A model generated the notes under the pieces. It made no database searches. It saw only the letters and a list, made by a program, of their open reading frames with translations, and was not told where the DNA came from. The translations under genes and the position numbers were made by a program. From NCBI GenBank assembly GCA_963920705.1, contig OY987232.1, positions 14,571,726-14,635,725 on the forward strand: DNA of 64,000 bases. The letters run 5' to 3'. Shown piece after piece: positions 1 to 64,000 of the stretch. Numbering within the stretch: position 1 is the first letter of the stretch; each line of letters opens with the position of its first letter. Source of the stretch: Odiellus spinosus. Taxonomy: Eukaryota > Arthropoda > Arachnida > Opiliones > Phalangiidae.

Positions 1-2262
1 GGTATTAACATCAAAATTGATGAAAAATTTAATTTAAATTTGGTTTAAAGGGCAATGGGGAAAATATAATGATTTCGCTGCGGCTCTCGGAGGTATTAAC
101 ATCAAAATTGATGAAAAAATTCATTTTAATTGGGTTTAAAGGGCAATGGGGAAAATATAATGATTTCGCTGCGGCTGTCGGAGGTATTAACATAAAAAAT
201 TATGAAAAAATTAATTTTAATTGGGATTAAAGGGCACTGGTAAAAATGTAGAGATTTGACTGGAATCAAGTGCGGCTGCCGCAGCTATTAACATCAAAAA
301 TTATGAAAAAATTAATTTTAATTGGGATTAAGAGGCACTGGTAAAAATGTAGAGATTTTACTGAATCGAGTGCGGCTCCCCCAGCTATTAACATCAAAAA
401 TAATGTAAAAATTAATTTTAATTGGGATTAAAGGGCAATGTTAAAATGTAGAGATTTGACTGAATCAAGTGCGGCTCCCCCAGCTATTAACATCAAAAAT
501 AATGTAAAAAATTTTTTTAATTGGAATTAAAGGGCAATGGTAAAAATGTAGAGATTTGACTGAATCAGGTGAGGCTGCCCCAGCTATTAACATCAAAAAT
601 TGTGAAATAATTAATTTTAATTGGGTTTAAAGGGCAATGGTAAAAATGTAGAGATCTGACTGAATCAAGTGCGGCTGCCCCAGCTGTTAACATCAAAAAT
701 TGTGAAAAAAATCATTTTAATTGGGTTTAAAGGGCAATGGTAAAAATGTAGAGATCTGGCTGAATCAAGTGCGGCTGCCGCAGCTGTTAACATCAAAAAT
801 TGTGAAAAAATTAATTTTAATTGGGTTTAAAGGGCAATGGTAAAAATTTAGAGATCTGACTGAATCAAGTGAGGTTGCCCCAGCTATTAACATCAAAAAT
901 TATGAAAAAGTTAATTTTAATTGGGATTAAAGGGCAATGGTAAAAATGTAGAGATTTGACTGAATCAAGTGCGGCTGCCCCAGCTATTAACATCAAAAAT
1001 AATGTAAAAATTAATTTTAATTGGGATTAAAGGGCAATGGTAAAAATGTAGAGATTTGACTGAATCAAGTGCGGCTGCCGGAGGTATTACCATCAAAAAT
1101 TATGAAAAAATTAATCTTAATTGGGATTAAAGGGCAATGTTAAAATGTAGGGATTTGACTGAATCAAGTGCGGCTCCCCCAGCTATTAACATCAAAAATA
1201 ATGTAAAAATTAATTTTAATTGGGATTAAAGGGCACTGGTAAAAATGTAGAGATTTGACTGAATCAAGTGCAGCTGCCCCAGCTATTAACATCAAAAATA
1301 ATGTAAAAATTAATTTTAATTGGGATTAAAGGGCAATGTTAAAATGTAGAGATTTGACTGAATCAAGTGCGGCTCCCCCAGCTATTAACATCAAAAATAA
1401 TGTAAAAAATTTTTTTAATTGGAATTAAAGGGCAATGGTAAAAATGTAGAGATTTGACTGAATCAAGTGCGGCTGCCGCAGCTATTAACATCAAAAATAA
1501 TGAAAAAATTAATTTTAATTGGGATTAAAGGGCAATGGTAAAAATGTAGAGATTTGACTGAATCAAGTGCGGCTGCCCCAGCTATTAACATAAAAAATAA
1601 TGAAAAAATTAATTTTAATTGGGATTAAAGGGCAATGGTAAAAATGTAGAGATTTGACTGAATCAAGTGCGGCTGCCCCAGCTATTAACATCAAAAATAA
1701 TGAAAAAATTAATTTTAATTGGGATTAAAGGGCAATGTTAAAATGTAGAGATTTGACTGAATCAAGTGCGGCTGCCGCAGCTATTAACATCAAAAATAAT
1801 GTAAAAACTTATTTTAATTGGAATTAAAGGGCAATGGTAAAAATGTAGAGATTTGACTGAATCAAGTGCGGCTGCCCCAGCTATTAACATCAAAAATAAT
1901 GAAAAAATTAGTTTTAATTGGGATTAAAGGGCAATGTTAAAATGTAGAGATTTGACTGAATCAAGTGCGGCTGCCGCAGCTATTAACATCAAAAATAATG
2001 TAAAAACTTATTTTAATTGGAATTAAAGGGCAATGGTAAAAATGTAGAGATTTGACTGAATCAAGTGCGGCTGCCCCAGCTATTAACATCAAAAATAATG
2101 AAAAAATTAGTTTTAATTGGGATTAAAGGGCAATGGTAAAAATGTAGAGATTTGACTGAATCAAGTGCGGCTGCCGCAGCTATTAACATTTAAAATTATG
2201 AAAAAATTAATTTTAATTGGGTTTAAAGGGCAATGGTAAAAATGTAGAGATTTGACTGAATC
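1..2262. repeat. Satellite array, ~98-100 bp unit, about 23 copies
   Basis: Head-to-tail copies carry the recurring motifs CTATTAACATCAAAAAT, TTAATTTTAATTGGGATTAA, AGGGCAATGGTAAAAATG and GACTGAATCAAGTGCGGCTG. Most units are 98-100 bp. The first two are shorter (~90 bp) and end in a variant with GATTTCGCTGCGGCT. The array starts before the window and stops abruptly near 2262. Units differ mainly by point changes and 1-2 bp indels. There is no coding potential. This is ordinary satellite or long-minisatellite structure. Confidence 0.95.
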
Positions 2263-2326
2263 ACTTTTTAAAGGGCTAGTCTTTTAATATAGAAGTTAAC
2301 ACTTTCGTGTTAGACTGAAGTGACAG

Positions 2327-3798
2327 ATATTATATCAAAAATGTCTTTGCGAACAAAGACCCAGAAGGACATGTTATGGCCTTGAACGTCTGAAGTGACA
2401 GATATTTAATTTTCTTTTAAAACATTAAATTTAAATACAATTAAATTTTCTTTTAAAACATGAAATTTAAATACAATTAGATTTTCTTTTAAAACGAAAT
2501 TTAAATATAATCACAATCTGGCACGATTTAGAGTTTCAAATTTCAATACAACTGATTTTATTCACTCGGAAATATTTAAGAAAAACATAACAGACGATTT
2601 TCTCCCATTGACGCTTAACATTAAATTTCGCTTGATTATTTTTCAGGGATTACGTGTCAAACAAAAGGAAACTTTTCGTTCGATAGAAAAATATACTTAA
2701 TTTAGCTTTGGCTTTAGGCTAGACTCAAAGTTCTATGATCTGATCTCATACCTTAATTGGATAATGTTTTCTATGGATAATGCTTTATTATAACTCTTCG
2801 ACTTTAGTCGAGGCAATTCGTTCATGTTAGCTTATGAATGCTTATCAAGGAATTTAAAGGGAAAAAAATTCCCCATATTTTAATTTTTAATCTAGGTTGC
2901 AAACGAACAAACCTAATCCATGGATAATGTTTTATTACAACTCCTCGACTTTAGTCGAGGCAATTCGTTCATGTTAGCTTACGGATGCTTATACAAGGAA
3001 TTTAAAGGGAATAAAAATTCCCCATATTTTAATTTTTAATTTGGATTGCAAACGAACAAACCTAATCCATGGATAATGTTTTTTTTATAACTCCTAATAA
3101 CTAATTGGTGGTCCCTTATGGAAATCATCATTTTAATTGTACGGTTTTAATGAAAAGAAAAATGAAAGTATTATAATTTATTTAAAAACCTTATCCGCTC
3201 TAAAATTCGTCGCTTTGAAATTCTGTTCCCTCGCGCGCGCAATATAGCTTTGAAAGTACAAATTGTTATGGTTTGCGTCGTCTGCTAAGTTAGAAAAGAA
3301 GGTGACTTTAAACGGGCTTTCAAAAACACATTTCCCTTTATCATATACCCATTCCAATAAACCGGGAGTATTTTTAACGATCCGTTCAATTGCGAGTCGT
3401 GGAAATTCGGGTTAAACTAAGAAAACATAAAGTGGACTCGCGTTATACTGAAAAATAACAGTTCAATACACGTTTTCCCTGAAAAATAATCAAGCGAAAT
3501 TTAATGTTAAGCGTCAATGGGAGAAAATCGTCTGTTATGTTTTTCTTAAATATTTCCGAGTGAATAAAATCAGTTGTATTGAAATTTGAAACTCTAAATC
3601 GTGCCAGATTGTGATTATATTTAAATTTCGTTTTAAAAGAAAATCTAATTGTATTTAAATTTCATGTTTTAAAAGAAAATTTAATTGTATTTAAATTTAA
3701 TGTTTTAAAAGAAAATTAAATATCTGTCACTTCAGACGTTCAAGGCCATAACATGTCCTTCTGGGTCTTTGTTCGCAAAGACATTTTTGATATAATAT
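2327..3798. repeat. Large foldback element with ~325-bp inverted arms
   Basis: The left arm (about 2327-2650) and right arm (about 3476-3798) are near-perfect reverse complements. Matching landmarks are TCTTTGCGAACAAAGACC, TGTCACTTCAGACGTTCAAG and CAGACGATTTTCTCCCATTG. The ~825-bp loop holds two full and one partial ~148-150-bp direct repeats (starting near 2772, 2920 and 3069), each with CTCGACTTTAGTCGAGGC. No transposase is visible. An open frame across 3740-3991 on the minus strand is only arm plus family H sequence. The element abuts the satellite on one side and the relic GMC promoter on the other. Confidence 0.85.
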
Positions 3799-4500
3799 AT
3801 AACCTGAATATTCGCAGATAATATCTATAAAAATTCACATCGAGGGATAATAGGTATTTATATAAAAGCAAGAATCCGTTCAGGTTCCATAAGAATATGG
3901 GAGGGCCGCGATTCAATAACCATCCTCCCAAACTTTGTAGCAAAAGTTCGTCTGCTTCGAATCGATTTTTCAAGTAAATCGCTCCTGACATCTATTATTA
4001 ACCCGCGCCACTAACGACCTTGACGTAATATTTTGGGTAATAAAAATGGAGCCGACCGAAAAAAAGATCTAAGCGTACAAATGTTGCGAAAATTGCGGAC
4101 GAACTTTTGTTACAAAGTTTGGGAGGATGGTACCAGAGGCTAAAGCTATGCTCCCATATTATTATGGAACCTGAATGGATTCTTGATAAAAGGGAGTCCT
4201 TTTTCGTAAGTTGAGCGTCGACGTCACCTGTGACGTTTCTTGTACAGAAACATGGCGCCCGCAGTCAGAATGACAAAATTCTTAAGATATCTAGTTTTAC
4301 TCTCAAGCTTAACGGCTGTTTTCTCCGTGCCTGCGTTCTTTTTACATCCGGAACTCTAGGGGATGAGTGACGACTGCAGTGACGCGTCCGCTAAACTAAC
4401 AAGTTGATCAAGCCCAACTGAGCTTTTTATATATTTACCTATTCCTTATTCTCAAGGTTTATTGATCAACGTATCTTGACGTTTTAAGGCGGTAGTAAAG
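3793..4500 (-). promoter_or_regulatory. Relic upstream region of a third GMC gene copy
   Basis: The blocks TATTCGCAGATA and TATCTATAAAAATTCACATC (about 3805-3845), and the downstream block with AAGGTTTATTGAT and ATCTTGACGTTTTAAGGCGG (about 4455-4492), match the regions just upstream of exon 1 of GMC copy 1 (about 10325-10440). The first part also matches GMC copy 2 (about 14755-14825). Here the block is split by a family H insertion (3869-4185). Exon 1 would be expected to the left, but that DNA is replaced by the foldback arm. I infer a promoter or leader left over from a lost paralogue. Coding sequence is not seen. Confidence 0.55.
3869..4185. mobile_element. Family H MITE copy 1 (317 bp)
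   Basis: The ends are CAAGAATCCGTTCAGGTTCC and its reverse complement GGAACCTGAATGGATTCTTG. Imperfect inverted arms run inward. It is flanked by an exact 7-bp duplication ATAAAAG (3862-3868 and 4186-4192). It lies inside the relic GMC upstream block. No protein is encoded. Confidence 0.88.
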
Positions 4501-4690
4501 GGTTATTTAGTACAATGAAAAAACACGAGATGACACTGATTTTCATAATAGGGGACTCAGTTTTTATGTGGGTAAGTTTCGTTTGGGAATGATTGATTTC
4601 TGTCTATTGAACTCTCTCTCATCTCCTTGCCCAATATCTCGCCTCTCGCGGAAGCGGGTGGACACGCTGTAGGCCAGACTGTGACGGTCT
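4484..4690. mobile_element. Family B (TTAA MITE) fragment
   Basis: It begins at TTAAGGCGGTAGTAAAGGG and continues through ATGAAAAAACACGAGATG and the inner motif GACACGCTGTAGGCCAGAC. The other end is missing. It shares its left junction (ATCTTGACGTTTTAAGG) with the copy at 10424, so the insertion is older than the GMC duplication. Confidence 0.75.
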
Positions 4691-4996
4691 ATTGGGGTAG
4701 TGTTCGTACGGGGTCAAAATAATTTCGGGGTTTAGATCGGGGTGGGTCTAACAACGCGAAAAACAGGTTAGAAAAATATCCTAATTTTACTGTTAGTCTG
4801 ACACCTCAAAATCCACGTTCTTTATATGGGCGCCGTTTGTTTTAGTCATATACACCTATTAATTTATTTACACCCAATTTATTACCCTTTATTGAAATTC
4901 AAGCCGCGTTATTCGTTTTAGAAGAGTTTCTTCGTAAAAATTGATTTTAATTAATTTCAATACACAATGCAGTACAGTTTAATTTAATGAATTATT
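4691..4996. other. Spacer downstream of GMC copy 1
   Basis: AT-rich sequence after the family B fragment. No coding region or clear repeat is seen. It should contain the 3' untranslated region of the minus-strand GMC gene that stops at 4997. Confidence 0.4.
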
Positions 4997-7900
4997 CTAA
5001 TAGGTATTGGCAGAATAAGAATTATTAATTTCGTAAGTTTCTTTTATCATGTCGGCCGCTTTTTCGGCGATCATTATAATCGCGGCGTTTATATTTCCCG
5101 ATATAATCCTAGGCATGATCGAAGCATCCACTATCCTTAATCCAGAAATTCCTTTCACTCTGTTAAAAAAAGTTTAATACCTCTTATCAAGAATCCATTC
5201 AGGTTCCATAAGAATATGGCAGCATAGCTTTAGCCTCTGGTACCATCCTCCCAAACTGTGTACGCTTAGATCTTTTTTCGGTCGGCTCCATTTTTATTAC
5301 CCGAAATAGTATGTCAAGGTCGTTGGTGGCGCGGGTTAATAATAGATGTCAGGAGCGATTTACTTGAAAAATCGATTCGAAGCGGACGAACTTTTGCTAC
5401 AAAGTTTGGGAGGATGGTTATTGAATCGCGGCCCTCCCATATTCTTGTGGAACCTGAATGGATTCTTGCTGTGCTAAAGGGTGAAACTGGTGCTTATGGA
5501 ACATAATAATTTTTTTTCTGTGACATCTATGACGTATCTTTATATATTTTGAATCGTAAAAATAGATCTTTTTGAAAATGCTTCTCAATTTCCATTTTGA
5601 GCCTTATTATAATATCATACCTTAGATTAGAGTCTACAACAGTTGTTGGGTCATTTGTCCTTCCCATTTTACAAGTACAACTAGCGTGGTAAAGAGAAAC
5701 AGTGAGGAGTCTAGCTACGCATTCAAAGTAAGCGTCCGAAGCTAACGTGAAATTTTCGCAACCGGGCACTGGACCAATCAGTTTCGGTTGCAGTGCCTTT
5801 AAGGCCTCGGTATTCAGCACCGTTTCATTGGCTTTTTTAATTGCTACAATCAACAAATAATTATTGAATTAGTTTCTTGAATGGATATCCCCTTATACTT
5901 ACCATAAAGCATCACTTTGATGTCTTGGGGATCTGATAAATAATTCATTCGAATAACTGGTGGATCAGTTGGTATTTTCGACCTTAACGTCACGTTTCCT
6001 CTGGATTTAGGGTGCAAAATTGTGGGCAATATAAGTAGCGTTTTCGTTTCGAAGAAACCATTATAGAAAGTTTGAATCTGCAATATTTAAATTTAAATAT
6101 TTATGAATTAGTATGAAAAGACGGATTGTAAATTCTTTAATTGAATCGTGAAAATGTAGAGGCTTATATAGCCTTGTGGGTAGTTTGAACAAACTTCAAA
6201 TGAACGACCAGTGGGTTCGTTTGAACGAATTTCCAATGAACACGACCTAGAAAACCTTAAAATCTGGGAATTTGGATATTTATCCAAAACCAAAAGGTCA
6301 GGTAATTTGGAAATTGAACCCAAAAGGTTTGTGAATTTGGAAAAGTTAAATAAATTCACTTTTTCAGTAAATGCGGCCTGAGGTGTTATAGTAGATATTA
6401 TAACATATTGTACGTCATTGTAGTCCCCTTCAACTGGTTCGTATTGGGATTTTAGCCAGCCCATGACTTCTACTAGGGCCGGATTCGATAGTAAACCCAT
6501 TAAAGTTTGAGGGAAATCAAAATCGGATATTGATGTGATTCTCAGCAACTCTGTGCGTGTTGGCACTCGCTCGGCAGTTATAGAATAAAAAACACCGTTC
6601 GTAGTCACATGATCCTGAAGATTTTGACCAACTGGCAAGTCCAACAACAAATCAATCTAAACAAAGAAATTTGTTAACATTGTAATTGGGGTACGATTAT
6701 TTTCTCTTAATGATATTGATTTTTAATTTTTATCAAACGGTTAACTTTTATTTAAACGCCTAGCCCTAGGTGCTGCCCACCCTTGTCCAGATTTGTACAG
6801 AGTTAGCCCCTCCCCTTGCGAGTCAAATCCCCTTATAAGTGTGAATAGCCAGATACAACAGATGTTGGTCAGTTTTGATTTTTAATTAATGGATTTTCGG
6901 TCGAATGTGTTTCTATTCAATGGTATCTTTTACCTTGCTCAGATTATAATAATCTACGTAATATCTGTGTAGATATCAGTTCTAATTTATAATATTGTTT
7001 TCGTGGATACTATTAAATTCATACTTCCATGTCTTTCAAGTGTTGGCTTGGTCCAATTCCCGATAGCATCAAAATCTGTGGTGTCTTTATGGCACCCGCG
7101 CAAAGAATCACTTCCTTATTGGCTGCCACGTGGTAAGTTTCATTCCCTTGACCGTTATCTTTGATGTAAAACACGCCTTTCGCCTTTGACCCTTGAATAT
7201 CAATCTAAAATCAGAGTATATAAAATATATAACCCTCTTTGGTAATTTACCCATTGAGTACCGCATTAGGTACTTTATTGTTTATCAAAAACAGATGAAA
7301 TATTGTGTTCTCACCTTGGTCACGTAAGCACCGGTAATGATTTGAAGGTTTTTCCTCTTGTTGTATATTGGTTGCAAATACGCCTTTTCCGTGCTGCATC
7401 TGTAGCCGTCCCTTATCGTGGCCTGAGTTGCTCCGAAACCTGGGTTCATATTGAAACTTTCAATTTATTATCCAATTACATGAGTAAAGTGCAAATAGGA
7501 TTTTACCTGTTTGACTCTTCCCATTGTAGTCTACGTTTTCGTAGCCTTGTTCCATTATCGCGTTGATATAGGTATTAAGAACTTCAGTCATGAAACTGTT
7601 GTTGGACACTGTCAATGGCCCACTATGACCATGGTAATCTTTCAAAGCAAAAAAGTAACATCAAAAGTCCATCACGTTATTCCATAGAAGTAAACAACTT
7701 CCCATAGCTTAATACTATCAGCAAAGGTCAGTTTTACGTCGTAGCCCATTTCTTAAAAATAGGTAAAAAATTCATCACCCCTGTCTGGCACGAGTTATTT
7801 GGACTCATCCACGATATTTTCAGTCTGAAGAGAATAGAGGGATGGAATTTAGGCGGGTCGCGCTTGGCTATATTGTGTTCCCCCCAACTCCGGAGTTTCT

Positions 7901-10127
7901 CCAAAGAGTGGCGCTTTAAATTTCACTTGGACCGCTAGTGTCTCGAATCAGAATCTATCGGTACATTTACCTGAACCTTTGCTGATAGGATTATGCTACG
8001 GGGCGTTATTGACGAAAACACTTTCATTGTGTGTGTGTGTGGGAAGGGGATGGGGAACATGTAGAAAGAAATAAACAATTTTAAGTTTAATTTTACTCTA
8101 GTTACGATAAGAAATGTATATTATAACGGTGTTTTACGCGTAAACTCGAAGATGTCGCCACAATAGAGCCTATTATCCGAGACCGCTTACCGTCTGACCT
8201 ACAGCGTGTCCACCCACCACGAGAGGCGGGATGCTTAGGAAAGAGGTTAGAGAGAGTTTAGTAGACCGGGAAATAAAACATTCCCGAACAATGCTCACCC
8301 CCAGAAAAACTGCGACCTCTATTATTAAAATCAGTGCCATCTCGTGTCTTTTCATCGTACTAAATAACCATTTACTACCGCCTTAAAACGATTCCGAGCT
8401 ATTTAAATATCGGTTAGATTTTATCGGTTTATACCAATTGTGAAAAATTGTGCACAATACCTTCATCAATAATTCTGTTTTGGATAGTCAGGTTTTCGGC
8501 TTTCTTGAAATATGGTAGAACTTGGTCGTAACCCCAACCTTCGGCACCATCTTTTTCCCACAAATCGTAGTCGATTCTGTTTCCTCTGACGTACAGCATG
8601 TTGTTAATCTGACTGGAACCTCCGAGAACTCGGCCCATCTGATATGGGCATCTCTATATAAATTCAATAAATATATTTATGTGAGAACTTGTATTTCCCT
8701 TTCTAAATAGGATCATTTACTAGTAAAGAGAAGTCTAAATTTTATTTGTATGCGGGTTTTATGGTATTTTTTGGATACGGAGACTCAAAGATAAAAACCA
8801 ATTAACCTTGTCAGTAGAACCCCTGCAAGCCTGCTCTTGGGGTTCCATGGTGTAATTCCAATTAATTGAAGTACCACTTGCGTATTTCGCAAGCAGGAGT
8901 GGAATTTCTGAATCTCTGGGAGGTTTTTCCCCAGCTTCAAGAAGCAGAACTTGAAAGCTTTCGTTTTCGCTTAATCGGTTTGCTAGAGTAGCTCCACCTG
9001 ACCCAGCGCCAACTAAAAATAATTATTGAAATTCAGCAGTGAAGGCTTTAAATCTTACCGTCTGTCATTTTATTAAATAAAAGTTAACAACGCCCCGTAG
9101 CTTAATACTATAAGAAAATGACCAGGTAGACGAACTAGCCCATCATTTAAAACTAGTCAAAAAAGTCTGCCTCGAGCTAGGAGGATATAGGGGTGAAGGT
9201 GAGTTTGACTGCCTATTCTTAGATATCAAGTTTCGAGAGCAGGGAGAGACGCTCACGCCCATCTATTTCCCTTGGCTATGCGCATCACGTGATCACGAAT
9301 TCTCAACTCTTGCCAATAGACGGCGAGTTGCCGACCTGCGCCAAACTAGTTGCGCGTAAACGTACCACCAGAACGAGGGGAAAGCGGTTTCAATGCTAAA
9401 ACAGGCAGTCCAACTCTCCTTCTTCCCTATATCTTCTTAGCCTCAAGTGATTTTGACTCTCATTCAATATTTTGAGTCGGGAGAGATTGATGGAATTTAG
9501 GCGGGCCGCGCACGGGTATATTGTCTTCCCTCCTAACTCCAGAACTTCTTCAAAGAGTGGCGCTTCCGATTTCATTATTTGCACCGTCTGCGGCCGCTAG
9601 AGTGTCTCGAATCAGAATCTGCAGGACCTTTTCTGATAGTATTAAGCTACGGGGCGTTGTTTACTTCTATGAAATAAAGTGATAGACTTTTGATCATACC
9701 AAGAATCCATTCAGGTTCCATAAGAATATGGGAGCATAGCTTTAGCCTCTGGTACCATCCTCCCAAACTTTGTAACAAAAGTTCGTCCGCAATTTTCTCA
9801 ACATTTGTACGCTTAGATCTTTTTTCGTTCGGCTCCATTTTTATTACCCAAAATATTGTGTCAAAGTCGTTAGTGACGCGGGTTAATAATAGATTTCAGG
9901 AGCGATTTACTTGAAAAATCGATTCGAAGCGAACGAACTTTTGCTACAAAGTTTGGGAGGATGGTTATTGAATCGCGGCCCTCTCATATTCTTATGGAAC
10001 CTGAATGGATTCTTGATCATACTTGACTAGAAAACGTACCAATTATGAAGTCGTAGTTCGCTCCATCGATAGTTTTTACCGCAATTAACAATATCGGCGA
10101 CAAAAATAACAGAACATTCAAAATCAT
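4997..10127 (-). CDS. GMC oxidoreductase (glucose dehydrogenase-like), tandem copy 1
   Basis: FAD-dependent glucose-methanol-choline oxidoreductase, probably secreted. Exons 5'-3' on the minus strand: 10127-10040, 9012-8807, 8653-8461, 7638-7507, 7439-7315, 7204-7025, 6656-6360, 6077-5903, 5843-5621 and 5159-4997. All phases join to give 593 residues, the usual family length. A hydrophobic signal peptide covers residues 1-23. The dinucleotide-binding motif GAGSGG is at 31-36. GMC signature 1 (GGSSQINNM) starts near 109. Signature 2 ([16 protein letters not shown]) is at 285-300. The catalytic His in [10 protein letters not shown] is near 518, and the partner Asn in SGNINAA near 564. Family H, B and C elements sit only in introns, so the frame is intact. 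The substrate is unknown: this family includes glucose dehydrogenases, ecdysone oxidases and salicyl alcohol oxidases. The class is sure, the specificity is not. Confidence 0.93.
5188..5468. mobile_element. Family H MITE copy 2, in the last intron of GMC copy 1
   Basis: It runs from CAAGAATCCATTCAGGTTCC to GAACCTGAATGGATTCTTG, 281 bp, with a shorter interior than copies 1 and 3. No matching flank duplication is visible. The equivalent intron of GMC copy 2 lacks it, so it inserted after the gene duplication. Confidence 0.82.
7655..8015. mobile_element. Family C MITE-like element in intron 3 of GMC copy 1
   Basis: The left end carries CATAGCTTAATACTATCAGC, and the right end carries its inverted form ending in CTACGGGGCGTT. 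Inside is the AGAGTGGCGCTT and CTCGAATCAGAATCT block shared with copies near 9058-9692 and 59058. Intron 3 of GMC copy 2 keeps only the left end (13632-13712), so the insertion predates the gene duplication and was later trimmed there. Confidence 0.65.
8078..8386. mobile_element. Family B half-element
   Basis: It spans from AGTTACGATAAGAAATGTAT through GATGTCGCCACAATAGAGCC to the terminus CTACCGCCTTAA (TTAA at 8383-8386). It is in intron 3 of GMC copy 1. A (GT)n run at about 8024-8045 lies just outside. Confidence 0.75.
9058..9692. mobile_element. Family C MITE-like element, longest copy, intron 1 of GMC copy 1
   Basis: Inverted ends carry AACGCCCCGTAGCTTAATAC (from about 9082) and its reverse complement (to about 9660). 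They extend outward into arms containing the reverse complement of AGTGATAGACTTTTG. The interior is non-coding. Family H copy 3 follows immediately. Confidence 0.72.
9700..10015. mobile_element. Family H MITE copy 3 (316 bp)
   Basis: The termini are CAAGAATCCATTCAGGTTCC and GGAACCTGAATGGATTCTTG. An exact 7-bp duplication ATCATAC flanks it (9693-9699 and 10016-10022). It lies in intron 1 of GMC copy 1, 25 bp from the exon 1 donor. Confidence 0.9.
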
Positions 10128-10423
10128 AATTATGAGGATATGCGCGGCTTATCATTAAGCGAAGGAATAAAATTGAATCATTTTTCGTGGGCGGGTTTAT
10201 TCGCATGTACATGTATATAAGTGTAATAGTAGCCCGAAGGCTGCTCTGTGAATTTGTGTTTTTATTGACGAATTTCTACTGGCCTACTCTACATACGATA
10301 ATAACCTACATTATATATAATCTGACTATTCGCAGATATCAATAAGAACTGACAATAAGGAATAATTCCTAATTCACAAGGTTTATTGATTCGTCAAGAG
10401 TTATTCCAAAACATCTTGACGTT

Positions 10424-10850
10424 TTAAGGCGGTATTAAAGGGTTGAAAAAATATAATAATATAGGTCTCAGTTCTTTTTGGGGATAAGGATTGTTTGGGA
10501 ATGATTTATTTCCCAGTCTACTGAATTCTCTCTTACCTTTTTTCCCCAGTTTTCAACGGGTGGTCACGCTGTAGGCCAGACGGTGACGGTGTATTGGGGT
10601 GACATCCTCGAGTTTACGCGTAAAACACCGTTATACATTTCTTATCATAAATGTATGTTATAGCGGTGTTTTACGCGTAAACTCGAAGATGTCGCCACAA
10701 TAGAGCCTATTATCCGAGATCCGTCACTGTCTGGCCTACATCATGCCCACCCATTGTGAGATACTGGGGAAAGAGGTAAGAGAGAGTTCAGTAGACTGGG
10801 AAATAAAAGTCCCAAACAATTCTTATACCCAGAAAAAGTTAGAAAAACAA
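10424..10850. mobile_element. Two inverted family B halves between the GMC genes
   Basis: A left half starting TTAAGGCGGTATTAAAGGG (TTAA at 10424-10427) meets an inverted half at about 10605-10685. The centre is a near-perfect hairpin around CGCGTAAAACACCGTTATA. The second half runs out through GTCTGGCCTAC and TTCAGTAGACTGGG. It looks like a rearranged double insertion. Confidence 0.7.
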
Positions 10851-10921
10851 ACCCCGATTATGGAAATATTTTTAATTAATTTCAATACACAATGCAGTAC
10901 AGTTTAATTTAATGAATTATT

Positions 10922-13900
10922 CTAATAGGTATTGGCAGAATAAGAATTTATATTTTCGTAAGTTTCTTTTATCATGTCGGCCGCTTTTTCGGCGATCATT
11001 ATAACCGCGGCGTTTATATTTCCCGATATAATCCTAGGCATGATCGAAGCATCCACTATCCTTAATCCAGAAATTCCTTTCACTCTGTTACCAAAAGTAA
11101 AAATAGATCTTTTTGAAAATGCTTCCCAATTTCCATTTTGACCCTTATTATAATAGCATACCTTAGATTAGAGTCTACAACAGTTGTTGGGTCATTTGTC
11201 CTTCCCATTTTACAAGTACAACTAGCGTGGTAAAGAGAAACAGTGAGGAGTCTAGCTACGCATTCAAAGTAAGCGTCCGAAGCTAACGTGAAATTTTCGC
11301 AACCGGGCACTGGACCAATCAGTTTCGGTTGCAGTGTCTTTAAGGCCTCGGTATTCAGCACCGTTTCATTGGCTTTTTTAATCGCTACGATCAACAAATT
11401 ATTATTGAATTGGTTTTTTTTAATGGGTGTCTCCTTATACTTACCATAAAGCATGACTTTGATGTCTTGAGGATCTGAGAAATAATTCATTCGAATAACT
11501 GGTGGATCAGTTGGTATTTTCGATCTTAACGTCACGTTTCCTCTGGATTTAGGGTGCAGAATTGTGGGCACTATAAGTAGCGTTTTCGATTCGAAGAAAC
11601 CATTATAGAAAGTTTGAATCTGCAATATTTAAATTTAAATATTTATGAATTAGAATGAAAAGACGGATTGTAAAAAGATTTGGCTTCGTTTGATCGAAAT
11701 TCCAATGAACGACCAGTGGGTTCGTCCTGAGGAATTCAAAGCGTATAAATAAATTTACTTTTTCAATAAACTGGGCCTGAGCAGCAATGTTGGATATTAT
11801 AAAATATTGTACGTCATTGTAGTCCTCTTCAACTGGTTCGTATTGGGATTTGAGCCAGCCCATGACTTCTACTAAAGCCGGAGTCGATAGTAAACCCGTT
11901 AGAGTTTGAGGGAAATCAAAATCAGATATTGATACGATTTTCTGAAATTCTATGAATGTTGGCACTCGCTTGGCAGTTATAGAATAAAAAACGCCGTTCG
12001 TAGTCACATGATCTTGAAGATTTTGACCAACTGGCAAGTCCACCAACAAATCAATCTAAACGAACAAAGAAATTTATTAACGTTGTTAACAAGTCGCATT
12101 GTTTTAATATTTAGCGGACGAAATTCCTCGTAACAAATAGTACAGCTGTCTGCATAATTGCAGATGATTTACCATTAGTTACGGTTGTTGCTAGGACTCG
12201 GCGTTTGGATCAAATTATCTGCTAATTTTACGATTAACCCTATTTATTAATTTAAAAGGCTCAAAGATAGGATGATAACAGAAGCCAATGAAACCCTCCT
12301 TTGAAGTCTACTACTCTAATGTTCCATATAGCGCGCCTCTCTGTATGGGTAAAATTCACGATTTTACGAGATCGGAGGGGTCCTACTTCATACCCCCTGT
12401 CTACGGAAAATTGGAAATTCTCTCTCTCCACAAACGACGACGTTTTTTTGACGAACTCCAAGGCTGCTAGAGATATTCGCTCGACGAACTCCCGCTCCGA
12501 AAATATCTACCGTTAGGAGGCGTACGAATTGCGCTTTTTGAAACTAACCCATACAGAGAGGGGTAGACAAGACCCGGGAGTAATAGACTTCAAAGGAGGG
12601 TTTCATCGGCTTCTGATGATAACAATATAATTCTTTAATTATATGAGAAAATCATTTGTTAGTAATCATATTACCAGAAATACTTTTTTGCTCGACGGTA
12701 ATTAGGGGCCCCTTTTGAAGATTTTGAGGCCCATTTAGTTTGATTTCTAAGCCCATTTGAATATATTTTGGGCATTTTGAAATTTACACATAGGCTATAG
12801 CCTTCCCCTGGCTATAGCCAGTAGCCACCACTGTTAAGCCTAACGTTACAGCCTAGCGAAAAACAATTTATTAAAACCCGAGCCCTAGATGCTGCCCACA
12901 TTTGTCCAGCTTTATACAGAGATGCCCCCCCCCCTCCACGCAAGTCAAATCCCCTAAAAAAATGTTGGTACATTTGAATTTTCATTAATTGAATTTCGGT
13001 CATACTTCCATGTCTTTCAAGTGTTGACTTGGTCCAATTCCTGACAGCATCAAAATCTGTGGTGTCTTTATGGCACCCGCGCAAAGAATCACTTCCTTAT
13101 TGGCTGCCACGTGATAAGTTTCATTCCCTTGACCGTTATCTTTGATGTAAAACACGCCTTTCGCCTTTGACCCTTGAATATCAATCTAAAATCGGAGTAT
13201 ATAAAATATATAACCCTCTTTGGTAATTTACCCATTGAGTACCGCATTAGGTACTTTATTGTTTATCAAAAACAGATGAAATAGTGTTCTCACTTTGGTC
13301 ACGTAAGCACCGGTAATGACTTTAAGGTTTTTCCTCTTGTTGTATATTGGTTGCAAATACGCCTTTTCCGTGCTGCATCTGTAGCCGTCCCTTATCGTGG
13401 CCTGAGTTGCTCCGAAACCTGGATTCATATTGAAGCTTTCAATTTATTATCCAATTACACGAGCAAAGTGCAAAAAGGTAATTACCTTTTTGACTCTTCC
13501 CATTGTAGTCTACGTTTTCGTAGCCTTGTTCCAATATCGCGTTGATATAGGTATTAAGAACTTCAGTCGTGAAACTAATGTTGGACACAGTCAATGGGCC
13601 ACTACGACCATGGTAATCTTTCAAATCAAACAAAGTATGATCAAAAGTCTATCACTTCATTCCATAAAAGTAAACAACTTCCCATAGCTTAATACTATCA
13701 GCAAAGGTCCAGTTTTACGTCATAGCCACAATAGAGCCTATTATCCGAGACCCGTCACCGTCTGGCCTACAGCGTACCCACCCGTTCCCGTGAGAGACGG
13801 GATACCAAATAACCCTTCAATAATCACCTTGTTTTTAACTACCCCACGCACAATACCTTCATCAATAATTCTGTTTTGGATAGTCAGGTTTTCGGCTTTC

Positions 13901-14565
13901 TTGAAATATGGTAGAACTTGGTCGTATCCCCAACCTTCGGCACCATCTTGTTCCCACAAATCGTAGTCGATTCTGTTTCCTCTGACGTACAGCATGTTGT
14001 TAATTTGACTGGAACCTCCCAGAACTCGGCCCATCTGATATGGGCATCTCTATATAAATTTAATAAATATATTTATGTGAGAACTTGTATTTCCCTTTCT
14101 AAATAGGATCATCTACTAGTAAAGAGAAGTCTGAAATTTATTTGTATTCGGGTTTTATGGTATTTTTTGGATACGGAGACTCAAAGATAAAAACGAATTA
14201 ACCTTGTCAGTAGAACCCCTGCAAGCCTGCTCTTGGGGTTCCATGGTGTAGTTCCAATTAATTGAAGTACCAGTTGTGTATTTCGCAAGCAGTAGTGGAA
14301 TTTCTGAATCTCTGGGAGGTTTTTCCCCAGCTTCAAGAAGCAGAACATGAAAGTTTTCGTTTTCGCTTAATCGATTTGCTAGAGTCGCTCCACCTGACCC
14401 AGCGCCAACTAAAAATAATTATTGAAATTCAGCAGTGAAGGCTTTAAATCAGTTTACTAAACAGGAAAACCCACCAATTATGAAGTCGTAGTTCGCTCCA
14501 TCGACATTTTTTACCACGATGAATAAAATCGCCAACAAAAATAACAGAACATTCAAAATCGTCAT
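10922..14565 (-). CDS. GMC oxidoreductase (glucose dehydrogenase-like), tandem copy 2
   Basis: Paralogue of the gene at 4997-10127 with the same ten-exon structure. Exons 5'-3': 14565-14475, 14408-14203, 14049-13857, 13617-13486, 13418-13294, 13185-13006, 12055-11759, 11619-11445, 11384-11162 and 11084-10922. They join in frame to 594 residues. Exon 1 encodes a signal peptide ([18 protein letters not shown]) and leads into DFIIVGAGSGG. Both GMC signatures, the [10 protein letters not shown] histidine motif and the SGNINAA asparagine are kept, so activity is expected. It is nearly identical to copy 1 in exons 8-9 but differs at 17 of 99 residues in exon 7. Intron 6 carries family A copy 1 and intron 3 carries remnants of B and C. 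The closest functional match cannot be named from sequence alone. Confidence 0.93.
12279..12615. mobile_element. Family A MITE copy 1 (337 bp), intron 6 of GMC copy 2
   Basis: The inverted ends are CAGAAGCCAATGAAACCCTC and its partner ending CATCGGCTTCTG. The imperfect arms are about 80 bp. The flank duplication ATGATAA (12272-12278, 12616-12622) is exact. Small open frames on both strands are family A sequence, not genes. GMC copy 1 lacks this insertion. Confidence 0.93.
13632..13800. repeat. Remnants of families C and B in intron 3 of GMC copy 2
   Basis: AAAAGTCTATCACTTCATTCC and AGCTTAATACTATCAGCAAAGG (C end) run directly into GCCACAATAGAGCCTATTATC and CCGTCTGGCCTACAGCG (B interior). Compared with intron 3 of copy 1, most of both elements has been deleted. 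Confidence 0.65.
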
Positions 14566-15742
14566 TATGAGAATATTCACGGTTTATGCATAAACGAAGG
14601 AATAAAATTGAATCTATTTTTCAATAGATTCTTTATTCGCATGTACATGAATATAAGTGTAAATGTAACCCGAAGGCTGCTGTATGAATGCATTTTCAAT
14701 TTTATGACGAGTTTCCCCTGGCCTACTCTAAATACTTTAATAATGTGAGTTTGACTATTCGCAGATATCTATGAAAATTTACATCAATGGATAATTCCTA
14801 ATTCGCAAGGGTTATTGAATCGTCAAGTGTTTTTATATGACGAATTACCCTTGGCATACTTTAAATGGATTGTGATTTTTAAAATATAATTACTATTAGT
14901 AAAAATTAATTAAAAATGTTTCGTGAACTTCATTATCAAATTCCATTGACTCGAAATTTGAAATTTAAACGATCATTTATTATCAGATTCTCTCGCGGCC
15001 GGGTGGGCACGATGTGGGCCAGACTGTGATGTTTCTAGAATAATAGGCTCTATTGTGGCAACAGCTTCGACTTTACGAGTAAAACCCCGTTATGATACAC
15101 ATTTCTTATAATAACAGAAGCCGATGAAACCCTCCTTTGAAGTCTATTACTCCCGGGTCTTGTCTACTCCTCTCTGTATGGGTTATTTTCAAAAAGCGCG
15201 ATTCGTACGCCTCCTACCGGTAGATATTTTCGGAGCGGGAGCTCGTCCAGCGAATACCTCTAGTAGCCTTGGAGTTCGTCAAAAAAACGTCGTCGTTTGC
15301 GGAGAGAGAGAGAATTTCCAATTTTGCGTAGACAGGGGGGTATGAAGTAGGACCCCTCCGATCTCGTAAAATCGTGAATTTTGCCCATACAGAGAGGAGC
15401 GCTATATGGAACATTAGAGTAGTAGACATCAAAGGAGGGTTTCATCGGCTTCTGTAAATAGTTACGTCAAAGACTATTTTTTGGCAACTTACCCATTGAC
15501 TTGGGCAGTCTTATACATTGATATTTTCTCAGGGCCCCCTCCCAGGAAGGGTTGATATCCCCAAATACCTCAGGGCCGCGCAAACAGCTGCCTACTTTAT
15601 TACCTGATTGATAATCGGCTCTGTTCTTAATCTTATTTTCCAAATAAAGATTCTTATGAGAACATTAACACCTGTTTGGTTAATCTTATAATCAATTGCT
15701 TCGTTAGTCTTGTTCACTAAGAAACCTAGAAAATATAGAATT
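14566..15742. promoter_or_regulatory. Divergent intergenic region, GMC copy 2 / carboxypeptidase
   Basis: The first ~260 bp is the GMC upstream block shared with copy 1 (TATTCGCAGATATC near 14757). A family B fragment lies at about 14990-15110, then family A copy 2. From 15455 to 15742 is AT-rich leader sequence for the plus-strand carboxypeptidase. No clear TATA box was picked out. Confidence 0.4.
15115..15454. mobile_element. Family A MITE copy 2 (340 bp)
   Basis: Both CAGAAGCCGATGAAACCCTC ends are present in inverted orientation. The flanks (ATAATAA and TAAATAG) are not a clean duplication. It directly follows a family B fragment. Confidence 0.88.
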
Positions 15743-18700
15743 ATGGTTTGGAAATTGTTCTTCATTGTTTTAATCTTTCGTAATTGTTTAACAGAAAATT
15801 ACACTGGGTAAGTTTAATTTCTAAGCCAGTTAGACTGCTTAATTCTTGGATATGAAAATCTAAATGATTTCAAATATTTAATTAGCATTATATTTTATAT
15901 TTTAAAGCCATGAACTATGGTCTGTTTCGATTCGTGATGTTAATGATATAAAGATTTTAAAAGATGTAATAGAAAACTATCAAGTAATTATCTTTTTTTA
16001 ATGAATATTACGAAATTTAAATCATTAATTAGAGCTCCTATCTGAACTTTAAAGTCACCTTACCCTACGTCAACGTCATATGTTTAATTTCTTCATCATA
16101 CTAAACACTAAAATTCTAAATTGCACACTTATTTCTGCCTTGTTGATGAGTTAGAAGGGAGATTGCAACCTAACAACAAGTGTTTTTTTATCGATTCCTT
16201 GTAGCCTAATCCACCAATAAAAAGATTGCCCAAAAATATTAAACTATAAATAAATTTAAAACTAACCCGGAAAATAGGCTTAGCTGGATTCACGGAGATT
16301 ACCTACATTTCTTCACATTGATGGATCAACGTCCAATCGAATGTTATTGGAAGTCTCACGGAGATCTCACCTTAACTAATGGTATTTGCTCATTGGTCGC
16401 TGACCCTTTCATTCAAAAATTCAGCTGATCTCCATGAATCCAGCTAAGCCTATTTTACGGGTAAGTTTTAAATTTATTTCTAGTTTAATATTTGTGCGTT
16501 ATTATTCGTGGGTTAGGCCTATTTAACAATATACACATATCTTAATATATCTCTATGTTTGACAAAAATATGGCCTTCACAAGCGTCCTCTAACGGCAAA
16601 CAATGGAGACAAAAGTAGGAACTAGCAAACCCTCGCTCTGGATAGAGAATGGGCAGAATTGAAGCTCGCGAAGTTTTGATAGTTCTTACTTTAGCCACTG
16701 TTTGCCGTTAGAGTGCGCTTATGAACGTCAGGTTTTGGTATCATTTTTTACTACTTTTGATAGGTGTCCATTAAAAATAGTCTCAGGTTAAATCTTAGAA
16801 CAATAAATTTAAAAATCAAAACTTTTTATTCACAGATTGATAATTGGAATCAAAATCTTAAAGAAAACAGTAAAATATTACTGCATATTAATGCTGAATC
16901 TAAAAAGAATGTGGCTAGGATTTTAAACCGATTTGGAATAAATATTTCGGTGTCGATTCCAGATATTCAAAGGTAAAATAAATTGAAAAATTAATATTAT
17001 CTTTCAGCTGTGTTAGGGTCTATGTTTTTGATTTATTAAGGCGGTAGTAAAGGGTTATTTAGTACGATGAAAAAACACGAGATGGCGCTGATTTTCATAA
17101 TAGGGGTTTCAATTTTTCTGGGGATTTAGATTTATTTCCCAGTCTAGTGAACACTCTCTTACCTATTTCCGCAGTATCCCTCCTCTCACGGAAGCGGGTG
17201 GGCACGCTGTAGGCTAGACGGTAACGGGTTTCGGATAGATTGTCTCAGAAAATAGGCTCTGTTCGAGTTTACAAACCGCCTTAAACGCCAATAAGCCCTG
17301 TGTATGTTGATACCACTCGTTTGATAGTTTTTAATATGTCCACTGCAAAAACATTTTCCTGGTCCCTTGGAATTTGTCCTAGCCTAGAATTATAGCGCTT
17401 CTATATGTGTTGAAAATTCTTTATCTTTGTAGGAAAATTTCTGAACAGAAATTCCAGCAGTATAATTGGTACAAAACATCATTAGAGCATGATAAATACT
17501 ACGATTATCCTCAGGTATAGTTTACTGTTAAATCATAGTTGGTATCAGAAGCCGATGAAACCCTCCTTTGAAGTCTACTACTCTAATGTTCCATATAGCG
17601 TTCCTCTCTGTATGGGTAAAATTCCCAATTTTACGAGATCGGAGGTGTCCTACTTCATACTTCCCCTGTCTACGGAAAATTGGAAATTCTCTCTCTCCTC
17701 ATTCGACAACGTTTGGTTGACGAACTCCAAGGTTGCTAGAGATATTCGCTGGACGAACTCGCGCTCCGACAATATCTACCGTTAGGAGGCGTACGAATCG
17801 CGATTTTTGAGACTAACCCATACAGAGAGGGGTAGACAAGACCTGGGAGTAATATACTTCAAAGGAAGGTTTAATCGGCTTCTGGTATTATATTGTTATC
17901 ATCCTATCTTTGAGCCTTTTAAATTACGAAACGTTAGAATAAAATTAAAAAATAGGGTTAATCCTATATTGGAGCAGAAGTAAAACACTTTAATTTTATG
18001 AAAATGCCAGAATGGCTTCAGCTTAAATGGTCCACGGTTTGATGATCGATCAGAAATATTTTCTTTGTTATACCCTTACTAATTCGGCAACAATTTAATT
18101 TCATACTTTAGGTTGAAATATATCTTGATGAGCTTTCGAAAAATCATGTAAACTTGGTAAGCAAGTTGTCAATTGGATTCACGTACGAAAATCGTAGCAT
18201 TGCAGGTGTCGCGGTAAGTAAAAGGACACCAATAAAGCATTATGCCTTAATGTTGGGAGGAAATCAGTTTTTAGACAATTTTATTAAACGTAAAGAGTTT
18301 ACGAACGCAACCATTCTTAGATTACAAAAGGAAACAAAGGTTTAAAACCTGCCTTGGTATATGAATGTGGAATCCACGCTAGAGAATGGATATCTACTGC
18401 TGTATGCCTCTTCATCATTGATCAGGTGCATATTTCATAAATCAAGAACTTATGTTTAAGGCGGTAGTAAAGGGTTATTTAGTACAATGAAGAAACACGA
18501 AATGGCTCTGATTTGCGTAATAGGGGTCTCAGTTGTTCTGAGGGAAAGGAATTATTTATTTCTCAGTCTACTGAACTCTCCCTTGCCTCTTTTCCCAGTA
18601 TCCTGCCTCTCCCGGAAGAGGGTGGTCACGCTGTAGGCCAGACGGTGACGTGTCTCGTATAATAGGATCTATTGTGGCGACATCTTCGACTTTATGCGTA

Positions 18701-21116
18701 AAACACCGTTATAATATGCATTTCTTATCGAAACTAGACAAAAAATTAAACTTAAAATTGTCAAATTATACCACGAACTACGTCTGACTTTTATGGTTCG
18801 TCGGAAGTAAAATCGAAGAATCTAGCTATATTAGAATGTGAGGTGATAGGTACAGTTCAAATTTAAGTGAAAACCGCGAACTGATAGCATTTGTGGTTCG
18901 TTTGATAATATGTACGCTAAATGACCTTTTTTGGTGAGTTACCCATTGACTACCGCCTTAATGTTAACAAGTACATGATGAATTTACCTTATCCTCTGAT
19001 ATATATGATAAATTTGTTTTTATTCCAAGTTAACTTTGGAAATAAATTCAAATCTTGTCGAACGCTACGAATTCTACATATTTCCTGTTATGAATCCAGA
19101 TGGATACCAGTACACCTGGGACAAAGCGAGTCTGAAAAAACAAAAAAATCATGGCCGATGGATTTAGAACAGAGATTCCTTTAATTACAGGATCGTCTGT
19201 GGAGAAAAAATCGGTCTCAGAGCTCTTGGAAAATGTTTGAACACTGTATTGGCGTAGACCTTAATAGAAATTTTCAGACACCGTTTTTTTGTGGTGAGTA
19301 GTTAACAAATATTTTTAAATATAAACAGAGGTGAATTAAGGGAAAGTTATTAACGAACCACAAACCTCGCTGTGAGGACATTGATCTATGGAAGAATGAG
19401 AGTGGTTTTAAATTTAGCTCTTCCCCTATTAACGGAGTAAGAATACGTTCTCTACCTCGTGGAAGTTTAGAGAAATACAGGAATATGCTAGTTTCATTTG
19501 GCTCTAAAGTTCTTCAAAACCTTTTCTACAAACCAGGGTTATTTAGTACTATGAAAAACACGGGATGGCACTGATTTTCATAATAGGGGTTGTTTGGGTA
19601 TGATTATGATCGCTGCGGGTGGGCACACTGTAGGCCAGACGGCAGAGGTTTCAAACACAATACTCCATAAGAGTTTGAACTTTATGTACTCATAACAGAA
19701 CTCAGTGAACTCAGGTGTACAACGAATCCAAGTGTGTCAGGCAATTCGTTTGCAGAACTTTCAAATTACGTCACTAAATATTTTTTTAGACGGAACCAAC
19801 AAATGCCCCATTGAAGGGGACGTATGCAGGCCGAATTACAATCCCTATTAACACGTACAATTTATTTTAGATTTGGGTTCCAGCCACAATCCATGTGTAG
19901 ATGGTTATTGCGGGGACTACGCATTTTCGGAAGAAGAAACAAAAGCTTTGAGAACCTTCATTATGCAACTTGGAAGTCGTCTAAAAATGTACACTGCTCT
20001 ACACAGTTTTTCGCAACTTTGGATGTATCCATATGGATACACATCAACGCCACCACCCAACTACCAACAACTGGTAAGAAACTTTGGAATTCTAATCGTG
20101 AAAATACACAACATGTTTAAGTATCCATAAAAATATTGTAGCTTATTTGAAAACATTCAAAACTGATGAGTTTTCAATATACTCAGAAGCCGATTAAACC
20201 TTCCTTTGAAGTCTCTTACTCCCGGGTCTGGTCTACCCGTCTCTGTATGGGTTAGTTTCAAAAAGCGCGATTCGAACGCCTCCTAACGGTAGATATTTTC
20301 AGAGCGGGTGTTCGTCCAGCGAATATCTCTAGCAACCTTGGAGTTCGTCAACCAAACGTCGTCGTATGAGGAGAGAGAGAGAATTTCCAATTTTCCGTAG
20401 ACAGGGGGGCATGAAGTAGGACCCCTCCGATCTCATAAAATTGGGAATTTTACCCATACAGAGAAGAGCGCTATATCTAACATTAGAGTAGTAGACTTGA
20501 AAGGAGGGTGTCATCGGCTTCTGATATACTGTATTTTAATTATTTAAAATTACGTTAGAAACGAGAATGTTTAAAGGTTTGACATAAGCATGTGATTAGT
20601 ATACATTAACTCGAATAAGATATGGATATTTTGTTCACGAACTGATAATATCTGATTAAGATTCACGATGGTCTTATTCAATTAACAAAACTTATACGAA
20701 TTCCGGGCTCTAACTGGAAAACAAACCCTTATTGCATTTTTCAATGTACTAGATTTTGTATCGTGAAATAACTTCGCTTTGCTTCATTTCAGCATTATCT
20801 GGCAAATCTCGGTGCCAAGGCAGTTAAAGAATTTTCGGGAACTGAGTACATTGTCGGACCTCTCTATTCGACCATATGTAAGTTAAGTTTACGAATTATT
20901 TACTTGAGGTAAGGTGAAATTGTAATTTTTAAAACAGATGAGAGCGCAGGCTCTTCAATCGATTGGGTTTATGACACCTTACATACTCCTTATGTCTTCA
21001 TTCTTGAACTTCCAGACGAAGGTGACGACGGTTTTTTAATAGCCCCTGAAAAAATTTACAATATATCATCAGAAACTTGGCACGGGCTTAAGGCTGTATT
21101 AAATGGTTTAGAATAA
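15743..21116 (+). CDS. Zinc carboxypeptidase A-like zymogen (M14A)
   Basis: Secreted metallocarboxypeptidase, probably digestive, removing C-terminal residues. Exons: 15743-15807, 15908-15983, 16836-16972, 17433-17514, 18112-18213, 18321-18425, 19030-19125, 19191-19293, 19871-20073, 20793-20877 and 20938-21116. Total 410 residues, the normal length. A signal peptide (~1-17) is followed by a propeptide (~18-108, ELWSVSIRD near its start) and the catalytic domain. Zinc ligands are His173 and Glu176 in GIHAREW and His300 in ALHSFSQLW. Substrate-binding Arg175 and Asn246-Arg247 (DLNRNF) are kept, with Tyr352 and the catalytic Glu375 in FILELPDEG. Ile359 (SSIDW) sits at the site that is Ile in CPA and Asp in CPB, so CPA-type specificity is expected. 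The usual ELRD is ELPD here. The intron after exon 7 needs a GC donor. D, B and A elements lie in introns. Confidence 0.93.
16151..16530. mobile_element. Family D foldback element copy 1
   Basis: Inverted arms contain CCTAATCCACCA, AATATTAAACTA and ATAGGCTTAGCTGGATTCAC, and end with the mirrored GAATCCAGCTAAGCCTATTT. It is in carboxypeptidase intron 2. The ends are partly decayed. Confidence 0.75.
17036..17284. mobile_element. Family B, internally deleted copy with both TTAA ends
   Basis: It begins TTAAGGCGGTAGTAAAGGG (TTAA at 17036-17039) and ends ACCGCCTTAA (TTAA at 17281-17284). It retains GGCACGCTGTAGGCTAGAC inside. It is in carboxypeptidase intron 3. Confidence 0.8.
17546..17884. mobile_element. 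Family A MITE copy 3 (339 bp)
   Basis: The ends are CAGAAGCCGATGAAACCCTC and AATCGGCTTCTG. The flanks share only GTAT. It is in carboxypeptidase intron 4, 32 bp after the exon 4 donor. Confidence 0.9.
18456..18961. mobile_element. Family B, full-length ~506-bp copy
   Basis: TTAA at both ends (18456-18459 and 18958-18961) encloses GGCGGTAGTAAAGGG at the left and CCCATTGACTACCGCC at the right, giving short inverted termini. The interior contains GACATCTTCGACTTTATGCG and TCCGAAACT-type arms. No long frame. It is in carboxypeptidase intron 6. Confidence 0.85.
19536..19650. mobile_element. Family B fragment in carboxypeptidase intron 8
   Basis: GGGTTATTTAGTACTATGAA through CACTGTAGGCCAGACGG. Both termini are lost. 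The rest of this intron (19294-19870) shows nothing else recognisable. Confidence 0.6.
20184..20523. mobile_element. Family A MITE copy 4 (340 bp)
   Basis: The ends are CAGAAGCCGATTAAACC and CATCGGCTTCTG. An exact 7-bp duplication ATATACT flanks it (20177-20183, 20524-20530). It is in carboxypeptidase intron 9. Confidence 0.93.
20655..20710. repeat. Terminal fragment of family I
   Basis: CACGATGGTCTTATTCAATT followed by ACGAATTCCGGGCTCTAA matches the right end of the element at 23516-24047 over about 50 bp. Confidence 0.55.
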
Positions 21117-21732
21117 CAAATATATACATAAATGGTAAAATTATCTTTAAGTACTTAAGTACTTTATCGTTTAAATAGGCCTAATCCACCAGTAAAACAT
21201 TTTTCAAACTAATATTAAACTAGAAATAAATTAAAAACTTATCCGCAAATTATATAAATTTGCATATTTTCATAAACCAAATACGCACTCGTCACACACG
21301 TGATCTCCAGGTGGGATGGAAAGGGGAAAGTTCTGTTAAATCCACGTATTATCCCCGACGCAGAGATGGCGCCACAATCAACCTGAGGTTTGCTGATTGA
21401 GGAGCAGGCAAAATGGTATCCCCCTTCATAAGACACTACAAAAAGTAAAAGTCTATAGCGCAGCGTTGTATGATCGCTTCCAAAAGGCCTTTTTTATAAA
21501 ATAATCTTGGAAACGGATAAAATACCTGTTAAAAAGCACCCGTTTGTATTGAAGATGATGCCTTTTTTCAAGGCTGGTTCAAAGTATAGGATTTTCCATA
21601 CTTTTTCCAACCTTGAAACTAAACTAACAAAAAGAGCCGTTAAATAGAACCCATTTCTACGGAAAATGTTGCCTTTTTTCAAGGTTGCGACGAAGGCAGA
21701 ATTTATATTATCGTCTATTCTATAAGTACCAG
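21117..21732. other. Gap after carboxypeptidase
   Basis: It contains a family D fragment at about 21160-21240 (GGCCTAATCCACCAGTAAAA, AATATTAAACTAGAAATAAA). It also contains a pair of degenerate copies of a CCTTTTTTCAAGGTTG-like motif at 21560-21685. No gene is seen. Confidence 0.4.
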
Positions 21733-22069
21733 CAGAAGCCGATGAAACCCTCCTTTGAAGTCTACTACTCTAATGTTCGATGTAGCGCTCCTCTCTGTAT
21801 GGGTAAAATTCCCAATTTTACGAGATCAGAGGGGTCCTACTTCATACCCCCTGTCTACGGAAAATTGGAAATTTTCTCTCTCCACAAACGACGACGTTTT
21901 TTTGATGAACTCAAACGCTGCTAGAGATATTCGCTCGACGAACTCCCACTCCGAAAATATCTACCGTTAGGAGGCGTACGAATCGCGCTTTTTGAAACTA
22001 ACCCATACAGAGAGGGGTAGACAAGCCCCGGGAGTAATTGACTTCAAAGGAGGGTTTCATCGGCTTCTG
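21733..22069. mobile_element. Family A MITE copy 5 (337 bp)
   Basis: Inverted CAGAAGCCGATGAAACCCTC ends are flanked by an exact GTACCAG duplication (21726-21732, 22070-22076). The open frames [11 protein letters not shown]... seen here recur in every copy and reflect the inverted repeat itself. Confidence 0.93.
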
Positions 22070-22500
22070 GTACCAGAATGTCCTATAATAGAAATCAAAA
22101 ATAATTCGGATGAAAGGTTGAAAAATCTAACAAGTACGTCACAACCCTGAAACTATATTTTAATAAAATAATAAATATCGTTACGAAATTCACCCCAAAC
22201 TAGTGTCAGTATAAGTTTAGTTTTATGTTTGTAAGAGAAGGCTACAAGTTTAGCTTTTTACGCGTTGAAAACACCAACTGATTTAGATTACATATCTTGC
22301 AATATTAGCATATATAATTCCTTTTCTATTTATAGAACACGAAATTTTCGTAGACATATCCAAAGCTTGGTCCTCCTTTAATTAACCTTTGGTATTGTTC
22401 AACGTTGAGGTCCACTGTTTGGGGATGAGATGATTTGTGAGACAGTTGTCATAATCAAGGGAGAATATAGAAGAGGAGAAGTTAACGAAGTATGTCATAT

Positions 22501-22905
22501 TTAAGGCGGTAACTCGCCTATTATCAAGCGAACCACAAATGCTATCAGTTCGCGGTTTTCACTTAAATTTAAATCTTTAGTTCATGATGTAATTTTAATA
22601 ATTATAACGCTAGAGATTAGCGAGTCTTCTTTAAAAATAACCTATTATCTCTCGTTCTAATATCGCTAGATTCTTCAACTTTCCTTCTGACGAACCATAA
22701 AAGTTCGACGTAGTTCGTGGTATAATTTGACAATTTTATGTTTAATTTGTCTCTAGTTACGAATTGCGACAAGAAATATATATTATAACGGTGTTTTACG
22801 CGTAAGCTCGAAGATGTCGCCACAATAGAGCCTATTAACGTAGACCCGTCACTGTCTGGCCTACAGCGTGCCCACTTGCTTCCACGAGAGGCGGCACACT
22901 GATTT
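22501..22905. mobile_element. Family B, right-half copy
   Basis: It starts TTAAGGCGGTAACTCGCC (TTAA at 22501-22504). It runs through GCTATCAGTTCGCGGTTTTC and GATGTCGCCACAATAGAGCC and breaks off after CCACGAGAGGCGG. Confidence 0.75.
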
Positions 22906-23515
22906 TGTTTTCGATAAAATATAAATTCACTTTTCATTTTTTCTATCGAAGGGAACTTGACCCAAAAATATATTTTCATTTTGATATAATATAGGTCACA
23001 TTTACCAAACTAAATCATTTTTAAAATTGTATATTTTCCAATCCATTTCTCTTTACTCTCCATATAGCAAACAATTGAGAGTTTTTCTATCTCTCTTCCC
23101 CCCCATTAATATGTTTTTTAAAGCATCTTTTTACAGATATATCCTTGGATCAATGGAATTTGCTGTCAATTGTCGCTATAACGCAACAATTCTTAATTTG
23201 TTATATATATATAGGCTGTTAAAGTTTAGCGACCGCTTTCAAAAATTCTTTTCGAGGCATCTTAGACGCATTCTAGATAATTCGGCCAAGCTCGGCCTAA
23301 CGAGATTATTATATTTTATTCAAATAAGTCATGAGTGAACAACTTTTGAATGAATTGTTCATAACGTCTTTATTTTCTGTTTGATAATGATTTGCCGCGC
23401 TTTACCACCATCCTACTTTTGAGTAGGACTCATTTCAATATCTTTGGAATAAAAATTTAAGGCAAGTTATATACCTTTTTTTTCAATTGAATTCGATTAC
23501 AAAGGATATTTTAAG

Positions 23516-24047
23516 TAGAGCTCGGAATCGGATAATGAATAATTTAGGATATTCATTGATAACAAGATATTTTAATCTCGGATAAATTAAGTTATATAAA
23601 ACCACAAACAGACGCCTATCAAATGCTGGATGCGAATTAGACCCGGAGATAAAATTTTAAGCTTGATTAATAAACAAATTACGCGTTTATTCAAACGGAT
23701 AACGCGAAGATAAATATGAGGTTTCTCGAATTCCGTGTAGAATGAAATATAATTATTAGATTTTAATCTAAATTGAAAGTAACAGCGACTAAATTACTGC
23801 ATTCTAGAGCTTCGAGATCTCAATTAGGGTTAAAATCCGCGAAGAAACTCAAAAGGTTTCAAATTGTTCTTATTGGCGAATGAATAACTCGTATAACTTG
23901 AATTAATTTCATATAACAATGAATATTCGAATAAAAAGTTTGCCTTACATTCAGTTAATTTGAATAAGAAATGAATAATTTTTCATGAACGGATAGTTCA
24001 CGATGGTCTTATTCAATTAACAAAAGTTATACGAATTCCGAGCTCTA
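23516..24047. mobile_element. Family I element with TAGAGCTCGGAAT inverted ends
   Basis: The left end TAGAGCTCGGAATCGGATAA and the right end TTATACGAATTCCGAGCTCTA are inverted. Length is about 530 bp, AT-rich and non-coding. The right end recurs at 20655-20710. Confidence 0.55.
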
Positions 24048-24185
24048 ATATTAAGACTTTTAATTTCAAATAACTGTGTTCTTGGTAAAACTTCTTGTGT
24101 ATAGAAAACGTTTTAGTCCGAGAAAAATTCGTAACTAAATCAGTGAATCTTGAAGTCTCCGAAGACATCGAGGTCATTTTACAAG

Positions 24186-27100
24186 ATGACCCAAGAAGTT
24201 GACTGCGAAGTGGAAGACTATGTCCCCTTGGCCGACGAAACCAAGAGAGGCACTTGGGGCAGAAAAGTCGAATTCCTTTTGTCGTGTATGTCAGTATCCG
24301 TTGGACTTGGAAATGTGTGGAGGTTCCCTAACGTAGCGTACAACAACGGCGGGGGCAAGTATTTCTAAATTTTATCTTTTGGTGAGGTTTTCCAAAAATA
24401 ATCATATTACACACAGAATTGTTCTTAGAATAATTGGAAGATCAAATTTATTGTTTTTAATTAGCGTGTGAAGGGTAAAGTTGGACCAATTAATTGCTAC
24501 AGTTAATTACGGTCAACAGATAAAACCGCTTAAAAGAATGAATTAGAACTATTGTCAAGTATGACTATATTTTTTTCTTTTAGGAGCCTTTCTAATTCCG
24601 TATTTAATCGTATTGGTAATAATTGGAAGACCACTTTATTACATGGAACTTGTATTGGGCCAATTTAGTGGAACTGGACCCATCAAAGTGTGGAATGTAG
24701 TGCCAGCACTCAAAGGTATATTAATTTCAAACATTTAGAGACGTTGCAAACCTACTATTAAGCGAATTTAAAACATAATGAGGGATATTTTAAACATGAA
24801 GACAGGTTTTAACAATATATACATTTAATGCTCCTTAAAATAAACACCTCAACTACCTAAACAAGACTGAAAATAAATTTTCGTGGTTAATAGTGTACCT
24901 GATTAAGTAACATAAAGCAATTGCAGTGAATGTGGCAAAGCGAAAGTCCATTAAGATGGGAAGACAGCGAAATAATACTTCTACCAGAAGCCGATGAAAC
25001 CCTTCTTTGAAGTCTACTACTCTAATGTTCGATATAGCGCTCCTCTCTGTATGGGTAAAATTCCCAATTTTACGAGATCGGAGGGGCCCTACTTCATACC
25101 CCCTGTCTACGCAAAATTGGAAATTCTCTCTCTCCACAAACGACGACGTTTTTTTTTTTGACGAACTCCAAGGCTGCTAGAGATATTCGCTCGACGAACT
25201 CCCGCTCCAAAAATATCTACCGTTAGGAGTAGTACGAATCGCGCTTTTTAAAACTAACCCATACAGAGAGGGGTAGACAAGACCCGAGAGTAATAGACTT
25301 CAAAGGAGGGTTTCATCGGCTTCTGCTTCTACATGATTCTCATAGAAAATGCATTAGGGTGAGTTTAAAAAAGGATTTTCTATGGGACGCCTCAGGGGAA
25401 AATACATAGGGCAATTTCAGCACGTATTACTGGCTTTTGCCACTTTCGTGTTCCCGAACCCAGAGTAACAAAGTAACGCGCGCCGGGCACGCCTCTATCG
25501 ACCTAAAAAATAGTGAGGCCTTACAACTACACTATTTAAAAAACCGTGCATGGTCTTATTTGATGGCAAATGATATACATCCGAATTTAATTTCACGACA
25601 TTTATGGGCTATTTTGAGGGAGAATGTCATGTGTTTGCTTGAAAAGGGACCCCTTGTTATTTTTAACCAAATATTTTTGGTCTTATAATGAATATATATT
25701 CAATGTATTTGTATTAAAGGTATCGGATACGCTCAGATGGTGTCCAATCTCTATTTGATGATATTTTATAATTACTTAATGGCTTTGACGATTTTCTACT
25801 TCTTCGCCTCTATGACGGATACACTGCCATGGACTTACTGTGATCCGAGTTGGGCTGGAAATTCTACTTGCTTTGAGGTAGATTTGTTTTTGGTTGTTTC
25901 AATTTAATATTATTAGGCTTAGTGAGTCTTTGACATCCCAACTTAACTGTAAAAAAAACCTTTTTTTTTTTTTTTTTTTGTTTTATTTTGAAATTTTTCT
26001 GCGCATGTTTTGACCGATTTCGATTATAATTTGCTTCAAAAGTGTAGTATTTAACCTAATTTTAATTTACAGTCTAATATATCGTCTTCCGGCTTGACTG
26101 AATTATATTTTAAGTAAATTTAAATTTGAAATTATTGCGACGTCTACAACGAAAAAAAAAATTAATTTCCAATTTATTTTATTTTAAAGCAATCGTGTTT
26201 TGAATAAGTCATCCAGCTTGGAAGTAGTTAACAGCATGGATTGGCCTCTACCCCTTTGTCTCCTACTCGCTTGGACAGTCGTTTTCCTCGCCATCATCAA
26301 GGGAATTGAGTCACTTGGCAAGGTAATGTTTCATATCCGAACAGGTACGAATAAGGATGTCTTTAGCAAAAATAAATAAAGGCGCAAAAGTCTAGTACCG
26401 AACCACAGAGGAAGAAACCTTTGATTCGTTACCTTCAATTGCGTCATAATGCTTCTATGCGTTCTAATTGGCGGTGACTTATTTACCCTGATAGTTCTAT
26501 AACAGGACGTCATTCCCCGTCATTTTCTAATTTATTTTTGACCTATCAGCCCCATTAAGGGCATATAGGTCACTGGCAATTAGAAAGTCCTGTGGCATTA
26601 TGATGCAATTGTAGTCTAACGAATCAGAAAAGTTATGGTAGGAGAGTTCCTCGAAAGGCTCTGTGTAAGAAAATCGAGACTCTAGAGGATTAAACAGCTT
26701 AGAGCCCGTCAAATATTACGATAATTGTAAATTTTGCACACACTCACCTTATTTTATCTTATTAATAGCAACCCTAAAGGTGTCTGTCCATTGTGCTGAT
26801 GGAATTTATAGTGCAGTGTGTAATTTTGCTTGGTTCTCAGCAATTTTTTTGCTCAATTAGAATTTAACCTAAAAATTTTTAATCTTTGAAGCTAGCGTAA
26901 AATTATCTTGCCACAAAAAACACCGTATTTTAGGTGAATATAGCTGTATACAACATTGTTTCGAGTAAAACATTCCATAGAGAATCAGTTTATTCGGCCT
27001 ATGTTAGATTTTTTTCTCTATTATAATCAAAATGTAAAGCTTAGTCATAAATAGTGAATCTTGCTGTTGTCAAATATATCATATTACTTCATTGATATTC

Positions 27101-30100
27101 CATTCTTTAGGTCTCATATTTCACTGCCTTCTTTCCTTACACTGTTCTCGTCTCGTTGTTAATTGTGGCCCTTCTGAACGACGGTGCAATTAACGGACTA
27201 CGATACTTTTTTACGCCCAAATGGGAGGATCTCTTGCGTCCAGAGGTAAGACTTAAAACAGTAAACTCCTTCCCTTTCTGGAAGTGGTTGGCAACACTTG
27301 GGAAACGGCATTTACCCCCTTTAGTGAAAACTATGTATAGACGGAATATTTGTATGGCTTTAGTGAGTGCGCGATTTAGTCAACGAACTCTTCTATTAGA
27401 GGGAATTGGAAAGAGGAGGCGGATCCTATTTCTCTTAAGCAAAACCTGGGCTGTAAACAGGGCACCCAATTTAGTCAACGACCTCTTCTATTAGAGGGAA
27501 TTGGAAAGAGGAGGCGGATCCTATTTCTCTTAAGCAAAACCGGGGCTGTAAACAGGGCACCCAAATACATGTTTTCTTGCTACGTCAATTCAGGAGGGGC
27601 AATAAGATATAAAGTTTTTCTTACGCTTTAAGAAATTAAGCTCCTCCTAATAAGTCAAATACCATATTTCTTTTATTTAGTAGACGTGTTAGCGTCTGAT
27701 GTTATGAACTGATCGGTGTGTTTAATACAATTTAATTTAATTCACCCCCCTAAACAGTCTACCCAATCTGAATATATATTTCTGAATCATGACTATTGGT
27801 TGCTCGTTGTGCAATGACCGTTTTCATTGTAGGTTTGGTACCACGCTTGCGAGCAGTCTTTCTTTTCACTCGCTGTTGGCTACGGATCTCTAGTGATGTA
27901 TTCCAGCTACAACGATTTCAAGCACAATGTCTCCAAGTAAAATTTGCTTTTCTAGTTTCCTAATCATGTACCAAACCACTTTTAAGTTTTTCATGGCACC
28001 ATCAATACTGAAGGTAAAGGGATAGAAACAAGGGTTATGATGATGAAGAATCGGTAACCTAGTGATACAATATATAGAAAATCAGTTTAAGATGGTAGTC
28101 AATGGGTAACTCACCAAAAAGGGTCATTTGCGGTACCTATTATCAAGCTAACTACAAATGCTATCAGTTCGCGGTTTTCACTTAAATTTCAATTGAAATC
28201 TACAGTTCATGATGTAATTTGGATGATTACAACACGAGAGAATCTTGTTTAAAAATAACTTCTCGAAATTTGATCATTTCTGTACCTAATATCTCACGTT
28301 GTAATATCCCTAGATTCTTCAACTTTACTTCTGACGAACCGTAAAAGTCAGACGTAGTTCGTGGTATAATTTGACAATTTTAAGTTTAATTTTTCTCTAG
28401 TTACGATAAGAAACGTATATTATAACGGTGTTTGACGCGTTAACTCGAAGATGTCGCCACAATAGAGCCTATTATCCGAGACCCGTCACCGTCTGACCTA
28501 CAGACTGCCCACCCGCTTCCGCGAATTGCGGGATACTGGGGAAAGAGTTAAGAGAGAGTTCAGTAGACTGGGAAATAAATCATTCCCAGAAAAACTTAGA
28601 CCCCTATTATGAAAATCAGGGCCATCTCGTGGTTTTTCATCGTACTAAATAACCCTTTATTATCGCCTTAAACGGTTCAACATTTTTTCGACGAACTTTT
28701 TTTGTTAATTTATCTTGTAAGATCAAAATTTAATTTTGTTACAGAGACGCGTTGATTGTCAGCTTCACGGACACGTTTACTAGTCTTCTAGCTGCTTCTG
28801 TGATATTTTCGGTTTTAGGTACTTTAGCTCTAAAACTTGGTCAGGACGTCGATACTGTTGTCAGCAAAAAAGGTTAGCATTTACTTTATATAATAAATCC
28901 CTTTAACGGCGATATTGACATACAAGGCACCTTTCTTGACCCTGTCTGGCAGTTAGAATTAGCACCCACTAATAACTTCCACATGTAACTTAAAAGTCCA
29001 TTTATCTTTTAGAAGGAATGTCTTTGGCTTTCATAGCTTATCCGGAAGCACTTGGCAACATTGGTTTTGTCCCTCAACTTTGGTCAGTTCTTTTCTTCAT
29101 AATGCTGTTCACCCTGGGAATCGGTAGTTCCGTAAGTTTTATTATTTCGTGTTTTATAAGAGGATGGACTACCTCTCTCATTTAAAATATGCATTTTGGT
29201 TAGGTTAGATAGAACGATAGAAGCAACAAATAAGACAGCATCAATAGAAAAAATGAATTCATGCTGTAAAATAATGTAATCATATTTTTAGGTTGCCCAA
29301 ATTGAGACCATTTTAACGGCTGTTCGAGATCGGTTTCCTTCGCTCAGGCACAAAAAATGGAGACTGGCTTTGGCGATGACTATATTTGCATTTTTTTGCG
29401 GAATTCCACTTACCACCAATGTAATTATCATAAGTAACGCCATATAAGGACTTTCAAGTCTCGTTCGTTCGGATGCTAAGTGAGAAAAGAAGGCGACTTT
29501 AATGGAGCTATAAAAATGGCGGATGGTCCCTTTAACTTATTTTCACAATATAAAAGTTGGGATCACTAGTAATCTAGCTCAGTCTGTAAATGGCTATACT
29601 ATTTTAGTTTTAGCGGTCTGGCATTACTTGGTTGGAATACAGTTCTGGAAAACAATACTAATGTTAAAGATTTAAATTTATACAGGGTGGTTCTTACATC
29701 ATGATGCTTCTTGATAACTATTGTGTGGGTACCGCCGTCTTTTTCTATGGCATATGCGAAGTTATTGGAATAATGTGGATTTATGGTAAGACATAGTCAA
29801 AGAAAGATAGTAAATATTTAGTAATTGAACAGTGTCAGAAGCATACGAACTACGGAAATCATTGTTTAACCATTTAATCTAACCTCCCCTAAAATAAACC
29901 TTCCCATGTGGTACTTTTCGTTTAACGGTATTTCTTTGTTTCAGGAACTAAGAAGTTGTGTAACGACGTGGAGTACATGCTTGGAAGTCAACCAAATTGG
30001 TTCTGGAAAATTACATGGGGTGGAATAACGCCCGTTTCTCTTATAGTAAGCTAATATGGGGTAATTTGGATCAACTAGAATTTGTGTAGCGTGCCATATA

Positions 30101-30906
30101 AGATATTTTTCACAACAGTAATGATAAGGCATCGATAAGAAATTAGGTTGCATTCTCCCTTTAATTGTGTTTAACCTTTAGAAATCTTAACATGTAATAT
30201 AATTTCAGGTCATATTCGTATATGGGAATATCGTGGTCGCTTACGAAGAAAAACCTGGAATTCCCTGGTGGGGAAATATTTTAGGCTGGGGTCTGGCATC
30301 CATTGCTATGCTACAAATTCCATTCTGGATAGTGGTCGAAGTTTTTAAACACAGAAGAAAGGGTTTAATTATGGTAAGTAATGAATGCGATTTTTGATCC
30401 AAGAACGTATACGAATGGGATCTTATTTTCAACAAGAACTCTTAAATTATTATTCACAGCCAAATAGATTTTATATTATTTTGTAGAGTTAGAGGTCTGG
30501 GTTTGAACAAGATAATCCGCAAATATTGGATTAATCAGTTGTTAATAATAATAATAATCAGTTAGATATTTCGATGACATTGCAAAGAGAGCTACAATTC
30601 AGGTGGGAACTAGAAATAGCATGAAAATTTTGCGTTTCCCAATTAACAGAGGTCGCTAGAAACGTATCTCTAGGGATGATCCATGGATTAATTATACGTG
30701 CCTAGTTCTACTTTTGTACTTTCTTGGGCCGTCAATAGATTTTGTTGTGAAAACTGATATTATTTCGTTAATGGCAGGCAATATCAACCGCTTTCAAGCC
30801 ACACGTGACTTGGGGTCCGAAGAACGCTCAATTGCATGCCGAATGGGTGCGATTCAGCGATGATTTGAAGAATAAAATTTCCTTAGAAAAATCTTCAGCT
30901 ACCTAA
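24186..30906 (+). CDS. SLC6 sodium-dependent transporter, amino-acid (NAT-like) type
   Basis: Twelve-helix Na+-coupled plasma-membrane symporter. Exons: 24186-24354, 24584-24715, 25720-25877, 26209-26322, 27111-27245, 27833-27936, 28745-28872, 29013-29131, 29292-29420, 29686-29785, 29945-30045, 30209-30373 and 30778-30906. Total 560 residues. Helix 1 has [11 protein letters not shown] and NGGGAFLIPY. Gly stands where monoamine transporters carry Asp, which favours a neutral amino-acid carrier. The second extracellular loop has two cysteines (YCDPSW..NSTCFE) and one N-glycosylation site (Asn148). Later helices show [36 protein letters not shown] and [19 protein letters not shown], all typical of the family. 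The first intron needs a GC donor (GGG then GCAAGT). A and B elements lie in introns. Assignment to SLC6 is certain; the substrate is inferred. Confidence 0.94.
24985..25325. mobile_element. Family A MITE copy 6 (341 bp)
   Basis: Inverted CAGAAGCCGATGAAACCC ends have an exact CTTCTAC duplication (24978-24984, 25326-25332). It is in intron 2 of the SLC6 gene. The rest of that intron (25333-25719) shows no other recognisable element. Confidence 0.93.
27374..27563. repeat. 95-bp tandem duplication in SLC6 intron 5
   Basis: Two nearly identical 95-bp copies (ATTTAGTCAACGA, GGGAATTGGAAAGAGGAGG, GGCTGTAAACAGGGCACCC) lie head to tail. Just before them, 27308-27343 is a fragment of family F (CCCCCTTTAGTGAAAACTATG). 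Confidence 0.85.
28087..28671. mobile_element. Family B, longest complete copy (585 bp)
   Basis: TTAA at 28087-28090 and 28668-28671 encloses GATGGTAGTCAATGGG at the left and ATTATCGCC at the right. The interior includes TCAGTTCGCGGTTTTC, GTAGTTCGTGGTATAATTTG and GATGTCGCCACAATAGAGCC, and is non-coding. It is in SLC6 intron 6. Confidence 0.88.
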
Positions 30907-31790
30907 AAAATAGCTAGAATAGATCTCCCACATCTATCGTGTAGTTTAGATCTATTCTTGGAAATAGGAATAAGTAACATCCCTGATCAGTTATATTTGG
31001 GCATCTTATACATAGTTTTCACTAAAGGGGGTAAGTGCCGTTCCCCCCATGTTGCCAGCCACTTGTGAGTGCAGAGGGAAAGGCTAGAGTTCAGTTTTGA
31101 AACTGATCTGTTCTGAACTGCACTCACAAGCTCCTGGCAACCTGGGAATGAAAGCAAAGCTGGGTAAGAGGGGTGGAATTTTATTTTGCCCCTTTACTGA
31201 AAACTATGTATATCCAAATGGATATTTAGTAGCTTTTTCGGAAAGATCTTTACAAAAAGATTCAAAATATATATGCAAATTTCATAGAAATAATTACTGC
31301 GACAGTAAAAATGCCAGTTTCGACATTTTTAAAATAAAAATTACATTCAAATGTTGTGTAATTATGGTTCGACATATTTTTTAAACCACTTTAGCTCTGT
31401 TTATCGTGGTTAAACTACGATATGGCCGGAATTCCCTGTACCAGTAAGTACTTTTACTTATCGGACAAATATCTAGAGCCCCTTTCAAAAATAAAAAGTT
31501 ATGAGTGAAGTATATCGGACAATGTCCAGTTACTTCTGTTTATTTCCGTTCCTGCTCCAAGTTCCTCCTGCTCAAAAATCGTCTGTCAAAATTGTATTGG
31601 TTGAACTTGGTTCTATCCTGGAGGCTGGAGCCTAGAAGAACGATTTTGGCTGCTAATTATTTCCTTTTTGCTATAAAATGGTATAATATATTTTTATTCT
31701 CCCAAAAGACTGGCTTTAATTCATTAATAACCATCGGCTTTAAATTTCATTGATGCTTAATTAAAGGCTTTCATTTCCATTACGAATGAA
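30907..31790. promoter_or_regulatory. SLC6 to ethanolamine kinase intergenic region
   Basis: Same-strand genes are separated by ~880 bp. Apart from family F there is only AT-rich sequence. The presumed leader and promoter of ethanolamine kinase fall here. No defined motif was identified. Confidence 0.35.
31007..31216. mobile_element. Family F MITE copy 1 (~210 bp)
   Basis: The inverted ends are ATACATAGTTTTCACTAAAG and CTTTACTGAAAACTATGTAT. The interior carries CTCACAAGCTCCTGGCAACC, shared with the copy at 57331-57654. It lies between the SLC6 and ethanolamine kinase genes. Confidence 0.75.
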
Positions 31791-34700
31791 ATGTCTGGTG
31801 AACGTGAGAAAACCCTTGGGAAGGTTTGTGCTATTCAAGCTTTTTCCATTTGCTGTTTGTGTTCTTGATTTGCATCCAATACCCCTTCTTTTAGACTAGT
31901 ATTGTTAATTTTTCATTTAAAAATGAATCTCATATATATTTTCCATTTGGCGGGTCAAAATAATGACCTTCCAAGCATTCACTACTTTTGGCCCAGAAAT
32001 CAAACCAAATGCAACCTGTAATCTATGAGCAGCTAGTTTGACCCAATTTATGGATTTCAGACTCATCAGTAAAATCATGTTGCTATTTTGGCCTATTTTT
32101 TGGGCCAAACAGCTGCCGTCAAATGTTTACTCTTTTAGCCTGAAAAACAGACCAAATAGCATTGTCCACGTGTCAAATACTATTTTGGCCTGTTTTTCGG
32201 GAATTGAATTTATCGGGGCAAAATAGCATCTGCCATCGGCCATTACTTTTATCATTAACATGACATTAATTACATGTTATTTTGTCTTTTATATTACTTA
32301 TGAACAGCTCTTGAATATAGTGGTACCTAGTGAACCGTTTGATGAACTATGTTTGAGTGCTAAAAAGGTATTACAACACGTTAAAACCGAGTGGGATCCT
32401 AGCAAAATAAAATTCAAGGTAAGACTCATTTTTGTTATCGTAGACTAAATCATTTCCAACCCTTTTAAGGGAAAATGAAACCTAACAAGTGATTTTTACC
32501 GACCCTTATCATTTAAATAGTCCTAATCCACTAGTGAAAAAATTTTCAAACAAATATTAAACTAGAAATAAATTTAAATCTTAACTGGAAAATAGTTTTA
32601 GCTGGAGACAGCCTTATATCCTCTTCAGACGAGACGTAACTAGCCGGTTTAATCAGATTTAACCGCGGTTTAATCACAATTAAAGGAGGTTTATTGAACA
32701 AAGAAGGGTATGTAAACCTCGGTTAAATCTGATTAAACCACAGCTAATCACGCCTCGTTTGAAGAGGGTATTACAGCTCCAGAATGAGGTAGCACTATAC
32801 AGATAAACATGGGCACAAGAAACATGCGAATACAGTGAAAAAATACAGTGGGGCATATGAAGATACAGTTAGGCACATGAAAATACGGTGGGATACAGGA
32901 AATTAACATGAAAAGTTATTTATATTAGAAGAATGCTAGTTACATTAAAGTAAACGCAAACACCATTAACTGTGGTTTGATTGACGGTACTGAGACGACT
33001 GAGAATAGGGAGGTCAAAGACCAAGGGGCAGTCGTAATTTGTATGATTACTTTAGCGATATATAGAAAACAGATATTCGTTCTCGATTATGTTATCAAGA
33101 TGGCACAAAGATCCTGAGATTATTAATGAGTTGACAAAACACTTGCTTTAAATACTCGTAGATTAATTATTAATTAGATATTTCAGTAGGGTTAAAATTC
33201 TAGTTCATAGTTAACATCCTTGGGTTGCATATCCATTTAAAATATCTGGAGGCTCTAGAGTTTCTATTAAATGGCAGCAGAGCCTCTGGCTGCTTTAAAT
33301 ATTCCTATTGCCCTTACCAAAAAAAGTTAGTCTTGGGGAAGCTTTCGGGTGTCTTATGTAGTCTTAAGAGGTCTTGGGGAAGTCTTCCATTACGTCAAGA
33401 AGTCATGGGGAGGTCTTAAAGACTTCCCAAGACTTCTGTAGCGTTCTTGAAGACCTCTTCAGATCGGAGTAACTTTTTTCCGTAAGGGTGGTTTTTATTT
33501 TAGTGTTGATAGGTTGCTTTTGTTTTAGCTTTTTACGGATGGTCACACAAATCGTTTGGTAGGATGCTACCTTGAAAGTGAACAGGAAAATTTAGTGCTA
33601 ATAAGAGTGTATGGAAAAAGCACGGAGCTTTTTATCGACCGAAACCTTGAAGTGGCCAATATGAAATTCATGGAAAGAACTGGTCTTGGATCTCCAGTCT
33701 ATTGTGGATTTACAAATGGTCTGTGCTATGGATATTCGCCGGGGGAAGTACTTGATGAGAAGAGTGTCAGAGACCCTCTTATATCCAAGTAAGTAGTATT
33801 CTTGGGTTTTTAAGTACTTGAAATAGTTTTTTGCACCAAAAATTATTCTACGGGCAAACAAAAAATCCTGAAAATGTTTATTAAAACCTCTTATAGAATT
33901 TTCATACGCCTCTTCTGGATATTTAGAGGGCGCCTATAATGTAGAGAAGACTGACTTAAGGAAGCAGTCAACGTGACACGCTCATTTTAAATGAAAAAAC
34001 CCAAGTTGGCTCAGATTTTCTTAATAGCTGTCTCAGTTTTTCGGGGGGTTAGGATTGTTTTGGGAATAATTTATTTCCCAGTCTACTGAACTCTCTCTTA
34101 GCTCTTTCCTCTACATTATCCCGCCTCTCGCTGCGGATAGGCACGCTGTAGGCCAAATGGAGACGGATCTCAGATAAAAGACCCTATTGTGGCGACATCT
34201 TTGAGTTTACCCTTATTCTATACATTTCTTATCGTAACTAGAAGAAGAATCTAGCAGTATTAGAACGCGAGATAATAGGTACGGAAATCATAAAATTTCA
34301 ATAAGTTATTTTTCAACAAGACTCACTAATCTCTCGCGTTATAATTATCAAAATTACATCATGAACTAAATAAGATTTGAATTCAAATTTAAGTTTAAAC
34401 CGCGAACTGATAGCATTTGTGGTTTGCTTGGTAATACGCACGGCAATTGACCCTTTTTAGTAACGTAACAATAGCCTTGACAAAATTGGTGACATGGTTA
34501 CTTACTTTCGTAAACATGCTCTTATTGTCACAGTTTCCTCCCCCTTTTTGACAAATTACTATTTTAACTCGTTACAGGTTGATAGCGGAGCAGATGGCAA
34601 AAATGCACAGTGTAGGCCTAGATGAGGAATACAAACAACATGTGGATTTAAAAGCATGTATATTCCCATTACTAAGGAAATATGTAGCGTTAGTACCAGA

Positions 34701-37700
34701 ATACTTACCAGTGAGAAATAGGTTGTTATACTTCACCATACCTGTTTTGTTATTTAATCGCTCAGTTAATATAGCTAATGTATACTTCTTAAATTTACAA
34801 TTATTTTTAGTTTCAAAACTGATACTTTACAAAAAGCCGCTTTGGAAGAAGAAATTATTCTTCTAGAAAGGCATTTGACAAGTTTAAACTCGCCGATAGT
34901 CTTTTGCCATAATGATTTACTACTGAAGAATATTTTGTACGATGAGAAAACTGGTAAGCTTAGACTTTTCTTTTTCATCCCTTTACTTTGTAGCATATTC
35001 TTTTAAAGGGAGATTCCTTGTTGTTTAAATAGGCCTAATTCACCAGTAAAAAAAATTACAAACAAATATTAAACCAGAGATAAATTTAACCGAGAAATAG
35101 GCTTAGCTGGATTCATGGAGATATCCTGAACTCCCTGTATATCGACTATTGATCCATGTCATTGATCGATAGTCATTATATGGGAAGTTTAGGATCTCCA
35201 TGAATCCAGCTAAGCCTATTTTTCCTTGAAATAAAGGAATCAGCTAGGAAATCAGTTTTGTTTGAGTAAGATTAGTGTAGAGGAATTTTCGCTATTGGAC
35301 ACTTTTTTGGTGTTTAAATTAATAAAAGTGAATGTAATATCAGACCAATCATACTATTTTAGGCTTCAACAACATTTGTAATGTCCTAATGTCCTAACAT
35401 AATAGAAAAGGCTAGTGTTTGATGGCCAAGGTCTTTATTCAAACGTTACCCAACTTGAGAAATTAATTTAAACACCAAAAATGGGTCTACCCTTACCTAA
35501 AAATTTAGTCTGATCTGAAGAGGTCTTCAAGAACGCTACTAAAGTCTTGGGGAAGTCTTTAAGACCTCCCCAAGACTTCTTGACGTAATGGAAGACTTCC
35601 CCTTTTAGCTCCAAGTTACCCATTAATATTTATAAAACTTTTCTTGTTTACTAAATAGTGTCATGATTTAGTCATTATATTTAAAGGGAGAATGCAAACT
35701 AATAACAAGTTTTTTTTTATCGATTCCTTGTTGTTTAAATAGGCCTAATCCACCGATAAAAAGTTTACAAAACGAATATTTGACTAGAAATAAATTTAAA
35801 ACTTACCTGGAGAATAGGCTTATTGGGATTCGTGGAGATCATGAATTGCCTCCGTGTAAGGTCTAGCGACCAATGAGCAGATGCACGTCGTTCACTTGAG
35901 ATCTCCACGAGACTTACAATCGCGTTAGATTAATTGGTTGCTAGGCCTTATACGCGAGAAAATCAGGATCTCCATGAATCCCGCTAAGCCTATTTTTGGG
36001 GTAAGTTTTCAATTTATTTCTAGTTTAATATTTGTTGGTGAAAATTTTCTTTAGTGGATTAGGTATTGATAAAAAATCACTTGTTAGGCTGCATTCACCC
36101 TTTAAGGTTTGGTATTCTAGAGTTAGGAGTTAGAAAATTGTTAGAAGTATTAACAAGTTTAACTCAAAATTCTCAAACCCAGATTTCTTGGTTTCTTTAA
36201 TAGTTGTCTTTTTAAGCAAATTCAACTATGACAAAGGTTTTAATCTCTCCAATATTTATTTGATCAATAGGAAAAGTATCATTCATAGACTATGAGTATG
36301 CGGCACCAAATTACCAAGCATTTGATATCGGTAATCATTTCTGCGAATATGCGGGTAAGTCATTAGCTATTTCTTCACATTGTTCTATTCCTGCTATGGT
36401 TCAAAACAGGTCCGTAACCGTAAGGGGCACCAAGGGGCAATGCCCCTCAAAAATCAACTCTGCCCAGTATGGCAAACTTACATTAAGCTAATACCGCATC
36501 AATCAAAATTTCTTGGATACAGGCCTCGTTCAAAACCTTAAATTCACATTTAAGAGTTACCTATATTTTGGCTACTGTACTATTGTATCATTACTGTTCA
36601 TTATTCCCACTTTTCCATTTCTATTTACTCTTCAATTTGAAATCTTTTCTAAAATCTTCCGTGTATACATTTTTTCTGGGATAATTGAGTTAGCTTGAAG
36701 TTGGAGGTTTAAAATTGAATAATTTCAGGGGCTGGATTCTGGAAATGGGTGAATGATGAAACAGGTATGATCGTTAATTTTAGACTCAAAAAACCATATA
36801 GTGAGAATTAGTTTGAGTTTTATCTCGAATTTAGTTACTAAAACATAATTTTGTCAGTACTACTCTGATAGAACCGTTTAAGACTGCGTTACTTTGAAGT
36901 TATACTTAGGATGACTATCATTAGATTAAAGCTTATGTTAAAAGTATTGACCGCGTGTTCACCCGCGAAGTGATTTTTCTGTAATCTTGTGGACACCATA
37001 AAGGCAAAAAATTTATCCATGTGATACAATTAGTTGACATCAAACTCGTTAGAGCTGAGACGTAAATGACAATTGACACGTTACATATAAAGATGGACTT
37101 GGGCGCCGACTGGGGATTTACAGTTCCTTTAATCCAGAAAGTCCTACTTTCGTTTTAAGTTATCGCTAAATCACGTTTAATACCTTTCTACATCTTAATC
37201 AAGCGAGAAAATTGTAATCTATTCACTTTAATTATTTTTCTTCAAATGTTATTTAAAAGTAGGGGTGTCATTTGATTGTAAAAATATTGCTGAAAATATA
37301 ATACAATGACTAATTTCAACACAAATTAATTTACAATTCATTCTGAAAAAACAAATAACTAAAGGCAAATTCTCAGAGTAAATGGATTGATAAGGGACTC
37401 TCTGAAAGCGTTTATTTAATAAACGTTTCTCACCCATGAAGTAGCAATCTCTTTAATTAGTTTAATAAGAATATATCTGCAAAACTAATTATTAGTTCTG
37501 GATTTTAAAATTATATTTGAGTAATTTCCGAAGGAAAGTCTGACAATATGGAAGCTTACAATAAAATATAAGACTGAAGGGACAGATACATTTAATAGTT
37601 TTTCTCAACCATGAAGTAGCAGTCTCGTTAATTTAATAATATTATAAGTTATTCACCATTTGTATAAAGAATGGGATGGTTATCATTTGTACAATCAGGA

Positions 37701-39264
37701 GGTGTATGAAAAATGAGGGGTTAATTGTTTTTTAATCTATCATTTATAAAGGACTAGATACTTACTCGCCGGATCTTTATCCTGATGCTGAATTCCAAAA
37801 ATTGTGGCTCAAAACGTATTTAGAGGCTAAAATGAAATGCGAAGGCAGCTCTGGTGACGTAGCGGATTGTGATGTTGAAGTGCTTTACGTCCAAGTCAAT
37901 AAATTCACATTGGTAAGTGAATTATCTCTATTCTTTTACCTCTTAGTACAGGAGACTTAATTGGTAACTTTTTTAAGGCATCACATTTAATGTGGGGTAT
38001 ATGGGCTATAATTCAGGCTGCTCATTCGACTCTGGACTTTGATTTTCTCAAGTAAGTGGAAATGTTACGTGGCGTAACTTTAAAAATAAACTTGGAGCTT
38101 CAAATGGATCGACTGTTCCATTTTTAGCTCCAAGTTTCTCTTTAAATGAAATAACGGTGTTCGTGTGTTTTTTATTTTGACCTGTATTGAACATGATTAT
38201 CTATCGATCGGGTGAAAGATATTGTTAGAAGATAGAATTCTAAAGCTAGAAGCGTCAATATAACATATGTAAATACATATTTGGGGATCGGATTATCTTT
38301 CGTACCTGTTGTGAAGTTATTTTCTTCACTTTCTTCCAAGCCAAGGCCACTGTTTTAATGTGTTAGTTACGAAAAACGTTGCACATACTAGCTAGAATGT
38401 ATAAGAGTTTGAGATTATCAAACTTATAAAGGTATGTCTAGACTATGGGATTTCACTTTGCCCGTTTACGTAACACTCGTGCGTGTGTGATACGTTTATT
38501 CGCGAACATTGTCCACACAAGCCGAAAGTGCGAATGAAATTTTTTTTTTATTTAATTGCCCTTTAAACCGTCTAATTATTTGGAGTATATGGTTTACTCG
38601 TGCTAATTAAAAGCAGTGCTTATATAATTACTAAATTTTTCTATAGTTTATTCCTACAAATATTCCAGTAATGTTCTATCTTTATTTTCCTATAATTCAC
38701 TGATGAATTCCTATAAAAAAATGAAGGCATTTTCCTCGTCATCCTGATAATACCAAGAATAGATCTAAATAAATAGCTATATCTTTGTATGCGTGCTAGT
38801 TACAATCAGGTTGAACCTATAGGGGCTTTAAGCCCCACATCTTGTCACGTGCAAGTTAAGTGGTTTTGTACGATAAACGCAGTCAGCAGGCGGAGAGGAA
38901 ATCTCGGGTCTGTGATCGGGTGTAAATCATAACGTACATTACTTCAATACTAATTAGCTCCTCACGTATGTGACTAGCGTTATGCTGGAGCTATAGTCTA
39001 CGGTTCATCATTCTAGTGTGGATATATATTCTTGATAGTACTAAACAGACAAGCAAAACATTGTTCCCATTAGTTTTTTACTTTGCACGTGTCAAGTTTC
39101 ATGTCCTCGAATAAATTGGAAATATGCTTAATCTGCGTATACATATTTTTCTAAGGTACGCGTACGGAAGGATCAGTGAGTATCATAAACAAAAGCATAA
39201 AGTTTTGTCTTTGAACGTAACCGAAGGAAGTCAAGTGGTAGTAAATGGGCTCTATGAAGCGTGA
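31791..39264 (+). CDS. eas: Ethanolamine kinase (easily shocked / ETNK family)
   Basis: Cytosolic kinase making phosphoethanolamine from ethanolamine and ATP, the first CDP-ethanolamine pathway step. Exons: 31791-31823 (tentative), 32308-32418, 33529-33788, 34578-34721, 34811-34953, 36271-36354, 36729-36764, 37752-37912, 37978-38051 and 39156-39264. Total 384 residues. N-lobe motifs are LFTDGHTNRLVGCY and LIRVYGKSTELFIDR. The Brenner motif CHNDLLLKNILYD has catalytic Asp218. The metal-binding VSFIDYEYAAPNYQAFDIGNH starts near residue 233. The C-terminus has YVQVNKFTLASHLMWGIWA. Exon 7 is a 36-bp phase-1/phase-1 exon adding 12 residues with no counterpart I recall in fly or human proteins; it may be optional. 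Exon 1 is the weakest part: a short ATG exon with a poor donor. D, E and B elements sit in introns. Confidence 0.92.
32465..32603. mobile_element. Family D fragment
   Basis: It begins TTAAGGGAAAATGAAACC and carries TAGTCCTAATCCACTAGTG and AATATTAAACTAGAAATAAA. Only the left arm is present. It is in ethanolamine kinase intron 2. Confidence 0.6.
32621..32772. repeat. Short foldback, CCTCTTCAGACGAG arms
   Basis: CCTCTTCAGACGAG near 32621 mirrors CTCGTTTGAAGAGG near 32757. Inside, AATCAGATTTAACCGCGGTT mirrors the later GGTTAAATCTGATT. About 150 bp, non-coding. Confidence 0.6.
33311..33488. mobile_element. Family E MITE copy 1 (178 bp)
   Basis: Inverted ends are CCCTTACCAAAAAAAGTTAG and AACTTTTTTCCGTAAGGG. 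The interior is built from repeats of GTCTTGGGGAAGTCTT and its complement. It is in ethanolamine kinase intron 2, 40 bp before exon 3. Confidence 0.8.
33975..34470. mobile_element. Family B, decayed copy in ethanolamine kinase intron 3
   Basis: AATGAAAAAACCCAAGTTGG, GGCACGCTGTAGGCCAAATG, GGCGACATCTTTGAGTTTAC and GCGAACTGATAGCATTTGTG run in family order. The termini are degraded. Confidence 0.65.
35003..35240. mobile_element. Family D foldback copy in ethanolamine kinase intron 5
   Basis: It starts TTAAAGGGAGATTCC. Arms with ATAGGCTTAGCTGGATTCAT and its mirror ATGAATCCAGCTAAGCCTAT surround a second inner palindrome (ATCGACTATTGATCC). The right terminus is truncated. Confidence 0.72.
35488..35611. 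mobile_element. Family E fragment
   Basis: CCCTTACCTAAAAATTTAGTC then GAAGAGGTCTTCAAGAACGC and GACTTCTTGACGTAATGGAAG. The right terminus is missing. Confidence 0.65.
35681..36105. mobile_element. Family D foldback, full-length copy (425 bp)
   Basis: TTAA at both ends (35681-35684, 36102-36105). The inverted termini are AGGGAGAATGCAAAC and AGGCTGCATTCACCCT, and the inner arms GATTCGTGGAGATC and GATCTCCATGAATCCCGC are also inverted. TTAA flanks plus AGGG...CCCT ends suggest a piggyBac/Kolobok-like origin. Confidence 0.8.
36765..37751. other. Ethanolamine kinase intron 7, no recognisable element
   Basis: AT-rich intron of ~990 bp. A short motif TTTATTTAATAAACG with CTCACCCATGAAGTAGCA (near 37410) recurs as CTCAACCATGAAGTAGCA near 37600. 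Nothing else is supported. Confidence 0.35.
38052..39155. other. Ethanolamine kinase last intron
   Basis: ~1.1 kb of AT-rich sequence. I see no gene, tandem repeat or clear inverted repeat here. It ends at TTTTCTAAG before the last exon. Confidence 0.3.
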
Positions 39265-39702
39265 AAAAAAATGTCTACTATCTTATTTTTTTATATTCAG
39301 CGAAAACAACTATAACATGAAACTATTTTTTAAGAAAACAATGAAAACAAAGCACCATAGAGGAATATTATAGCGAAATTTATACAAAGATTTAACGAAA
39401 AAAAATTATTAGGAGATGAAAAAACCAATTGTTACTGACTGGGTGTACTTAATTTACAAGATTATAGTTCATATGGGATATGGGTATTTTAAATTCAGGA
39501 TGTGATATGTGAGTGTTGTGAAAATTAAATGAAGTGCCAGGGATTGAGTTTAAGTTCAGTTTTAATATTTGTTTTAATTTTATTGGAAATTTTACGCGAA
39601 ATTATTTGAATGATTATTTTAGGTATAGAAAATATTTAATATATTGATATTAATGGGTAAAGTACTCATAGAAGTATCAAGTTTCACGGTAATTCACAAT
39701 TA

Positions 39703-39868
39703 TCACCCTTAAGATGTCTTGGAGAAGTCTTTAAGGTGTCTTATGTAGTCTAAAGAGGTCTTGGGGAAGTCAAGACGTCTTGGAGCAGTCTTTAAGATGA
39801 CAATCTTTAGTAACATTTGTAGTGATCTTGAGGACCTTTTCCGATCAGACTAACTTTCGGTAAGGGCA
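39703..39868. mobile_element. Family E copy 3
   Basis: CACCCTTAAGATGTCTTGGAG to GACTAACTTTCGGTAAGGG, with the interior GTCTTTAAGGTGTCTTATG. The left end is eroded. Confidence 0.65.
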
Positions 39869-40574
39869 AATTGGCAAAGTTTTGCTCGAATTTGATTTAA
39901 AAAAAATTATAAGTCAAGAAATACTGATGCCCAACGACTTCTTCTTTGAAATTATGCCAATTTGACTCGTTTGGGCTTTGTGAAATTTTTCTCAAGCCAA
40001 GCTGTGGTGAATTTAATCCACAAAAGCTATTTTACTTTTCTTTTCAATGTGATACCATAGAATAACGAAAGAAATTAGCTTACCCAATGAGGAATACGTT
40101 TCTAATTTGGTCCAGGAAAATTCCTTCGTAATTCGACCAGATAGTCCAAAATTAAATATCCTGAATTCATCAAAAGTGCACCAAAATTTAAAATGAATTT
40201 GGTTCACTTAAAATTGTTGAATTAAGGTTTTTTTCATTTGGTCTATTTGGTCAAGTTCTGTTAGGAACATTTTTGACCAAATTAGAATATTTTTTCTTAC
40301 AATTTTGAAATGAAAAATAAAACAGCAAATGATTCGGGAATCATTTCAATTTGCATCAGTTTGTCAAAGCCCAAATACGTTTCATGTTTACTTTAAACAA
40401 CACCTTGTTTCCTAAACATAATCTCGTTGGCATCAAGAATTCTGAACTTCTCAAGAATTTTGAGTTGTATTTTAATCGTGTATTATCCAAAATCTTTCGT
40501 ATGAGAGTTTTGATATTTTTATGCAAATTTTAACAGTCAAAATCGATTAAAAATCACTTTTTTCGGAGCCTAGT

Positions 40575-40830
40575 AGTGGAGGATGGATCCTATTACCGAT
40601 TACCATTTAGTAATCGATTACCACATTAGTTTTTACGATTACTTTCAAGGTTATAGCTGCAAAGGTGAGACACACTTGTATAGAGAAATACGAGTAATCG
40701 TTGAAAGTAATTGTCAATAGCCTTTGTGGAGCAGATTACCTGATTAATCCTGGTGATTACTTATAAAATAGATTGATTACTCAGTAGTAATCGATTACTT
40801 CCACGAAGCACTGGTCTAGGATCCCTTTAA
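40575..40830. repeat. Imperfect foldback rich in TAATCGATTAC
   Basis: GTGGAGGATGGATCC and CATTTAGTAATCGATTACCA at the left face CAGTAGTAATCGATTACTTC and GGTCTAGGATCCC at the right. The middle repeats GATTACTTTCAA and TTGAAAGTAAT. Non-coding. Confidence 0.5.
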
Positions 40831-41813
40831 ATGATTTTAAAAATTTTTAAATTAATCTTTGTTATGAATTAATATAATATTATATAAACTACATTCACTA
40901 AGCACACTATAGTTTTATTTTTATGATATCTTTAATTATATATTTATAAATTGATCCAGGTTGTTTTATTACTAAATAGATATAAGGGATTAATAATTAA
41001 TCTGTAAATTTAATGATCCAAAAATGTTATATTTTCTTTTGCACTTTGCACAGAGTGTTGATATCAAAGATTTTGCAATTTAAAAAAAAAACGTGACATA
41101 CGAAAAATGGACATCATCTTAGAAGTAGGAAGATTTATTTTATAAAGCCACACATATTTACTACGTCAAGTTCGTCTCATGCTTGTTCTTTAAATGGGTA
41201 GTACCACATTCTGGTAAAATTTTAATCGGAACGGTAGCACTTATATTGCGCACGGAGACGTTTAAGGAAAATGAAAATAAATTGATTATCTAACAATTTC
41301 TACCTTAAGCCTTGGCCAAAGTTCTGTTATTGAAAAAACTACACTTGATGTATGTTTACGCTGAAAACTCTATTATTGAACATTAATTTTGAGCTCATTG
41401 CTGTCCTAGTTTTTGAAAACCGTGAGAATTTGCGTGATAACTGAACCAAAATTTTGTTGATCCTTCAAGGGTTCCCTAGATATTAGATACGCAATTTCAT
41501 GTGATGTGGTACTACCCCATAACTAGAAAAATCTTTTGCCCGCAAACATGATAGACCTTTTTTAGTAGGTACTTGCCAGAACACGCTTGGTGACATTAGA
41601 AAAAAGTGTGAAAAGGCAGTTTTGAAATTTTGATTAGACTTTTTCTATGCATCAAAAATTAGTTTCTTAATATTTTAATTGAAAAAATTTCTCCACTTTA
41701 TTTTTTGAAAGGGTTAATGTTTCATTTCCCTCTGATATGTGAATGTGTTTCAGAGTGAAGTAGCCTATTAGTCATTTACTACACGCCACCTCATTTATGT
41801 CATATTTTTAGAA

Positions 41814-42349
41814 TTAAAGGGCCATACTTATCACCATTTTTTTCCGTAAAGGCTACACTTGTTGGTAATAGGAGGTAGTCTTCTTACTTAAAACTGTTTA
41901 AGCCACATCTCCGATGTTTTACCACATTACGTGAGAATATATTCCCACAAACATAGTGATGGGAGACATTTTGATTATTGCGAAGTCTATTTAGTCTTAA
42001 ATGACAGATAAACTTATTTTTTTGCTAGAAATCAATCCTATTGTATGACTTTTTTATAGTTTCGAAGTATATTAAACAGTTAAGTAAGTCTGATAGCGTT
42101 TTTCTTCGGGTGCTTAACAACACTGAGGAAGCGCTCGAAATCAGTGGGCAAGCCCTGGAAAATAATTTGTCTTATTACCTTGAGAACAGCGCAGAGGCAG
42201 ATTTGTGTCATACATTGGAGGCACCTCTCAATCACAGAGCTGCTGTCTTGAACTCTCAATATAAGAAGCGCTTGGAAAAAGCTATCAGTCCGCTTCTTCA
42301 TACCTCCTATAGGCTCCATCCCTAAATATTTACTTGTGTGGCCCTTTAA
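41814..42349. mobile_element. TTAA-flanked element with AGGGCCA ends
   Basis: TTAAAGGGCCATACTT at the left and the inverted form of ACTTGTGTGGCCCTTTAA at the right, with TTAA at both ends (41814-41817, 42346-42349). About 536 bp. The right half holds the transposase-like open frame below. Confidence 0.65.
42059..42325 (+). pseudogene. Possible hAT-type transposase remnant
   Basis: A continuous frame of about 88 codons opens after a good acceptor (TTTTTTATAG) and ends at TAA 42323-42325. It contains YIKQLSKSD, FLRVLNNTEEALE, NSQYKKRLEKAISPLLHTSY and ends RLHP. The YKKRLEKAISPLLHTSYRLHP region resembles the part of hAT transposases where a basic helix precedes a thr/ser-Pro-hydrophobic and 'hP.y.g' motif. 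The N-terminal zinc finger and catalytic residues are absent, so it is at best a fragment. hAT transposons make 8-bp duplications, which clashes with the TTAA flanks, so the assignment is tentative. Confidence 0.35.
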
Positions 42350-43148
42350 GTCTTAGGGAAGTTGTCTAAATTTTTTGATATTTTGCCAGCTGGTTTCAAA
42401 TCATGAGGGACCATTATACCTATATTTAAATGGAATTATTTAGTCTTATGTCATGTTTATCCTATCACTTCTAATTCTTAGCATAGATGATCATCTTCAA
42501 TAAATATAGCCATAAGAAACAAAATCACCTTAGTTTACAAAAAAGCCCTGATTTAATAAGACCAAAAATAACAGAATTATATATATATTAATCTAGTCTT
42601 ACGTATCTTGTGAATATTATTTTCTAATAAATTGATAAACCTTATTTCTGATTGGTGAACCACAGCCCATCGTATTGCAAGTCCACTTAGATTATGTAGT
42701 CGGTTTAAATATTCAAACGAATTAAAAGTTAGCTTTGATACCAAATCATTGAGGTAAGAGACTCCTAATGGTCGTAAATAATGAAATTTAAAAATTATTT
42801 TGACTGTCAGATTTTTATCTACGAGTTAGATTCTTAAAACTGCTTATGACAAGAACGCGCCACTTTTAAAAATTAATTTTAATCCATACCTTTCGCTATT
42901 GACTTGGGTTGATCAATGTCATCTGCTTATATGATTAGTTCTTCTATTTGTATCTTGATGCCTAAAGGGGCATTCACGAGTGAGCATAAATGCTTTGCAC
43001 ACACATAAAGCTGAAATCGGAGAGGAATTCTTTCGTGCGCGAGAGAACAAACCAATTATGATCTTCTCTTGCGCGAGATCAGCTTGATCCATTGGAAAGT
43101 GTATGCTAGTAATCTACTCGCGAGCTTGCAAACAGTTTCACGAAAATT

Positions 43149-43246
43149 GCCCTTACCAAAAAAAGTTAGTCTTAAAGACTACGAGAAGACTTTTGTAGTG
43201 TTCTTGAGGACCACTTCAAATCAGACTAACTTTTTTCGGTAAGGAT
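43149..43246. mobile_element. Family E short copy (98 bp)
   Basis: CCCTTACCAAAAAAAGTTAG to TAACTTTTTTCGGTAAGG. Internally deleted, with both inverted ends intact. Confidence 0.8.
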
Positions 43247-46200
43247 GCTTTTAAAATTAATTATACTTCACGCTCGGTTGACAATGCCCTTTAGACTAGA
43301 TAGTAGACTTAGTCTCCTACTTGACCAAATGCCAGATCTCTTTACGCTATAGTAATTGTAAAATTTGTTTGAAATCAAATTATCTAGTCTATCATTTATG
43401 GACTATAATACATTAAAAATACTTAAAATGCTGCTGATAACATAGCAAGCAGGCTTTGATAGTACTTAACGCATTGAATACCCGATAATTTTTAAGGCTG
43501 CTTGACTTTGGATATCTAAGCGCTATTCTAACCTTAGGAGATGCTTTAGGAGGTTCAGGAAAATAAACAACACTACACATGGAGAAATTTACGCTTAATG
43601 GAACATGACGTATTGAAAAAAGTTGCTTTTATTTGAAAGTATACGCAAAGAGAAGCCCTCAATAAAAATTCTCATTTTACCCAAGTTTACCTAATGTTTG
43701 GCTGTAAGACCTTACATGCATAAAACATTTGCCACACGTTTCAAATTAAGTTAGCCAGTCTCAGCGTAGGAAGGAACATTTGGTAAATATACGTTTTAAA
43801 ATGAGAACCTCAGAGCTCCTCTTTTTGAATTAGTTTCTCAGCATTCTATTAAATATAACTGATTACTTTAGTCTGAAAAAAGTGACTTATATCATTACTT
43901 CATGTCCACATTTAATGATGAATGTTTAAGAACCATTCGTTAACGTAAAAACTACACCTGAATACTTAGCGACCTCTTAGAATGGTCTCCTGTTTAGGGT
44001 AGTTACTGTATATAAAACGTGTAGGCCTAGTTAACGGAAAAATGGGGCCACACTGCTGTGCAAAGTCTTTTCATGCTGGTGATTATGGACCACAAAGGCT
44101 CCACCTATACGTAGTCAGACTAACAACTTAAGGATGGACAGCCCCATGCTTAAAGTGTTCGTCTGATCATGACAACACTGTATAGTAATCAAATTATCTT
44201 GATGATTATTCGTTTAAAAAAATTATTGTAGTGAGCGAGTAACATGCAAACAATAAATTTAACTATGGTACATGTAAAGACAAAAATTAATTAGATAAAA
44301 TTACATTAAATTCTAGCTAACTCGGTGTTAAAGACCTTAAGGCGACTCCCATTTTGTAATAGCAAGAAAAACTAGAAGTACATATTGGAAAGGCTTTACA
44401 TTGGGAACAGGCTGTTATTTATTTTCCTCCTTAACACAATGAAAAACTGTCTGAAGTAATGACAAGTATCACAGAAAAATTTTATGCTCACAAGATAAAT
44501 TTCAATTGTATGCTCTTAAAATCCAAATTGAATAGATCAGGAAATTTATTTTTCCCAAAAGTTAGAGGTAGAACGCTGTGTCTAAAATAGGAGAAAATAA
44601 TCGGAATAATTAGGTAAAACGCTGTGTCTAAATAGTAGATTTTCACGTACGCACTCTGCCTTTCATAGTAGCGGCGGTGGACATGAGCATGAATGCTGTA
44701 GTGACCCAAAACTAGTTTTGCGTAACTAAAAATCAGATAAGATTGAACAGAAATTTTCTATGTAGGAGATAGAGAATTTTAACACCGTAAGATTCACGCA
44801 AAGCAGAATTAACATTAAATGTGTACCCGTAGGTGAAAAGGTATCTTATCACCTTGGGATAGGTTTGAAACAACAACCACAGGGAAACCATTCCATACTC
44901 TAACCAATATAAGGGGTTCGCCCTAAATATTGAGTCTTCCGTATGGCTAAGCCACACTTACTTGTAACTCTGAAACCTACATAATCAAATTTTACTTAAC
45001 CCGAGTTATGTTAATGCCCGTAAATGACTGCAGCCTTCCCACATTGCAAAGTATGTACGCATTCAATAGAGTATCTTTCTACTTTTTCTTGGTAATTGGG
45101 ATTGATTTGCACTAATTCACCTTAAAGGGAGTATAACCTACCCATTCCGTCTGTGCAAATTATAGCGCTGGCTAGTTGTTTTTTACGATGCTCATGGGGA
45201 TCTTCCTTAAAGAAAGCCATGAAGGTTTTATTCCCTTTAAATATTGTTATATTCTTGTCTTTGTAAAATGTACGTACGAAAGCCACATGAGAGATTACGA
45301 TATTACCCAAAATTAAACCAAAAATGATATTCCTCTGTAAATTTAACTGATTTTATGCATAATAATAGACCAAAAATTACGTATTCCATTGTAATCTTGT
45401 TTGTTATAATTGATATTTTATAATTTGTTTTCTGTATGCTGCGAAATAATGTTAGATCAGCATACAGTTTGACTTGTATAAAACCATTTTCTGTTTGTTT
45501 ATTTCTAATTTCACATATGATATTCATTTTGCTAATTGGTACGGCAATTCTAGTTTTAATTGACTAATTAAAGCAGCAAAATGTATGCCCCAAAATAACT
45601 TTATTTTTAAAACAGGATTTGTACAAATTTTCGAAAAGATTCTGACTATACCATGTTTTCGCTGACCCATATTTGGCTTGATAGTTTGCGTGAGAAACAA
45701 GAGGTATCCAGACAGTCTGGTTAAACGTGGAGTGATGGTCAATCGAGCGTAAAAAATGTAAATGATTCTTACCCTCACAAAAAAAATAAATCAAAAAATG
45801 AATAAATGGAGAAAGGAGGCTTCGCGCCAGATGGCGCCAGGGACTCAAGCCAGAGAGAGAGAAAACTCAACTGTGAAAACATGGGTGTAACACGAAAAAT
45901 TTGCCCTTTTTTAGGAGGAGCACGAAGGGGAGTAAACGCTCTGAAAGCTACGTTCCTTCCCCCAACTACAAAACATGTACCAATTTTTTTATTTGTCTGA
46001 ACTTGAGCTCATTTAAAGTTGATTTTTATTGCCATGGTAGATAATAGGGAAAAAGATACTCAAGATACAAATCACTAAAATTTGCGGTGTAAAAAACAGT
46101 ACCATATAAATTATTTCCTGTACCTTAAGGTCATTGGATATACCCCCCAGCGTTATAATTGAAGAAATCAGCTAAATACCTAATACGATTTTGGAAGTGA

Positions 46201-46272
46201 GGTTAAATTTTTTTGGAATGTTGAGGTAAGTTTTATTTCTTCGTAATGTTTTAATAGATGTATAGATTGTAG

Positions 46273-46581
46273 CAGAAGCTGATGAAATCATCCTTTGAAG
46301 TCAACTACTCTAATGTTCCATATAGCGCGCCTCACTGAGGAGGGGTCCTACTTCATACCCCTCTGTCTACGGAAAATTGGAAATTCTCTCTGTCCACAAA
46401 CGACGGCGTTTTTTTGACGAACTCCAAGGCTGCTAGAGATATTCGCTGGACGAACTCCCGCTCCGAAAATATCTACCGTTAGGAGGCGTACGAATCGCGA
46501 TTTTTCAGACTAACCAATACAGAGAGGGGTAGACAAGACCCGGGAGTAATAGACTTCAAAGAAGGGTTTCATCGGCTTCTG
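46273..46581. mobile_element. Family A MITE copy 7 (309 bp, internal deletion)
   Basis: The ends are CAGAAGCTGATGAAATC and CATCGGCTTCTG. Exact 7-bp flanks ATTGTAG (46266-46272, 46582-46588). It lacks about 30 bp of the GTATGGGTAAAATTCCC segment. It lies ~200 bp beyond the photolyase stop. Confidence 0.92.
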
Positions 46582-46790
46582 ATTGTAGTGATATGATTTA
46601 AAAAAAAAATTAGACACCATATAATTTTATTAAAACTGTTTATTACTAAAAGAAAGACCTCTTGCATCTTTACAAGTAATAACTTAATACTGTAACTTCT
46701 TTAAAATTTAGAGCCATTTAAACTTAATAAAATGTTCCTTTTTTTTTTGTTTTTTAAGTTCAATCACCGGATGAATCACGATATGAGTAT

Positions 46791-49700
46791 TTATTTCACT
46801 TGCTTGTATTTTCTGTACTTCATTACAAACGCATCCACATTGAATTTTCTCTGACAACCTTTGAAATTCATGTAGCGGATCTTACCAAACACCGGTCGTT
46901 CAGCCCAGCCTTGATCGTGAATGCCGCAAATAGACCACATGCAGCCTAAAAAAAGGTAATTTATACTGTTGTATATTGTTAGAGTAACCTTATTAATGAA
47001 ATCACTTAATGATTTCAAAATCACGTATAAATTTCAAAATCACGTATAAATTTCTACATATGTCCGACCCCGCAAGACTTAAACTGAGATTGTACGATTA
47101 ACTACAAGTTGAAGTTGGATTTCTGACCCCCTTTCTTAATAACAATAAAGTTTTTTAATGGTTTAAGTAGTGCTAGAACCTGGTCCGCTACCCTTTGGTT
47201 TCTACAGCCAATCTTTTGGATATGTAAGACTAAAAGTCCTGGCTAGAATTAAAGGTGAAAAACTATCACGTGAATTCCCCACAAATGCCTTTCTCTTTTA
47301 GTGCATGAGTACGATAGAATTTTTAATAAACTCACCAACATAGCCATTTGGATCCCTGCCATCTAGCTCGTATTTGTCATTCAAGTATATCGCAGTTGCT
47401 AATGCTTCCTCAGGAGATTTTGTCCATTCCAAGATCTTTTTTGCCCAGTACATTCGTAAGAATCCGTGCATTTTCCCTTCGTGTACCATTTGTAACTACA
47501 GTAGTGTATTTATTGACTGTATTACTTAAAACTACTTCGAGATGCTTTCAAAATGCGACAGGAATTTATAACACTCATAGGAATGATTGTGATCCCAAAT
47601 ACTTTGTTTTAATTTCTAATTGAAATGTGTGGTTAGGGTTGAGCCAATCATCCCCTCTTTGAATCTCATTGGCTAGTCTAGCGAGGGTGCAACAAAGAAT
47701 TTGCCCACTAATACCTGGTTAAAATGTAGGGTTTCACGTTGTATTAAGGGGTAGAGGGGAGTTGTAATGGGGAGAATATAATGAGACTTTGGCCTAAATT
47801 GCCTGTTCAAGATCGCAGAGGACTGAATGTAGATGATTCTGGGAAACCAGGGTGTGCCTCGGGTAGAAGATGCTATAGTCGGCAACCAGGAATGGGAGCC
47901 ACTAAAAACAGAAATCAGGGTAGTACTTTATCTTGGAGCCTGGTCTCGTTAAGTTAATCACACATTCATGTTTTATTATAGTTGTAATTACCCGATAATA
48001 GCATTAAAGGAATGTTCTATTCATAAATCCACATAAAATATCTATGATAGTTAAAAGGGGGGAGTGCAGTGTCGCGAAAGAACTATTTCCCATCTAATCT
48101 GAAGCAAGCAAAAATTTTCCCGTGAACCCATAATAACAGCCATAGCTTGGTAGTACGGAGCATATAGTAGCTCCTCCCACTCAAAGACACGAGAATCTGG
48201 TCTAGCAATCATTCCTGCATGCGTATACTTACTTGAGACGCGTTCCATAATGTATCGTGAGTTTTAGCTGCCTCCAAGGATTCTCGGGAGTATAAGTATT
48301 CCCTCTTATCTTTAGCATGGTCCTGAAGAGTTTTACGGGCCCAATCCCAGGCACCTTGTATATTATCATAGTTTGGACTATAGTAACAGAAATTGTCCGC
48401 TAATTCTCTTCTCACAACCGCTTCTTCGATGTATGCTTCGACAGATTTTGAATATTTACTCTTATAGGGTTGAACACTAAGTATGCAACGCTGAACTGCA
48501 ATTTGACCTTTAAAAATAAGAAATTTATCCTTTGAAACGTATTAAATTTATACAGGATATACTACTTAAAACTACAATGGGACTAATTCCCATTGGTATG
48601 AAACTGGTTCCATAAGCAGTTTCGAGAAATCAATTAAAAATCGATTCGAGAACAGACGATTTCCTGCACACACGACTCTAGCGAAATTTTTTGAAATGGT
48701 TTAAATCGATTCCAAGTCCTAGTATGAACGCAGACTGTCTAAATTACCGATTTAGAACTCTAAGAGCAACACAAAATGAAATACCACAGGGAAATTTATA
48801 AATTAAATAGTTAAAATGGTAGCTTTCCCCAAATTTACTAAAACTCAGTAAACCAGTAATAAATCCATTAAAAATAAAAAATTCTCACCAAAATGTATCC
48901 ACGGTGAAAGGTTACTGAGATTCTCTTTAGTCGGGTCATTTCGTAGATCTGAGAAGAACCTTAATCGGTTGTTTATGAAATTGTTTAGCTCTTTCAAGCC
49001 TTCAGAAGTTCCAGGTTTTGCCCATTCCACTTCACCTACGCTTCTGTCTATTTCCAAAGAGTCAAAAGCTGCGTCCCAGTCAATGTTCTTCGACTACAAA
49101 AGTTTTTAAACATAGTTATGGCACTTCCCATTGTTTCATTGATAAACTTTTAGTCATGGTGTGTTTCACTGTGATGACGTATTAAGCAAGAATGGAATAG
49201 GCAGCACCAAAAATATCTTGCCTATCATCACGTCGCGCGTCCAAGGTGAAACCCTTTCTTAGTCTACGCTTTTATTATTCTATGGGAGCACATTGAAATT
49301 AAAAGTAAAACCATAATTTTTTCAATTCCTAAATATAAGTATCTTTATCAGGATTAAAATAAGTTTAATGACCAAATTTACGCTACACTTTGGCACACAC
49401 CATGGCTACATTCTTGATTAATTGCGTTAGAAATGGATATTGGGTTATTTACAGTTTTGATCGAGTGTAGAAGTCAGACACGCACCTTTAATTCATTAGG
49501 GGCTTTATGAGGATGCGATATGACTGGTGGAAATTCTGTTAAATACTCTGGGAGTTTATCCATAATCTTTCTTCGTATTGTTCGAGCTCCATACTCAAGC
49601 TTATCCGACGCTACCCAGCAAGGAACGAGGTTGTGACTATCAACCTAGAGGAAAAAAAAAGATACTAAAATTCTAATGTTTCCTTTATCGTTGCGCAAAA

Positions 49701-52462
49701 TTAGGGTAGTTGGATATAAATATGAAGAACCATTGAAAATTACATTAGGAGTGAAGGGAGAGATCAAGAAAGCCTTCAAATTTAAAGATTGACATTCAAA
49801 TAACTGTTTGAAGTTGAATATTGGTAAAAAAAGGTTAATTTTAGATATAATACTAGCAATTTTAGCTAATGGTTTTGGATCCAAAACCACTAGATGGAGA
49901 TATCGTTCCCTTCGCAATCGGACTGGCTATGGTCACGAGCCATTATTGGCCAGATGCCCTAAACACAGGCGGCCCACGCTATTTTCAGGGCAGACGACAA
50001 AGTGTGAACATTAAGACCATTATCATATTTTGGAAATGATAAAATATAAGTGGTTATTTTTCGTAAGTTTTCGATAACTTAAATCAAGAAAGTGTTTCCT
50101 CAGTTTATTTATCATTCAATCATCCGGAATCTGGACTTATTCGTTCTTAATAGAAATAAATTTCCCATAGGACTTGAACCCTAGGCCAAAGTAATGTAGT
50201 AACTTAATTTCTTTCATTACGAGCCCTTTAATAAGAAGAGCCAATCCAAAGCATCTCTTAAAACTACCGAATATGGCTAGACGTGCATTCTCATTTCCCA
50301 ATGTACTTTTCTAAAATATTAAATGTTTTTTTACCTGGCACAAAGGTACATTGGACGGTAGAGCTTTTTTCACGTCTTTAACCCATTGCTGGGGAACTTT
50401 TAAAGGAGCAAAATCAGTCACAACACCCCCAATCTTGTGTTCCTTAACAAAATTTGGTAGCACATCCTTGGCGTATCCGATCAAGAGATGAAACTGGATG
50501 TTGAGATTTTTGCATTCTGCTTCCACTTCTTTCAGACCTTTCAACATAAATGCGTAATGTCGAAGAGTGGCTTCCAAAAATTTGGGGACCAGACAAAAAC
50601 ATACAATCAACGGGCAACCCACTTTTAGTGCCAACCTTTGTGCGTAAAGCATGGCCCAGTTATCTAAAAAGAAAAAAAAAAGGTAATCCTAAAAATAGGA
50701 AGGGAAAATAAGGACCAAAATTTTCAAAATAGGAACCAAATTGGGACCAGTTTTCATTGAAAATATTTTATAGCAACTCTTTTAGGAAAACTAGGTGGAG
50801 ACCCCCACGATACATTTTTACTCTTCTTCTCGTACTCCCGAGGAGTGCATTGACTTGAGACTAGATCTCAGAGTTATTTAAGCAAGTTGCCCCACCTAGA
50901 CATATCTAAATAGATATTTATCCCCATTTTTAGGAAAATAGTGGGATTTATGGACCAATAACTGATTTTAGTAAGGTTTAGGGACTTGGGAACAAAATTA
51001 TATGAAAATGTAGTAGAATTACTACTGAAATTATATGAAAATATAGAATTACTACTAAAATTATATGAAAATGTAGTAGAATTACTACTGAAATTATATG
51101 AAAATGTAGAATTACTACTGAAATTATATGAAAATATAGAATTACTACTGAACTTATATGAAAATATAGAATTACTACTGAAATTATGAAAATATAGTAG
51201 AATTACTACTGAAATTATGAAAATATAGTAGAATTACTACAGAAATTATATGAAAATATAGTAGAATTACTACAGAAATTATTAGAAAATAGATTTGAAA
51301 TAATATAAAAATGATTTTCAAAGGAAAAAAAACCTTATTTCTCATTCTAAAACACACTGAAGCAGATAACTCAATTTCCCAAAATATTTTCTGTTCATTA
51401 TTGTAGCTTTGAGCGTCATCCGAGGGGTCCCAAAATATTTTCCAAAAAACTTCAAAATCCTAATAATCCCGTACAAAATGATTGCAAGTGTTCCACCCCT
51501 CAGCGCCATCTCTATTAAAAAGATTTACTTCATTTCAGTAAATTTAATAATAAAATATTAAAAACATGCAGTGGAAACGGACAAATACGAAACAAATCTT
51601 GTGAAAAAAAGCTGAAAATTTAGGAAAATAATTAAAGATATAGAAAATGTGGTCACCCTGCCAATATGATTCCCTTTCAAAAAAAAAGTTAGTCTAAAGA
51701 GGTCTTGGGGAAATCTTTCAGGTGTCTTATGTAGTCTTAAGAGGTCTTGGGGGAGTCTTTCATTATGTCACGAGGTCTTGGGGAAGTCTTAAAGGCTTCC
51801 CCAAGACTTTTGTAGCGTTACTGAGGGCCTCTTCAGATCAGACTAATTTTTTTCAGTAAGGGTTGGCTGCTTGTGTGAGGAGGTTTACGAAGTTGCTAGT
51901 AAATCTACAGGAGATTTCTCAATACAATATGTAATTTCTTGGTTATAATCCTTAAGCTTTTAAGACACCGGAGTGAGAAAAATACTATAAACTCAATCGC
52001 TTTCAAGCAAGTCCAAGCTTTCATAGGAACTAGATTGTTTCCTGCTAAAATTGACCAAATATTGTCTTCAGATGTCTGGGAGACAAATTAAAAGGATCGA
52101 AAGTTTCTGACAACTTAGCTAAGTTTACACTAGTAAATCTTCCTTTAAGCTGCTACCCTAAAGTTGAAAATTTGATTACCTTGAACTCTTTGGTCCCTTG
52201 ACATCCAATAGACAATTCCGTTGCAATCTTCTGGCAGATCTTCATTTTTGGAGATTATTCTGACTCGTTTCTTATTAAATTTGAATTCCTTAATAGAAGG
52301 CTTGAATGATATCCGATTTTCTTTGATATCTTGGAGGAATTTGTCATGACTATTGGACTCAGCCCCACTTGAACTTCCTTGAGTATTAGAGGCTTTTTTC
52401 AGCTTTTTTAGCTGTTGTCCAATTTCCGTTTGAACTAAAGGCCTTTTGGGATTCTTTGACAT
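46791..52462 (-). CDS. phr: Class II CPD photolyase
   Basis: Light-driven FAD enzyme that splits cyclobutane pyrimidine dimers in DNA. Exons 5'-3': 52462-52180, 50663-50335, 49644-49486, 49093-48889, 48507-48233, 47495-47336 and 46945-46791. They join in phase to 521 residues, right for class II. A lysine-rich, low-complexity N-terminus (1-~75) may carry nuclear targeting. Then come the class II hallmarks [19 protein letters not shown], the Rossmann-like antenna domain ([12 protein letters not shown]), [43 protein letters not shown] and [15 protein letters not shown] near the C-terminus, which belong to the FAD and DNA-binding domain. Intron 1 (~1.5 kb) holds a minisatellite and a family E element. 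Class I photolyases and cryptochromes do not share these motifs. No breaks are seen. Confidence 0.95.
50998..51295. repeat. 30/33-bp minisatellite in photolyase intron 1
   Basis: About ten units of AAATTATATGAAAATATAG followed by AATTACTACTG, with or without an extra GTAG-type triplet. The units are 33 or 30 bp, so one plus-strand frame stays open ([11 protein letters not shown] repeated). Nothing suggests expression. The host gene is on the minus strand. Confidence 0.9.
51666..51863. mobile_element. Family E copy (198 bp) in photolyase intron 1
   Basis: CCCTTTCAAAAAAAAAGTTAG to GACTAATTTTTTTCAGTAAGGG, with an interior of GTCTTGGGGAAGTCTT-type repeats. Confidence 0.78.
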
Positions 52463-54858
<2,396 letters not shown>

Positions 54859-54913
54859 GTTTCAGTAATCCTAAATTAATTCTTCTACAGGTGTCTTGAT
54901 ATATAACTTAACT

Positions 54914-54919
54914 AATAAA
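54914..54919 (+). terminator. Actin polyadenylation signal
   Basis: AATAAA occurs 56 bp after the actin stop codon, with a T-rich stretch downstream (TTAAATTTTATTCG). Confidence 0.7.
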
Positions 54920-55167
54920 AGTTTCCATATTTGAAGGATTAAATTTTATTCGTATTTATGTACATGAGTTTATAAGTTCATGTGTGCAAAGTGCGGTAAG
55001 CTTAAAGGCCCTGCTCTGAAATTTGCCTTTAACTGCTCTGCCCTTATGCGCATTACTTAGCTACTGCGTTTATAAACTACTGTACTATTTGTTAAGCTAA
55101 ACGTCGTCTGTTAGGCTACAAAATTACGCTACTATAAAGTTAATTTAAAAATCCCAGGTAGTCCTTC

Positions 55168-55236
55168 CATGGACTAATTATAGTATACTATTATACTATA
55201 ATACAATAATTATAGTATACTATAATTAGTCCATGG
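55168..55236. repeat. 69-bp palindromic element
   Basis: CCATGGACTAATTATAGTAT at one end mirrors ATACTATAATTAGTCCATGG at the other, with a ~24-bp AT loop. Flanks share TCCTT on both sides, which would fit a 5-bp target duplication. Confidence 0.75.
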
Positions 55237-55556
55237 TCCTTCTACTCGCAATTCCTCCCCTTAACCTATTATCGTTATTCGAGCAAAGTCGGCTACGAAT
55301 AAACACATATATTAAAATATCTATCGTAAGTTATTTGTCCATGAATAAACCATTACTTTACGACGAGCGAAAATGTCTAGTTCCAGAAGTAAAAAGGAGC
55401 AAATATCTGCTCTTAAATTTTCCCCTTTAATATGTTTTTCCTATATGTACACCGCCTGGCTTTGACTGTACAATTCGTTTTGTACAGCGTCGTCTGCTAA
55501 GGTAGATTTAAAAATCACTCCCTTTAAAGGCTCTATCAGCTTTAGAATTTTCCTCT

Positions 55557-55744
55557 TTTAAAGGCCCGTTTACAAAAGAGCGGCAAGCTTTAGCGTAAGC
55601 CGATGCATGGAACAATAACAAGAGGAGGCATAGGTTCCAAAATCTCATTTTTAAACGATGTATGAACCTATGCCTCCTGTTGTTATTGCTCCATGCATCA
55701 GATTACGCTTCAGCTTTCCACTCTTTTGTAAATGGGCCTTAAGA
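55557..55744. mobile_element. TTAA-flanked foldback with AGGCCC ends
   Basis: TTAAAGGCCCGTTTACAAAAG at the left faces CTCTTTTGTAAATGGGCCTTAA at the right. Inner arms CATGGAACAATAACAAGAGG and CCTGTTGTTATTGCTCCATG are inverted. The TTAA ends match families B and D. Confidence 0.78.
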
Positions 55745-57330
55745 TCACTTTACTTTATGCACACAGCCTAGTGCTTGTTTAAGCCTCGGTAACGATAGCT
55801 TCAAAGAACCCGAAGAAACAAAGACTCAACAAATTAATACTGATGCGGAAAGATAGAGGTATAAATTATGTCACGCTTATTTATGCTAGGTCAACGTGAT
55901 ATTTTGAAAAAAATTGAAATTAAACTGTCGTGAAATGAAAACGGAAACCTAGTGTAAATATTCAGAACTCAACAATGATGCCTATATGTGAAAGATATCA
56001 ACTTCTTCCTATTTACTTCTGATCATGCTCGTACGTTTTTTACATGTTTCTAACTTACGTACCGCTTTTGTTTTTTGAACTAATCAGTGACCGGGATATT
56101 GGAATAAGATAAAAATAATTATGATTCATAAAATGTATAATTATAAGGTTTTACATAATGCGGTATTCAAAATTTTTTACAGTGATAGAGTCATGAAGAG
56201 CGATCCAAGAGATTGAAGTACGGTAAAAAAAAAGATTTTAAAAATAAATCCTTATATCCTACCCTGCTGGTAAACTTCTTGTATTCAAAAATTCAAAAAA
56301 TAACAAAAAAAAAAACGCGCAGCGCGGGAAAATATCCCCAGTTATTAACCAGTTTCCAGTTAGTACAAATTAGGGCTACCACTGTAAACGCTTGTTTAAT
56401 TCGTGCCATTAACTTGTTCTCGTTTTTATGGGCTAAATAGTAGGTAAAGTGATTTCTATTATTAACTAGATGTTTTACTTGTAATTAAATGTTTAAAAGT
56501 TAACCAGATTCCATTGTTAAGCTAGGCTGTTAATATGTCTGCATGTTGTAATGCTCATAAGTTGTAACGAGCAGCCTTCTACACAATCAAACCATGATTA
56601 ACAGGGATATTTGAAGGGATATTAGTAGTTGAATAATTATAACGACTATATAACATGTTAGCTTATGGAATATCACTGTTTTTTAACATGTAAAAAGATC
56701 AGTGGAATTTAGTAAGACATGGTGTTGTGAAATCTAACTCCAGCTCGCACCTTAGTGTTAGCTGTCTCAAATTGCATATATTACCCACAGTTGCCTAATA
56801 CTACCAAGGGATTCACCACCAGAAACGGAGACCTCCTGAGTATATTCCGCCGTAGTGAGTGTTGAAGGTGGTTGCTACTGCCCAGAATATTGAGTTTTTT
56901 ACAGAAGGAGGATAAGTTAATTGAATTCTAGCGGTTCCCTGTACTAATAACTTCCCGCTTCACTAAACGAAGCTAGTTTTTCTTACATGTTAAGAAGCAG
57001 AGCTTCGTAGCCTTTTTCCACTTGTGGCAAATCTATTAAAACCAATTTTAATCTGTGTAACACACGAAAGCCAGAGTTTCTTGAAGTCAATGGTTGGCAG
57101 AGCTCTTTATTCTTTTTTGCTCCAGTGTTTTTAAAAGAACTAGGCTCCTAGAACCTAACAGCTATCGTTATTGAGAGAGAATTCCACGAATGATGAAGGG
57201 TACCAGTCACTCAGCGTAATTGGTGTACAGGTTGTACCTTAGACTGTACTTTAATGATTACGCGTAATTCCTGCCTCTTAACAGTTTAATCGGTGTACAG
57301 GGAATTCAAGGGTGATTAGCCCCTTGGTTA

Positions 57331-57654
57331 TACATAGTTTTTAAGTCATACCCGGCAAAAGGCAGCCCCATCATGTTGGGGGTAAAGGAAGAGGTTAAGT
57401 GTGATAGAAGACTCTCTGGGCGAGAGCCGCGAGACCCAGATAGAGTTAGCTTTCACTTAAGGTGGTAAATGATGTTCTCCCAGTATTCCCTCTAGCAAAC
57501 AAATGATAATATCAGATAATGGCTAAGAGTTCAGTTATAGAGCTGATCCATTCTAAACTGCGCTCACAAGTCCTTGGCAACCCTGCAATGAAAGGAAAGC
57601 TGGGGAAGTGTGGTGGAATTTTCTTTTGCCCCTTCATTGAAAACTATGTATTAA
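57331..57654. mobile_element. Family F MITE copy 2
   Basis: TATACATAGTTTTTAAGTCAT at the left and TTCATTGAAAACTATGTATT at the right, with CTCACAAGTCCTTGGCAACC inside as in the copy at 31007. It lies ~100 bp before the CAP-G start. A plus-strand frame from 57519 is element sequence. Confidence 0.7.
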
Positions 57655-57757
57655 AAGAAGTCCTCTATATTTTTAGGTGTTTGACGAAACTCTTTTTTAA
57701 AGAGTCATGGAAGTTCCAACGAGATCCACAACAGCGACTAGTTCAGGAAATCTAACT

Positions 57758-60700
57758 ATGAAGGCTATTTTAAGTCAGTGTCAAGAAAAGAAACAATCTC
57801 ACAACAGGCTTTTAGAGTACCTCAAGAAAATCTACCACTCGGTATGTAAAATCTAAATTACAGTTTGTAGGGGTGTGAGAACCCTGATTTTTTTTTACGG
57901 CGATGCTAAACACAAAATAGCACTGATTTTCATAATAGGGGTCTCAGTTTTTTGGGATAAACATTGTTTGGGAATGATTTATTTCCCAGTCTACTGAACT
58001 CTTAGATGTTTCCCCAGTATCCAGCCACTCGTGGCTGGTGGGCCCGTTGTAGGCCAGACAGTGACGGATCTTAGATAATAGGCTAAGGCTCTATTGTGGC
58101 AACATCTTAGAGTTTACCGCTAAAATACTTATAATATCAGAGTTCCCACCAGGTCCCTAAAATACCTAAAACCCCCTACTTTTTTTTTTTTTGAGGTCCC
58201 TCAACCACCATAAAATCATGATTTGGTTGCTAAATCACCATAAAATTGTAATTTTGGTCCCTAAATCACCATAAAATTGTAATTTTGGTCCCTAAATCAC
58301 CGTATTTCTAGTAAATTTTGTTAAAAGTACCGTCGTCCTATAATATTGAACCCAAATTTCATGCTAAGTCGAAAAAATGATAGCGAGAAAAACTGACTAA
58401 GTCAGTATGATATAATATCACGGAAAAATTTGACAAAATTAAAGTCAGATTTGTGATAAAATGCTTTTACAAAAAAAAAAACCTACTTTAAAAGTCAATT
58501 GGTTCCTATTTGCTCCGTATTTTAAAAATTTTGCTTCCTATTTCACCCTATTTCCCTATTTTTTTTTAAGATTTTGGTGGGAGCCCTGTAATATACGTTT
58601 CTTATCGTACCAAGAGAAAAATTAAACTTAAAATTGTCAAATTATGCCATGAACTACGTCCGACTTTTATGGTTCGTCACCGCTAAAGTTGAAGAAGCTA
58701 GCAATATTAGAATGCGAGATAATATAGGTATGGTATTAATGAAATTCCGATAAGCTATGTTTAAACAAGATTCACTTAATTTATCTCTCTAGTTATAATT
58801 ATCAAAATTACATCATGAGCTAAAAAAGATTTCCATTCAAATATAAGTGTAAACCCCAAACTTGATAGCATTTGTGCCCCGTTGATAAAAAGTTCAGTAA
58901 ATGACCCTTTTTGGCGAATTACACGTTGACTACCACCTTAAATGCCCGCAATTACTTCTCCTTCCTAGGGGCTTTTGAGCATGGGTAAAAGAGAGGTACG
59001 TTTATTCGGAAGAATACACAAGGACTATGTTAAAATAGCCATATTAACGTTAACAAAAGTCTATCACTTCATTCCATAAAAGTAAACAACGCCCCGTAGT
59101 TTAATACTATCAGCAAAGGTCCAAGTAAATGTACCGTCAGAATCTGATTTGAGACACTTTAGCGGCCGCAGTTGGTGTAAATAGTGAAATCAGAAGCGCC
59201 ACTCTTTGGAGAAATTTCGGAGAATTGGGAAGGAAGATGATATAGCCAAGCTATGTCCGTCCCCCCCAAACATCCCTAAATCTTGTTGGAATTGGTTATT
59301 AAGTCTTAAGATTCGTTTTTTTTCTCTAGACTCCATTCGTAGAATTTTGTGATGAATTTGAATATTACCTTCTTCTGGCTCTTCAAACTCCAGAACCAAA
59401 TTTTCATGCAAATTATATATTTGATTTTGTGGCGAAATTTGTCACGAGCCTCTACGTACCTCCAGAAAATAAAGAAAATGACATGAATGTTAGCGCCAAC
59501 AGCACCATGGCTGATGTAGACGCTTTAATTCCGCTTAATGAAAATCCACTTCTAATCAGGCTAATGAAGTATTTGGTTCAGGTACGTTTTTTGGTTTAAT
59601 TCAAACATTAATTTAACGTCTGTGTTTAAAAGTATTAAAGATATCAGGAGCTGGTTATTTGAAACTTTTCTCCAAATATATGTTAGTTCGAATTATGAAT
59701 ATTTAGCTCTCAATATCAATTATAAACCTAAATTATTTAAGTTTCATAAGTAATTCAGTGCCCAGTCATCATATTAGAATCGTCTTATTAGAATTTTAAT
59801 ACAATATTAAAAGCCCATATTTGCAATCAAAATTATCATTAATTACTAGGCCTGTGCGAGTACTCGATACTCTACAATTACTCGTTGAGTATCGAGTCGA
59901 GTACTCGCCTTGATGCTCGACACATCAAATTTCTATTACTCGAAAGGTACTCGAGTAGCAAAAAATTTCCCTCCAATTGCTCGCGACAACGCTTACCACC
60001 CCTAGTTTTCCCATTTCACACCTCCCCCAGCGTCCCAGAATGAGAGAGAAAACCAGAGAGAAACTGTTGACTGTATGAGTTAGGGAGTAGGGTAGCCATC
60101 TTCTTGAGGGGTGGAAAATGAACCGAACCATCCTCAAAGGGAAAGTGAAATAAAATAATTATTTTTTTGGGGAATTTTATATTTGTTGTAATTATGCCCA
60201 AGAGTTTGAGGACAGGTGGGGTAGATATAGGGGTATTCAAGGCAGCTGGAGGTATGAAATCGCTATTAAACTAAACCCTCACTTTACACTAAATATGTAC
60301 ACATAAACCTTGAACCTAGTTCATACGCTTTGAGATGTATATGAAATTTCCTATTTTTAGATGTACGATGTTGTCAATGTATCATTTCGACTTCACATTA
60401 TTCGATTATTGAAACTTCTTTTGGTTGATATGAACTCTGATGCTTCAATTGATGATGTGTTATTTGAGAACCTGACAGAGTCATTGCTCGTTTGCTTGAA
60501 AGACAAAGTAGCTGCTATTCGGGTTGAAGCTGTTGGTGCTTTATTCAGGCTTCAAGACCCATCGAACAAAGAGTGCCCTGTGACGAAACGTAAGTTTAAT
60601 CTAAATATAATCGATCTTCGAAAGGTAAACTAATTTGTAGGGGGTTTCGTACAAAACTTTAATGACAGCCAATATCTAGGGAATGAAGCCAAATAAAGTG

Positions 60701-63440
60701 ACCTTTGAATTCAACGAAACGCGAAAAGTAGCCTGTACCAAATTATCTGTAGTTAAGATTAAACGAAGAGGCCGCTTTCTCTAACCTAACCTAGTTAAAC
60801 ATAACTAGTTTTTACCTAACCTCGAAAGTTTATTTTAATTCCTACCATTTATAGAATACCTCCAACACTTGAAATTGGATCCAAATCCCCACGTTAGAGA
60901 GGCAATCTTACAAGTTATAGGCGCAACTACAATCACTCTAGAATCTGTTATTGACCGCACACGTGATGAGAAAGATAAAGTTCGTAAAAGAGCTTATGAA
61001 TATCTCGCTGAGAAAGTTCATATAAAAGCACTAACTATATCCAGACGAGTGAGATTGCTTAAAGAAGGCCTACAGGATCGATCTGGTAAGTAATAATTAA
61101 TAAGAATTAATGGATTTACTTAAAATGGAAACGTTTGGGTATTTTTGTGTCATATTTGCCATTTAGATATTATCACAAATATTTTACAAATAGATTAAAA
61201 ATGACTTCAAAGAAGCTGCATCACGCTAAAATTATTTAAAGTTTCTCTCAATCAATTAAATTTCTTAAAACTTAGCGACTAAGTCTTCGTTACTTTTTAC
61301 TACTTGGCAGAGTCATTTTACTACTTTAGCCATTGTTTGTGTCTTGGCGACGCTTTTGATCTTCAGTTTTTGTTTCTCTGTCCAAATTGAGATTAGTGTG
61401 CTAGTGTTAATAGTTATAGTTTAAATCTACTTAAATACTACCCACAATTTTCCACGTCTGTCTCTTCCTTTATGCCACTTCTTCCCCTTACGGAAAAAAA
61501 GTTAGTCTGATCTGAAGAGGTCTTCAAGAACGCTACAAAAGTCTTGAGGAAGTCTTTAAGACCTCCCCAAGACTTCTTGACATAATGGAAGACTTCCCCA
61601 AGACCTCGTAAGACTACATAAGACACCCAAAAGACTTCCTCAAGACCTCTTAAGACTATTTTTCGAAAGGGTCAGGTACAGTTTGAACAGTTTTTGAGTA
61701 GAATTTTTTTTATAGAATTAGTGAAAACTACTGTTGTTGATACTCTTGTACCAACGTGGTTAAATATGTGCGGAGGAAGTGTTGTAACTTTTCTGCGTTG
61801 CCTCGATGTTGGAATTCAAGAGACAGAAGAGTCATTAAACGTAACTAAGTTAGCTTTGGATGCCATCCTAGACAATATAACGATGGAAAAAGCTGTGAAT
61901 GATTTTATTAAGACCTTAACTAAAGAGTAAGTATTAAAATTAAACAAGTTTAGGTACAAATACGGCCATTAAAGTCGTAACTTGAATTCCATCTATTCTT
62001 AAAGAAAAATAATACCACATGAAGAGCTAAGCTGTGAAAATTCGTTTTATTGGCTTTATTTGATCAAATATTTGAAGAAACAAGATGCTGAGGATGGTGA
62101 AACCTTTCTAGAACAGATGCAACCTGAGTTAATTCACTATTGTCAGTACATTAAAAGGTTGGTGGCATTTATAAATAATGCTAATGGGAATATGAGTGTA
62201 AAGGCACGTTCACAAGCGAGTGAGAATGCATAGCTCACATGTAGAGCTGCTCATATGAAGTAGAAAAACTTCTCCTTGTGATCTCTCGAGCGAGAATCAT
62301 GAGCTTCATCTAGTGGTAAAAATGCTGTGAATTAGTTTAAAAAATCATTTTCTACTATGTGTTTTTAGCTTCGTTGTTTCACATTTCTCGCTCTGGGAAA
62401 TGTCAATTAGAAATCCTAATTTTCTTAAATCATTTGGCGAGAATAGTAAGTAAGCTTCTCACACGCTAAAACTAAAGCAATTTCAGAATTGATCTGGTAT
62501 ACGTCAATTCAATCAAAGGCTTAAGTTTAACTTGTTTCGAAGTAGTATTTATTAGGTTATTGTTAAAGAACATTTACATTCCACGTGGACCTCAAAGACC
62601 CAACATAGTAAAGTTAGGTTGCATTACAATAATAGAGACTCACTTCATTGCGAGTTGGAGATAGACTAACTTTTATTAACGAATTCAGTGAAACCCCGCT
62701 GTGTTACTATAGGTGGCTGGCACCCTTGGATAGTCCAAGGTCGTCATAATATATTTTAACAGTTAACAATAGAAGTCTGATGATATTGAGCATCTCAGTT
62801 ACTTTGTTTTATTTTGAGCCAAACTCATTTTAATTTGGTAAAGGTTACGGGTAAAACTTTTCCTTTCAAGATTCATGTTTTCATTGAGGGAGAATTTGTA
62901 GAGTTATGGTGTGTGTGGTAGCAATGGCTTGTCTTTTGAGCATTGAAAAAATTTGTGAGGAAATATTTTTTGAACTCAAAAGGTAACCATCTGTCTGGTT
63001 TCCTCTTAAATCTTACAAAAAGATTTTTTTATTCAAGTTATATAACAACTGTTTGTCCAACGTGGGATTTAAATAAGAAATTAGATCATCAGTTCATCTG
63101 CGAGCAGCTTTTGGGGATAGCCAGTAATTACGATTTAGCTGATATGGCTGGAAGGTGTGTTTAATTAAAAAACCAATGAAGATTTTAAGCCCAAGCTAGT
63201 CTTTAAAATCATGTTTTTTCATTCAGTCAAAGGCTAAACGCAGTTGTGAATGACATCCTTGTGTCAAATAGTTGTTCCGCTTCCATCGTAAAGCCATTGA
63301 TTGCGTGCATCATTAAAACCAAACAAGACCCTGAGGAAAGACTCGTAATGGTTGCTGAAATGATTTCAAATATAAAAGAACCAATTCTCACCATGGAGTT
63401 TGAAGTTTCCGAAGAGGAAAGAAAGAATGCCAGGATTAAG
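57758..63440 (+). CDS. Cap-G: Condensin complex subunit CAP-G (NCAPG), 3' end outside the window
   Basis: HEAT-repeat subunit of condensin I, which compacts mitotic chromosomes in the nucleus. Exons: 57758-57841, 59330-59581, 60361-60589, 60855-61085, 61716-61926, 62005-62157, 62369-62449, 63038-63154 and 63227-63440. All phases agree, giving 524 codons so far. Family landmarks are FVAKFVTSLYV, RLHIIRLLKLLLVDMNSDAS, CLKDKVAAIRVEAVGALFRL, LQDPSNKECPV, DEKDKVRKRAYEYLAEKVH, LLKEGLQDRS, FYWLYLIKYLKKQDAEDGE and MISNIKEPI. The whole conserved N-terminal HEAT array and the start of the C-terminal helical region are therefore present. A following 30-bp open stretch (63499-63528, bounded by AG and GTAAGG) may be the next exon, unproven. 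Intron 1 is swollen by B and C elements. The first ATG is inferred. Confidence 0.93.
57885..58941. mobile_element. Family B copy split by a nested element, CAP-G intron 1
   Basis: Family B sequence (AAATAGCACTGATTTTCATA, CGTTGTAGGCCAGAC) is interrupted at 58138 and resumes at 58589 (GTTTCTTATCGTACCAAGAG). It ends TTGACTACCACCTTAA with TTAA at 58938-58941. The left terminus is lost. Confidence 0.78.
58138..58588. mobile_element. Nested MITE with CAG(A/G)G(T/C)TCCCACCA ends (451 bp)
   Basis: CAGAGTTCCCACCA at the left mirrors TGGTGGGAGCCCTG at the right. TAATAT occurs on both sides. The interior has ~30-bp tandem units (CCCTAAATCACCATAAAATT) at 58196-58300. The CAGGG...CCCTG ends recall hAT non-autonomous elements. 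It inserted into family B and is therefore younger. Confidence 0.75.
59058..59290. mobile_element. Family C fragment, CAP-G intron 1
   Basis: AAAGTCTATCACTTCATTCC, AACAACGCCCCGTAG and CAGAAGCGCCACTCTTTGG occur in the same order as the copies in the GMC introns, 50 kb away. The right inverted end is missing. It stops ~40 bp before exon 2. Confidence 0.65.
59850..59965. repeat. TACTCGA-rich palindromic patch
   Basis: Clustered ACTCGATACTC, GAGTATCGAGTCGAGTACTC and GGTACTCGAGTAG motifs form several overlapping short palindromes in CAP-G intron 2. Function unknown. Confidence 0.5.
61485..61671. mobile_element. Family E copy (187 bp) in CAP-G intron 4
   Basis: CCCTTACGGAAAAAAAGTTAG to GACTATTTTTCGAAAGGG, with an interior of AGACTTCCCCAAGACCTC-type repeats. 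It stops 44 bp before exon 5. Confidence 0.8.
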
Positions 63441-63557
63441 GTTAGTGTCTTAAATCCTTCCATATTTATGAAATTCCCCTTAAGCTGACAAATTTTAGAC
63501 AAGTGTACCATTAACAGATTTCCTGCAGGTAAGGGGAAAATTCGAAAAAACTAGCAG

Positions 63558-63945
63558 AAAGGTCAGGGAATTTGTAAACTTGGGCCGACAGGTCTGGGGA
63601 ATTCGTAAACTTGGGCCGACAGGTCTGGGGAATTCGTAAACTTGGGCCGACAGGTCTGGGGAATTCGTAAACTTGGGCCGACAGGTCTGGGGAATTCGTA
63701 AACTTGGGCCGACAGGTCTGGGGAATTTGTAAACTTGGACCGAAAGGTCAGGGAATTTGTAAACTTGGGCCGAAAGGTCAGGGAATTTGTAAACTTGGGC
63801 CGAAAGGTCAGGGAATTCGTAAACTTGGGCCGAAAGGTCAGGGAATTCGTAAACTTGGGCCGAAAGGTCGGGGGATTCGTAAACTTGGGCCCTAAAGTCA
63901 GGGAATTTGTAAACTTGGGCCATAAGGTCAGAGAATTTGTAAATT
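63558..63945. repeat. 30/31-bp minisatellite at the right edge
   Basis: About 13 units of GGTCTGGGGAATTCGTAAAC plus TTGGGCCGACA (31 bp) grade into GGTCAGGGAATTCGTAAAC plus TTGGGCCGAAA (30 bp). Because the later units are 30 bp, long repetitive frames open on both strands. They look like by-products, not genes. It lies after the last visible CAP-G exon, probably in an intron. Confidence 0.9.
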
Positions 63946-64000
63946 ACCAAGGAATAGCTATATGTTACTATTATAGCAGGCGCTATTTGTAGAGAGAAAA

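Follow-up and report, generated by a model that had tools for sequence, protein, structure and literature searches.

The GMC oxidoreductase genes A, B, and C on contig OY987232.1 form a young tandem triplet, with D as an older fourth copy. We lean, with a confidence only slightly above even, toward explaining the array as a whole by a young triplet whose copies are kept alike by gene conversion, together with selection that spares a block around exon 7 in the substrate-binding domain. A sequence-only reading of A and B had offered two explanations for the concentration of protein differences in exon 7: selection acting on the choice of substrate, or gene conversion that keeps the other parts alike. 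The conversion part of this proposal is borne out by the mosaic ancestry of the three copies and by raised divergence in the flanking introns, whereas selection does not follow from the protein change alone.

Gene Models and Copies of the Array

The window, i.e., the whole stretch of DNA that was analyzed, is 64,000 nt long (positions 14,571,726-14,635,725 of contig OY987232.1) and belongs to an assembly of 443 Mb. The rebuilt models of A and B have GT-AG borders at all 18 introns, and the features of the two genes, in window coordinates, are as follows:

10127-4997, minus strand: GMC gene A, 10 exons, 593 aa, intact frame, GT-AG introns, PF00732 and PF05199
10127-10040, 9012-8807, 8653-8461, 7638-7507, 7439-7315, 7204-7025, 6656-6360, 6077-5903, 5843-5621, 5159-4997, minus strand: exons of A
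14565-10922, minus strand: GMC gene B, 10 exons, 594 aa, intact frame, GT-AG introns, PF00732 and PF05199
14565-14475, 14408-14203, 14049-13857, 13617-13486, 13418-13294, 13185-13006, 12055-11759, 11619-11445, 11384-11162, 11084-10922, minus strand: exons of B
6656-6360, minus strand: exon 7 of A, the divergent exon, residues 309-407 of A
12055-11759, minus strand: exon 7 of B, counterpart of exon 7 of A
6657-7024, minus strand: intron 6 of A, within the less homogenized block
12056-13005, minus strand: intron 6 of B, carrying an inserted repeat element at about 12273-12615
4945-5159, minus strand: exon 10 of A with 52 bp of adjoining 3' flank, these 52 bp being identical to B

The borders of exon 7 given by the sequence-only reading were recovered exactly in both models. 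Its description of an identical intron and exon layout holds for exon lengths, which are equal in A and B except in exon 1 (88 nt in A vs. 91 nt in B, with the start codon shifted by one codon), and fails for intron lengths, as in intron 1 (1027 in A vs. 66 in B) and intron 6 (368 vs. 950); intron 9 likewise measures 461 vs. 77 bp.

Two further minus-strand tandem copies with intact ten-exon frames lie directly to the left of the window on the same contig: copy C, the nearer one (14,570,444-14,565,655, 594 aa), and copy D (14,564,493-14,552,024, 585 aa). The proteins of the triplet differ from one another at 43 (A-B, of 593 aligned codons), 44 (A-C), and 59 (B-C) residues, and that of D is 62% identical to A. 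Copy C made three-way tests possible, while D was dropped as an outgroup for silent sites because these are near or at saturation. Across the assembly, the GMC N-domain gave 56 exon-wise matches, which count matches rather than genes. The possibility that exon 7 was donated by a more distant paralogue was rejected: the closest 3 of the 13 matched places are A, B, and C themselves (100, 83, and 80%), each of the three copies of exon 7 is located once in the assembly, and the next match among the best candidates scored is at 48-49%. A separate place on the contig (9657341-9657619), 4.9 Mb away, is 83% identical to exon 7 of D and contains an internal stop.

Several other features of the window and assembly were recorded. 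The repeat in intron 6 of B (12273-12615) belongs to a set of short repeats, 89-97% alike and in both orientations, with further members at 15107-15455 and 17540-17884. Positions 1-2269 hold a tandem array of about 23 copies of a 91-101 bp unit, followed by an inverted repeat (2327-2657 and 3468-3798) with 331-nt arms that are 99% complementary and 810 nt apart. A Pfam scan of other open frames matched 4 of 10, namely actin in two pieces (53780-54855, plus strand), DNA photolyase (50314-50688, minus strand), and a sodium:neurotransmitter symporter (27111-27491, plus strand). An open frame at 63498-63998 (minus strand) encodes a tandemly repeated FPDLSAQVYE-like peptide and is perhaps a minisatellite. 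The start of contig C1 carries TCAGG repeats, as do other contigs (167 overlapping matches in total); TTAGG has 10,296 overlapping matches assembly-wide and, among the 100 places listed, is scattered along contig C1.

Enzyme Family and Position of Exon 7

By their Pfam domains, A and B are GMC oxidoreductases, with scores for PF00732 and PF05199 of 165.8 and 128.3 bits in A and 163.7 and 128.1 bits in B, against curated cut-offs of 23 and 24.6, respectively. The domain scan covered A and B, and C and D are assigned to the family by homology. Judging from a hydrophobic N-terminus, A, B, and C are probably secreted. A His/Asn catalytic pair has been described for alcohol oxidase (PMC4961394), and in an alignment-only comparison with GMC enzymes of solved structure, H518 and N562 of A, the predicted catalytic His and its partner, lie within the corresponding C-terminal motifs.

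The earlier placement of exon 7 in the substrate domain agrees with the domain borders, as residues 326-407 of A lie between GMC_oxred_N (25-325) and GMC_oxred_C (430-571). The substrate-binding domain has been described as the part of GMC enzymes with divergent sequence (PMC4961394; PMC12198266). Residues 422-473 of A align with residues 411-461 of the fungal aryl-alcohol oxidase 3fim (E = 0.0037); by this alignment the access-loop residue F397 of 3fim would, barring gaps, fall near residue 408 of A, at the junction of exons 7 and 8. We infer that the second of two variable stretches described below is located about where the fungal aryl-alcohol oxidase has its access loop (PMC12198266). In arthropod enzymes, this loop is reported to be replaced by two helices of about 32 residues (PMC12198266), and these helices may correspond to the same variable stretch.

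Two other positions near the active site were compared. At the position of Y92 in PeAAO (Y128 in C. populi), which was set by alignment with 8rpf (chain numbering offset 21; V90 of 8rpf is a cavity residue according to PMC12198266), all three members of the triplet have Asn (in A, residue 116, encoded by exon 3) and D has Tyr. At the position of PeAAO F501, A has Y517, directly before H518, in keeping with the reported rule of a Tyr or a basic residue (PMC12198266). Because Asn replaces the conserved aromatic residue at Y92, we left A-C out of the arthropod aryl-alcohol oxidase group.

Protein and Silent Divergence along the Genes

Exon 7 differs between A and B at 17 of 99 residues and exons 8 and 9 at 4 of 133 (3 + 1 in 58 + 75 residues), both exactly as the sequence-only reading had counted. 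Replacement changes between A and B in exon 7 number 20 where 7.7 are expected, and the best 99-codon window anywhere in the gene, with 21 such changes, overlaps exon 7 (scan-corrected P = 0.001). By the Nei-Gojobori method, dN in exon 7 is 0.093 (AB), 0.129 (AC), and 0.133 (BC), vs. 0.023, 0.024, and 0.035 in the other exons. The corresponding dN/dS in exon 7 is 0.42, 0.66, and 0.60, and for A-B it is 0.31 outside exon 7. Compared with D, exon 7 also has a higher dN (0.45-0.47) than the other exons (0.26-0.27), so that it is less constrained over the long term as well.

Silent sites follow a similar course. In exon 7, dS is 0.221 (AB), 0.196 (AC), and 0.223 (BC), vs. 0.075, 0.088, and 0.097 in the other exons, and for A-B there are 13 silent changes where 6.3 are expected. 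This silent excess is significant for exon 7 as named (P = 0.005 for AB, 0.03 for AC, and 0.02 for BC) and, for the best free 99-codon window after scan correction, gives P = 0.11 (AB), 0 of 2000 shuffles (AC), and P = 0.0005 (BC). The best window begins at codon 338 for AC and at codon 341 for BC, so that both extend into exon 8, and silent divergence peaks at about codons 361-435, past the 11-residue segment that the sequence-only reading had singled out. Between A and B, exons 9 and 10 have 1.5 silent changes in 89 sites vs. 13 in 68 for exon 7 (Fisher P = 0.0005, taking 1.5 as 2 of 89), and exon 10 by itself has 0.5 in 34.8 sites. A three-sequence codon model rejects equal silent rates along the gene (P = 0.0008). 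Overall, the A-B rise in exon 7 is 2.9-fold for silent and 4.0-fold for replacement changes. We therefore reject the plain reading of the protein divergence of exon 7 as selection, since silent divergence is raised too; the sequence-only reading had itself named such a rise as evidence against protein-level selection, and on this count it largely turns against that half of its own proposal.

The introns flanking exon 7 are affected as well. Mismatch in introns 6 and 7 is 0.107 (AB), 0.108 (AC), and 0.121 (BC), vs. 0.052, 0.065, and 0.057 in the remaining introns (P = 0.006, 0.006, and 0.002), i.e., 1.7-2.1 times the divergence of the other introns. The three P values come from overlapping pairs of the same three copies and do not count as independent tests. 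These values are underestimates, as they come from the BLAST-alignable parts, and the mosaic test described below likewise took intron columns that pass a similarity filter. Outside this region, individual introns can also be divergent in particular pairs (0.136 for intron 8 in AB; 0.12 and 0.14 for intron 2 in AC and BC), as expected from a mosaic.

Mosaic Ancestry and Gene Conversion

Mosaic ancestry was assessed by aligning the exons and alignable introns of all three copies and permuting the order of the 233 variable sites. The pattern of which copy is the odd one clusters along the gene (switch count, P = 0.0002; exons alone, P = 0.0098). The best AB-alike and BC-alike tracts have P = 0.002 and P = 0.0002, and the AC-alike tract was not significant in the permutation over the 233 sites (P = 0.08). 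The mosaic persists when the test is confined to the exons and the length-stable introns 4 and 8 (P = 0.0004). Applied to all segments except intron 6-exon 7-intron 7, the permutation test, which stands in for the conversion scan proposed by the sequence-only reading, gave P = 0.0002, and in that block alone no mosaic was detected by permutation of site order (P = 0.22).

The individual segments illustrate the alternation. B is the odd copy at 8 of the 12 variable sites of exon 1, A at 21 of 30 in intron 3-exon 4-intron 4, and C at 23 of 32 in exons 8 and 9, with A odd at 6 of 8 in intron 8 between them. In exon 7, the odd-copy patterns are mixed (11, 13, and 19 sites, plus 9 sites with three different bases). 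Because a mosaic is found outside the block and none is detected inside it, and because introns 6 and 7 are raised in divergence, the copies appear to be kept alike by gene conversion, with exon 7 escaping. The simplest reading of these sequences is ectopic conversion, or an equivalent non-allelic recombination, outside a block that keeps an older divergence.

Variable Stretches and Possible Selection in the Substrate Domain

Within the block, the replacement changes cluster in two parts of the substrate domain, the second of which the sequence-only reading had not noted:

6534-6566, minus strand: variable stretch 1 in A, 11 residues, residues 339-349
11933-11965, minus strand: variable stretch 1 in B, 11 residues
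6360-6416, minus strand: variable stretch 2 in A, the 19 codons that end exon 7, continuing in codons 1-20 of exon 8 (6077-6018)
11759-11815, minus strand: variable stretch 2 in B, the 19 codons that end exon 7, continuing in exon 8 (11619-11560)

In stretch 1, A, B, and C each have a different residue at 5 of the 11 codons (342, 343, 346, 347, and 349). In the exon 8 part of stretch 2, the variation is mainly between C and A/B.

In the three-sequence codon model, omega is unequal among gene segments (P = 0.007) and is higher in a stretch of 23 codons about the VPT segment, picked after seeing the data, than in the rest of the block (P = 0.025). The estimate for these 23 codons varies with the silent rate: 2.5 with their own silent sites (P = 0.17 vs. 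1), 1.3 with the silent sites of the block (P = 0.46), 2.8 (P = 0.001) under one silent rate for the whole gene, a model that is itself rejected, and 3.7 when the other exons set the silent rate (P = 0.00009). With this last rate, the 11-residue segment of the sequence-only reading has an omega of 7.7 (P = 0.0000003) and stretch 2 an omega of 2.6 (P = 0.0005). All tested stretches were picked post hoc, after inspection of the data, and positive selection in the substrate-domain stretches is suggested rather than demonstrated, with P for the 23 codons ranging from 0.00009 to 0.46 depending on the silent rate assumed.

The end of the segment also departs from its relatives. The tripeptide N-Y-T stands there in 6 of the 9 distinct non-ABC homologues of exon 7 aligned from the assembly, and may possibly be an N-glycosylation site. 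In A, B, and C, the same position (exon 7 codons 39-41; 6542-6534 in A, 11941-11933 in B) reads RIT, KIV, and EIG, from which it follows that the gene triplet has departed from the family motif.

Why Exon 7 Escapes

We propose that A, B, and C exchange tracts via ectopic gene conversion or an equivalent non-allelic recombination. The block of intron 6-exon 7-intron 7, which runs on into the beginning of exon 8 when C is one of the copies compared, is raised in silent and intron divergence. In our proposal, tracts that overwrite the block would be removed by selection, as the three enzymes may need different pockets or alcohol substrates, which is the uncertain step of the proposal. Raised silent divergence does not refute such selection, because selection under recurrent conversion also leaves a divergence peak: in the theory of Teshima and Innan, as reviewed, selection that keeps duplicates different under conversion leaves the peak at its target (PMC3924837). 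In a more specific and tentative form, selection would maintain three pocket modules against ongoing conversion, giving one enzyme chassis with three substrate heads, and the change from Tyr to Asn at the gate would mark a new substrate class; we find this form plausible, yet are more inclined to doubt it than to assert it.

The block from intron 6 to exon 8 could also have gone without recent conversion by chance, or owing to insertions in the flanking introns, so that older age and weak constraint would account for its divergence with no selection at all. This is a real possibility, if somewhat doubtful on balance. It agrees with an exon 7 dN/dS of 0.42-0.66, below 1, with the weaker constraint on exon 7 seen in A-D, B-D, and C-D alike, and with the presence of length differences in introns 6 and 7. 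The excess of dN in exon 7 is also near the product of the silent and the long-term excess in two pairs (AB, 4.0-fold vs. 2.9 times 1.8; BC, 3.9-fold vs. 2.3 times 1.7), but in AC it is 5.5-fold and exceeds the product of 2.2 and 1.8. Likewise, stretch 1 combines near-average silent divergence (pS 0.08-0.12) with a pN of 0.17-0.21 in all three pairs, which speaks against age and weak constraint as the only causes.

The intron lengths bear on the physical part of this explanation. Intron 6 is 368 bp in both A and C, with 336 bp aligned, and intron 7 of B and C differs by only 20 bp; exon 7 is still divergent in both comparisons. Conversely, the silent divergence of exon 10 between A and B is low beside an intron 9 of very unequal length. 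These three observations make a purely physical barrier a weak explanation, and insertions as the sole barrier to conversion are disfavored, as intron 6 of A and C is equal in length and alignable.

An error of assembly or sequencing, or a local mutation hotspot, at exon 7 is unlikely. Near-identical tandem copies are hard to assemble, and the analysis rests on the assembly rather than on reads; however, frames and splice sites are intact in all three copies, intron lengths differ among them, the length of exon 7 does not, and each copy of exon 7 occurs a single time in the assembly. Positive selection on exon 7 alone, without gene conversion, is most improbable: the replacement excess in exon 7 and an omega nominally above 1 in stretch 1 would fit it, but silent sites and flanking introns are raised too, and the genes are of mosaic ancestry elsewhere.

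Comparison with Known Systems

If selection against conversion is confirmed, the array would be a natural experiment in which near-identical enzymes allow substrate preference to be traced to a few residues. More generally, silent sites, introns, and additional copies have to be considered before exon-wise protein divergence between young duplicates is taken for selection.

GMC enzymes of insects make defensive aldehydes, as in the case of salicyl alcohol oxidase (PMC12198266), and alter plant volatiles (PMC10307781), and their genes are often clustered (PMC1891103), with a cluster located in an intron of Flotillin-2 (Flo-2; PMC1891103). A search for the Flot domain found no match across the whole assembly, a result that says nothing on whether the array lies in a Flo-2 intron. 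The arthropod aryl-alcohol and salicyl alcohol oxidases share with A, B, and C the GMC domains, the Tyr before the catalytic His, and a similar length, but have a conserved aromatic residue at Y92, where A, B, and C have Asn (PMC12198266). In Manduca sexta, Hi-1 and Hi-like are also linked, recent GMC duplicates, with 85% coding identity and isomerase activity in one only (PMC10307781); that pair, however, represents a lepidopteran hexenal isomerase, and the main text of its description does not use the words "gene conversion." Our literature search, of limited coverage, returned no paper joining GMC oxidoreductases, gene conversion, and insects.

Outside this family, GOT1p1 and GOT1p2 of Tigriopus californicus, a copepod and thus also an arthropod, likewise form a mosaic of high and low divergence under ongoing conversion, although they encode a different enzyme and were studied in several populations (PMC3728101). 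The red and green opsins of humans resemble A, B, and C in being nearby duplicates kept alike by conversion with one exon, exon 5, standing out, and in the raised divergence around the putative target (PMC3924837). The two systems differ in copy number, two for the opsins vs. three here, and in the flanking introns, which are low in divergence in the opsins and raised here in introns 6 and 7 (PMC3924837). A divergence peak under gene conversion is a known pattern, and the A/B/C array is a new case of it.
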